From Bimastos eiseni (Eukaryota; Annelida; Clitellata; Crassiclitellata; Lumbricidae), in contig OY365815.1 of NCBI GenBank assembly GCA_959347315.1, positions 11,852,459-11,916,458 on the forward strand: a stretch of DNA of 64,000 nt, given 5' to 3'. Both the position numbers and the translations under genes were made by a program. The notes under the pieces are model-generated. The model saw only the letters and a list, made by a program, of their open reading frames with translations, was not told the origin of the DNA and searched no databases. Of this stretch, positions 1 to 64,000 are shown one piece after another (the stretch's first letter is position 1; each line of letters opens with the position of its first letter).

Positions 1-1378
1 TATCTGCTTAGGGGTTGGGGATTTATCTGCTTTGGGGCTGGAGATTTATCTGCTTAGGAGCAGGGGATTTACCTGCCTAGGAGCTGAGAATTTATCTGCT
101 TAGGGGTTGGGGATTTATCTGCTTTGGGGCTGAATATTTATCTGCTTAGGGGCTGGATATTTATCTGCTTAAAGGCAGGGGATTTATCTGCTTTAGGGCT
201 GGATATTTATCTGCTTTGGGGCTGGATATTTATCTGCTTAGGGGCAGGAGATTTATCTGCTTTGGGGCTGGATATTTATCTGCTTAGTGGTTGGGAATTT
301 ATCTGCTTTGGGGCTGGATATTTATCCGCTTAGGAGCAAGGGATTTACCTGCCTAGGAGCTGAGAATTTATCTGCTTAGGGGTTGGGGATTTATCTGCCT
401 TGGGGCTGGAGATTTATCTACTTAGGGGTTGGAGATTTATCTGCTTTGGGGCTGGAGATTTATCTGCTTAGGAGCAGGGGATTTACCTGCCTAGGAGCTG
501 GGAATTTATCTGCTTAGGGGTTGGGGATTTATCTGCTTTGGGGCTGAATATTTATCTGCTTTGGGGCTGGATATTTATCTGCTTAGGGGCAGGAGATTTA
601 TCTGCTTTTGGGCTGGATATTTATCTGCTTAGGGGTTGGGGATTTATCTGCTTTGGGGCTGGAGATTTATCTGCTTAGGAGCAGGGGATTTACCTGCCTA
701 GGAGCTGGGAGTTTATCTGCTTTGGGACTGGATATTTATCTGCTTAGGAGCAAGGGATTTACCTGCCTAGGAGCTGGGAATTTATCTGCTTAGCGGTTGG
801 GGATTTATCTGCTTTGGGGCTGGATATTTATCTGCTTAGGGGCAGGGGATTTATCTGCTTTGGGGCAGAGGATTTATCTGCTTTGGGGCTGGATATTTAT
901 CTACTTTGGGGCTGGATATTTATCTCCTTAGGGGCTGGATATTTATCTGCTTAGGGGCAGGGGATTTATCTGCTTTGGGGCTGGATATTTATCTGCTTTG
1001 GGGCTAGATATTTATCTGCTTTGGGGCAGGGGATTTATCTGTTTTGGGGCTGGATATTTATCTGCTTTGGGCTGGATATTTATCTGCTTAGGGGCAGGAA
1101 ATTTATCTGCTTTGGGGCTGGATATTTATCTGCTTTGGGGCTGGATATTTATCTGCTTTGGGGCTGGATATTTATCTGCTTAGCGGCAGGGAATTTTTCT
1201 GCTTAGGGGCTGGATATTTATCTGCTTTGGGGCTGGATATTTATCTGCTTAGGGGCAGAGGATTTATCTGCTTTGGGGCTGGATATTTATCTGCTTAGGG
1301 GCAGGGGATTTATCTGCTTTGGGGCCGGATATTTATCTGCTTAGGGGCAGGGGATTTATCTGCCTAAGAGATGGGAAT
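1..1378. repeat. 23-bp minisatellite, about 60 copies
   Basis: Tandem copies of a 23-nt unit built around ttatctgctttggggctgg, with recurrent variants (ggggcaggggat, ggagcaggggatttacctgcc, gcggttggggat). It runs into the left window edge, so the true length is unknown. Because 23 is not a multiple of 3, each strand reads through all frames in turn, giving several spurious ORFs. It lies upstream of the first recognisable lectin exon (1671), probably in an intron of that gene. Confidence 0.95.
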
Positions 1379-1670
1379 TTCTGTCGGCGGGCCTGGTGTA
1401 TTCTAGCGACATCCATACAGTATATATATAATGAACGATGACTGACTATGCATGCAGTCGTCACTCATTGGCCGGACCAGTTGTGGGAAGATGGGAAACC
1501 AAATAAATCATCGCGAGAATGCAATTCAGAAATACATACTGGGGTGATTGTTCACGTGACAAAGAGGCAGAAGCATTCTTCCAAAAATAGAACTGTTTAG
1601 TTTGTCTGTCTGTTTAATTTGTCTGTCTGTCTGTCTGTCTGTCTTCTTATGAACCTGAGTTTGTTTGCAG

Positions 1671-3625
1671 GCGTGGCGGCCATATCGCTGGAAATGTTTC
1701 ACCGCTGGCATCGGTCATTTTGTTTGGAGCGCTGCACAGGAACAATGCATAGGTCTCGGTGGCAATTTGGCGAGAATTGAAGACTCGTGAGTGGCCGTCA
1801 ATCCAACCACTTTTGCACATCTTTGAGTTGAGACTTAATTCTGCGATTCCTTTCGGAGTGGTTATATTCAGCCGGATCTCGCAGGATCTGAGATCTGGAA
1901 CATTGAATTTGAGATCCACCGCCTTAAACATGAGATCCGTCACCCAATAGATGAGAACCACCAACTAAAATTTCCTAAATACGTGCTTTCTTTCAAAACT
2001 CAACCAAACCCACCTTATCTCACACATTTTATGCTTATCCTAATAGCAGATAGAGAGATTATAGGCCTATAATGTTATAGATTCGCCACTTAGCCTGCAT
2101 GACTTAGGCCTGAGTTTTAACATTTTTAATAATTATGTGGATAGAGATCCGGCACCTCTGGATGAGAAATGTAACCACTAGATATACTATTTTCATAAGC
2201 GACTCACTTGAACTCATTTCACCCATACGTGGCTCACATTCTGTTACTTGATTATAAGCCTAAGGAATGTGACTGTTACTGCAATTGCAAATTTATATTG
2301 TGTCAAATCAGTGGCGTTCCGTACCTAAAAAAGAAAACCACGCTGTAATAGCAGTGGGTGATAAAAACGGCCCTCAACTTAACCGCTCCAATGAACCTTA
2401 TGTATACCTGAGTTAACTCTGCCATTAATACAGCCTTGACAAATCTTAATTAATAATCACGTAGCATAGCCCATGGTTTAATTAGTTATAGTCATTGCAA
2501 TAATCTACGAAATTCTTACTTTTAGGCAAGAACAAGCATTCCTATCGAGTGCATATGGAGCCTTGTCTCAGACGTACTGGACTGACCTCAGCGAGAGCAA
2601 TGGTCAATTCCTGTACAGTAATGGCCAGTCGCCTTCGTTTACACACTGGGGCCAGGGTCAGCCAGGTCAGTTTAACGGACATTTGTCTTTATGTACTGAA
2701 CTCGGCGTCAACTAGACGAACTAAAAGAACTTTTCATCTATGCATCTCTTTTCATTATATATAGTTATGGTGTTACATTTATGTAAAAGCTACTCTTACC
2801 CTCTCACTCCTCTTGCAACATGGACATCCTCTGGACTACCTTTGTATTATATATATATGTGGCTATTATATAGCGCCATAAATAAGAACCTCACGAAGGC
2901 GATAAACGTAGCTATCCAACAGATCTAAACAAATGCGATTTGAATACCTTACGGGCAACTTTTCTGATATTAGGCAGCACTCGTGAATAAGCTGGTGCCC
3001 AGCGCTCGTCTTTCGAGTGATGCCTTGGAAGCTTGAAGATTACGATTATGGAGCGATTACAAAACTATTTCGATTACAATGTTTCTCGAGTGCGTTGTCT
3101 TCACTATTCGTATCTTCTATGATAATGCTATATATTTATATAGCAAAGTTATAACGGCCTTTCAAAGCACTCGCTGTTTCACTGACTGATACTCTCCGGA
3201 TGACGATTTAGTTTATCAAAGACTGTATTCAGGAGCGCCTCTGAGCAGTCCACTTGAATGGGCGCTATATAAATTAATGAATAAATGAATGGTGTTTCTC
3301 ATTCATTCATTCTTGCGCACAATGCTCTTTTATCAGGCGTAATTGGTAAATATTGACACCGTCATACTGCTCATAACTACTCGGAAAATCAGATTAAACT
3401 AAGACTTTAGAATTCGTCACTTGAGCTCCATTATATTGTATTATATTGCATTCAGGTATTTATATAGCGCCACTAATAGGGTGAGTAGTCCTGAGGAGGA
3501 GGCTCTATATCGATGTGTATTGTTCTTGGCTTCAGCGGACAATGGCGGCAGTGGTTGTGTGATGATCAACATGACAGAGTACGGTCTTTGGCAGAGCATC
3601 CCTTGCACTGATAAACCGTTGGCCA
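1671..3625 (+). CDS. CTLD A (exons 1671-1786, 2526-2665, start of 3536-3738)
   Basis: Begins WKCFTAGIGHFVWSAAQEQC, then GGNLARIEDS, then a WTDL motif in place of WIGL, and ends GLWQSIPC..PLAIC. The usual Ca/sugar site is degraded: QPG where EPN or QPD is expected, and WQS instead of WND. Known CTLD families with such losses often fold without binding sugar, so this domain is inferred not to be a Ca-dependent lectin. Confidence 0.85.
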
Positions 3626-3745
3626 TCTGTGAGGGACCGCGAACAGGGGAGACGCGACCGACCACCGTACCCACTCAGCCGGCTCAAGGGACGTGCGCCA
3701 ACGGATGGCAACCACTCGGAGACAACTACTGCTTCTTAGTCAGTT

Positions 3746-3782
<37 letters not shown>

Positions 3783-6700
3783 ATCATCATCATCAATCAT
3801 CATCATCAATCATCATCGTCTTCGTCGTCGCCCCCGCCGTTGTCGTCGTCATCATCATCATCATCATCATTCTCTGGACATGTGGAATGATTCGGATGAG
3901 AGTTCGGTCTCAGAGGACATTATCACAGTTTTTAACAGGAAGCTACAGGTTGCAACTGACCATATTTTTATAGCGTCTCTTCAAGAGATCTTCTGCGAGT
4001 AAGTCCGTGAAGAATTGGGCCGTGAAACAATACAGGTTAACGTGCAATTATTCTAATGCGGACTACACGTCTTCTGGATCGCGTTGAATCATTGTTATGC
4101 TGTGTCAGAAGAGTAATGCCTTAAAGACTATACATGTATTGTATGTGTGTATTTTTAGTTCATACAGAGACTGATGCGTCATACCGTAAGAGCTACCAAA
4201 GTTGCTTCCTTGCCTTGTCTCCTAACTTACTGCATATATTATCAGTGCCTGTTTAATCATTTCTTATCTAACCGTACCAAACAATTACTTGCATTATTAT
4301 AGGCCCAGTCTGTTCAGATGAACCTACGGCTGACGTGGACGGATGCACTGGCTTCCTGTCGACTGATGGGAGCCGACCTGGTTAGCATTCACAACATGGA
4401 CGAAGAAAACCAGATACGAACTCACCTCATGTAAGATATCGCAGCATCCTGCACGTATCAGCTCAATTCCATCTCGTCTTTATTGTATAAAGGGTCTTTA
4501 GTCGTGGGACCAGATGCGAGCGGGCCGGCCAGCTGTTGCTACCTGTGCGATTATTTGTATTAGTTAAGATTAGTTAAGATTATTGTTTATGATTAATTGC
4601 ATAAGTCTATAGTGTCAAATTTGAATACATTCAATCGACTGTACCTATATGTGTTCCCGTATTGCGGGGTTAATTGCTCCTTAGGTTCCCTATTGCTACC
4701 AACCCTATGATTTTGATTAAGATGAATATACTAGTGACATAGTTGGCAACAATAAATTTTGATTGATTGATTGATAAAAGTAGGCCAATTTTATCTGTAT
4801 GTAATCTATGTGTGTATAATCTATATAAATCTGTTTGCATGTAATCTATTCGTATGTAATCTAGTACCAAAACTATCTGTATCTGCACATTGTGTATGTA
4901 ATCTTTTTGTTATCTGTCTGCATTTAATCTAACTGTTGTGTAATATATTTGCACGTAATTTATCTGTATGCAAGCTTTATCAATTTGTGTATATATGCGC
5001 AGAGCAACAGAATATCTACTACATTTCAGCACAGATGCGTTGTGTTCACAGGTCCAAGTCGGGAGATTTCTGGATCGGACTAAACGCCATTGACAATGCG
5101 GCTGGTGGGTGTGAAAGGGACCGGTTTATAGCTTTCAATTTCAAGAAAAATTATTCATGAATATTCATGAAGTTCCTGTGGCTAGAGTGACTAGGACCTA
5201 AGTGAAACTATTTTTAACAAATCGAAAAATATTCTTACTAAGAATTATCAGAAATAACGATAACCGTGACTCTAGTGATCTTGCAACTGCACCTACTCAC
5301 TGATACTATATCAGAAAAAAATAAAAGAAAGCTTAAGAATACGATTTGTTAAACGTTCTCATTGCCACCAATGTTACGTTATGACTGCAGGTAATAGTAG
5401 TGTAGTGTTTGCAGTTATTCATTCATTAAAAATTTAGATCGCGATTTTCAAAACTAATAATAATAGGCCTAAATTCAATACATGATATGATGATAGCATA
5501 GTATTACACTACGCTACCTAGTTCAATGAGCTTCAATCCATCCTTGTGAAGCCATTAAATAACTGTAAGGGTGTTGTAACAACGCTTTTGTGAAGTACAA
5601 AAATGCGCTATATTAAGTGTCCTGATATATGGACATACATACAGTTGAATTGAGCAAAGTGGTGTGACTGTTTATCGTTTGTTCCAGGTTTCGTGTGGTC
5701 CGATGGTAGCCCCGTAGACTTTGAGTACTGGACGGGACCAGGGCTGTTAGAGTGGAAGGGTACAAAGGGGGCTTCAAGGCATTCGGCGGGGGTCATTAAG
5801 CCCCATGACGAACACCGTAAACCATCACTTCAGGAGGATGGAAAAGACTGCGTCGATATGTATCAGTCCACTGGAACCTGGAATGCTATTGAATGCACCA
5901 ATCTTCGCAACTGGATCTGTAAAATCCAGAAAGGTGAAGCAGCAGAGGTTACTTTGAAACTCCACAGCAGATTGTTTTGTTTGTGAGTGGAGAAAGTCAA
6001 GGAATATGATGCGATTACGTTCTTCCGCCAATCATTGTATGTAGGAATATACACTCGTGTGTCTCAGCTTGACGAACAACTCAATGCTCAGAGATTTCAG
6101 TCACTACCAATTAAACCAGTACTCAGTACTGCTCATCAGTGGTGGTAGTCGTAGCAGAAACAACTAATGAAGTGGTAACAGTGATAGTAAGTTGCACTTA
6201 AAAGTAATGAGTGGAAGTAATGTATTATATTGAAGTAATAAATGCAGTTCCTAGAAAACATTGTGTTGTGGAGTTCCGAATTACTTAACTTGTATGTGCT
6301 GCTTGTGGCTACGCTTTGTACTCAAGCTTTACAATTCAAATTTTGGAGTTATGGGCAAGACATCTAGAACAGATGTGACGCCTAGATAGTCCTACATTAA
6401 CTGTTTGTCGTTTATTTGTTAATCTTAATTAGGAATGTCTCCAACAGTTGCAACAACAACATCGGCTCCATCTGCTGGACCACGTAAGTAGCACGTAATG
6501 AATGAATGAATGATAGTTAAGTAAAAGTTACTTTAAGCAATAAATATTTTTTCTCAGAAGTGTCTTGAAATAAATAACTATTCACTACGGTATGAATATG
6601 GTTGGCTATGAAATTGTATATCCAATAAAACAGACCGCAGACATACTCTTGGACTGTTGTGGTTTAAATATAGAATAAACGAGTGAATATAATGACATTA

Positions 6701-9700
6701 TGGCATCAATAGAGTTGACGGTTGCAAGGTAAAGTGCGAGTGTTAGCACTGGCCCAACTTGTGATGCGCATTTGAAAATTGTCATGCACGTGTGACCATT
6801 GTCAAGCACTTTTGGTAGTTGGTTAGCCATTATTGTCATGCATGTTTTCACGTCTTAATGATCCTGCCCAGTTGTCTCTTCCTCACTACATCCAACCACG
6901 AATCGTAGTTGCTTAACCTTGTATTACACGATACACAGGTTCCATAGATACGACGTTTCATATCTTTGGCTGACATTACGCCTGTAGTGTTCAACAGCGG
7001 GTTGCGATTTACTTCGCGACAAGGGATAAATACTCCTTCACTGATGATGCACTTCCTGTCAACAGGTCTTTCTCGCCACTATTACGAGGCACAGATTGCA
7101 TTTTGATCAATAGGTGATTGCTAGTTCAGTCGAAACTATGGTGATGTATGGGACATTAAATGCTTAGTAGCTTATCTCTTCTAGTTTCCTTGTAAAAACG
7201 GTTATATTGTCCAATGAGACCGCGTTTTATCGTCTGAATCTTCCTCCAGGTCCCGAACTTCTATCCTAATTAATGTTCCTGTTGGTTTCTTAAATAATTT
7301 ATACCTAGGTTCCCGAGCTCTCGTCTTTGGTCAAAAACTTCTCCGATTGCAATGCCTCCTTTCCCAGTTTCAATCCTGCAGACTTCCATTAGATCTCCTC
7401 TTCTCCACCTCTTCCTACTCCCTGTTGTTATTTGACTACACCTTTTCAACCTTTCTTCCTCTAGTTCAAATCCTTATAGCCGTTCTTTCTTTTCTGCATC
7501 TGTGCAGCGGGCAGCTGTGCGCCTGACACCGACGACTGGAAGTTCTTCAACGGTCGTTGCTACCTGTTCACTGGAAGGAGAGTAGCACAAAGAGAGGCTG
7601 ACACCTCAGAGTTCAATTGGTACAAAGCGGAGAACGCGTGCAATCAGTACGGTGGAAACCTGGTCTCCATCCATTCGGTGGATGAACAGCGATTCATCGA
7701 AGGACAGGTATTTGCCATACACGTGACCAAGACACCTTCGCATGATTCTCCACCGAGTTGCTTTTAAGTTGATTGGTCACGTTCAGATTTTGCACTATAA
7801 TTTCGTTCGTTCTGGCTCCTAATGTTCCCCATATACAGGGTGGGCCAAAAATGTAACCCTCTACGAATTTTTGCTAATATTTCGGCCCAAAGTAGGAAAT
7901 ATTAAATGAAATTTTACAAGCTGAAAGTTAATTCATATTTACATATAACGACTAAAATTGAATAAAATATTTCAAACAGGACAAAAGTTATATCACTTTT
8001 AACGAGTGCAACCACTGATTTTTGATGGTTAAGTAAAATTTTACGCCGCAAAAAGTTATAAAAAGTGAATTTATGAAGTCACATTTCAGGTAGTTGTAAT
8101 AAAACACACTTCATAATTATTATTATTGAGAAAAGAAACTAGAAATTATCGCATATGGACGTCATCTAGCAGGCAGTCGATTAAATTGGTGAATAAAAAT
8201 GTTTTGCTATTAATCAATTTTTTGGCAGCATTTGTAACAAAACAAACATAGACAAGGTGTCCATGACAGATAAAATGCGTATACACATACTTCATGAATC
8301 ATGAGCATGATCTTGGATCCCAAGCGGTAATCATAGCTCACTCTGAAATCACTGGGGCTGAGCACTTATAAAAATATGCGGACGCATTGGTGATGGGTGC
8401 ATGGGTGGGCTGTGGAGTCGTAAGGGCAGCGGAAGGCAGAAATCTATCGGCACCCGAACAAATATCGAGCATGTTGACGAACTTATTTGCTCACAGAATA
8501 GTAACATGAGAAATCATCTCAGTACTCGGCGAATTTCAGCAGAGTTGAACATCAGCCGCACGTCTGTTAAAAGAATTGTCAGGTTGTGAAACCATATGAT
8601 GCTTGTTTTATAACTGTAACCGTGATTATTATGAACATTACGTTACAATAGATAGGCTTGAACAATATATATAGAGATCATTATTATACATTCAGTTTAG
8701 CAGAACATTCGCTAATACAGACAGTATAGGTTCTATCAATCACTCACGTAGGCTCTAGTGTAACTAGCATTTACAGTCAGCCCTCATTGCTAGAGTGGCC
8801 AGTAGCTGATCCTTGAGTGGTCAGTAGCTGACCAATCAAAGTAGTCTGTTCTAGGATAGGCCAGTTTCCTCTTTGGCTGAGGAAAGTGATTTATAACTAC
8901 GAGGAACGAGGCAGTCTGACTTCAGAAGAACTCTAGCTATCTTTGTCAGGCTCGTCATCTTGCTACATTCATAGGACTTGGACATTATCATCTCACCCAT
9001 ACTCATATTAGTAAATATATGTAACAGTTATGTATTAATCATAATCATTATATATATTATTATTATATCTACTCTGTATTTAATAAAGATAGTTGTATCC
9101 GAACTGCCTCTTCATGTGTAGCTAGTTTCCCCTAATGTAATCAAACTTACTAATCATCTAATATAATAATAGAGATAGTTTAAGTAGAACCCTCAGAGTT
9201 CTTACATAACAATTACTTGAGATGTGACCTCCTAAAATCGTTTTTGTAGCTTTTTGCTGCATCTAATTTTAGTTGACTGTCAAAAATCAGTGGTTGCACT
9301 CACTAAAAGTGATATAACTATTTTCTGTGTGACATATTTTAGTCAAATTTGGGGGTGATATGTACATATGAATTAGATTAGCGCCTTTAAAATTTCATTT
9401 ACTACTCTTTAATTTGACCGAAATATTAGCAAAAAACCTGAGGGGGTTACTTTTTTAATGGCTCACCCTGTATACTGTCCCGATGATAAGTGGACCCCAA
9501 CATAAAGTGTCATAACTCGGTCAAAGCTTGTAGCATTTGACTGAATGTTTTAGAACCTCAATAGTGAGCATATCGACACGAAACGCTAATTTCGTTTGGA
9601 AATGTTGGTGATTTTGTCAAGTTTATGAACGTTTGAATTGCAGTACCGAAAGGGGGAAGTTTCCAACATAGGGGCCCTAAAAGGGCCATAAGGAAGTGAT

Positions 9701-12700
9701 GTTTAGTCACACCTGGTGTTCAAAAATATCCTCTTTGTTCACGTACGCACCACTGCAGACGCAGACACAACTGTTTGATGGCTGGTCGATGATCAAATAG
9801 CTGCCAGATGTGACTAAACTTCACTTCTCAATCAGACGCGCCTCAGATGGTACACGTTACGAGTGAGGGAACGATAAACGCGTTCCTCCATCACGCTCCA
9901 GATTTTATGGTCAACTGGATTGTGGACTGGACTGTTTACTCTAAACCCGTTTTCCGCCACAGTTCCACAGTTATTTAACAATTTTTTAAAATCTGTTATA
10001 AATGCCATGTTTCTTGGTCTTTTGCACCAAAAAAGTTACGTATTCAATCGATAATGACGTCGCCAACGTATGAGAAATTAACCCATGTTGGGAACTTTCA
10101 ATTTTACCAGCTATTTTTGTATCATTCAATTTCTTTGCTTATGCTGCACCAATTTAGGTCACATTTTGCAGATTTATTCGAAAATGATGTGGGAGACTGC
10201 GTGTGTAATTTTATTGATATAAGTTTAATCTTCAAGCAGTTTCTGACAAACGCTTAAGGGGGGGTCCACTTTTCTTCTGGAGACAGTGTAGTTCGTAGAT
10301 TTATTTCTCTCTTCAACGTTTCAACGCTACGTAGTCGCGGGGAACTCCCTAGAACACAGTCTCTGCTGTCATTCATGAATGGGAATCAGTCCCTGGATCC
10401 ATCCGTTCATAATCCATTCTTCCACGGAGTAAAATCCGTCGGTTAGGATATGCCTTTCCTCGGAAGCTCGCCAGTCACGTGTTTTCCAGTTTTCTGAGCA
10501 CTGTTCGTTTTTAATACATATACACAGCACAATCATTTATCTATTCATCAATCTATCCGTCCATTTTCAATCATCTATCCATCTATTAACCCATCCAATA
10601 GTCTAATCCGTCTAATCTAATCATCTAATCTCATCCATCTATTAACCCATCCAATTACCTATCCATCCATTAAGCCATCCGATCATCTATCCATCCATTA
10701 ACCCATCCGATCATCTATCCATCTATTAACCCATCCAATAATCTAATCCATCTTATCTAATCATCTAATCTCATCCATCTATTAACCCATCCAATCACCT
10801 ATCCATCCATTAAGCCATCCGATCATTTATCCATCCATTAACCCATCCGATAATCTATCCATCTATTAACCCATCCAATAATCTAATCCGTCTAATCTAA
10901 TCATCTAATCTCATCCATCTATTAACCCATCCAATCACCTATCCATCCATTAACCCATCCAATCATCTAATCCGTCTGATGATAATGGGTCTCCTATTAA
11001 TGTTACTTTATTTTCATGTATATTTTCCTAATTCACTGGTTTTTCTACTCGTAAAGATAACTTCGCAAAAGATCGAAGCTTTCAATTTCTGGATTGGACT
11101 TACTGACCTGAACAACCAACTGGCGTGGCTGTAAGTGCAATCACCGTCGTCTGCTCACTGTGGTGTACTGTATATGAAGCATAGAAATATCTTGACTTAG
11201 CTGAATTTCATGACCGCCCACTCATGATTAGCAACAAAAAAACAAAATAAATTTGCTCAGCCTCACTTCACTAAGAGTATAAAAGGCGTCTGAAATAATA
11301 AGAGGGAGAATAAAAGCTTACGATGCGCTTGCCAACTGCAGTGGTGTAGCTAATGGGTTTCCAGGATCGGCTACTATTATAAGCTGCGGTTTCAGTGACT
11401 ACCTACAATTGCTATATTTGACAATAAATCACGAGGAACACATAACCATGACGCTTTTAATAATTCAATCATTTATAATCATCTTATAAATCGTGAAATC
11501 TGTTATTCACTGTTTAATTCGCTCCACCATGGAGTCACTGGATCGAATTGAAATGACATCAACAAGTTATAAGTTTTACCTATGTATCAGCAATGCATCA
11601 GTCGACTGATTGACTGATTGACTGACTGACTGACTGACTCACTCACCTACCGCCCGATTGCTGGATGAGCGGACTGCCAACTGACTGACTGACTGACTGA
11701 CCGACTGACTGATTCACCGCCCGATTTCTGGATGAGCGGACTGCCAACTGACTGACTGACTGACTGACTGATTGACTGACTGACTGATTGACTGATTCAC
11801 CGCCCGATTTCTGGATGAGCGGACTGCCAACTGACTGACTGACTGACTGGCTGATTTACTGACTGACCCACCGCCAGATTGCTTAACGAGCGGACTGCCA
11901 AGCGACTGGTTGACTGACTGCCGACTGAATGACTGGCCGACCTGCTCTCGGACTAACTGATTAGCTAACTGGCTGACCTATAGATTGACTGAAAGACCGA
12001 CTGACCGATTTTCAGTAAAATGACGATTTAAAATTTCAGCATTTTTCTGTTGCCATAATTATACTGTTTGCTCAACATGACAAGATTATCCGCTGTATGG
12101 CTGTATCTTGCGTGTGTAAACCATATTGACCGACTGACGACAGTCTGACTGCTTGATTTTAAGTATGTAAACAAGTAAGTATATTTCTTTATTAACCAGT
12201 TGCTAATCTCATTTTGGCGTAAATACATTGACTAACTGAGTGAAGGAATGACTGATTGATTAACCGATTTATTAATTGACTTGTTATTTCGTTAAATTAA
12301 TTCAACCTAATGAACTTTGTAGGTGGTCTGATTTTACTGTGACTGATTATATCAACTGGAACGAAGGCCAACCAGACAATGCGGGTGGAATGGAGCTCTG
12401 TACGGGAATGTCAGCACAGTCAGGTTGGTTAGACGACAATCGATTGTATGGGGCTACTTATGGGTAACAAGAGACAACAGTCCTACATTTTAACCCTAAA
12501 TAGCATAGGTGTGAGGAACTATTGCTTCTGTATATCAGCGATTAATTAGGGCTACGTGACATGCTTGTATTAGGATAACAGTTAAACCACTGAAGAAATT
12601 AGAGTTCATAATTTTTTATGTTATACGCCAGAAGTTGTTTCATCTTTTCAGCAAAATGACGATTTAAAATTTCAGCATTTTTCTGTTGCCATAATTCGAC

Positions 12701-13787
12701 TGTTTGCTCAACATGACAAAATTTTCCGCTGTATGGTTGTCTTGCGTGTTTAAAGCCTATTTTAATAAGTATATTTGTAACTTACTGGTTTATTAATTTA
12801 TATTGTCTCATTAATGTGTTATTTTAATATATATAACTACACCATATCAGTCGACCAGTCAGCTGCATTAAGAATAGAAATGAGTATTGAGTAAAGAAGA
12901 AGAAGAAGGAAGGAAAGAGACAATATCACAGTTCAGGCAAGTGCTATTGATTCTCTCATGTCCTGGATGTTAAGCAATCGACTCAGGCTAGCTCTCTTCT
13001 CAGACAGAATTTATCTCGCTTGGGACCAGACAGCAGCTGGCAAAGATAGATTTTGGGGCACTTTTCGCTGCGTGGCCTTGGCATAATCCTTGACCAATAG
13101 CTTACCTTCGCCCAGCATGTCAACTCTCTAACCCGCAACTGCTTCTACCAGTGGCGCCCCCGAGTTGTATTCTCTTAAGGGGCAATACATCAAGTTTGAT
13201 TGATTGATCGACCTATCGATGAGTGACTGAGTGATTGATTGGTTGATTGATTGGCTGATTGATTGGTTGAGTTAGTGATTGGTTGGTTGACTGGTTGATT
13301 AATTGGTTGATTGGTTGATTGATTGTTAACTCAGCCATATATGGGCTTTGGAACGATGCCCACTGCGAGAGCATCTACCCCTTCATTTGCGTCAAGGCCC
13401 CTGGAGGGGTAACGGTTACGACGACCCCTGCGCCCCCGATGCCAGGGTACTGTCCAACTGGGTACCTGAGCTACGGCAACAAGTGCTTCAAGTTCATTGA
13501 CGAGACAGTAGAATGGAACTTGGCATATGAGAAATGCCAGGAGACGAGTCCGGCGCCATACAGTCTGGCCAGCATCTCAGACCATTGGGAGAACGGTATG
13601 AAGCAAACCATTTCATCTGATTATAATGATCCCTTAACGAAAAGTAGGAAGAAGAGCATTACGATGATGATGAGGATGACGACGACGACAATGATGATAA
13701 GGTGATAATACTATAGTGGTGACATTGATGATGATATTGTTGTTCCTGTTGTTGTTGTTGTTGATGATGTTGTTGATGATGATGATG

Positions 13788-13818
<31 letters not shown>

Positions 13819-16800
13819 GGATGATGTTTATGATGATGATGAGGATGAGGATGGTGATGATTATGAGACACCGACGATGGTGATGATAATGATGACGATA
13901 ATGATGATGATCATCATGATGATGACGACGGCGGCGATGGTGGTGGTGATGATAATGATTATGATGTTGACGACGACGACGACGATGATGATGTTGATGA
14001 TGTCGATGTTGTTGAATTGATGCTGATTTTCATGCTGCTGCTGATTATATTGTCGATGATAATGGCGATGATGACATTGATCATGCTGATGACCTCTAAT
14101 GCGCTTTTATTGGATGACATGCAACAACCGCCGTCAACGTCATATATCTATTTTTGCAAGAGGGAGGGGAGTGTAACGAAGCTGATCTTCGTTATGAGCA
14201 GGAACTGATGTTTATCTGATTGTCATCTGTGCAGCCTTTCTTCAGAGCCAGATGGCTGATCGAGCCTTTAATGAATACTGGATCGGTCTCTATCAATACC
14301 ACGGTGGCAACGGGGAGTTTGGTTGGATCGACAACACCCACATCACGTTCACCAATTGGGGAAAGGGTGAACCAAATGGAGGCGTCGATGTTCGTACCAT
14401 ACCTTACCCTATTCATACCCTACCAATTTCATACCATACCCTATTTATACCTTACCTTAATCACATCTTAAGCGGATTTTATGGTTAGGCGTTGATGCTT
14501 TGCGCACGATTAAAATGGCGCCATGGCAGTTCTAATAACAGATTAGTGTTATTCGATCAATTGGTTAGTCAAAATTTAGATAACTCCACTCTAGCCTCAA
14601 AATGAATTTCGATTTAATAGATTAGGATAGATTTACAATAAGCTAAAATATATTAGTGAGATATTTCATGTTAATCAATCAGTCTTTTAGTGGGACTCAC
14701 TGGAGTGAACTCTATATACACCGTAAAATTAGTTAGTTAGATTAACAATGTACCCGCTCCGCAATTAACGTGAACTCTAATTAACTGTCTGCAGCCAATT
14801 ACTCTGCATAGCCGTAGGCCTACAGCGTGTGGCTTGTATTATTACACGCTCTTTATGGAGCAGTCTTCCACGTGACATTCGACCTGTTCAATTTGAATTC
14901 AAACAAGATTATATTCGAATCACTCCACAGGATATCACACCAACAGCATCTTTACGAGCTGTAAATTTGCGCTATTATGAAAAAATTGAATGCGGTTAAG
15001 TAATAATTGTTCGCAAATATGTATATATGTATTGTTCGCATTTTGTCATTGCTGTTGATTTTAAACTTGTAATGCTTTTGTTACCAGAGTTCCATGATTT
15101 GCTTTTGACGTCTTGTGTCGTTGTAGGAAGCATGCGTGGAAATGTATGCTGACGTAACCCGCGCCGGATCGTGGAATGATGGAATCTGCTCCTTCCTACA
15201 TCCCTACATTTGCATGCGTATGAAAGGTAGACCATCATAAGTGATTGGATAATTTTTAATAAATAATTCTGTTAAGTCAAGTGTATCAATTGTGCAAATA
15301 GTATGCTGTCTAGTACATACCTGTATTTTAATTCTAACAAGAAATATTCAGTTGTAATTACAATATTTCGTCACTTAGTCTAGCATTTATATTTCCATTG
15401 GTTCATTTATTAACTATTTCCTTGTTTATCTATTTATTCGTATCCACATTTTCTCATTTTCTCATTTTATTTCTTTTTCCATATAAGTTGCCCTATTCTT
15501 GATTGTTCCTTCCTTTGTTCATTCATTTTTGTACTTATTTAGCGCCTGCTAATTCTTTCATTGGTTCATGTAGGTGTACAATATGGACTTTTATGAAGCG
15601 CATGTATAAATCCATTATAATTATCGGTTTCATTATGGATGACACGCGTCAGTTCAAATCTTTTGCATAGCCACGTTAATAGCACTTTTGAGAGGTTTAA
15701 AATGCGCTTTAAAAGGTCCTGATTCATACATTATTTATCAATAAGATATGAATAGTAAGCTGAAATCTCAGCTCGACAACCATGCGCGTATTTACAATCA
15801 AGTGAGGTCATGTGTCTATGTCATGCAAACGTCATTTTCTTCTTCACAGATCCTGCGGTTACGTCACCGCCACCTGAGCCTGCCAATGACTGTCCCTCGG
15901 GGTTTGCCTTATATCGGAATAACTGCTACAAGGCGGATGCCACCACAAGGAGCTGGCAGGCTGCTGAGGACCAGTGCAAGGCGGAGGGAGGGCATCTGAC
16001 GAGCGTTGCCAATGGATACGAGATGGGCTTCCTCGTCTCTAAGTTCAAGGGCGTTGCCAACGATTTCTGGATTGGTCTTACGGATCAACAGGTCTGATCA
16101 GCCATTCGAGGCATCGGCTACTTTTTAATCTTAAGCCTGAAGAATGTGGCGATATCTTGTTCGCCGCAACGCTTTCGTGACCCTACGCTTAATCATCAGC
16201 AGGTGTACAACTCGCCTCTTGTTAGCACCACAAAGTCAAACATTACGAACCTGCTTAGTTCAGAGTTTATTGGTTAAAACAATAACTAATTCGTTAAAAG
16301 ATGAACAATGTTTGAACATGCTGCCTCCATTCTCAAATATTTGCATTCCTTCTTGCTCCTGCTTCTTGCACATTTTTTAAATCCACCGCACCGACCCATG
16401 CTCAACTCTTCCATTGCTACCCCCATTGTCCACTCAGCGCTCGATTACTCCAATCCTCGTTTCCTCAATCTTGAACCCACAAAAACCCAAGCGTCTGAAA
16501 CTTTTCCAAAACTTACTAGTCAGAGCGGTCACTAGAACGCCAAGGAAACATCAATATCACTCGTATGGTCCTCAAATCACTCCACTGGCTAAAATTTCCA
16601 GATCGAATCCACTTCAAAGTTCCATCGCTTACCTACAACTTCTTACAATACTCCAAGTTCTTTTCCAAGAGGCGAGTGGTACACAACTGCAGGAGATTAA
16701 GCGAAGAGTCACGATGCAGTTAACATTTATTACCGGAATATGATATCGCCCTTCTTCCAATATTTTTTGCTCAGAAGTGCACAGACACGCCTCGACGGCG

Positions 16801-19800
16801 CATTTGCAGTTTTACTGTAGAGCAATTGTGCGCGAAGGACTTGCTCAAGGTCCCTACACAGTGACTGACGCCTCGGACGAGGGTCGAACCCGCTCACTCA
16901 TCGCAAACTGAACGTTACGGTTTGACCGCTCTATCCAATCGGCCACTGTGCCACATTGAATAACATTGAATATACATGACGGGCATTTGGTCGAATCCGT
17001 GTCATAGATCGATCGCCGGGAATAAAATAAACGATGTTAGGGAATCAAATAAATAATGCTAGGGAATCAAATAAACGATGCTAGGGAATAAAATAAACGA
17101 TGCTAGGGAATCAAATAAATAATGCTAGGGAATCAAATAAACGATGCTAGGGAATAAAATAAATGATGCTTGGGAATAAAATAAATGATGCTACTGAATA
17201 AAATAAACGATGCTAGGGAATAAAATAAATGATGCTAGGGAATAAAATAAATGATGCTAGGGAATAAAATAAATGATGCTAGGGAATAAAATAAATGATG
17301 CTGGGGAATCAAATAAGTGATGCTAGGGAATCAAATAAACGATGCTAGGGAATCAAATAAATGATGCTTGGGAATAAAATAAATGATGCTGGTGAATCAA
17401 ATAAATGATGCTAGGGAATAATAAAAAAAACGATGCTAGGGAATAAAATAAATGATGCTGGTGAATAAAATAAATGATGCTAGGGAATAAAATAAATGAT
17501 GCTAGGGAATAAAATATCCGATGCTAGGGAATAAAATAAATGATGCTAGGGAATCAAATAAATGATGATACTGAATAAAATAAATGATGCTTGGGAATCA
17601 AATAAATGATGCTGGTGAATAAATGTGGTTTTTCATAGCTTATTTTGATTGCGAATGAAGCGTTTTTTTTATCTGCTTAGTCATATGGAAGATACGCATG
17701 GTCAGATGGAACGACCACTTCCTTCACCTACTGGGCAGGTGGGCAGCCGGATTTGACCGATGGAGGATGCGCCTTCATGAGCTACTCCCTATCTGGGTAC
17801 TGGGCCGACAGTAAATGCGATTCCTCCTATGCATCAGTCTGTAAAATAACAAGAGGTACCTAAATCATCTGGATGCATGTGTGTAATAAGTTTTTTAAAA
17901 GACGCATCCATGACAAGGATGATATGCGTAAATTTTACACTCTCTACTTAAATAACCGCTGGAGGAAAGTCAAGGTCAGATGATCAACCGCTTAATGCAC
18001 GAAAGAGTGAGTTTAAGGATCTCTCAGCAGGAGTACTGTACCATAAAAGAATTTTTTCATCATAATGGTCATGATCAACGTCGTCGTCGTCATCATCACA
18101 ATAACCACCTTAATCAGCAGCAACATCTTAGTCATCATCACCAATATGGGATTCATCAAATCGATAACACTTATCACATAAAAACATGATTAAGCATCGC
18201 ATCACTGTCGTCTATAATTAATCCTTCCTCGATACACTCTGCAAATTGTTATGGAATACTTATATATAGCGCCACTCAATATCAGAGGCGCTTACGCCAC
18301 AACACATACGTAGAACAGTAACATCTTCAGGCGCCTCCGGAAGGCGTAACAACCGCAACATTTTGGTAAATTTGACTTAACATCTAACATTTTAGTGGCA
18401 CCACCTTACACGAGGCCACCTGAGGTCGGCCTCTGTCCCTCTGACAACGTCGGGGACAACTGGATTGAGTTCGGGGGCCAGTGCTACCTGTTCCGTTCTG
18501 CGGAGGCGCTGACCCAGGCGGATGCTGGCCAGGCCTGTCAGACTCGGAGGAGTGCCTTGGTTTCAATCCACAGCGAAGAGGAGAACCAATTCATCTACAC
18601 CCATCTGCAACCAAACACCATCACCCCTCAGTGGATCGGTCTGCTGCGAAGCACATCAGGTGAGGGTCTCATCCGGTTACCATCACTGTCACAGGGTTGA
18701 TTATTATGATTATGTATCGGTATTCCCATATTACGTTTCAACAGCGGTTCCCAATCTTTTCCATGCTCCGCTCCCTTGGGAAATGTTTGATTAATGTTCG
18801 CATCTATGCTTAAGTGATATCACATTTGAAGACGAGTACATGAGATTGTTATTTTTTGATCCACCACTGAAACTTATGCTTACAAGTCATAAGTTTACAA
18901 TACTGCTTGGAATAAACATCTACGTCTTACCCATGCTTAGACATTCAGACAGCTCAACAATTTAGAAAGCATTATCAATTCATTCTTGCGATCCATATTT
19001 CCTTCTTTGTCGCACACTTGAAATGTCATGTCGTGCCTCCTGGCGGTGCGTGCAACGCAGTTTGGGTGCCTATGCATTTAATATATTCTATGTGCCGAGG
19101 ACTTATAAACATTAAAAACGTTGAAGGAACTCTTCATATTTATCGGTCATTGTGTGTAGATGATTCATGCGTCAATATTAAGACCGCACTTCTCAAAAGT
19201 TCTATAGAGCTGTGCAAACGAGCTTTCTTCTAAGTTTAAGTAGAAACACGTAAACAAAGGGTATGGTAAGTCTCTATAGAAACTCGTAGCAAAGGGTCTG
19301 ATGTGTTAGAACCCTGTGAACAATTACCATGTTGCGTTTTTATGGAAACGTGTGAGCAATTGTATTGAAGAGTTTCTATGGAGACGTGTAAACAGATATT
19401 TATGTTGCCCTTGCATTTACCTGCTAAGATGAATTCTTCTGGAGCGATGGGTCGTCTATGGCCTTCTTCAACTGGAACGACGGTGAACCGAACAACGGAG
19501 CCGAAGGAGATGAGAATTGCGTCGAGATGGTGATGTATGGAAACAGCAAATGGAACGACGTCTCCTGCAAGAACACCTACGGATACATCTGCAAGAAGTC
19601 ACAAGGTAGGGGCAACAGAAGGAGGAAGGGGGAGAGAGCGGACGTAGTGGGGTGAACGAGCGGTCGACAGGGAACAAGAGAGGATGCGGAGAAGCAGCAG
19701 CAAAGAAGATGGCAAAAGAGATGATGATTAAGATGACAATGGAGATGATGATTGGGGCGACAATAGAGGCGACAATTGAGATGACAACAATGACAATAAA

Positions 19801-21558
19801 GGTGACAATGGAGACGACAGTAGAGTTGACAATATCACCCAGATGTGACAATATATAGATGACGGCGACGACGATGACGATGACGATGATGACAATGATG
19901 ACGGTGGTGGTTGTGGTGGTATTGATGATTATGATGATGATGACGACGATGACGACGATGATGATGATTTTATTCCCAAATAATTTCTTTAGCCCATCAT
20001 AGTTTATTAAATCAATCTAATCTGTTTTTGCTATTAATGGCCTATTGTCTAGATCTTCATGAATATAAATATATGATACAAAAATTGATATGGAAGCAAA
20101 AGAGGATGCGAAAATTATGAGAAGGTGGAGAGGAGGAGAAACCAGAAACGAATGGATACAGGTTCCTTGGTCTACCAGGGAGATGCAACGGATATGAGAT
20201 ATGAGCCTTCATTTTACCTACACTGGATATACAAAGGTGACTGGACGGCCGTCTCACTCGCCGTCTAGCCTTCCCTCTGGCAGTGAATAGAACTACATGA
20301 ACACTGTGCACATTTTATGCTTGAGTTCTCTATGGGGCGCAAGAGTAGCAGAAATTTCAAAACATACCTATACCTTAACGTAGATATAAATGACAGTTTA
20401 ACACGCTGACCAATAGATTGTCACGAACCCATAAAAAATATAACTTAATCGACGTAATTAATAATTAATTATTGTGGTGCATTATGGTAATATAGTCTAT
20501 GTTGTATATGTTAAATCAGTCATTAGCTCGAATACGACCCTTGGACCGGCGACTACCCCTCCGGTCGTGGCTTCAACAGCTCCACCGACCCCATCCCCGT
20601 CAACGGGTACGACACCTCCAAAGACGACCCTCATCGTAACGTCCCCTTCTACCGCCAAGTCAACGGTCATCGAATTACCAGCGCCCACACCAGCGCCCGC
20701 AGGTCAGTTTGTGGTCTTCGCAATGAAAATTTAATCTCTAATCTCTGGCCTAATTTTATTTAAAGGAATTTACCTGTATTCATCCGGTCTGCTGTGCTTA
20801 TAGGGCAGGGCATTCTCAGCCTCACATTCTCACCCACACTATATTTGTGCAGCATCGTAGGCCTACCTATACTCTGTTGTTGGCATACCACTTGGAATGC
20901 GCTTCCTCTGGACCTCCGGCTTTTACCTGGAAACTCTTTATCTTCTTTCTACTCTTTTCTTAAATCTGCCCTCTTTGGCCGTTGTTGGCTGTGTAGATTT
21001 ATTAGAGTTTTTTGGGTGATTGACTGATTGATTTATTATATTTAGTCTATTAAAATAGTTTTTTTTACTTTCTTACGGCCTGACATCGTAGGTAGTGGTT
21101 GGTTTTATTGGTACAGAAGGTTGCATGTGTGCTTAAAATCGTTAGAGGCCTAAGCATTGCATTTATCTATTATCTTTTAAAGTTAAGTAAGGTGCAGTAG
21201 GACTACAGTACACGTATATCACTTCACAGTATGACAGTGCAGTAATTTTGTGTGTGTTTAGTCTAGCATTGATTACTATGGGTTAGTAATTTAGTGTAGT
21301 CAAATGAGATATGGACCGGGATGTACAGCTCTCTCTCTCTCTCTCTCTCTTGCTATAGGTTCTTCATCGCTGTCAACCAGTGCAATCGTCGGCATCGTTT
21401 TCGGCTGCGTAGCTCTCGGAATGATCCTAGTCTTCATCGGGCTCATGTACCTGTCTCGCAAGCGCAGAATCACTTCAGGTTTCGACAATCCAACATATCC
21501 CACCTCGTCGTCCGTTAAGGTTACTAACTCAGCCGACGGCTCAGAGAGCACAGCATAA
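1671..21558 (+). CDS. Multi-CTLD transmembrane C-type lectin receptor (mannose-receptor-like), 3' part of gene
   Basis: Nineteen exons: 1671-1786, 2526-2665, 3536-3738, 4303-4430, 5052-5104, 5688-5933, 6433-6483, 7508-7707, 11057-11130, 12323-12423, 13335-13595, 14235-14389, 15127-15226, 15850-16091, 17681-17855, 18396-18659, 19429-19605, 20520-20702, 21359-21558. They sum to 3069 nt, an open frame of 1022 residues plus stop, with AG/GT borders and matching phases throughout. The donor at 14390 (gttcgt) is the weakest. Order of parts: six C-type lectin domains separated by Pro/Thr-rich linkers, a Ser/Thr/Pro stalk, a transmembrane helix and a 35-residue cytosolic tail. This arrangement is typical of endocytic lectin receptors of the MRC1/PLA2R type. 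The first exon enters in phase 0, so signal peptide and N-terminal domains lie upstream of the window. No ricin-type or FN2 domain is seen here, so orthology to MRC1 itself is not established. Confidence 0.88.
3626..5933 (+). CDS. CTLD B (end of 3536-3738, then 4303-4430, 5052-5104, 5688-5933)
   Basis: After a linker (GETRPTTVPTQPAQG) the domain starts CANGWQPLGDNYCFL, continues with LVSIHNMDEENQI and SGDFWIGLNAID, and ends TWNAIECTNLRNWICK. The loop between WSDG and DGKDCVDM is unusually long and basic, with no EPN/QPD triplet. WND is replaced by WNA. Calcium-dependent sugar binding is therefore unlikely. Confidence 0.85.
3744..3870. repeat. CAT/CGT triplet microsatellite
   Basis: Starts within 10 nt of the donor after exon 3738. 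Mostly (cat)n with cgt interruptions. It produces a false His/Ser-rich ORF that runs on from the real exon. Confidence 0.9.
6433..6483 (+). CDS. Linker micro-exon of the lectin receptor
   Basis: A 51-nt exon, phase 1 at both ends, encoding GMSPTVATTTSAPSAGP. It is flanked by attag at the acceptor and gtaagt at the donor. It is a Thr/Ser/Pro spacer between CTLD B and CTLD C. Because it is symmetric it could be skipped without a frameshift. Confidence 0.75.
7508..13400 (+). CDS. CTLD C (7508-7707, 11057-11130, 12323-12423, start of 13335-13595)
   Basis: Reads CAPDTDDWKFFNGRCYLF, NLVSIHSVDEQRFIEGQ, AFNFWIGLTDLNNQLAW, NWNEGQPDNAGGMELC, GLWNDAHC..YPFIC. QPD plus WND is the signature of galactose-type Ca-dependent CTLDs. 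The 3.35-kb intron after 7707 hosts a mariner-like element with an LTR inside, a second TIR element and a tetranucleotide array. Confidence 0.87.
7836..9470 (+). mobile_element. Mariner/Tc1-like DNA transposon, interrupted by an LTR
   Basis: Terminal inverted repeats start cagggtgggccaaaaatgta and end ggttac..ggctcaccctg, flanked by ta on both sides (7834-7835, 9471-9472). Inverted similarity continues inward for about 200 bp (e.g. the aaaatcagtggttgcactc region). An ORF at 8401-8589 reads GSGRQKSIGTRTNIEHVDEL and ISAELNISRTSVKRIV. This is the N-terminal helix-turn-helix region of mariner-type transposases. The rest of the transposase is missing: the frame stops just before the inserted LTR. 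Confidence 0.85.
8615..9206 (+). mobile_element. Solo LTR (592 bp) inside the mariner-like element
   Basis: Begins TGTAACCG and ends TTCTTACA with a 4-bp target duplication taac at 8611-8614 and 9207-9210. Contains a TATA-like ttataa near 8891 and an aataaag signal near 9081. A related LTR lies in opposite orientation at 52645-53268. No internal retroelement genes are beside it. Confidence 0.8.
9471..10291. mobile_element. Non-autonomous TIR element (about 820 bp)
   Basis: Ends tactgtcccgatgataagtg and, inverted, tacactgtctccagaagaaa, both followed inward by gtggacccc. It shares its flanking ta with the mariner-like element to its left. No transposase domain was recognised; the single 67-codon ORF (10054-10257) has no recognisable motif. 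Confidence 0.7.
10550..10985. repeat. atcc-rich array with a 140-bp higher-order period
   Basis: Short atccatccattaaccc units. The marker taatctaatcatctaatctc recurs starting near 10610, 10750 and 10890, i.e. every 140 bp. Confidence 0.85.
11595..11960. repeat. gact microsatellite with interspersed 32-bp unit
   Basis: (gact)n runs separate four copies of a block containing ggatgagcggactgccaa, the last copy diverged (aacgagcggactgccaa). Intronic. Confidence 0.85.
12009..12755. repeat. Direct repeat pair flanking a lectin exon
   Basis: About 105 bp beginning ttttcagtaaaatgacgatt (12009-12120) recurs near-identically at 12645-12755. Exon 12323-12423 lies between the two copies. Confidence 0.85.
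13195..13325. repeat. gatt/ggtt tetranucleotide array
   Basis: Ends 10 nt before the acceptor AG of exon 13335 and so replaces the usual polypyrimidine tract with a G/T-rich one. Confidence 0.85.
13401..15226 (+). CDS. CTLD D (end of 13335-13595, then 14235-14389, 15127-15226)
   Basis: Linker APGGVTVTTTPAPPMPG, then YCPTGYLSYGNKCFKF, YSLASISDHWENG, EYWIGLYQYHGGNGEFGWI, NWGKGEPNGGVDEACVEM, SWNDGIC..HPYICM. EPN plus WND predicts mannose-type Ca-dependent sugar binding. The donor after 14389 is gttcgt, weak but needed to keep phase 0 into the next exon, whose acceptor is ttgtag. Confidence 0.87.
13655..14095. repeat. gat/gac triplet array
   Basis: Imperfect (gatgat)n with gac, gtt and ggc variants in the intron after exon 13595. 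Opposite-strand ORFs here (His-rich) are artefacts. Confidence 0.9.
15850..17855 (+). CDS. CTLD E (15850-16091, 17681-17855)
   Basis: Pro-rich linker (PAVTSPPPEPAND), then CPSGFALYRNNCYKADATT, GGHLTSVANGYEMG, NDFWIGLTDQQ, FTYWAGGQPDLTDGGC, GYWADSKCDSSYASVCK. QPD is present, but WND is replaced by WAD, so calcium ligation is doubtful. The intervening 1.59-kb intron carries a LINE ORF2 piece, a tRNA-derived SINE and a 22-bp minisatellite. Confidence 0.87.
16370..16722 (+). mobile_element. LINE ORF2 fragment (reverse-transcriptase C-terminal region)
   Basis: Translation across two frames gives SERSLERQ followed by MVLKSLHWLKFPDRIHFKV and LTYNFLQY. This matches the LKSLHWLPVxxRIxFK signature of CR1/L2-type LINE proteins, as known from the family. 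Frameshifted and truncated. Confidence 0.7.
16723..16957 (-). mobile_element. tRNA-derived SINE, copy 1
   Basis: On the minus strand: gtggcacagtggccgattgg (A-box region), then agcgggttcgaccc (B box), a tRNA-unrelated body, and a tail ending attccggtaataaatg. The same element is at 45246-45484 on the plus strand. Confidence 0.85.
17025..17622. repeat. 22-bp minisatellite (aataaaataaatgatgctag)
   Basis: About 27 tandem copies with aaataaacgatgctaggg variants; ends about 60 bp before the acceptor of exon 17681. Confidence 0.93.
18396..19605 (+). CDS. CTLD F (18396-18659, 19429-19605)
   Basis: Reads CPSDNVGDNWIEFGGQCYLF, ALVSIHSEEENQFIYTHL, PQWIGLLRSTSG, FNWNDGEPNNGAEGDENC, SKWNDVSCKNTYGYICKK. 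It has both EPN and WND and intact cysteines, so it is the most canonical mannose-type domain here, closest to the membrane. Exon phases are 1 in and 1 out, making the two-exon domain a symmetric cassette. Confidence 0.9.
19665..19972. repeat. gatgac/gacaat imperfect triplet-hexamer array
   Basis: Starts about 60 nt after the donor of exon 19605. Purine-rich plus strand. Confidence 0.85.
20520..20702 (+). CDS. Mucin-like stalk exon of lectin receptor
   Basis: 183-nt exon, phase 1 at both ends, acceptor ttaaatcag, donor gtcagt. It encodes a stalk rich in Thr, Pro and Ser (NTTLGPATTPPVVASTAPPT onward), likely O-glycosylated. It sits between CTLD F and the membrane helix. Confidence 0.75.
20870..21005 (+). 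mobile_element. LINE ORF2 C-terminal scrap
   Basis: Reads TTWNALPLDLRLLPGNSLSS then FYSFLKSALFGR, resembling the WNxLPxxIR..SFKxxLK end of CR1/Jockey-type ORF2. Intronic relic, followed by a gattgatt tail near 21020. Confidence 0.6.
21359..21558 (+). CDS. Transmembrane and cytosolic-tail exon of lectin receptor
   Basis: Acceptor tgctatag after a CT-rich tract. It encodes a 24-residue hydrophobic helix (AIVGIVFGCVALGMILVFIG), a stop-transfer cluster SRKRR, then a tail with GFDNPTYP and the stop at 21556. FxNPxY is a known clathrin-adaptor sorting motif (LDL-receptor type), so uptake of ligand by endocytosis is inferred. Confidence 0.9.
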
Positions 21559-21675
21559 CGTTACAATCGCTAGATGTAGCGGGAATCAAACCCCAAAGAA
21601 ACTCCCACTTGAATTGCCTGAAGTTTGCGCCATCAGACGATGCAGATAAACTTGGTTACTGTGTTTCAACTTTTA

Positions 21676-21681
21676 AATAAA
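21676..21681 (+). promoter_or_regulatory. Poly(A) signal of lectin gene
   Basis: aataaa 118 nt after the stop codon, the first canonical signal downstream. Another pair of signals (tttatt / aataaa, one per strand) lies at 22497-22510. Confidence 0.65.
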
Positions 21682-22789
21682 CTTGCAGAATATACGACCA
21701 TGTGATGTCTTATCATGTATCACATCGCACGTTATAAAATCCGTTAAGTTCGTGTTCATATGATATCAATTAAAGTATTCATGATTATACGAATATACGA
21801 GTATAATATGTGTATCTTGACTTAAATTATGTAGTTAGGTTATGGTTAAACTTAAACTATGTCATTGTCCGTAATTGGGCCTATTTATGTATATGCAAGA
21901 AGACGCCTGTTCTAACCACAGCTGTTCATTAAATGCAGATAATGTCGACGTGAGTCCATAATATGCCTATATGCATACTTAGTGACAAAATGTTATTAAT
22001 TGTCAGCATTTATATGAGTATATTTATATTTATGCATTTAAGACTAAAAATGGCAACAATATATATGGCAGCTAATTTTATGAAACTGTGTTTGATTATC
22101 ATTCACGTACATGAAAGTATATAATTATAGCGCCACACCTTTGATGAAATTACCACATTATATAAAATTGTCTACCTATCCGGTCAACCATTTGTGCATC
22201 CAGTCAAGTGATCCGTCAGTGCATTCATCCATTCACTCATTTATTATTCAAACCATCCTTCCAGTCATCCGTTTATTCATCCGTTTACAAATTCTTCTGT
22301 TAGTTCTTGTGTCTATGAATTCGATATACGAAGTTTGGCTGTATTTGCCATTAACTGCCTCTAAACTGCGGTATAAATGTATACAAAAGTTTCAAATCTT
22401 GGTCCAATCGCTCCAATAATCGTAAAAACGTCTACTCCATCGTGGATAATTTTCTCATGACCAGAATTCATTCTCAATAAAGTCAAAGACAAGAATTTAT
22501 TGTGAATAAAACCAATTGAAATAGTGTAACTCTTAGCGTAGACCTGTATCAGTCTGTATAATCAACTCGAAGAGAGCTTTCAGTAATACAGTCACATGCA
22601 CTGAAGCAATTACAAAAGACCTTACTTACTCGGTGGATAAGAGACTGGCGAGAGTTCTTCTGACACAGAACCTGTAGTCGTTAATCTGGAATAAATACTG
22701 ATTTCAGAAGGACTATACAAGAGCTGCAAGTGTCAATCTGGAACAGTTCCTAGCATTGGTTATAACACACAGGCAGTGGACTGAGGTGT

Positions 22790-25545
22790 GCGTTTTCATG
22801 CCATAGGATTATAAACAAAATATAACTGATATATCGTGTAATTTTCTCGTAAATTTTGCGTCAATTTACGGTTATTGTATCATCAGGTCATGACTATCGT
22901 CTAAATTCGGTTTTCTATTCGACAAGTGTGAACGGTGAACTTAGAACGGAATTTGTCAAAGCGTAGTGGCACACCCATGCGCTGTGATATCATCGTACTG
23001 AATGAAACGATACGACTAGCTTTATACAGCCGTCTATTCCAACTTCGTGTGTCGTCTGTCATCTCCGCCTAGCTAAAATTTCTTCTCTCTCGTGTTGTTA
23101 TCTACAAGAATCATGTCGAAGAAACTAATTATTAAAGCGGATGACATTCTCGAAGCGGTGCAGGACCAGCGCATTCTTGACCAGTTGACGGTGAGACTTA
23201 CCACCATGCTCACTCCGCTGATAAAAACTATCGTAGCCGAGTTAAAGGCGTCCCTCGTCTCAATCTTCAAGTAGTTCTTCATAGAAGAGAAAGTGGCAGA
23301 CAACCTTCTTGGTCAACTCAAACGAAATTGAATGCGCTCGAGGATGACAACCGTTCCCTGACCAGAAGAATTGAGGAGTTTGAGGTTAGAAGCAGACTTA
23401 CATCTCTGATCAACCATGACATTCCTTATACAAGGACTGACAACGAACAAAGCTCCAGAAGCTCTCAATATCAACTAAATCAGAAAGCGACACAAGCGGT
23501 CCTCGATATCTGCAATACGCGCCTTGATCTTGACCTGACGTCCTCCAGCATCTCCAGTGCTCGTAGAATCGCCTACAAAAAAGGGAAGTCTGGTGACTCA
23601 TACTCGTTGAGTTCTCCACTCGCTCCACTCGAGATATGTTCTACTAGGCAAGAAACCTTCTTCGTACATCATCCGGTCGCTCAGCTGGTAAGCCATTGTT
23701 CTTCATAAATGAGAATTTGACAAAGTCGAACGCTGCCATCTTCGCAGTCGCTAGATCCATGGTCAAAGATAAAAAGATTGCTTCTACCTGGACAATGGGC
23801 GGCCTGACATGTAAAAATCAGCGACTCTTCAGATGAAAAACCACAACGCATCAACCACATGAGCGATCTTGGGCACCTAAAGAAAAGCCCTACCTGAACT
23901 TTTCTCACTTAACTCTACTGTGTGAAATTCCGTATATATTGCATTGAAGATTAGTCCTGCTTTGTGACCCAGCAAATGATGAATGTCGATCATCCATTTA
24001 CTATTTACATGTTTCATTCAATCAACATTAAGTCTACGTTCTAGCTGATCCAATTTTAAAATAATAGTTTTATGTGTATTATTTTGTTGCTGATCAGATC
24101 GATTGACTGTGTACCTGCTGCTGCTTTGCTTAAGCTTTAGTTCTCGTAAAGCGGTGCATCGCCATGAGTTTCTTCTTTTTCTCCTTATTTATGTAAATAA
24201 AATTGTTAGTCACTAGAAGAACCCGTTGAAGTTTTTCTTGTGAGTAGTAGGCCTCTGCCTACTGTTTTGATCCTTAAATTGCAAAGGCCGTTTAGAACTT
24301 TTATAGTTTTTATGTCTTTTTTTGCAGTTCCAAGTAAGCATTGTGGTGAACCTGACTGATTGTTTATGTGTAACATATGTGTCCCCCATGGTATTGGGAG
24401 CCCCATATTATCCTCTACATTTCTGTTGTATGCTGTTCAAATGATAGCCAAGTTTATTGTGACCCTTGTACTCGTATAATTACTTTAGCACACACCTCTG
24501 GGCCTACAGACGATAGTGCTAAAGAGTCTTTGTACGTGTCTTCCAAGTATATTCGCCTTTAATCATATAGTTCAAGACGACGTGTATAGGAAATGTACGA
24601 TGAATACAAGCGCAGATGAATCACTTCTGGATCGACTTGGGGATGGACCACGACTTGAGCTTTTCTGACATTGAATCATCCCGCGCCTTACGGAATAACA
24701 CAGACTTAGACCCCGACGAGCATTACTTTAATCTAAGACCACTTAATTGAATCAGCCTATAGCACGTGCTCGTCTTTTCTATCTGACTCCCTAAGGAATA
24801 ACTGATTATTATTGTTCATGCATATTAACTGCTGTAGTATTTTGAATAAGCTTCGGTCTATAGAGTAGATCTCTACTTTTAACTAGATATATTGATGTTC
24901 TGGATGTTACTGAGACTTGGTTAAACGTGCCAATGGCTAATTTACCGTGTGCATTGAGGGGTACAACTTCAAATTTAAATGTCGTGATACGGGTCGTGGA
25001 GGTGGAGTCGTCCTTTTTATTAAGCAATCTGTTTTTCATGAACCCTTTACACCCCATCCTCTGTTGAACAAATACGCGTACATTCTCACTTAAATATACC
25101 GGTCCATCGACTTGGAATGCTATACTGGTCATTATACGACAAATTTGTAGTTTTCGTCTGTTTAAGGCTAGACTTAAAATATACCTGTTAAATAATTCAT
25201 AATGAGTGCATGTACTGGCCACTTTTCCTTGGCTTAGTTAACTAGTTAATTTAAAATTACTTGCATTTGTCTGCCTTATCTCTTCAATCTGCTGCCTCAA
25301 TACTAATATGAAAGGGTGTCCCCTACTATAACGGTTCCTTTGGGGATTTTTCTTTCCCAGGTGCCTCCCACCTCAATGCTAAACTAATCAGCAACCTACT
25401 GTCCAGTTGACCTTTTTTGTTTTTCCATCGTGTTATTTTTATTTTTACTGACAATGGTTGTATGCATGTACTGTTAATAATTACTGTGATTGGAGTCAAT
25501 ACAAACGATATTGATTGATTGATTGATTGATTGACTGATAATTCC
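22790..25545 (+). mobile_element. Internally deleted LINE (CR1/L2/Jockey-like)
   Basis: Present only in the left duplicate, so inserted after, or lost from, the other. ORF1 begins at 23113 (MSKKLIIKADDILEAVQDQR) and continues, frameshifted, with a coiled-coil-like stretch, AVLDICNTRLDLDLTSSSIS and ENLTKSNAAIFAVARSMVKD to about 23905. An endonuclease fragment at 24905-25045 reads VTETWLN and RGGGVVLFIKQS. The ORF2 C-terminus at 25100-25195 reads STWNAI and FRLFKARLKIYL. It ends in a gattgattga tail near 25510-25540. The reverse-transcriptase core is absent. Confidence 0.8.
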
Positions 25546-25742
25546 CCAGCTTTAAATTAGAGCCGTTCTAACGACAAAAGACTTGTAAGTTTTCAATTGA
25601 ATAACAGACCACATGAAAGCACATAACAAAAACAAAAGTCAATAAAAATAAATCCTTGGACAGAATACACAGAGGCACGCATAGTTTTGTATACGTATAA
25701 GGCTTTTAAAAAGTAGGTTATTATGGTTCAAACTCTTTTGAC

Positions 25743-26010
25743 CTAATCTTCAAATAACTGATGCAATTGAAGTCGAATTCTGTATCCTGTAAGCAGCATG
25801 ATCAGCATCCATGTCCAAAAACTCTTCGTTCGTGTTTCTAATCGTCGGAGGTTCTGCCTATCTTTGACGACGATCGTCGTTATATAGCCACCTGTTGCCT
25901 CGTATATGTCACTGTACGTCTTCACCTTTGGCGTCGGATGACGTCGGCAGCGAGACCAGAGCAGCACAGACCCAACGACGGCTGCCAAGACGGCGATGCC
26001 AACCGGGAGC
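25743..26010 (-). pseudogene. Broken transmembrane/tail exon (left copy of 54513-54862)
   Basis: Encodes AAVVGSVLLWSRCRRHPTPK and TYSDIYEATGGYITTIVV like its duplicate. A lesion after IVVKD shifts the frame (RQNLRRLETRTKS in place of GAEPPTIRNTNEE), and the upstream part of the helix exon is interrupted near 26010-26040 (ccaatatggcaagacc, cagagga). No intact open exon remains. Confidence 0.8.
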
Positions 26011-27433
26011 CCAATATGGCAAGACCGAGTTTCAGACAGAGGAATCCGATGAGGACGAATTGTGATGATTCGGCCAAGAGGAAGCAGGAATCACAGCCGT
26101 CAACGAAAAGCGCATCAAGTAAGGACTGTGGTAAAAAAAGTCTTGATAAAGATGGAGGACAACTATATACATAGAACCGTCATAGTTATGAATCACTAAT
26201 ACTTAACGCGTGAAAAATCACGTCAATGAAACTTATTAAACGTAGGCTATTATTAATGTCCGTCGGAGATTATTTTAACCTTATTAGGCCTACGCAGTTA
26301 CATTAAGGCTCGCGCTTCATATTATTAATGCCCGGTGAACCTCATTTACATACGACGGACGCAACAGCACCAGATGCAGTAAGGTCTGCGCAAAAGATCG
26401 GCGAATAACTGAAACGTTGAAGCATGACACAATGACACAAGGATGGAGTCCGATGGACGACGGTAATTAGCTTGTTATTGTTGATTGTCGTTAAACATAA
26501 ATTGCCTGCATATGGAAAATAGTATGGAGCCGACGCGTTAAGAGTACAACAACAGATTAATGATTTCGTGCGTTTTGGTGTTTACTGCCTTCTCAACACC
26601 TGCATTAGCTCCTCGGACAGAAAGATAGGAACACAAGAGTGTATACCCACTACCACAACCGACCACCACCATCACCACCACCACCGACCACCACCGTCGC
26701 CGCCGCCGTCGTCGTCATCAACATCGTCATCATCATAGTCATTTTCATCCTTATAGTCATTATTATTCAAGATCCAAATAATATTCCTTTTGCTTGACGT
26801 ATATGTTCACAAATCTTATTGAAAAACAATTTGCTTCAGTTATAAAAATTATCAAGTAAACTCATGAACACCGAATTTTGAAAAGACTCTGACAAAATTA
26901 GGGCCTATCACTGGAATATCAAAGAGTGACTGTCAGACCTAACTATATAGGTTTATATGCTACATGCAGTTGTTTTTTCTTGTCTTTTAAGTTGTATCTT
27001 ATTTACTAGATAAAATCATTGACCTTATTCTTCTCTGTCTAACTACCAGGTGTAAAGAGGGTGGCCCGCCTACAGGACGTAGGTCCTTCTTGGGGATTAT
27101 CCTCCCTGTTGATCTAATTTGAACATTTTGTCTTGATTCTACTTGTATGTACATTGTAAGCTGAGGTCAATAAAAAGAATTTGTCATGGTCATTGTCATG
27201 TAAAAACCTTGTTAAAGTAAAAATTACCCCTCGTCCCTCGTAAGAGTGCTAGAAAAGGTCTTTAATTGTCATTTCTTCAAGACTACATTTCAAGTCATCT
27301 GCTATGACAACCCGTCGACTTTTCTTTAAGTCTGTCTTTGAGCTGCCATTAATTTAGATATACATGTATCTCTTTCCGTCGTTTATAGTCACAACATATG
27401 ACCGTCTGTTCAAAGCTCCGTTGCCCGTTTAAC

Positions 27434-27625
27434 AGGTGGCTGAAGAATGAAGTGGTGCTGAGCCAAGTGAGTTAGAGGCTTTGCCTGCGGCGCCTGTATC
27501 TAGATACTGTGAACTAATCTCCGGAGTTCAGGGAGTTGCGATGGTCGAGGGGTTTTCAACTCGGACTTTTATATGAGTTACGTGGGGTAGAGATCCAGCA
27601 CTCGACGTTGACGTCCTACGTGCTG
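27434..27625 (-). pseudogene. Broken tail exon (left copy of 57115-57545)
   Basis: Retains the end of the cytosolic tail (THIKVR..STIATP, EISSQYLDT, SLGSAPLHSSATC). It has a TGA where the right copy has TCA, a small insertion before SLGSAP, and lacks about 400 bp that encode the membrane helix and first half of the tail. Confidence 0.8.
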
Positions 27626-28689
27626 ATTGGACTCCTCCAATTGCTCGACTCTCCGGGTGGTGTCCATATCCTACATGTGTCTCGTCTTCGACGCCAGCAA
27701 CTTCATAGCCAGGCTACTCCTTTCCAGTTATACCGCTTCGAGCCAAGACGAAAAATAATTGGAAATGAAACACCACAGCCAGGAGAAGATACGAAGATAT
27801 AACGATTTAGGTATGTCTTTTATATGTCCAGAAAAATGCATTAAGAAGATGATTAACAAATGCACTTATCTTAACCCTTATTCCATCATTTCTTCACCAA
27901 GCTGTGCAAAGCGACTTGGTTGTTACAAATGATCAGCCAACTACGGTGCCGCATAGAAATTTTCTTGTTTTCGACCCATTCCTTCGAATAAGACTCCTAA
28001 CAACCTGAGACATGATCTCCTCGACCATTCTGTTTTGTGCAGGTCTTAAGATGTACTGAGATGTGTTAGGTTGGGAGCGCCTCTCACGAGTCTCACCTGA
28101 AGTGGCGCTATATAAATTGGCAATTGCAACCGCAGTACTGCTTTTATTGCGGTTATGTTATTATATACGTCAGAATCGTCATTTAGCCATTATACTGTTT
28201 ATCTGCCGACGGGGAGAAATAAAAACAGTAGAGGTACATATGTAGCGTAACTAGCGTTGAAATTCAGCCAGTAACAGTTGTTGGCTTCACACAATCTGTA
28301 AAGAAGATGGTAATCGTAATATTAATAGGAAGACTGTAATATAGCAGGTGACTTTTCAAGTTCTATCCGACTTATGTAATAATGCCGTATTACATAGTAA
28401 TGTACAATGTAATATTTAAGTACAACGACCTCTTTCGGTGGATTGCGTGCCATACATGTCCAGATAGATAGCTGCGCGTCAACTGAGTCTTACGCTCCAT
28501 CACTGCTTGCACTCTGGCAGTGCCAGTCCTAAGCCTGGATAAATGAGGCGGATGGCGCTAATGACCTTTGACACCACACAGTGTTGTTTAACTGAAACTG
28601 CTACCACAGAGAGTTTCCACGGTTGAATATTAGCTAGCAAGTAAACTTGTTCAAAATGGGTAAATATACTGTCAATTAAGTGCATTAAA

Positions 28690-29585
28690 CCTTAGAAGGG
28701 CTGCCCAGCCGATCCTGACCCTACCCCAGCCCTGGACACCCCAGCCCTGCCCAGCCTAGCACAACAGCTTATGTCTTTTCAGTTTATTTAATATAAATCA
28801 ACTTTATTTATCTACAGTTCACTTCAGTTCAGCTCTATGCACTTCAGTTTATTTTTTGTTATTTATTTTATTTTATTTCCGACCGTGGTAAGGTCAGTAG
28901 AGCTCTGGCCAGCCCATTATACATCAGGAGGGCTGCCCAGGCGAGCAAGACACTGGCTCAACCATGTGTACCCCATCCCTACCCAGGCTTGCACAAAAGC
29001 ACAGCTTTTTTTAAAGTTAATTTAGTCTCATTCAAATTAATTTTGACACATTTCCGTTAAATTCTACTCAGTTCAGCTCTATACACTTCACTTTATTTTG
29101 TGGCATATTATTGTACGTTATTTTCGGCCGAGTCAGTTCAGCCCGGCTCTGTCAAGCCCATTAAGCCTCAGAAGGGCTGCCCAGCCGATCCTGACCCTAT
29201 CCCAGCTCTGGACACCCCAGCCCTGCTCAACCTAGCGCAACAGCTCATGTCTTTTCAGTTAACTTACTCTAAATCAACTTTATTTACATGCAGTTCACTC
29301 CAGTTCAATGCAGTTCAGCGCTAAGCACTCCAGTTTATTTTGTGGTATTTTATTTTATTTTCGGCCGAAGCAAAGCTAGTCCAGCTCTGTCCGGTCTATA
29401 ACATCTGAGGAGGGCTGCCAAACCGAGCCTGTCCCTATGCCAGCCCTGGACACCCCATCCCTACCCAGCCTAGCGTAACAGCTCATGTCTTTTCAGTTAA
29501 TTTAATCCGAATCAACCTTATTTACATATTATTCCCTTCAGTTGAATGCAGTTTAGCTCTATGCACTTCAGTTTATTTTGTGGCG
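28690..29585. repeat. Tandem repeat, about 240-bp unit, four copies
   Basis: Units start near 28690, 28918, 29158 and 29398. Each holds agggctgcccagccgatcct, ccctggacaccccagcc, catgtcttttcagtt, atcaactttatttac and ttattttgtgg. The last unit runs into a SINE-like tail ggcggtatcaaatttcggta at 29582. No ORF. Confidence 0.9.
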
Positions 29586-29633
29586 GTATCAAATTTCGGT
29601 AATAAATAGTGATCAGATCGGTAGGCCTACACT

Positions 29634-30528
29634 CAGTGATGTGGGCTCGAGACCGCGGTCTTGGTCTCAAGACGGTCTCGAGACCGGAAAACTGCGGTCT
29701 TGGTCTCGAATGCACCGGTCTTGTTCTTGGTCTCGGACCATCGGTCTTGGTATTGGTCTTGGTCTCGACTGCGTCGGTCTTGGCCATGGTCTTAAAGGAA
29801 CGGTCGTGGGATTGGTATCCGTCTTAGTCTAGCGTTCTTGGTCATTTGCCGTATCAGAGCAATTTCTTTGATATTTGTCGGTCATTTTCGATTATTAGAG
29901 ACACCGGATGTCTTGGCCCTACGTGATTGTTATCGATTTATGACATGCTGAACATCTATATATACATGTTACTATGGGCAAAAAAATGCATTTGCAACAA
30001 AACCACCCATTTCAAAATTTGCTTTCAAGAATGTCAAGGTTTTGGAACAATCTAATAATTATGTGGTAGGCCTGGTGTAATCACTGCTAACCTACAATTC
30101 AGAGTACAAGTGGGTCTACACCGTTCAAACGGAACGTTAATCTATTTGTTCAGATGTCTTATTTAGAACCTATACCGTGTACTGTAAGCAATTTATAGTG
30201 TGATGTTCTCAGGCCGAAACCAAGGGCTGAACCCGCAATACTTCAGACTGGCCGGTAAAACTGTTTTCTGGACCATTATTAAGATTAGTATTCTTCAGCA
30301 ATAAACTTAATATGTTAAGCGTGTTATTTAGTTTTAGCGTCTTATTAAACTGAATTGCTTATAAAAAATGAGTATCGGTCTTGGTCTTGGTCTCGGACCC
30401 TCGGTCATGGTCTTGGTCTCGGACCACCCGGTCTTGGTCTCGGACCAACCGGTCTTGGTGTTGGTCTTGGACCTCTCGGTTTTGGTCTTGGTCTTGGTCT
30501 CGAGGTTTTGGTCTCGTGCCCAACACTG
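29634..30528. mobile_element. hAT-like non-autonomous element, copy 1
   Basis: Ends CAGTGATGTGGGCTCGAGAC and, inverted, CAGTGTTGGGCACGAGACC. Both ends carry multiple subterminal ggtcttggtctcg repeats. The interior (ttgccgtatcagagcaattt, gagacaccggatgt, tcgatttatgac) matches copy 2 at 61024-61815. CAGTG ends suggest the hAT superfamily. No transposase ORF. Confidence 0.7.
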
Positions 30529-32100
30529 CCTAGGCCTACATTGCACCGTCGTTTAGTGATAGGCATGCTGGAGATAGTCGGATGGCAAGGCGATGAGGGA
30601 GTGTTCTTATGTCTTATTTCATTATATAAATTACGATTATTCTATTCAGTATTAAATTCATTATAGGTCATATGCAGCTTGTAACAGCATCGGCAATAGC
30701 ATGCACATTGCGCTGTCAGATTTAAAACTGTTTGACTAATTAAAAATGCGCTATCATTTTATATAAAAATAAGAAAATAGAATAAGATAGCATTTATTAA
30801 GTAATAAACTACTTATAAAGCAAATAATAAAGCAGGCCTCACAATAAAGTTACTAAACGTCTTGCACGCTAGATCGAAAATTATAAGTTCACACAAAATT
30901 GAAATTAAGCAGTAAAAAAATTATTATTTATCTCTACATACTTAGGTCCTAAATAATAGGCCTATCAGTTAACCATGCTGAGAGCCTGGGACCATGGTAG
31001 GTCTGGCGGCTGGTGACACTAGTAACTGGTTATTTAGTATACAGATAACGGATACGGTACGGCTTCATACTTTCATTCCATTTAAACTAAAACATCAAAC
31101 AACATGGCTATAGGCTGTAGGCACTTGGCACTGGGCAATCTTACTTCCTGGATATTTTCGCTACTAAACGCAGTCAATACAATCTATTAAACGTACAAAA
31201 GTAAAAAAGACATCAAATAAATGAATATTTTTTAGTTATAGAGGCCTAACTAAAGTTACTGTGAACATATTTGGCTGGTAAGTTGAAATCAAGTCTGGAT
31301 CAAAATAAAAAGTATAAAAAACCCAGTTTGTATTATATTAATCGAAACAGGATGCAAGTTAATTTAATTTCGCCAGTATACTTTCGCACCCATCGAATGA
31401 AATAAATTTAATAACAATAATAATGTCTAAACTCTCTTTTGCGCCAAGTCTATATCCGACACAGGAAGCTGCCTAGGGCGCCAAATTTTAGGGCGCCGAA
31501 TTTTAGGAATAATACGGTTATGTTTTCAGGAACAAAAATTTATGATGATATAAAAAGAAATTCATAAATTAGTTATTAAAAACTGGTTTTAAGCTAATTC
31601 CAATTCCAACAACGATATTCTATTGAATCTCCCGCCCTTCCCCTAATTTTCCTTTTCTAGAATCGTCTATACATTTTGAGAAGAAACATTTCTATGTGCC
31701 CCTTGCAGTGTGTGCTTGACCCCATATTTTCTCACATCTTACTGTTTATGCAACGGACTTGAGGCGCACTTATAATAGATTACTCCGAAAGGGCGCCAAA
31801 TTACCCGAAGACTGCTCTGATGTCTAAAAACATTAGGTGCATTTCGATCATGTCGATGGTACTTTGGTAGGCTATATCGTGCATGTTAGTTTTAAGTCAA
31901 GAAAAGCTAAACCGCATTGTGCCAGTTTTAGACGAGGGCAACAAAAATCTTGAAGAATGCAACTTATACAACAATAATTTTGTTTATTTATTTTTTAGCA
32001 AAAATGCCGCCTCTAGGACAATTGCCGCTTGGGGCGGTTCGCCCCACTCGCCCCCCTCGCTACGCCACTGATATAGAGGTTAGTTGGTTGCTCGCTGTTA
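30529..32100. other. AT-rich interspersed sequence without a recognised gene
   Basis: Contains gggcgccaaattttagggcg near 31478 and 31790, and cttggggcggttcgcccc..cgctacgccactg at 32025-32070, phrases typical of degraded transposon ends. No exon with family resemblance was seen. Confidence 0.5.
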
Positions 32101-32162
32101 ACCATTCCTGCTTGCTTTATGCAACATAACTTACATAAGGTGGGTGATTTTTAAACTGTGCT

Positions 32163-32218
32163 GTCACCTAGCGAATGCGCGTGTAGCAATTCCGTTTCGT
32201 TTGCATTCGCTAGGTGAC
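32163..32218. repeat. Small perfect inverted repeat (16-bp arms)
   Basis: gtcacctagcgaatgc at 32163-32178 and its exact complement at 32203-32218. The arm shares the cacctagcgaat motif with the foldback element at 47.5-49.4 kb. Confidence 0.9.
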
Positions 32219-33649
32219 TGCGTTATTTTATCGTCCATGAAGTACGTTGATGAAAATAATTCGTCTTAGGTGTCTTCTGACAAATGCCTTAAATTCAGTC
32301 GCCATATATGTTTCTAGGTTTTTGTTTTTCTGTCTTTGTTTATTATGTGTATGTATCGAACCACTGTAATCAGACAATTTCAAGTATTTGACATCGATCG
32401 ATGCTGCCGTGTGACCATCTTCAACCATTGTCTCATGATCTTTCATTCCTCGGGCTGTACAAAAATTCTTCCCCAAGTTGCCCCAACTGATCTCCCCCAC
32501 CTTCCAATTGCTGGCCTAAATGACGCCCACCTTAACAGTCACTATTAACCCGCTGCCTCGGGCCCTGCTAACAGGACTATCCATTCTAAAGAACGCTAGC
32601 TCATCGCCTAGCTTCGCTTCTATTTTAACCAACACATTGCCTAGTGAATTGAAAGATTAGTCAACCTTATGGGGTACCTAGAATTGATCGCGCTTCCTGC
32701 TGCTCTCGCGCCAGTGTGTTATTCTGTTCTATTTACGGATTTATAAAGCGCATCTCGCAGTACAACATAATCAGAGGCGCTTCCAGTGCGAAGAAACCCT
32801 AAAGAAAAAAGTCTTAAGAGAACGAGCGGAAACATTTGTGCTACCGCTAGATGAGATTGCAGTACGAGTATCAGCAGGCAGGCTGTCCATAGCGAAGGGC
32901 CAAAAGAGGCATAGGCACGATGCTGAACTGTGGCAATTCTAGACTATTCCATTACTCTACAACCAGAGTCGGCGGCCAAATAGGCAAGGGCAAAATTAAC
33001 TCAGCCTCTGGACACCCGTTCATTGCACATCCATGTTACTAGTATTACGTACAATAATGCTGGTTTATTTCAGAAATTTCAATCTCTTGATAGTAAAGTC
33101 ATTGCACTGGGACCTTATAAGGCCATTCAAACGAATGAGCGGTGGCGATGGATATCACCCGGTCAGACTCTCATTGAAAAATGAGCTGGGTCGAGACCAT
33201 AATTATACGGTCGTTATATAAAATCGTTCACATTTACATTTTGCATAGCGTCGCTAAGCTGCTAACGAAAAGCGCAACACTATCCGATGCTCTGAAAGCA
33301 ATATGTAGTCTATGAATTCGCATCGTAGGGCAGGAAACCTGCGTTGTTTACCACGCATAATATTATGGCTGTTTATGAAAGTACAAATCTTTAAATTAAG
33401 TGCATGTATTTTTAGAAAAGTCAAATAACATGAGAATCACCGCTTTCAGGAAGGTGGATGTTGACCGGTTTTCGGACGAGAGCTACGAAGAGGATCAGGC
33501 GACTGACTATCGGACCTTCAGAGGCAGGTGAGTAGCGAAAGAAGATCCTCAATGAGCTCATGCAGCAAGAGCGTTGGTAGAGGATCGAGCTCGGTAAAAG
33601 TGAATTTTAGTGTATGTTATTATACCATTATTTTATTATTTGACGTGAA

Positions 33650-34110
33650 TAGATGTCCAACTGTAATTGAGACGGGATCGATGAAAAAGAAGAATGTGCA
33701 AGTAGAAACTGGATTGATGCAAGAAATTATGCTTAAATGGAAGCTGGATCGATGAAAATATCATGCTTATGCTTAAGTGGAGACGGGATCGATGAAAAAG
33801 AAGAATGTGCAAGTAGAAACTGAATTGATGCAAGAAATTATGCTTAACTGGAAGCTGGATCGATGAAAACATCATGCTTATGCTTAATTGATGCGAGAAT
33901 GTCGTTGCTATGGACGTGGAATCGATGTAAATAAGGACTTGTATGCACGATTGATGAAAAGAAATATTCGTAAATGGAAGGTGGATTGATGAAAAGAAAT
34001 ATACTTAAATGGAAAGTGGATTGACAAAGAGAAATATGCATGAATGGAAGCTGGATCAGTAAAAATATCAGACTTAATTGGAAGTTCAATTGATGACAAA
34101 ATGGCATCAC
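33650..34110. repeat. Degenerate minisatellite (ggaagctggatcgatgaaaa)
   Basis: Ten or so copies, 35-60 bp apart, of gaagctggatcgatgaaaa-like phrases in the first intron of the ARPC5-like gene. Confidence 0.85.
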
Positions 34111-34199
34111 GGTTAAATCTAGTGGAATTCTTATCAACCTTTTGTTTAATTAAAATTCTTTTAAGCAATTCAGCTTCCATTTAAAGCATTATTATTATC

Positions 34200-35900
34200 A
34201 TCAATCCAGCTCCTACTTACAAAACACATGATATAACGAAGGAAACAATTAAATACGCTAAAATACACCACAAGCACATAGGGTAATAAAATACGCTAAA
34301 ATACGCTTTTGCCTCAAGCTCACATGACTTCGCAACGGAAGACTTGATAATGGTTTGTAACTCATCAGAAGTTACCTAACTTAAGGTCGTTAGAGTGCAG
34401 TCAGTAGAGACGAATTCAAGTGTAGGCAAGCCAGAGATGTTAGCTCTAACAGATTGAATTTTGGTGGTACAGTGCTTTGCAAAGGCATCAGTGGTGAAGG
34501 CGCAGTTCTGTGATTAATGTTCTTCTTCAGTTTCTGCCATTAGCTAAGTATGTCTTCCAACTTCTCAATGGCATTCCGTTCAAATATCGGGATACTGCCA
34601 TCGACCACATATTATGCGAATAACTTCGCGTACAACACACCGTGAACTGTTTAGATTGTCTTAACACAACAAGTGATGAAGAGAAGGAGAGATGACATAA
34701 TGCTGGTGATCTCATGCCCCAAGCCAAATACCCAGGGGTCAGAAAGTTGCTGCATGTCGGTGATGATATTCCACAGAGTATTTGAGTAGGGCAACTACGG
34801 TCACTAATGACTACTGATTGACTGTTCCAAAATGAGTGTTGCAATGAAATTGTTAAGACAGTTTTTATGATCCATTTTCTTAAAAGTCCAGTTCTTATAA
34901 ACATTTGACACTCCTGTGTTGAATCTGTTGATATTGCATCTGAACAATTTTACGGATTAATAAATAAGCGAGAATAACGTATTGTCGGATACTAATTTCG
35001 TTAAGATAATAATTTCATTAGCTTCACAGATGTTGAGCCACCTCTAAATATCTAAATATGTATCCAACATTCTAAAAATAATTACTAGGGATTTCTCTCA
35101 TGACAGGTAATTAAAATGGAAGGGTACCATCAAAGAAATTGAGAAGTGTCCATCTAATACATACATACCCATGTACTAAAATGGGTGTTGAAGAGAGATG
35201 GAGACAATCTTTTAGAACAGGACATCTTGGGAAACACAATGAAATAATCGGCATAATAATCGGCTAAATCATCGGATATCGGCAAACAAATAATCGGCAA
35301 TAATCGGTATCGGCATAATCGGCAAAAAGCGATATCGGTAAGGCTCTAGTTACTGATTAGAGTTATCTTACCTTTCTAACTGGTCATCTTGCCTACACCT
35401 GTGAAATACTGCACTGGTTGCTCTTAGCAAGGTGCTTGCCTTTCCGTGATGACAGACTGGTTGATCTGAGTTTAGTCTTGATGTGGGACTGGTTGCTATC
35501 TGTCTTATCTACTGGAGCTACTCACAGAGCATGGTCGTATTTGTACATGGCCTTTATTCTGTGGTGCAAGGTAGGCTTCAATGTTCCTCTGTTCTGCTCT
35601 TTCATAATTCATTCATTCATTCATTCTGATATTTAATAAAGCGCCTCATCAGGAGAACCACTCAGTCACTCCCAGCCACAATGCAATACCAAACTTGTGC
35701 AGTCTTGAACTGGTTGGTGTGTGACCCACAACATGACCTTCTTGTCCTTTCTCAACGTGTGCATGAAAATATTCATCCACATCTTAAGAGAGCGCGTTGT
35801 ATTAACACAAATGCTCAAGTTCTGCATCAAATCTAACTGTGTTGACATGGACTCAGTGGAAGAGAACCAGTAGAGTCTTAAGGAAGAGACTCCAAACAAG
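34200..35900. other. Intronic sequence without recognised gene
   Basis: Holds a cluster of aatcggca/atcggtatcgg repeats at 35245-35340, resembling subterminal repeats of a DNA transposon. No exon seen. Confidence 0.45.
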
Positions 35901-36231
35901 CTCTTGCAGTGAAGGTCTTGACGGTTGATCTTGCAGTAACCCAGTGCAATCTGTTTAAAAGTTGGATAAAATACAAAGTGACTGGCCTACTTGCATAGCT
36001 ATTCGTTTCCTAACTTGAATTATCATTTGATAATGTGAACACGTGGCACACATTCATGCAACTATTCAGTACATATGGTTATCCATTGTAAAATGTTAAT
36101 ACAGTTCATAATTTTCAATAAGCTTTTGTCGTTTTTTTGTCTTTTGGGTTTATTGGTGTGGCCCTCGTTCTTCAAGAGTAATTTATTCTGTGGTCCTTGT
36201 AACATAGATAGTGTGGTTTTGGCCTCTATTG

Positions 36232-36345
36232 AGACATGGCATCTCCATGGAGACAGATGTGGGTCTCCATGGAGACAGGTTTTGGCCTCCATGGAGACAG
36301 ATTCGGGCCTCTATGGTAACAGATTTGTGCCTCCATGGGGACGAT
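36232..36345. repeat. 24-bp repeat (ctccatggagacagattt)
   Basis: Five tandem copies around ggcctccatggagacaga; the core tccatgga is itself palindromic. Confidence 0.85.
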
Positions 36346-36349
36346 TACT

Positions 36350-38290
36350 ATACAGGAACCTTGAACATTTGCTCAGCGCCCTCAATGGATGCTTGGTCGT
36401 TTAATAAAGGCATAGCAATTAGTACTGTGTCGGTTGTAATGTCTAGATGCTGTGTTATCCTGATCATCCAATGTATCTTACCTGCCATCTGGTAAACTAT
36501 TTAATATCTGTACCTGGTGATATCTCTTTGGACAAAGGTCACTGGTGCCATTGATCATTGCTATCTATCTGAATGAAGTCATACAGTTTTAGATGAACCT
36601 GTGCCTTCAGAAGGCCATGCAAACATTCTGATAGATACACAGTACACATGGCTCACATGGATTTGTGCTTGCATTGGTTCATGCTTTGCGTAAGTGCTAA
36701 AGCAAGTCTATGGCTAGAGCCTAAAGACTAAAATCTGTTAATGACACTCAGCCTAATCAATTAATCTAGAATGAATTTCTGCAAACAATATTTTCATCTG
36801 GGGTATGAAGTTTAGTTGAAAGTTCCTTTCTCTGTGTTGGTACCCCTACATTTTTTAATTCCAACCCACACCCCAGCACTGAAGACAGAACGAAAAACTT
36901 GAATTTTCCGGTCAAATTATCAGCCACTAATATAAAATTAATTTAGTAGTCACTAGTTACTTGCAGTGTGCTTTATTTACTGTTTTTTGACGCAAATATT
37001 AGAAAATATAAGAAAACATTAAAAAATTGAAGCAAATATAAAATAAAATAATTTTAATGTGATTTTTGTTCTTGCTTTTGCTCAATTATCTGTGTCAGGG
37101 CTGGAGTGAATAAATGCTGGACCACCCCCTCACACTCCCAAGTGTGGAGTCTTGCATCCCAGATTAAGAACCACTGCTTTGAATTTATCCATCTTAATGA
37201 TCCATCTTAATGAGCTATTTCAATAGTTAAGTGCTGCCTTTAATTATTTTATTGAAATTGGCATCAATATTATTAGTTTAACTTCTAAAGCAAATCAGTG
37301 GTTTCTGGTGGACATAATGTTGTGTCAACTTGTTGTAACAATTTCTTTGAAAATTATTTTTTAGAACTGAGTTTACATGATTTGATCCAGGCATGATGAT
37401 TTGCCATCTGCTGGCTCTGCATTACTGAAGAATCTACATCAAGACTGATAATCTAGATAGGACAGCATGACATCTATAACTCAAAGTGGTGAGTCAGCAC
37501 TAAGCACATTTCAATTTGAGCTGATGATAGTGTTGAGACTAGATGTTTAATTATTATACGCGTGTGTGGTGTCATAATATAAGTCATGATTCCTCAGACC
37601 ATGGACATTTCCACGCTATGTCCTGTCCTATATCCAGGTCATTTCCACGTTGTATACAATGCATGCCAAGCTAATGTGAGGTAACAATAATACTTTCATT
37701 CATTTAATTCGCACTGCAGTATTATTTCATGATTATAGTAGCAATTCACAGATACTAACAAGTTTAACAGGAGTTGAATTTAACTGTATGGTGCCCATTT
37801 GTACTAGCACACATTTTACCACCTGGCGAATGGAAGGATTAGTTGAACTAATGGGCATGCGGGTGTCGAACCCGCGTCCTTCTGATCTTCATGCCATTGT
37901 GTTACCATTGAGCCATCTCCCTTCCCAAAGTATGTCAAGGATAGGTACTTTCAACTTCATCTCTCTGTTTTAATATGTTTGAAAGAGAAGTCATGTGCAG
38001 GGTTGAGAGTTACACAGTAATGGGGAAAGCGGTCATCGCGATAAAGTTCACGGTAAAGATGTCAGAATAGATGTTACACCATTGGGATGGTAGCAAAGCC
38101 TGCAATTTTACCGTGGGGATGGAAATACAGGGGCAATAATTGCAGTAATGGATATGATTTTTTACACTTTTGCAATGTGTTAAAAACAGAGCCTGCTCAC
38201 ATTGTTAAGTAATCTTGCTATATAATTGAAATCTTTTAATATTAGATATTCTAAACTTCTGTTAAATATTCTCTGTTTAAAGACCTACTT
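36350..38290. other. Intronic stretch with tRNA-like relic
   Basis: Mostly featureless AT-rich DNA. 37850-37926 (minus strand) holds tggctcaatggtaacac and gcgggttcgacacccgc, i.e. A- and B-box-like sequence with a good T arm but no pairing acceptor stem. A tRNA-derived SINE head is the likely source. Confidence 0.6.
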
Positions 38291-38395
38291 TTTAAACAGA
38301 GTGGTTTAACGCAGCACGTTAGCAATTTTTATCTTGTTGAATGGGAATGGGGAGTGCAAGTCACTGCATGGCAATGGGAAACAGACATAATGGGG

Positions 38396-38492
38396 ATGGG
38401 GTGGGGTGGGGATGGGGTGGGGATGGGATGGGGTGGGGATGGGGTGGGGATGGGATGGGATGGGGTGGGGATGGGATGGGGTGGGGATAGGG
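38396..38492. repeat. G-rich minisatellite (ggggtggggatggg)
   Basis: About 95 bp of ggggtggggat and gggatgggat units with no C on the plus strand; more than a dozen runs of three or four G. Confidence 0.93.
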
Positions 38493-39994
38493 ACAGACCT
38501 GATACAGACAAATTTTGTCTCTATGTTAGCGTCTGGTACAGGGCCTCTGCCTCTGTCTCTCAATCTATCACGCATTGTATCACGTAAGTCAAAGGGAAGC
38601 ATTGTCTCACATTATAAGGTAAGGATTGGTAAGCTCCTCGCTCAGTTATTAGTGTTGTTAAGATGTACAAGGTGTAATCGAAGACAGAGATCTTTCTTGG
38701 CAGCAGCATCAGCTTTTACAGTGCAGACACAACACAGTGTAGTAAATGTAAAGAAAGTTATACTCATCAATCAGACATTAATGAAGATTACACTGGTCAG
38801 CATGACTGACAGAGCTCTGTCACGGGCAGCCATGATGGAGTTTTTTTAACACTAGCGATGTACATGCACTAAAAGTGACTTGATAGGCAATGTTGCTCAT
38901 TGTTTGAGTGTTAAGCAGTCAAGATTTTCCAGCTTATAAAACGATGCAATTCTCCACAGCTTCGTTTGAAATGATCTACAAGATCCTGAGTAAAGTGTGA
39001 ATGGCTGCTTTGTAAAACTTTGCTGAAAGACGTTCCATGTAATTGTCCAGATATGAGCATTGTTGAATCCAACAGTCTGCTTGCGAGTAATTGTTATTAT
39101 GATTGTAATCATTAATTTATATAGCTCCACTAGCAGAGAAACTTATCAAAGGCACTCCTATAGAAGTTCTGTTGTTTGATGCTTGGTGTATTATTATAGC
39201 TGTGCTATAGAAGTTCTAAGATTTTGGTGTTGCTGAAAAAGTCTGTGAAAGTAGTTTTTTGGCTGTAGATAGTGATGCAAAAGTATCAGAGGATATTTAG
39301 AGATGACAGATTCAGTGAGACTTAGTGGTCGGTTGTTTCTGTGCCATGAATTCATTTCTGTTTTTTGTGGCAAGCCATGAAATTTCATTTGTAATTAATT
39401 GATGACTCTGTCCCAACTTTTTTACTTTGATTGTTTTTGGGGAAGATTTCTTTACAGTGCATTCGTTTGGCCCCGGTTTTTATATGTAATGTGATGGTCT
39501 GTTTGTGTCTGTTTATTCAATAGTACGGTTAAACCAAAGCTGTTTGTTGTTTAAATATTAAGTATAGCCATGTAATGTAATCAAGCACTTATATAGCGCC
39601 CCTTTAAGATATCTACTCATAACATGTCACTGCTGAGTTCTGCTTTTAAAATAAGTAAACTATTTGTTTTATTTTCTTCAGAACAGAGCGTTGCAGTCCG
39701 TGATGAAGGTTCTGATGTCGTTCAAGGCCAATGAGATTGAGGCCGGCCTCAAAGGCCTCTACTAGACGAGACAGTACACGCTGATGAAGTACATCTATCG
39801 AGGATTTGATCGTCCTTTGGAGGGCAGCAGCGCACAGCTTCTTGTTTGGAATGATAAGGTGATTATTACCATTACTTGTATTATTAATACTAGTAGTAAT
39901 GTAATGTAATCGAACATTTATATATAGCGTACCCCATCAAGATATCTACTCAATGATGCTTTTATTATCACTACTACTATTACTATTATATAAG

Positions 39995-41690
39995 TTGGTA
40001 AGTAAGTAAGTAATTTGAGTCTTATGATTTAAAGATTGACTCAGTTTGATTAAGTTAGTAAAGTAAGTTAGTTATTGGAGTATAATTTAATTATTAATTC
40101 AGTTTAAGTAAGTTAGTAAGTAGGTAATTTGAGTCTTATGATTTAAAGATTGATTGAGTTTGATTAAGTTAGTTGTTTGAGAGTAATTTAATTATTAATT
40201 CAGTTTGATTAAGTTTGTAAGTAAGTAAGTAACTTGAGTCTCATGATTTAAAGACTGATTAAGTTTGATTAAGTTAGTAAAGTAAGTTAGTTATTGGAGT
40301 ATAATTTAATTATTAATCCAGCTTAAGTAAGTTAATAAGTAGGTAATTTGAGTCTTATGATTTAAAGATTGATTGAGTTTGATTAAGTTAGTTGTTTGAG
40401 AGTAATTTAATTATTAATTCAGTTTGATTAAATTTGTAAGTAAGTAAGTAACTTGAGTCTCATGATTTAAAGATTGATTAAGTTTGATTAAGTTAGTAAA
40501 GTAAGTTAGTTATTGGAGTATAATTTAATTATTAATTCAGTTAAAGTAAGTTAGTAAGTAGGTAATTTGAGTCTTATGATTTAAAGATTGATTGAGTTTG
40601 ATTAAGTTAGTTGTTTGAGAGTAATTTAATTATTAATTCAGTTTGATTAAGTTAGTAAGTAAGTAAGTAACTTGAGTCTCATGATTTAAAGATTGATTAA
40701 GTTTGATTAAGTTAGTAAAGTAAGTTAGTTATTGGAGTATAATTTAATTATTAATTCAGTTAAAGTAAGTTAGTAAGTAGGTAATTTGAGTCTTATGATT
40801 TAAAGATTGATCGAGTTTGATTAAGTTAGTTGTTTAAGAGTAATTTAATTATTAATTCAGTTTGATTAAGTTTGTAAGTAAGTAAGTAACTTGAGTCTTA
40901 TGATTTAAAGATTGATTCAGTTTGATTAAGTTAGTAAGTAAGTTAGTTGTTTGCGTGTAATTTAATTATTAATTCAGTTTGATTCAGTTTGTAAGTAAGT
41001 AAGTAATTTGAGTCTTATGATTTAAAGATTGATTCAGTTTGATTAAGTTAGTAGGTAAGTTAGTTATTTAAGTGTAATTTAATTATTAGTTCAGTTTGAT
41101 TAACTTGGTAATAAGTAAGTAATTTGAGTCTTATGACTTAAAGATTGATTCATTTTGAATAAGCTAGTAAGTAAGTTAGTTATTTTAATGTACTTTAATG
41201 ATTGATTCAGTTTGATTAAGATACTAAGTAAGTAGGGTATTTGAGTGTAAAGATTGATTCAGTTTGATTAAGTTAGTAAGTACGTTAGTTAGTTGAGTGT
41301 AATATAATAAATTAATAAATTAAGTTGATAAGTAAGTAAGTAATTTGAGTCTTATAACTTAAAGATTGATTCAGTTTGAATAAGCTAGTAAGTGAGTAGG
41401 TTATTTGAGTGTACTTTAATGATTGATTCAGTTTGTGTTAAATTAGTAAGTAAGTAGTTTGAGTGTAGTTTAAAGATTGATTCAGTTTGAGTAAGTTGGT
41501 AAGTAAGTTATTTAAGTGTGATTTAAAGATCGATACAGTTTGAGTCAGCTTGTAAGTAAGTAATTTGATTGTTTTTTTAAAGATTGACACAATTTGAGTT
41601 AGTTATTAAGTAAGTTGAGCGATATGAATTAAAGATTGATCCAGTTTAATTAAGTTAGTAAGAAGTACGTAATTTGAGTTTTCTTGGATT
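39995..41690. repeat. Satellite array with 219-bp higher-order repeat
   Basis: Short motifs (gtaagtaagtaa, tttgagtcttatgatttaaa, gattcagtttgattaag, gtaatttaattattaattca) repeat throughout. At 40150-40850 they form a regular 219-bp unit, marked by gagtttgattaagttagttg at about 40153, 40373, 40592 and 40811. Beyond 40.9 kb the order degenerates. Lies in the last intron of the ARPC5-like gene. Confidence 0.9.
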
Positions 41691-41864
41691 TCATACAATA
41701 TTCTTAAAAAATTGAGAATTTTAAACTGTTTTATAATCACTTTAAAATAGTTTATTATGATAAAGAGAAACTGTATGAACCTAATTGAGGTCAAAAATCA
41801 TCATATTTAAACATTTATATTTTTATATTTTATAGTTTAAAATTTTAATATCTTCGTTATTTCT

Positions 41865-42118
41865 TCATCAAGTGAAGATATTTCTGCAGTCCGCTTTTGC
41901 CCACAGGCCCATAAACAAGCTGTGAAAAAATTATTCAGTTCGGAGAAGGTCGACTTTTTTGTCCGAAAAAACCGATGGACTAACCATCATCGGTTTTTTT
42001 CGCGCAAAAAAATCGACCTTCTTCAAACCAAATAATGTTTCTCCAGGGCCTACAAGCATCACAGATCTGCAAAAATATCTTCATTTAATGAAAAAATAAC
42101 AGAGATATTAGGGTTTTT
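41865..42118. repeat. Palindromic AT-rich element, copy 1
   Basis: About 250-bp imperfect palindrome centred near 41985: gaagatatttctgcagtcc and gcccataaac on the left are mirrored by ggcctacaagc and gcaaaaatatcttca on the right, around cgatgg-loop-catcgg. A hairpin is predicted. Related copies at 42275-42535 and 44625-44880, partial at 45025-45180. Confidence 0.85.
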
Positions 42119-42274
42119 CTGAAAAATCGAGAAATTTTAAAGTATTTGAGAATCACTTTAAAATAGTTTATTATGATAAACAGAACCTATGTGAACCTAA
42201 TTTAGGTTAAAAATCATTGTATTTCTCCCCCAAATTTTTATTTTGAAAAAATAAAAATGTCGATATTTCTGTTA

Positions 42275-42535
42275 TTTTTTCATTAAATGAAGATATTTTT
42301 GCAGTCTGTTAATGCCTATAGTCCCATACACAAGCTTTAGCAAAATTATTCAGTTTGGAGAAGGTCAACTTTTTTGTCCTAAAAAATCAATGAAGGTTAG
42401 TTAGTCCATCGGTTTTTTCAAGCGAAAAAGTCGATCTCCTCCAAAGTGAATAAATTTTTTACAGCTTGTGTATGGGCCTATAAGCATAACAGATCTGTTC
42501 AGATATCTTCATTCGATGAAAGAATAACCAAGATA
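42275..42535. repeat. Palindromic AT-rich element, copy 2
   Basis: Same architecture as copy 1, centred near 42400 (aatcaatgaaggttagttagt). Separated from copy 1 by a shared spacer (cactttaaaatagtttattatga), so the two form a tandem of about 410 bp. Confidence 0.85.
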
Positions 42536-43052
42536 TAGACATTACTGTTTTCTTGAAAACTAGAGAAATTTTAAAGTGTGCCAGAATTGCTTTAAAATGG
42601 TATATTATGACAAAGTCAGTGAAGCCATACTTATATTGGGCACTTAATGTCATTTCTTTTGACAGACTACTACAAAATCCTACAACTTGGAAACCGATTA
42701 GAAGACTCAAACACAGAAGAAGACAGGTATTTTAAGTCATTTATTATTTGGAAGTATTCTTTGTATATAATCTAAGGAAACATCTCTTTAGAGAAAAGTA
42801 ATTTTTTGTTCTTCTTATCATAAATCAGTCCATGTTCATAGTCTTATGTAGAGCGTTTTCTTCATAAATCAGTCCATGATCTAATGAAGACTTCTCTCAT
42901 GAACTTTCACTGCTGTTGGAGCTGGAGCTTCTCTAGACATTGAAAGCAAAGCAAGACATTAATTTAAACTTTATTACATTGGACATTAAAATCTTCAACA
43001 GGGCAGAAATACAGTTGGAGTTTTTGCTCCATCTGTGCCCATAGCCAGCTCG

Positions 43053-43443
43053 GCTATAATGAGCAAACTAGCCAGCTCGGCTATAATGAGCAAACTAGCC
43101 TGCTCGGCTATAATGAGCAAAAGAGCCAGCTCGGCTATAATGAGCAACTAGCCAGCTCGGCTATAATGAGCAAAAGAGCCAGCTCGGCTATAATGAGCAA
43201 CTAGCCTGCTCGGCTATAATGAGCAAAAGAGCCAGCTCGGCTATAATGAGCAACTAGCCTGCTCGGCTATAATGAGCAAAAGAGCCAGCTCGGCTATAAT
43301 GAGCAACTAGCCTGCTCGGCTATAATGAGCAAAAGAGCCAGCTCGGCTATAATGAGCAACTAGCCTGCTCGGCTATAATGAGCAAAAGAGCCAGCTCGGC
43401 TATAATGAGCAAATTAGCCAGCTCGGCTATAATGAGCAAATTG
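43053..43443. repeat. 26-27-bp tandem array (agctcggctataatgagcaa)
   Basis: Fifteen copies. The middle part is a 53-bp dimer alternating gcctgctcgg..gcaaaaga with gccagctcgg..gcaacta. Copies are nearly identical, suggesting recent expansion. Confidence 0.95.
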
Positions 43444-43590
43444 GGGGTGGTAAGATAGAGCTTTAAAATAGTTTATTATGATAAAGAGACGCTATATTGT
43501 GCCTATGAGTGGGTTTCTTGAAGGGGAGCTATATAAATTTTTGAAATGAATGAATGAATGAATATATTATGATGATATTTGACCTAAAGT

Positions 43591-43715
43591 TGCCTGCTAT
43601 CAAACTGAATCACTTCCTAAATCACAATCAACAGTTTGCTTGTTAAAGCCAGCTTGGCTATAATGAGCAAACTGTTGATTGTGATTTAGGAAGTGATTCA
43701 GTTTGATAGCAGGCA
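43591..43715. repeat. Perfect 50-bp inverted repeat, 25-nt spacer
   Basis: 43591-43640 and 43666-43715 are exact complements (left begins tgcctgctatcaaactgaat). The spacer contains agcttggctataatgag, a variant of the neighbouring array unit. It ends 18 nt before the acceptor of the last ARPC5-like exon. Confidence 0.95.
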
Positions 43716-44624
43716 TTGTTATTCTTGTTGTAGCTGGTTGCAGTGACCAGTCTTGGAAGTGTCGTCCGAGTCTCGACCGACCGCAAGAGAGTTTGGAACC
43801 AGCGTACTCGACAGGCAGGCACCACATTCCCTCCACCGATTCTGTGGAAACGACTTTCATCTGAAATCAAAGACGAACTCTTCATTAGACACTCGATGCT
43901 GGCAAAATACCCTTACAGAACACTTTGATCTGATGTTGAACGCTGAGAATTGAATTGTAGATGTGACTTATATTATGTTCATAGTTGGGACTTAACTGTG
44001 GTGGGATTGCTGTTGACTTTGCAGCTGTGTGCAAATGCAGTTATGTTATGTTATGTGAAACTGAATAACTATATGCAAGATGCAGATCAGTATCAAATTC
44101 AAAAGTCTTGGTTCTTCTCAACTCACAATAATGTACAACATTGTACACTGAACTCGACATACATGCACATTAAATCAATCCTTTGGCTATTGTGGGCCCT
44201 GGACCAGTCCAGGGCCCACAAAAGCCATTCCAGGAAGGGCTGTCTTAGCATGCATGTATGTATGCATTTGCCAATTTATATAGCACCTTATTAGAACCTC
44301 GCCAAGGCACTAAGCAAAATTACCCGCTTTACCAAGTTAAGCCTGCAATGACGAAGCTTCTTCTTCTGCTCCAGTCCCAGGTCAAAATCTGGCAGGTCAA
44401 GCAAAGAGCCTCATCAACCGTTGTGTGAATAATCCACCCCTGCATCAGATATATATCCTAAATAGACGGTCAAGGTTTTATCAAAAAATCTAGAAATATT
44501 AAAGTTTTTGGGAATCACTTTAAAATAGTTTATTATGATAAACAGAAACTATATGAACCCAATTGAGGTCAATAATCATCATACTTACAAAATTTTATTT
44601 TTTATGGCTTAAAATGTCGATATC

Positions 44625-44880
44625 TTCGTTATTTATTCTTCAAGTGAAGATATTTCTGCAGTCCGCTTTTGCCCATAGGCCCATAAACATGCTATGAAAA
44701 AATAATTCGGTTTGGAGAACGTTGATTTTTTCCTCCTAAAAAACCGATGGACTAACCTCCATCGGTTTTTTCGCGCGAAAAAATCCACCTTCTCCAAACT
44801 GAATAATTTTTCTCCAGGGCCTACAAGCATCACAGATCTGCACAGATATCTTCAATCTTTGAAAAAATAACAGAGATTAC
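44625..44880. repeat. Palindromic AT-rich element, copy 3
   Basis: gaagatatttctgcagtccg left arm and gatctgcacagatatcttca right arm around ccgatggactaacctccatcgg. A truncated fourth copy, with the left half only, follows at 45025-45180. Confidence 0.85.
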
Positions 44881-45245
44881 GGTTTTCCTTGCTTGAGAAA
44901 TCAAATAATTTTAAAGTAGTTGGGAATCATTTTAAAATAGTTTTTTATGATAAGCAGAACCTATAATAACCCAATTAAGGTCAAAAATCATAATATTTCC
45001 ACTTTAAACAAAAAAATGATGGCCTAAAATGTCAATATCTCTGTAATTTCTTCATAAAATGAAGATATTGCTGTCCGTTGATGCCCATAGGCCCATAAAT
45101 AAGCTGTAGAAAGCAACATTAGCTTTGTAGGAAGTCGATCTTTTTCGTCAAAAAAACGCTAGAATGTTGCAGTTTTTTTACTAACGTTTGAATGAACCGC
45201 TCGCTATTAAAGGTGCAATGACCGTACTATAGCCGATATTTATTG

Positions 45246-45484
45246 TGTGGCACTGTGTCTGATCGGTTAGAGCGGTCAGCCCGTAACGTTCAGTGTGCAC
45301 TGAGCGAGCGGGTTCGACCCTCGTCCGAGGAGTCACTATATAGGGACGTTGAGCAAGTCCTTCGCGCACAATAATTGCTCTGCAGTACAACTGAAATTGC
45401 GCCGTCGAGGCGCGTCTGTGCACTTCTGAGCAAAAAACTGTCGGAAGAAGGGCGGTATCAAATTCCGGTAATAAATAAATAAAT
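45246..45484 (+). mobile_element. tRNA-derived SINE, copy 2
   Basis: gtggcactgtgtctgatcgg, ttagagcgg, gagcgggttcgaccctcgtc, then the body and a tail ending ccggtaataaataaataaat. Same family as 16723-16957. Confidence 0.87.
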
Positions 45485-45689
45485 ATTTAGATCTCTTATA
45501 CATGTGCCATCATCGGAAAGCGAACCGAACCGTGGTCCGTATATTCTCTTATGACAGAGGCTCATGACAGCCTATGCGCTAACCAGTCTGGCTTAAATCT
45601 GGGCGCTGTGGTATCTGATAAGGCGCCGCCAGAGAAAGAACTCGACGGGCAACCAGAGCTAAAACAGGGCAGCAAAACTGTCGTAGATA

Positions 45690-45915
45690 GGGGAGAGCAG
45701 AGCCAGCACATCTAATCTATTGCCGATGTGTTACAAAATGGGAAGCCAGTGCAAAGAATCCTGCATGCAGTCCGAGAGTGTATGTAGAACCCAAATATTA
45801 CGGTATGAGAGCAGATCATTACCATCCAAATATACAATCAACGGATTAGCAATAATGCGCTCGAGAATCTTAAACAGGATCGAATGATACGCTAGTGTTG
45901 GAAGTTTATTAACTA
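45690..45915 (-). mobile_element. LINE reverse-transcriptase fragment
   Basis: Minus-strand translation gives LFKILERIIANPLIVYLDGN and DLLSYRN, matching the FKxLERII..L..N.LLSxxQ block of LINE reverse transcriptases. It then passes to DSLHWLPIL, which belongs much nearer the C-terminus, so a large internal part is missing. Confidence 0.65.
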
Positions 45916-46459
45916 CATTTTAAAACTGACGAAAGTTGGAAGTAGGCCAAAGCTAACCTATTGTCAATGTTCTCTGCGCGCGCGCGTGTGTTTGCGTGTG
46001 AATGCGCGTGGTAATGTGTGTGAATTAAGCTGCATGGTGATTTGGAGACTCCGACAAATAATACCCTCTACGAGTGGTTTATGATGCGGGGAAAAATTCG
46101 CGAATAAAAATTCATTGCCACTTAGAAAAGTTTTAGTATTTGGATAGATTCCGACCCCCTCTGCTTCTTTTTTGACAAATCGGACCTTGACCGAGACGAC
46201 ACCCCGACTGAGACCATGCAAGACCGTGACCCAGAGCCTGACAGAGATCCTGACCATAAACCGAGACAACTAAAGACCGAGACTAGATCTTACCAAGGCC
46301 TAGGGGACCTAGACTCAGACGAAGTGTGCTGAAATCGATTTCAAAATATCATACTATGGAAAAGAGAAGCTATAGTCTACGAAAAAAAAATCATAGTTTA
46401 ATCGAATTACCGCAAAATTACATAATTTAAATCTTTATTGTGAAAGCTTCAAATGTCAA

Positions 46460-47060
46460 TATCACTATTATTGTTCTTTCATCGAATGAAGATATCTATG
46501 CAGAATTGTGATGCATATAGGGCAATATAGGCCCATACATCAGCTGGAGCAAAAGCAAAAGCTTGTCAAATAGCGCTATATAAATTTCTCGACATCAATT
46601 TTGTTATAGCGCTATTACATTTCAGTGGATGAATGTATCTATGCAAACCCGTGGTACTCAGAGTTCCCGGATGACAACAGGCTAGAACCACGCGGCAGTT
46701 TTCTATCTTCTTCTTTCTTCACTCGTGCGCAGGAGAATGGATCACAGTCTTACAATCCACTCACGTCATGCTTCGAGTTCATCTGATATCTTTCACGTCT
46801 TTAACAATATCAATTTAAACAATTAAATACTGTCCGTGCTAGATTCCGCAGAGGGACTGGCGTTACTCAACACATCGAGACTGCACAGGTTGTTGAAACG
46901 GCCTATAAATAGCCTACTATGGATGGCCCTCTGCTTGGAATCATTGAAGCGTAACCATCCCTATGTTGATCAGCGCGGGAAATTTGATTGGAATCAGAGT
47001 GTCTGGCATAACACTCTCCCATATATTTATTCGTGGAATGTAGACCATATTGCTGCATGT
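46460..47060. repeat. Interspersed repeat pair (with 49790-50600)
   Basis: Shared blocks include tcgaatgaagatatctatgcag, cacgcgg, gagactgcacagg, gaacggcctat-like and tggaatcattgaagcgt, in the same order and orientation. No coding potential was recognised. Relics of one unknown element. Confidence 0.75.
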
Positions 47061-47499
47061 ATGTTTGCATATGTTTGCATATGTTTGCATGCCTCATGAT
47101 GCCTCTACCTTACTATGTATTTATGTGTGTGATCCCAATTTAGTCATATAGACTATCATTATATTTTACTCGAATCACTGCAAAATTCTAAAATTTAATC
47201 ATATTATTGAAGGAATAAAATATCTGTTTTTTCTATTTTTCCTGCATCGAAATGATAGAAGGAAACATTTTCTGCAGACAATGGCGCCGACTTCTAGTAA
47301 AAGATACTGGAGCAACAGGCCAAGGATAATACTATGCAACAGCCAACAGTGCCTCTCCATGCTCAATCATTCGTAAATGTAATGTACTGTAAATCCACCA
47401 AAAAATTTCAGCGCCCACAGAAGTCACGTCAGAGAGACCAGTTTATTCACCGGAGCTAAAGACAAGCACTCAAAAACCACGAGCACTACTTAAAAAGAA

Positions 47500-48915
47500 A
47501 GGAAAAGAGCAAAATTGAGGAAAGGGTGGAAGAGAGCTTATGGAGGAAAGGTAGGGTGAGAGCAAGTGGAGGAAAGAGGAAAATAGCATATGGATGAAGA
47601 GGGATGGCGAGGGGAAATGTAGACTAGAAAGCAATTGAGGAAAGAGAGGAGAAGAGCATAGGAAATAAAGGGAGGATGACTGTAAAATGGAGGAAGAGGA
47701 GGAAGAATGCAAAATATAGGAAAGGGAGAATGAGAGTATGGGGTGGAAAAGGAGGGTGAGGAATTGGTTCATTTCGATTCGCTAGGTGTCACCATATAAG
47801 CGGTGTTTCTTTAATGTGTAAAATTAGTTCATCTCGATTCGCTATGTGGCGCTATTTATACGGTGTTTACTTAACGTGTCATAATGAGTTCATCTCTATT
47901 CGCTATGTGGCAACAGGCAACTGGTCGAAAGTAAGGGTGAGGTATGGCCTCACCGTCACTTCTCCTTTCCTCCAAACGTAACAGCAATAACAGCAACCGT
48001 CCCAGCATTCATAACAGCAATAACAGCAGGCTTAACAACAATTGTAACAGCAGTCGTAACACCAATAGCAGCAACCGTAACAGCAATAGTAACATCAATA
48101 ACAGCAGACTGAAGAGCAATCGTAGTAGCTATCGTAATACCAATAACAGCAGCCGTAATAGTAATCGTAATAGCAACTTAAACTATTAAATACTGTCTGT
48201 GCTATCTAGATAAAGGAAGACGCAGTGGCGTAACTCAAAACATTGAGACAGCAAACCTAACAGCAACCGTAACAACAATAACAGCAACCCTAACAGCAAT
48301 CGTACCAGAAATACAAGCAACCTTAACAGCGATAGCACCAAATATAACAACAACCGTAACAGCAATAGTAACAGCAATAACAGCAAACGTAACAGCAATC
48401 CTTACAGTGATAACAGGAACCCTGACAGCAATCGTAAAAGCAAAAACAGCAAATGTGCAGCATTCGTAACAACAATCGTAAGAGCAAAAACACCGTACTA
48501 ATGGCGAAACCTAGCGAATAGAGATGAACGAATTATAATACTTTTAATAAACACCGTATATATGGCGCCACCTAGCGAATAAAGGTGAACTAACGTTAAT
48601 ACGTTTAATAGACATCATCATTATGGCGCCACTTAGCTAATCGAAAAGAACTAATTTTTCTGCCTCCTTTTCCTCCATATACCCGTATTCTCCCTTTCCT
48701 CTATCTTGCTCTCTTCCTCCGCTTCCTCCATTTTGCCCTCATCCTCCCTTTCCTCCATATGCTCTCTCCCTCCATTTCTTCCAATTGCCCTCACCCTATT
48801 TTCCCGCCATTAGCTCTCTTCTTCCTTTAATGTATATGCTATCTTCCTTTCCGTTCTTAATTATCCCTTCACCTCCCTATTCTCCATATGCTATCTTCAT
48901 CCATATCCTCTGTTA
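47500..48915. mobile_element. Foldback-like element (1.4 kb) with subrepeated arms
   Basis: Arms 47500-47915 and 48496-48915 are inverted copies. Each has an outer purine/pyrimidine-biased part (ggaggaaag / cctccctttcctcc) and an inner part of three units of about 57 bp (ttcgctatgtggcgctattt / cgccacctagcgaat). The loop (47916-48495) is the aacagcaat array. No ORF. Resembles known foldback transposons in architecture only. Confidence 0.7.
47980..48480. repeat. 12-bp-type repeat (aacagcaatcgt / aacagcaataac)
   Basis: About 40 imperfect copies forming the loop of the foldback element; interrupted at 48180-48240 by unrelated sequence resembling the 46.8-kb repeat (actgtctgtgct). Confidence 0.9.
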
Positions 48916-49074
48916 GAAGAACGACACAAGTTAGGATATAAGTCGTTAACTCCGTCAATGCTCACACTCTGGCGGTGCCAGTCCAAGGCCTGGAAGAACT
49001 AGCCGTTAAACAGTAACAAGCCCTGTCCGCACGCTGGCGAAATGGAGGAAAAAGAGGTTGAGGGCAAACGGAGG

Positions 49075-49400
49075 AAAGTGAACTAATTATATCGTATTAA
49101 ATAATCGCCGTATAAGTTGCGCCACCTAGCGAATGGTCGTGAACTAATTATAGCGTGTTAAATAGATATCGTGCACATTGCGCCACTTAGCGAATGGTCG
49201 TAAACTAATTATATCGTGCAAATATGTACCGTCTACACTGCACCACCTAGCGAATGGACGTGAACTAATCAAATCGTGCAATTCGACACCGTATACATAT
49301 CGCCACCTAGCGAGTGGAAGTGAACTAATTATATCGTGTTAAATAGTCATGGTATATTACGGCATGTATGGTGCCACCCAGAGATTCGAAATGAACTAAA
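49075..49400. repeat. 58-60-bp tandem repeat (gtgaactaattatatcgtgt)
   Basis: Five copies of cacctagcgaatgg..gaactaattatatcgtg..taccg, the same unit as in the foldback arms and in the right-arm orientation. Confidence 0.9.
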
Positions 49401-50859
49401 ATTAAGGAATGGGATGTTGACGGCAACACCCACTAATGAACCCACTCACCGATCAACCCACTAACCAACCCACCCGCGGACCGATAAACCTACCCGCGGA
49501 TCAATCTACCCACCGATCCCCAACTGATCAACCCACCAATCTATGAACTCACCCACGGATCCACTCACTCGCCGATCAATCGATAGATAAACGCAACAGA
49601 TAAAGCCGGAAATTTTATGGTGCATGAGAATCGATTTCAGTTAATTATGATAAAGATGAGCTGTATGTGCCCGTTTTAGATCAAATATCATCATATTTTA
49701 TTCGAATTACCGCAAATTCTAGACATTTTACTTTATTATTGAAACCTTTAATCACCATGGATTAAAGTTTCTATGTATATATTATTTTTCATCGTATAAA
49801 GATATCTGCAGAACTGTGATTCTCTAATGCCAATACACTAACCACGGAAAATTAGATGTCAACTGAGTCGAATAGTCGATAGCATCAAAAAGAGCAAAAA
49901 TAATAATACAGTGTGCTTAAAGGAAGCAACACGAAACCGAATAATGCGAAACAGGCGAATTATACGACATATTATTCGAATTGCAGCCCATTCCCATCCT
50001 TATAGTTATATTATTGAAATCTTGAATGCCAAATGTTGAATATAAAATAATTAGCATAGTTCTCTATAATTCTTTCAGTTGACATAGCGCCATTGTTTAG
50101 GTCGTGGTGTGGCTCTTGTGTGTGCTGAGTAATTTTCGAAGATTTACATACACATTACATTTAATCGAATGAAGAAATCTATGCAATGAAATATTAGATC
50201 TATGCAGACACGTGATACTCACAATTCCCGGATGGTGGTGGGCAAGAATCACGCGGGAAGTTTCTCTCAGTCTCTCACGCGATTAAATTCTTGCAATCCT
50301 TTCATGTTAACCATGGAATCCATCTGTAACCTTTCATGCTTTTTTAAAATCAGCTGAAACTATTAAACACTATCTCTGGGCTAGAGTTTGCAGAGGCAGT
50401 AGTGACGTACCGTAACTCAAATTAAGCTTCGAGACTGCACAGGCTGTGTGAACGGCCTATACTACGAAGGGCCCACCTGCCTGGAATCATTGAAGCGTGG
50501 TCATCCTACATGAGCTTGTTTATTGGGAAACTGCGCTGGAAATTTGAGCTGACTCTGATTGTCTCACATAATTATATTATACTCACGCAAGTGTGCTCGT
50601 ATGTGTGCATATGTTTGCATGTTAGTACGCATGCAAGCCTTTATGCATGTACCTGTGTGTGTATGTGTGTACCTGTGTAGGTATGTATGTGTGTATTAGG
50701 GCTTGTATGTGTGCATTTGCTCGTGTATAAACGCTAATTTTGTGTAAGTGGGTTTGTTCGTATGCATTACTGTGTGCATGTATGTAGGCCTACGTACGTC
50801 ACGTCATGTCATGTCACATCGTCATCGTCGCTTCGCGACGGTTGACTAAATGAATGAGA

Positions 50860-51395
50860 AAGTGAGGTCCAATGCCTTCTGTCTCGTACGATGTTCATTA
50901 AGCTTGTGCCTTTTAATTAAACCAGTCCACGCAATGACATTGTCAAGCAAGCAGATTCTGTGTCTTCCACGAGATCGGCTTACTTCCACTATACCCAACA
51001 TCAGACTACTCTCAACACTATCTTTAGGCCATCTCACGATGTGCCCGAAATACCTCAGTTTTCGAGATTTGATGTGGCCCAACTGCTTGCTGTCAACTTT
51101 CGCCATTTGATACACTTGTTCGGTGGTCACCATTGCTGTCCATGGAATTCTGAGCAGTTTCCTCATGCACTTGTTCTCGAATGCTTGTATGCGTTTATCT
51201 TCTTCTTTCTTTATTGTCCACGCCTGGTTTTATTATTGACTGATTTATTCTTCCAGAGGCTTACCAACTTAAACATGACTGACATTTCAACAGTCAATTT
51301 TGATTTTACCTCATTCGCGCAGTCCCCGTCCTTCGTTACTATGTTCCCCAAGTATGAAAATGAGTCCATCTGTTCTAGTTTGTATCTGTCCATCT
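50860..51395 (-). mobile_element. LINE ORF2 C-terminal fragment
   Basis: Minus strand, two frames: KLEQMDSFSYLGNIVTKDG-like (51211-51393), then LLRIPWTAMVTTEQVYQMAK and KLRYFGHIVRWPKD..GRHRICLLDNVIAWTGL (50860-51166). The YLGxxVTxDG and RKLRYFGHIVR motifs are characteristic of a widespread LINE endonuclease/reverse-transcriptase family. Frameshifted and truncated. Confidence 0.85.
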
Positions 51396-51721
51396 TGGTT
51401 AAAAGTGTACGTACGTAAGTACGTAGGTATAATAATGTGTTTGTACGAGCGTATGTTTGAGTAGGCCTATGTGTTTGTGCGCATGCGTGCTTCGACGTCA
51501 GTTAACATTTTGTTTGTAGTAGTTATTTGTCAGGACAGATTCCGAGGGGAATTCACATAACTATGTGAGCTTAGAATTTTAGTAAACCGAACACGGAAGA
51601 GCTTTGCAAAGGTGGAAACAATCTGACAATAGCCCCGTCCACTCTAGACACAGACTGATAGCCATGGCAACGGTGACTCCTCCTCCGGATTCTCCCAGGA
51701 ATACCCTATGACGTAAACTGA

Positions 51722-51818
51722 CGTATGTATGTACGTATGCATGCATGCATGCATGCATGCATGCATGTATGTATGTATGTATGTATGTATGTATGTATGT
51801 ATGTATGTATGTATGTAG
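51722..51818. repeat. (atgc)n/(atgt)n microsatellite
   Basis: Runs of atgcatgc followed by (tatg)n; the atgc part is self-complementary. Confidence 0.95.
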
Positions 51819-52644
51819 GAATTGTAACAAGTAGACTGCATTCAAGTGAAGTTGAGATGAGACTGTAAAGTAACGCAAAAAAAGTTATATAGCGCCCTGA
51901 CTGTTGTATGTGATGGTTGTACATGTTTTCAAACTTAAGTAATAATTCAAACCTTGATTCTGGTTGGTAAGATCCATCGAAGTAAGCTGCAGTCTCAGTG
52001 ACTAGGATACAAATTTTCGTCATGCATAAATTCGACAATTCAGCATAAAATATTATCCCATCGTCAATGTCTGTTAAGGTAACTAATTGAGCACCGACGA
52101 GAGCAACTACTAGATGTAGCTGTCTTAAAACGCCCAAAGAGTTGTAGTTTGCGTAGCCATGCGATACATAGAAAACTTGGTAACTTTGTTATAACTTTAA
52201 AACAAACTTGAAGAATATACGACCATGTGATGACTTGTCATTTATAACATCTCACGTTATCTGTTGAGCATTCGTTCATATGATATCGATGAAAGTATTC
52301 ATGGTTATGCGTGTAGCCTATATTTCAGGTATTATATATTATGTGTAGTTTAACTTGACTATCAGAATCTCCGAAACGACTGTCGTTATAACCACAGCTT
52401 ATTAAATAAAGACAATGTTGATGTGGACCCACAGACGCCATGCATGGGACTGTACAATTTTCCCGGGTATCACGGGACTCATAAAAATCGAGACGTTTAT
52501 ATACTACTTGTACCGCGAAATGTAACGTTTTTCTCGAATGGCTGCGAATTCAAAATTTCTCCACACATGTCGACGATGTTGATGGGCCTGAACGTTCAGT
52601 CTGTTGGCCTACTCTGATGTCATGCGAGACGATCACCTTAGTAT

Positions 52645-53268
52645 TGTAGCAAAGCTGGCGCTACCTAAACCAACTCTACTATTATATATGAAAGACTGGT
52701 ATGTTTGGCTATGTTAAGGGAACCTAGCTACACAAGAAGAGACAAATCGGAAATAAACTATCTTTATAAAATACAGGGAAGATTATAATAATATAAATAT
52801 AATGATTATGATTAAATCAGATTAATACATAACTGTTACATGTACTTACGATACGAGTATGGATGAGATGCTAAATGTCCAAACCCTATGAATACTATAT
52901 TGCAGAACGTTCGTGCGAAAATGGTAATCTAGGTATAAGTTGACGAGCCTGACAAGTCAACTAATGTTCTTCGGTAGTCAGACTGCGACGTTCCTAGCAG
53001 CGCCCCAGCTTATAAGTCACTCTCCTCGGCCAGAGAGGAAATTGGCCTATCCTAGAACAGGCTACCTTAATTGGTCAGCAACTGACCACTCAAGGTGTAT
53101 CCAGCAATGTGGGCTGACTGTAGATACTTACACTATAGAGCCTAAGTGTTTGATTGATAGAACCTATGCTATCTACCTTGACGATTGTTCCAGCTAACAA
53201 GAATAACTAATGGATTCTAACTATAATGTTCAAGCACGTATGCTATAAAGTAATGATTCAGGGTTCCA
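52645..53268 (-). mobile_element. Solo LTR (624 bp), minus orientation
   Basis: On the minus strand begins TGGAACCCTG and ends TTTGCTACA; 4-bp target duplication gtat at 52641-52644 and 53269-53272. Similar along its length to 8615-9206, including tgtgtagctag and ctatcctagaacag blocks. Absent from the left duplicate. Confidence 0.82.
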
Positions 53269-54512
53269 GTATTAAAAGTAAAAATTAGCAAATGTACAAC
53301 CTTCTATACCAGAATGCCGCAAACTGTAGCTCGTGATGGCTACGTTAGATATGAATAATTATTAGTGAGCGACTGATTGGCGATTGGCGGATTGCTATTA
53401 GTATTTACTAGTATGATGAGTCTAGTGACCGATTAGGTTAGTCAAGTTACTGTCTCACATTGGCATACACCGCACATTATTGGTATGGATGATTGTTGAT
53501 TATAGTCAGTTATTGACATATTTATGGTGTTACAAATTTGAGTGCAAACAAGCCGCGAATTCTGTGTTTTTGGCCCGATTGACATGCGAATTTTTCAATT
53601 TTTGATTGAGACAAATTTACAACCCTAGTAGGCCCTATGCATACTTGATAGCAAATTATCTGCGGATTATCTGCGTTCAATAATTAAAATATTAAAATAA
53701 AGAAATTTTATATATAGCGTTGCGCCTTGATTAAAATGCAATACACATTTATATAATTGTCTGTCTATATCCAAAGTGCCACTAATTTGTGCATTCATCC
53801 ATCCACTCATCTAGTATACAAACCATCCTTCAATGCATCTGTATATTCAAAATTGTCAATTAAGAAGATCAATTCCTCTGTTAGTTCTTTCGTCTATGAG
53901 TTCGAAATGCGAATTAAGGCTGGCTGTAGTGGCTTTTATTGCCAATATACTTCGAGAACAAAATTTCATAATTATGGAATACAAAAATTAAGTTTGAGTC
54001 AACTAATCCAATCAACCATCGTGGAATCATTTTCTCAAAGACAAGAGTTTTATTCTGAATAAAGTCAATTGATGTAATGTAACTCTAACGTAGACCTTAG
54101 TCAGTCTGGGTTATAAACAGCTTTCGATAATAAAGTCTAATAAACGGGAGTAACAGTAAAAGACTATGGTTAAATGATTTTTAAATCTGTGGATAAGAGA
54201 ATGGCAAGAGTTCTTCCTACACAAATCATGTAATCGTTTATCTAAATATGTCACTGGTTTCGGATTATATACAAGAGTAGCCAACGTCAATCTGAAGCGG
54301 TCTTCCTTGGACTGCTAATCTCAAAGCGTTAACTTATAGCCGTTCTAACGACAAAAGACCCGTAAGTTTTCAATTGAATAACAAACCACGCGAAAGCACA
54401 TAAAAAACAAAAATCAGTACAAATAGATCCTAGAATAGAATACACAGAAACATAGACACATATAAGGGTTTTAAAAGTAAGTAATAATGGGTCAAAGAGT
54501 TAGACCGATCCT

Positions 54513-54862
54513 TCAAATAACTGATGAAATTGAAGTAGAATTCTGTATCCTGTAAGCAGCATGATCAGCATCCATCTCCAAAAACTCTTCGTTCGTGTTT
54601 CTAATCGTCGGAGGTTCTGCCCCATCTCTGACGACGATCGTCGTTATATAGCCACCTGTTGCCTCGTATATGTCACTGTACGTCTTCACCTTTGGCGTCG
54701 GATGACGTCGGCAGCGAGACCAGAGCAGCACAGACCCAACGACGGCTGCCAAGACGGCGATGCCAACCGGGAGCCCAATGACAAGACCGAGTTTCAGACT
54801 GTTTGAGGAATCCGATGGGGACGAACTGTCAGGATGCGGTGAAGAGGAAGCAGGAGTCACAG
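54513..54862 (-). CDS. Transmembrane/cytosolic-tail terminal exon, unknown receptor (1)
   Basis: Acceptor ttcattgacag, phase 1. Encodes a Ser/Pro stalk (AVTPASSSPHPDSSSPSDSS), a membrane helix (LGLVIGLPVGIAVLAAVVGS VLLW), a stop-transfer RCRR, and a tail with KVKTYSDIYEATGGY ending SISSVI. YSDI fits the YxxPhi adaptor-binding pattern. Phase and layout match the last exon of the plus-strand lectin gene, so a type I receptor is inferred. No ectodomain exon was recognised upstream, so its family is unknown. Confidence 0.7.
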
Positions 54863-55954
54863 CTGTCAATGAAAAAGCTCATCACGTAAGGAATGTAAAG
54901 GGAGTACGGATAACGAAGCAGCTCGAACCGTCATCGTTATGAATCACTGTCGTCACTGTCGTAAAAACTTCCTGCATATTGGAACTAGTCCTACGGAGAA
55001 AGGGATTGAGAGTGCCTCAACAGGATCCGTCACACGTGTTGGTGTTTACTAATCTCGCAACATCTACTTTAGCTCGGTCGTTCAAGATAGGAACATAAGA
55101 GCGTAGCATTCTTCGGCCTGCTCCTTGTGAAGAGACACGTTGGGTGATTAACCTCCGCGATGCTGCATGGGAGAAGTAGATATTGTCTCGTATTTGAGCG
55201 GTTGTGTTGCAAACCGAGATCTTTGCATTTTAGCTCCAATTGTTTTTCATCTTCGGTCACAACCTGTGCCTCCCAAACTCCCTTCCCAGTGTGAGGTCAA
55301 CCGGAGAAGTCTATCTAAATGAAAGCGGAGACGACATCTCAGCCAGTATAAGCTTGAGTGGATGGGAAAAGAGCAGATAGTGAAGTGTGTTGCTTGCGAT
55401 AAGACAAGCATTGTATTTAAGATTCCATGGTTCAAAGTTAAGTTTTAAAACAGCCGAAAGATGCGAATTCAGAAACTGTTACCTACAGCTAGAGTAACAT
55501 TGGGTCTCTGAAGAGACTGTTTAAGGCATTCGAGAACCCTAATGTGACCAGGACTGAGCCCTCGACAAAGTTATTCAAGACCAATCCCACCTCTCTCGAG
55601 AATGAGTAAGCTGCCTGGCTTTGCATAAGAGTTTACACATTTGACTTAAGTCTGCGTCAATAATAGCCAATGATGATCGAGTTAAGACCCCAGAGCGTTT
55701 GCGCAGGGCGAAAGAGGGTGCCATCAACGCGGGAACCCAGAGGGACAAAAGCCGGCCAACAGCAGATTGACCAGGGTCGTGATTTCCGACAATAACCTGA
55801 GGTCCAAGTCTGTTTGGCCCACCAATTACATGATGAAATTATCATTGTTATTGATTTTGCCTGGGTTAGAAATAATCAATCAGGAACAGAAAATTATCAT
55901 CATCATCGTCATCATTATAATTATCATCATAATTCATCGTAGTTATCACCATCA

Positions 55955-56679
55955 CCATCGTCCTCCTCGTCCTCCTCCTCGTCCTCCTCCTCGTCCTCCT
56001 CCTCGTCCTCCTCCTCGTCCTCCTCCTCGTCCTCCTCCTCGTCCTCCTCCTCGTCCTCCTCCTCGTCCTCCTCCTCGTCCTCCTCCTCGTCCTCCTCCTC
56101 GTCCTCCTCCTCGTCCTCCTCCTCGTCCTCCTCCTCGTCCTCCTCCTCGTCCTCCTCCTCGTCCTCCTCCTCGTCCTCCTCCTCGTCCTCCTCCTCGTCC
56201 TCGTCCTCCTCCTCGTCCTCCTCCTCGTCCTCCTCCTCGTCCTCCTCCTCGTCCTCCTCGTCGTCCTCCTCGTCGTCCTCCTCCTCGTCCTCCTCCTCGT
56301 CCTCCTCCTCGTCCTCCTCCTCGTCCTCCTCCTCGTCCTCCTCCTCGTCCTCCTCCTCGTCCTCCTCCTCGTCCTCCTCCTCGTCCTCCTCCTCGTCCTC
56401 CTCCTCCTCCTCGTCCTCCTCCTCCTCGTCCTCGTCCTCCTCGTCCTCCTCCTCCTCCTCCTCCTCCTCGTCCTCCTCCTCCTCCTCCTCCTCCTCCTCC
56501 TCGTCCTCCTCCTCGTCCTCCTCCTCGTCCTCCTCCTCGTCCTCCTCGTCCTCGTCGTCCTCGTCGTCCTCGTCGTCCTCGTCGTCCTCGTCGTCCTCGT
56601 CGTCCTCGTCGTCCTCGTCGTCCTCGTCGTCCTCGTCGTCCTCGTCCTCGTCCTCGTCGTCGTCCTCCTCGTCGTCGTC

Positions 56680-56719
<40 letters not shown>

Positions 56720-56720
56720 T
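55955..56720. repeat. Giant cctcctcgt triplet array
   Basis: About 765 bp of (tcctcctcg)n, passing to (tcg tcc)n and (cgt)n on the right. Pyrimidine/G plus strand, purine/C minus strand. Gives long false ORFs in three frames (Pro/Arg, Thr/Arg, Glu/Asp). The corresponding place in the left duplicate (26660-26740) has only about 80 bp. Confidence 0.97.
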
Positions 56721-57114
56721 GTAAAATCCACATCATTATACCTTTTTGTTTGTGCAATTGCATACATTTTAATGTAAATATTTTTTTATGTAAACAATTT
56801 TTAACTTATAAACATCGCATTCTGAAAATACTCTGACAGAATAATCACCGGAATATGAAAGAATGAATGAAAGTTAGACTCTATCAAAAGATCTTGTTCA
56901 AGTTAAAATAACAGTAATTACTCTTAGAGTCCTAGGAAAGACCCTTGTCATTTCTTCAAGACAACATTTCAAGTCATCTGTTAAGACAACCTCGTCGCCT
57001 TTTCTTTAAGTCTGTCTTTGAGCTGCCATTAATTTAGAACCCGAGATACATGTATCTCTTTCCGTCGTTTATAGTCACAACATATGACCGTCAGTTCAAA
57101 GCTCCGTTGCCCGT

Positions 57115-57545
57115 TTAACAGGTGGCTGAAGAATGAAGCGGTGCTGAGCCCAATGTGTCCAGATACTGTGAACTAATCTCCGGAGTTGAGGGAGTTGCAG
57201 CGGTCGAGGGCTCTTCATTTCGGACTTTTATATGAGTCACGTAATGCAGAGATCCAGCACTCGACGTTGATGTTCTACTTCCGGTCTGGGAGTCGTGATT
57301 TCCGGTCGGGGACTTCTCATCGATACTCTCGTACAGAGGGTTCGGAGTGGCGTAGGACTCGCGACGTTTCCCCCTTCCGGATGTCTTCTCGTTCCGACCT
57401 CTCCAGATGAAAACAACTCCGGCAACGAATGCACCCAATAAGCACACACCCAGAGTGAGTCCAATGGCGAGACCGAGGGTCGTTGCGCGGTTGGAAGACG
57501 GCAATGGGAATGTTGGGGAAGAGGAGGAGGAGGGTGGAGTCGTTG
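57115..57545 (-). CDS. Transmembrane/cytosolic-tail terminal exon, unknown receptor (2)
   Basis: Acceptor gtgtatgcag, phase 1, stop TAA at 57115-57117. Encodes ATTPPSSSSSPTFPLPSS, a helix (LGLAIGLTLGVCLLGAFVAG VVFIW), RGRNEK, and a long tail with ATPNPLYESID (NPxY) and SSQYLDTLGS. Phase and layout match exon (1), 2.3 kb downstream on the same strand. They could be alternative last exons of one gene or tails of tandem genes. Confidence 0.72.
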
Positions 57546-58899
57546 CTGCATACACAAAACAATGAACCTCCACTACCGATACTTGTCGAAATTCATCAGA
57601 GCTGGGCTTCAATAGCGCTGCCTTACGGATACTCTCAGCCTTACGGATAATTACCAAAATGCACATCATAATATATCTTCCTCAAGTTCATGGACTGGCT
57701 GCCAGTCCGTGCTGGTTGGACGCCTTCCAATTACTAGACTATCCGTGTGATGTCCAACCTGCATGTGTAATCGTCATCAACTACTGCATTGCAAGGCCAA
57801 TCCTTTCCAGGCACACCGATCGGGCTATGCGCTCCGAGCCAAGTCGAGGAATTAATGAAAACGAAACAACACAGCTAGGAGAAGAAACGGTTTAAGCAGG
57901 TCTTATAAATCCAGGGTAATGGATAAAGATGATTAAAAGACGCATTTATCTTTACCCCAATTCCAAATACAGTCTCGCATTGAAGTCTTCTTGTGATCGA
58001 CCAATCCACTTGGAACAAGTCTCCTAACAACAAGCGACATCTGTTCGATGGAGGCTTTGCGGCTGTGTTAGGTCGGGAATGCCTTTGACGAGTCTCTGGT
58101 TGAGTGGCGCTATATAAATTTGCAATCACAACTGTAATACTGATGCACTTGCTGCTATGTAACATTACGCGTAAGAATCGCCTCTAGCCAATACTGCTCA
58201 CCTGCCGATGAGGAGAAGTCAACTGCAGTCGAGCTACATGTATCAATGGAGTTCAGCCAGTAACAGTTGTTGGCTTCGCACAATCTGTAATGAAGATGGT
58301 AAGCGTATTATTAATTTAGATTTCAGAAGACTATATTGCAACAGGTGACTTTTCAAATTCCATACCAGTTATGTAATTAGACTGTGTTATACAACAATGT
58401 ACTAGAGTCATGACAACGGCTGTCAACGGATGACGCAGTCGGGGACGACAAGAGAAGAGATGGAAGGATATGTCAAAGGGACAAGAAGACTCTGAAATTG
58501 AAATAAGACGACACTGGTAACAGAGTCAAGTGGAGAAGAAGGTTCCGTGTGGCTGACCCCTCCACTATGAGGGATTAGTTCTAGCCTAAAGGATATATAT
58601 ATATACATATATATATACAATAATGTACTAGGTCTATGTCATGTTTATGAGCAACAGCAACGCCTCTAGCAGTGGTTTGCGTGCATCGATTGATTTGTCC
58701 AGATGCATAGTGGAGCGTCATCTGAATCTCAAACCCCGCCAATGCTCGCTCTCTGGCAGTGCCAATCCCAAGTCTGGATAAACGAGGAGGGTGACGCTAC
58801 CGATCTTTGCTACCACGCAGTGTCGTTAAACAGAAATTGCCACTACTAAGAGCCTCCATAGTTGATATTAGCCAGCGAGTGAACATGCTCAAATACTCA

Positions 58900-61020
58900 G
58901 TCAAATCGATTCGCGATTCATGCGCAATAACCAACACTTATGCTTTGTACAATCTGACACGTTCAGTTCTTAAATACTCACTGTGGGTATCTGAACGAGG
59001 AACATGGGAGACAGCTCGGTTGACCCAGGAGGCTCTTGTCTGGCGTCACATCCGCTTGGTTCAACAGGGTTGCACTTGGGATGCAAGGCTTCCAGGTCAC
59101 TCTGAAGCATAATTATATAGCACCATCATATAGAACTAATTAAAGAAGCGCAAACGGTATCTGTAATCCAATATTCCTGTAGTGTTAAATTCGCAAGAAT
59201 TGCAACAAAGGTGATTGACGCAAAGATCATCAAGGGAAAGCTTATAATTACATAGTTACATTGAGAAAGACAGACAAGTCAGATACTGGTAATGACAGTC
59301 AAACCGTCACAGAAACATATAAAGAGGTTGTCGTAAAAGTGGAGTGAGAAAGCCGGTATGCTACCAGAATCATAATGACATATTCTTAACTTTTTTTAAT
59401 TGAACAGTGTATATAGAGGCAACCATGGGTATGAAGTGTTATAGACATCATTTCTCTCCCCGTCGGCATAGCAGTTCGGGGTACAAGTCTCACCCCGCCT
59501 GATCGTCCCACTGTCAGTTTTCTCGTTATAGCCAAGTTGGACACAGGTGCAAGTGTGGTCAAAATGTCATGATAAATTTCCGACAGTTCGGCACGCAAGC
59601 CATTAAATTATCGGTAATCCTTCATCGCGTTGCATTGACTCGTATATCATTTGGCTTTATTATGTATTCAATTGCTTACGGATCAATTTGTAAGTCTGAT
59701 AGACAGTTGTCGTAATCGATCAAAAGATTGCAGGGACACTGACATCGGATGCTGGTGGACGTCAGATTATAGGCACAACGATACTTCCCATCGGTCTTAA
59801 AGAATCAACAGAAACACTCGATGGAACAATATCCTGAAACAATGCGTAATATATTGTTGATAAACGATTTAAATATGATGTCTGTTCTTTAATAAAAATT
59901 ATTCCTCGTTTTTAGCCTCGCAATTTCTCAAGAAAGCCGATTTTGGTAAGCCACGTCACACACTACCACCTAGATTTGTACCGATACCAATATGCCCACT
60001 CGTAATCGGTCCGATCATTGGAACAATCGGTTATAATCAGTTTCGGTAACAATAATTGGCGCAGATGCTAAAAAATATTTTTTTTTAGTTTCAGCTGCTC
60101 GCTACTCGACTGTTCGCAATGAAAATCATGTACAACATTCTTGTATTGTACTATCGTATTTATGAATTTTCCACTTCTTATTAGGTAACGGCAATTCAAA
60201 CACTCTGTCCGACTATAGGCAAACACTGTCATAATCTGTGTCAGCAAGTTACTTTGATATCGGTTCAGCTCCATTATCACTTCATGCATTGCTATCACAC
60301 AACAGGTTGTAATCTCTAGATCAAAGATTCAACGAAACCTTCCTCAGCAACTTCTCTGGCCTCAGTGGTAAAACGACTCAGCATTCTACCTTGTAACTCC
60401 ATTTTGGCCTCTTTGGTGGTAGTAGAAACAGTGTTAGTGTTAGTTGTAGTAGAGGTAGCGAAACAGAACAAGGATGGATGAAACTACACTTTATTGTACC
60501 ACTGGGTATGACTTTAAATTATCAGCACAGTTATTTTCATTAGAAACAAGCTTGAACATTGGATAACATCTGGCACAGCACGAAAGTAATTTCCTCTATA
60601 TATTCACCTGTTTTAATGCTACTTACTACTACAACTGCTACACTTACTACTGCTGCTATTGCTATTATTGCTACTACTGCTGCCACTAGAACAACTACAG
60701 CAACTACTACAGTACTTCTACTCGACCACTAATACTACAGCAACCACTTCCCCGCTGTTAATTGGTTAATTGGGGAAATGGAAATCGGGGAACTGAGAAA
60801 CTTTTTTATTTCTGCAGATAAAGTCAATATTTTTACAGATTTGGCATCCTGATATCATGGACATCGCCATGACCTATTTTGCTTTGCAAATTTCTGAGCA
60901 CTATGGAATGTGTTTCTAGGGCGTAAATCGGGGGCCTGCTGTACCATCGCATTGCACCAACCTACGAAGCGAGGTTAAAATTGAATGGAGAACCTGACAT
61001 TTGATCTGAAATCGATGCAG
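58900..61020. other. Intergenic/intronic DNA, one weak exon candidate
   Basis: 59680-59795 (minus) is an open 116-nt block with acceptor ctttaag and donor gtaagc. It reads TDGKYRCAYNLTSTSIRCQC and PCNLLIDYDNC, six cysteines in 38 residues. It could be an ectodomain exon of the downstream minus-strand receptor, but no family was recognised. 60600-60740 is an imperfect (act)n tract. Confidence 0.3.
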
Positions 61021-61023
61021 CTC

Positions 61024-61815
61024 CAGGGATGTGGTCTCGAGACCGCGGTCTTGATCTCGAGACGGTCTCGAGACCGGAAAACTGCGGTCTCGGTCGTTGT
61101 CTCGACTGCGTCGGTCTTGGTCTTGAAGGAACGGTCTTGAGAATGGCGCCGGTCTCTGTCTTAGGTTAGCATTCTTGGTCATTTGCCGTATCAGAACAAT
61201 TTCTTTGATATTTGTCGGTTATTTTAGATTATTAGAGACACCGGATGTTTTGGCCCGACGCGCTTGTTATCGATTTATGACGTGCTGACCATCTATATAA
61301 TTATACAAGTTACTATGGGATAACATGCATTTGCAAGGGCGTTCCAGCCATTTCAAAACTTGCTTTCACAAATTTCTAGGTTTTGGAACAATCAGATAAT
61401 TGTGTGGTCGGCCACGTGTAGTCACTGTTAACCTACAATTCCGAGTACAAGTAGGCCTACAGTTCCTACACCACTCAAACGGAATGTTAACCTATCTGTT
61501 CAAAATTCAGATGTCTTATTTTAACCTATCGTATACTATAAGTAATTTACAGTGTTATATTCTCAGGCCGAAGCCAAGGCTGAACCATTATTTAGGTTAG
61601 TATTCTTCACCAAAAAATAATGTTTTAAGCGTGTTATTCCGTTTTAGCGGAATAGATTGTGAATTGTTTACAACAAGAGTATCGGTCTCGGTCTTGGTCT
61701 CGGTCTCGGACCCTCGGTCTTATTCTTGGTCTCGGACCACCCGGTCTTGGTCTTGGGACTTCTCGGTCCTGGTCTCGGTCTTGGTCTCGAGGTTTTGGTC
61801 TCGTACCCAACGCTG
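61024..61815. mobile_element. hAT-like non-autonomous element, copy 2
   Basis: Ends cagggatgtggtctcgagac and, inverted, cagcgttgggtacgagacc. Flanks tgcagctc and atcagctc agree at six of eight positions, a possible 8-bp target duplication. Interior collinear with 29634-30528. Confidence 0.7.
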
Positions 61816-62299
61816 ATCAGCTCTAGGTCTACCATGTGGATGTAGCAATGCAAACTGGTGATATACCGCCCGTAACAAAATAAACTAGTTACGACGACGG
61901 TGTTCAAGGTGATTATTTTTGAGGATTGCGATGATAATGACATAATGACAATGATGATTATCATCATGTTGATGAACCAAGTATGAAAATAGGCAAGTGA
62001 CTCTTGTCTTTACTTCATTTTTTAAAAATGGCTAATTCTGCAAGCCCTAGCGTGCCACTTAAAATCCACTCAGAGGCAGCATGCGATCCGCGTGCTGGAC
62101 AACACTGCCTTACGGTCTGACACTACCTGTCAAGCTTGTGTTTTGCAATAACTTCGATATTTTGACTGATCAACTTCTAGCCTTTCTCCCTTTGAGCACC
62201 CTAACAAGCAGCCGAAGACCCACCCTGCAGAGATTCCCGAGAAGGAAATGTTACGAACCAGCGCGCCCGGAACGTAGTAGGCCTAAGCTGTTTTATTTT

Positions 62300-62532
62300 T
62301 GTTTTGAATTTCTCCCTCAGTGGTGGGCCACTGGGGAGAATGAGGATACCGTAGCTTCTCCTCATCATCTTAACGCCAACAACGTACTAAAACCAGGGAC
62401 AGCGGATCAGGGATTATCTGATCACCAGCCTAGGCCGAGAGCCAGTAACATCGGCGTCACGCAACCGTACGTGTCAGGTATTAAGCTGACAAGTAAACAC
62501 TTTGATCTTAGCCAAAAGGCCGAGAAGCGATA
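62300..62532 (-). ncRNA. U2 snRNA-like RNA gene lacking the branch-site segment
   Basis: Minus strand from 62532: the first 29 nt (starting atcgcttctcggcctttt) equal the U2 5' end with stem-loop I. Stem-loop IIa follows as gtcag-cttaatac-ctgac; the usual arms are atcag/ctgat, so both sides changed together. The U2 stretch containing GUAGUA that pairs with the intron branch site is missing. Downstream differs from U2: a gatcag/ctgatc hairpin (62418-62438) and a strong ttctccc-cagtgg/ccactg-gggagaa hairpin (62310-62340). No canonical Sm site was found. A tataaaag box lies 22-29 nt upstream of the start. Sea-urchin U2 genes are known to use a TATA box at about this place. The 3' end is a guess. 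Confidence 0.6.
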
Positions 62533-62881
62533 ACGACGTGTTATACAGAGGTCTTTTATAGCATGTCTGGGCATCTAAAAAAAGTTTTCAATGACAAATC
62601 TTACGAACGGTATTAACAATTTAATTCGGTCATTCACAGAAAAGTTACATTGAAATATGAAAGTATACAATATAATGCAATTTATAAGTAGGTCACATGT
62701 CACTATAGCATAATAGAATATAAAATAACTCTGTTTCCCACCTGAGCCTATAGAATCAGTTGTTACCATGTGCCACCATCTAACGACGTCGTGGCGACCA
62801 TAACGCTATAATAATGTTACAGGCCTACTTCTAATTTAACCAACATCGCCGCCTAGTAAAAGAGTCTGGTCAACCTTACCG

Positions 62882-62945
62882 GATATACGGGTTTCGAACT
62901 CGGTTCCTCAGCTATGCGCCCCAATGTTTTATCCATTATCCAGGC
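62882..62945 (-). mobile_element. tRNA-like SINE head
   Basis: Minus strand: cctggataatggataaaac (A-box-like) and gaaccgagttcgaaacccg (B box). Stems do not close as a tRNA, so a SINE relic is favoured. Confidence 0.55.
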
Positions 62946-63127
62946 AGGGAACAGGGCGTGAGCGGAATGAGGAAGGTAAGGGCAACGAGGGATGGAAGGC
63001 TAGAATATCGAACTGGAGAGGACGGTAAGGCGGGCAGAGGTCGGTAATGGGAAGAGTTCAGGAGTGGGTTCTGCTTCGTCTTTACCAGAGGCGTGAGGCA
63101 GAGGGGACATGTGTCCCCGGGCGCCAC

Positions 63128-63600
63128 TTTGAGGGGGCACCAAAATGAGGATTAAAATTATTACATTTTATTTTGATGGATACTAATTTGTCCGAACCAA
63201 GTTAGTAAGGTTAATTTTGGCGCCCCCCCCCCCCCAATCCTCATTACAAACAGGTTGTCAGGCATGATTTTGGCGCCCCTGGGTCCCACTAATTCGTAAT
63301 CGCCAAATGCCCCAGAGGGGCGACGTAATACTCATGACAAAATGACATCTATAATGTTAGGCGCCTGTTTAAAGTGGCTCCAAAATCAGGATTAAGACTA
63401 TTAATATTTTTTTATTTTTATGCAAACTAATTGATCCGAACTAAGTTAGTAAGATTTGATTTTGGCGCCCCAAAATATTCTCATCATTAACAGGCCGTCA
63501 AGCATAATTTGGCTCCCTCTGGCCCCATTGGCAGGGATCACTAAGACCCCGTAAGGGGCGACACAATCTTCATGAAAACATGACATCTAGAGCCTAATAT
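63128..63600. repeat. Tandem duplication, about 235-bp unit
   Basis: gttttggcgcccc, tccgaaccaagttagtaagg, caggttgtcaggcatgattt, gaggggcgacgtaat, catgacaaaatgacatct recur in order from about 63365. Includes a run of 14 C near 63219. Confidence 0.85.
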
Positions 63601-64000
63601 TAATTAAGCTTAACCATACGTCGTTTTCTTATAAAATCATATTGATTGGTTCCAGCTCAAGTGCAATAATATTATTATCCTTCATGTACTTGAAGTGGAA
63701 TATGGTTTCAATATAATATACACAAATTTGGTATAGTAATTAATAATCTGAGTTTGGAAACCTCAGAGATTTGTACACACTATTTATTAGGCCATCCAGC
63801 ATCATCTGTCACTAGCTCCCCTATCCACCACGTCTGGCTTTCCATTCTAAACCTAAGTCTCACAATTTCAAGAACTGTTACCCAGACTCCTTACTTGATA
63901 TTCCACCTGTCAATCTTGGACCAACACGACACCTTCTGTAACAGCTACTGACCCTCTTGAAACCGGACTCTGGCCTCCCTCGGACAATCCATTTTAACCC

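Follow-up and report, generated by a model that had tools for sequence, protein, structure and literature searches.

The 64,000-nucleotide stretch of Bimastos eiseni DNA analysed here (the window) carries on its minus strand a U2-like segment that very probably belongs to a decayed copy of a dispersed repeat, one that captured a complete U2 gene as DNA, had the middle of that gene changed, spread and then decayed. In this repeat a U2 unit with an external promoter and a 3′ flank rides at about 275 places in the genome. As a claim for a gene the locus is ordinary; as a repeat bearing a U2 transcription unit it is mildly interesting. The parts of the segment and of the repeat around it are collected in Table 1.

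Table 1. Features of the U2-like segment and of the surrounding repeat (window coordinates; offsets are relative to the U2 start).
Feature	Position	Strand	Basis or remark
PSE-like box AAACTTTTTTTA, at -56	62576..62587	-	position measured
TATA box TATAAAA, at -29	62554..62560	-	chance in a 5-nt slot 0.0012
U2 nt 1-32 unchanged (5′ end, stem-loop I)	62500..62531	-	identical to canonical U2 genes L025-L036
Stem-loop IIa, UGUCAG CUUAAUAC CUGACA	62472..62491	-	covariance-model alignment; GUAGUA gone immediately 5′
Diverged middle, covering IIb, the Sm region and additional sequence; no Sm-type site found	62376..62465	-	alignment, folding
SL III-like hairpin remnant	62341..62362	-	family GGGGAGAAG...CTCCGGCTTCTC against canonical GGGAGAAG...CTCCGGCTTCTC
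Terminal hairpin TTCTCCCCAGTGGCCCACCACTGAGGGAGAA	62310..62340	-	counterpart of the CTCCCC...GGGGAG hairpin at the canonical U2 end
A-rich stretch AATTCAAAACAAAAATAAAACAG, in place of the canonical U2 3′ flank, 3′-box-like	62287..62309	-	alignment to canonical 3′ flanks
Window copy of the dispersed repeat	60750..63085	-	blastn against seven other copies; tail matches extend to 60729
Interrupting sequence in the window copy	61031..61812	.	gap between collinear matches
Repeat 3′ terminus CCCCAATTAACCAATTAACAGCGGGG, then a GTAGTAGT-type tail below 60750	60750..60775	-	window sequence; same in other copies

The U2-like segment and its surroundings

When the window was scanned with Rfam at gathering thresholds, the U2 model (RF00004) gave the sole match, at 62531-62409 on the minus strand (51.8 bits against a gathering score of 46, E 2.2e-7), and only its 5′ part aligned well; the scan with the U2 covariance model proposed in the preliminary description of this DNA thus gave a match above the gathering score. 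A U2-like RNA from this locus would start at 62531, beginning with the U2 5′ end. The conserved nt 1-32, which include the start of the U6-pairing region, bear out the earlier claim of an unaltered 5′ end and stem-loop I. With up to 3 mismatches allowed, a 21-mer from this 5′ part (CGGCCTTTTGGCTAAGATCAA) has a single match in the window, and none of 100 shuffles contains one. A self-comparison of the window revealed no second copy of the U2-like part, a result that taken by itself would have pointed to a single-copy gene.

Beyond stem-loop I the likeness to U2 breaks down. The GUAGUA branch-point-pairing segment is absent from the window copy and from the 34 sibling copies aligned with it, as had been described, and the net loss in this region, first put at about 6 nt, came to 7 nt in an alignment with U2 of the same genome. 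A search of 62290-62531 for an Sm-like site turned up nothing beyond T-runs at nt 15 and 140, and the canonical Sm-site sequence ATTTTTGG is aligned to GCTCTCGG. The window copy has in addition two private 9-nt deletions, one after IIa and one in the SL III remnant.

The two hairpins described in the 3′ half were confirmed by folding: together they fold better than shuffled sequences (z -4.7, with 1/500 as good), as does the terminal hairpin alone (z -4.95, 0/500). For nt 67-222, 1/500 shuffles folded as well, while nt 67-160 barely beat theirs (42/500 as good; z -1.5 for a stretch similar to the diverged middle of Table 1). Set alone against the mammalian 3′-box consensus, the A-rich stretch matched at background level.

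Searches for exact patterns of the variant or of its hairpin gave 0 matches in viral or prokaryote collections, and no relatives were found for the antisense 156-aa open reading frame. A generic U2 21-mer had 0 matches in viral contigs; in prokaryote contigs it picked out three U2-bearing MAG contigs, which served as foreign U2 references (including L001 and L002). Elsewhere in the window, two open frames on the minus strand, at 54516-54878 and 57118-57681, contain what looks by eye like a probable transmembrane stretch; the second has one relative, at 53% identity, and the first a weak Pfam match only, under its cut-off.

Copy number, extent and ends of the repeat

In the window's own assembly (660,451,143 bases in 118 contigs), a family-specific 27-mer has 275 matches with at most 3 mismatches, against 0 for the reversed control. 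A 261-bp query returned 693 candidates, of which 40 were scored; all of these match at 86-100% identity over nearly the full query length, 39 of them from the query's first base, which is the start of the TATA box. The copies have ~1.3-2.3 kb in common around the U2-like part. A first sample of 20 was taken with 1.5-kb flanks (L005-L024), and when 20 of the 40 sibling loci were analysed by cmscan, 6 lay above the U2 gathering score (46.1-54.1 bits) and 14 below it.

By blastn against seven copies, the window matches at ~61813-63085 and 60780-61030, with 84.8-91.8% identity, and again at the 3′ end; L005 and L018 match shorter parts of the window copy. The span 62300..62560 given in the preliminary description therefore holds for the U2-like core, within a repeat that runs from ~60750 to 63085. 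The sequence that interrupts the window copy includes GGTCTC/GGTCTT tandem repeats at 61684-61803. Because part of it (61024-61189) recurs beside copy L018 (L018:1-209), this interrupting sequence appears to be repeated itself.

The family has a common 3′ terminus, which in most copies is a palindrome of the CCCCGATTAACCAATTAACAGCGGGG kind with a GTAGTAG-type tail behind it. On the 5′ side the copies stop at graded positions; a module junction lies near -262, at least two modules can be told apart upstream, and the longest form seen starts near -1280, where it adjoins a GTCT-type microsatellite. Two copies were extended 4 kb upstream and their open reading frames of at least 90 aa looked at. 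A stretch of ~109 bp from the repeat's upstream module (window 62828-62932) is 70% similar to window 32617-32722; it holds GAGTTCGAAACCC, which we take to resemble a tRNA-type B box.

A second sample was drawn by a 3′-end probe from L010, which gave 246 candidates, 40 of them listed; ranks 2-22 without L005 yielded 20 loci. All 20 extend at least 259 nt upstream of U2 +1 (in the frame of L010), and the ungapped ones run through the external promoter. The U2-like core is found in 19 of them, being absent from L051 and interrupted or partial in L037, L039, L048, L050 and L055. Target duplications (TSDs) were sought in 17 copies, two of which had no recognised 3′ end, and none of the 15 scanned showed a convincing one; apart from one microsatellite 11-mer, shared words did not exceed 9 nt, at 5′ edges that are approximate. 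The weak direct repeat seen at 62608/62259 was rejected as a TSD, since it lies inside sequence common to the family. LTR-like pairs were looked for by eye among the 40 + 40 places listed, where no two same-strand matches were noticed a few kb apart. In the preliminary description, hundreds of degenerate copies with poly(A) or target duplications were to mark a pseudogene or SINE: the copies do run into the hundreds (275), their tail is of the GTAGTAG type and not poly(A), and target duplications did not emerge from the 15 copies scanned.

Relation to canonical U2 genes and divergence of the copies

The canonical U2 genes of the genome score 182.6-189.6 bits with Rfam U2, and 12 of the 46 scored (L025-L036) were used as the reference set. 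A canonical U2 26-mer has 264 genome matches, 253 of them on one strand (control 0), and among the matches listed all but 11 are on contig 7. These genes form a large tandem array (contig 7, ~20.01-20.38 Mb; L034 and L036) together with dispersed singles (L025-L033 and L035). Throughout the reference set, ~nt 28-40 read GATCAAAGTGTAGTA, which has an additional A compared with GATCAAGTGTAGTA of the Rfam consensus, beside the branch-point-pairing segment; the extra A in GATCAAAG and the loop CAGCTTAAT are both normal for U2 of this genome.

Upstream of the start, 10 of the 12 canonical genes have ACCTKTTTT at -56 or -55, and 8 have a TATA-like box at -30 (TATA in 7, AATA in 1). Both array genes examined (L034, L036) are without these two boxes, which most dispersed genes examined possess. 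In the window copy, AAACTTT stands at -56, in a PSE-like box, and the TATA box claimed in the preliminary description is indeed present (Table 1); these predicted promoter boxes share their register with most canonical genes examined. Across 35 repeat copies (the 40 without L037, L039, L050, L051 and L055), AAACTTT lies within -60..-50 in 26 and TATAAAA within -31..-27 in 30. TATAAAA sits exactly at -29 in 19/20 first-sample copies, the exception being L015, and the exact 32-nt U2 head is kept in 17/39 repeat copies. When the promoter was aligned to that of L028, the score of 38 was reached by 2/2000 window segments and by 2/2000 shuffles. For L028-L030 and L032, 0 of 1000 background segments reach the score, compared with 4-71 of 1000 for L025-L027, L033 and L035 and 443-474 of 1000 for L031, L034 and L036. 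Judged by sequence, the promoter likeness is clear for only some of the canonical U2 genes.

The 3′ half, which had been thought new, turned out not to be wholly so: from +67 to its end the family majority aligns with a score of 78.5, reached by 0/2000 window segments. The part from +157 to the end scores 68.5 (0/2000), while +67..+156 is weak (37.0, reached by 71/2000 window segments and 189/2000 shuffles). These alignments suggest that SL III (GGAGAAG...CTCCGGCTTCTC), the A-rich 3′ flank and the terminal CTCCCC...GGGAG hairpin were inherited, and that the middle diverged or was replaced. Alignments of the 3′ half to the foreign U2 of L001 and to the Rfam consensus did not reach significance, and on the sense strand a U2 3′-domain model built on L001, L002 and that consensus scored no more than 1.1 bits at the locus. 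The repeat thus has in common with canonical U2 genes the first 32 nt, the -56 box and a TATA near -30 (for most dispersed genes examined), as well as the SL III sequence, the terminal hairpin and the A-rich 3′ flank. It differs from them in that GUAGUA, the Sm site, IIb and SL IV are lost or unrecognisable in the repeat copy, and in that its U2 part is embedded in a dispersed repeat.

Divergence among copies was measured on 14 of the 20 loci found by the 3′ probe, leaving aside L037, L039, L048, L050, L051 and L055, in which the core is interrupted or missing. Relative to the majority, the U2-like part has 4.1% substitutions, against 5.6% for -60..-1 and 5.1% for the downstream part. For upstream sequence the range is 2.0-7.1% in 12 copies; the other two, which fail to align there, give 43% and 58%. 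Copy by copy, promoter and U2 part together are slightly less diverged than the downstream part (paired Wilcoxon p 0.025), in a sample ranked by the downstream part, a bias that opposes lower divergence on the U2 side. In an alignment of 35 rows (the window, 20 copies of the first sample and 14 of the second), just one pair of an 82-pair structure is changed on both sides, where shuffles gave a mean of 1.0, and 95.7% of cells pair, the same as in shuffles. The paired change in stem-loop IIa, which had been read as a sign of selection on RNA structure, fares no better, as the pair is G.U in 32/35 rows and G-C in 3 (the window and two others), the family majority being GUCAG/CUGAU; a ‘compensatory’ change in one lone sequence can mislead. 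Taken together, the decay of the copies is much the same within the U2 part as beyond it, and selection on RNA structure is not supported.

Probable capture of a U2 gene, rival readings and known mobile elements

In the simplest mechanism, a dispersed repeat, apparently non-coding and non-autonomous, would have picked up, as DNA, an entire U2 snRNA gene, probably one of the dispersed type, from the promoter with its PSE-like box and TATA through the RNA and its terminal hairpin to the 3′ flank. We infer capture as DNA because the promoter sits upstream of +1 and is absent from a U2 transcript. The middle of the U2 gene would then have been altered in the founder lineage, with GUAGUA and the Sm site lost and IIb and ~90 nt diverged or replaced, before the repeat reached its ~275 detectable places, where the copies would have decayed as wholes. 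At most, the putative U2-type promoter of a copy would yield a short U2-like RNA. Lacking both GUAGUA and an Sm site, such an RNA would be unable to assemble into a U2 snRNP.

A counterpoint to this account is the contrast between a middle that can hardly be recognised and the preserved first 32 nt, TATA box and 3′ end, a pattern not accounted for by uniform neutral change in the founders. The kept ends may have come about through selection on the founders for an snRNA-type transcript; canonical U2 genes may have converted them, or the middle may simply have been replaced. The kept ends favour a further reading, on balance unlikely, in which the repeat uses the captured unit: selection in the founders would have preserved the U2 promoter, the 3′-end signal and the first 32 nt, and an snRNA-type transcript would have aided the element via transcription, nuclear stability, or as a decoy for U6 or U2 proteins. 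The register of the promoter boxes shared with canonical U2 genes speaks for such use, as does the family majority, which folds compactly into several hairpins at -90.9 kcal/mol with SL I and IIa constrained (-96.5 unconstrained). However, conservation of the core among copies goes little beyond the slight difference noted above, there is no covariation, and since the copies start elsewhere than at +1, the copied unit is not initiated by the U2 promoter. Moreover, an RNA ended by a functional 3′ box would be expected to stop ~800 nt short of the repeat's end. We consider it quite improbable that the repeat acts, or acted until recently, as a mobile vehicle for a functional snRNA-type transcription unit, with many copies that have a U2 promoter making U2-like RNA that lacks both Sm site and GUAGUA; if it were true, this Sm-less RNA, in keeping its U6-pairing 5′ end, could titrate U6 or serve the life cycle of the element.

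The preliminary description had itself offered three readings. One was the founder of a U2-headed SINE (of the SINEU type), in which RNA from U2 +1 is copied by a LINE. This would fit the kept U2 5′ end and the fixed 3′ end with its microsatellite-type tail and graded 5′ ends, but it is very unlikely, because RNA from +1 cannot carry the promoter and could not yield copies that extend upstream, as all 20 of the 3′-selected copies do, by at least 259 nt; the lack of a convincing TSD in the 15 copies scanned also counts against it. Nor is the window locus itself, in all likelihood bordering on certainty, a functional repurposed U2 paralogue, since the TATA box, stem-loop I and strong hairpins that suggested one are features of the whole family, and the window copy has its private 9-nt deletions, an interrupted repeat and no Sm site. 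The chimeric pseudogene came closest of the three, in the form of a degenerate U2 gene multiplied inside a repeat. For the repeat with a captured U2 gene, the interest depends on expression: if young copies are transcribed, they would be a natural experiment on the dispersal of snRNA promoters and on Sm-less U2-like RNA, and if they are not, they are a caution that covariance-model matches to snRNAs in animal genomes may be repeat-borne pseudogenes.

To our knowledge, mobile elements that involve snRNA genes are known mainly as snRNA-headed SINEs or as insertions into snRNA genes, and a search of titles and abstract openings in the literature found no description of a U2 gene with its promoter inside a dispersed repeat. 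SINEU is reportedly the subject of Kojima 2015. Like the snRNA-headed SINEs (SINEU), the repeat has an snRNA-derived part within a dispersed element; it differs from them in that the U2 unit is internal and comes with its own external promoter and 3′ flank. SINEs with an snRNA-derived part are also cited in passages of PMC5753468 and PMC7245038. Utopia and Keno are described in the relevant passages of PMC4640811 as non-LTR retrotransposons that insert in U2 genes. The target-like sequences given there, TGTAGTATCTG and TCTGTTCTT, fall in the U2 stretch that is lost here; a difference is that the deletion here has U2-derived sequence on both sides, and no such element was noticed at the site. 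Among the foreign references, the symbiont-MAG contig L002 holds at 1663-1850 on the minus strand a U2 3′ fragment that runs from AGTATCTGTTC with an A-rich stretch before it, an arrangement like the junction at which Keno or Utopia has inserted into the U2 gene of a host.

For the carrier itself, the fixed 3′ end, the tail and the graded 5′ ends point to a retroposon, whereas the palindrome, the GTCT microsatellite, the absence of a convincing TSD in the copies scanned and the promoter above +1 recall Helentron-type elements, as outlined in part of PMC4067079. The repeat differs from the Helentron-associated elements sketched in that source in its graded 5′ ends and in the microsatellite-like tail past the palindrome, and subterminal inverted repeats were not found in it: between the 5′ region of one long copy, whose 5′ end is approximate, and the 3′ end, the best inverted match scored 16, which 579/1000 shuffles reach. 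With these same elements (HINE, DINE-1; PMC4067079, in the portions that treat their structure), the repeat has in common a 3′-terminal palindrome and a GTCT-type microsatellite near the 5′ end of the long copies looked at; no coding frame was noticed in it, and the 15 copies scanned, with their approximate 5′ edges, showed no convincing TSD.
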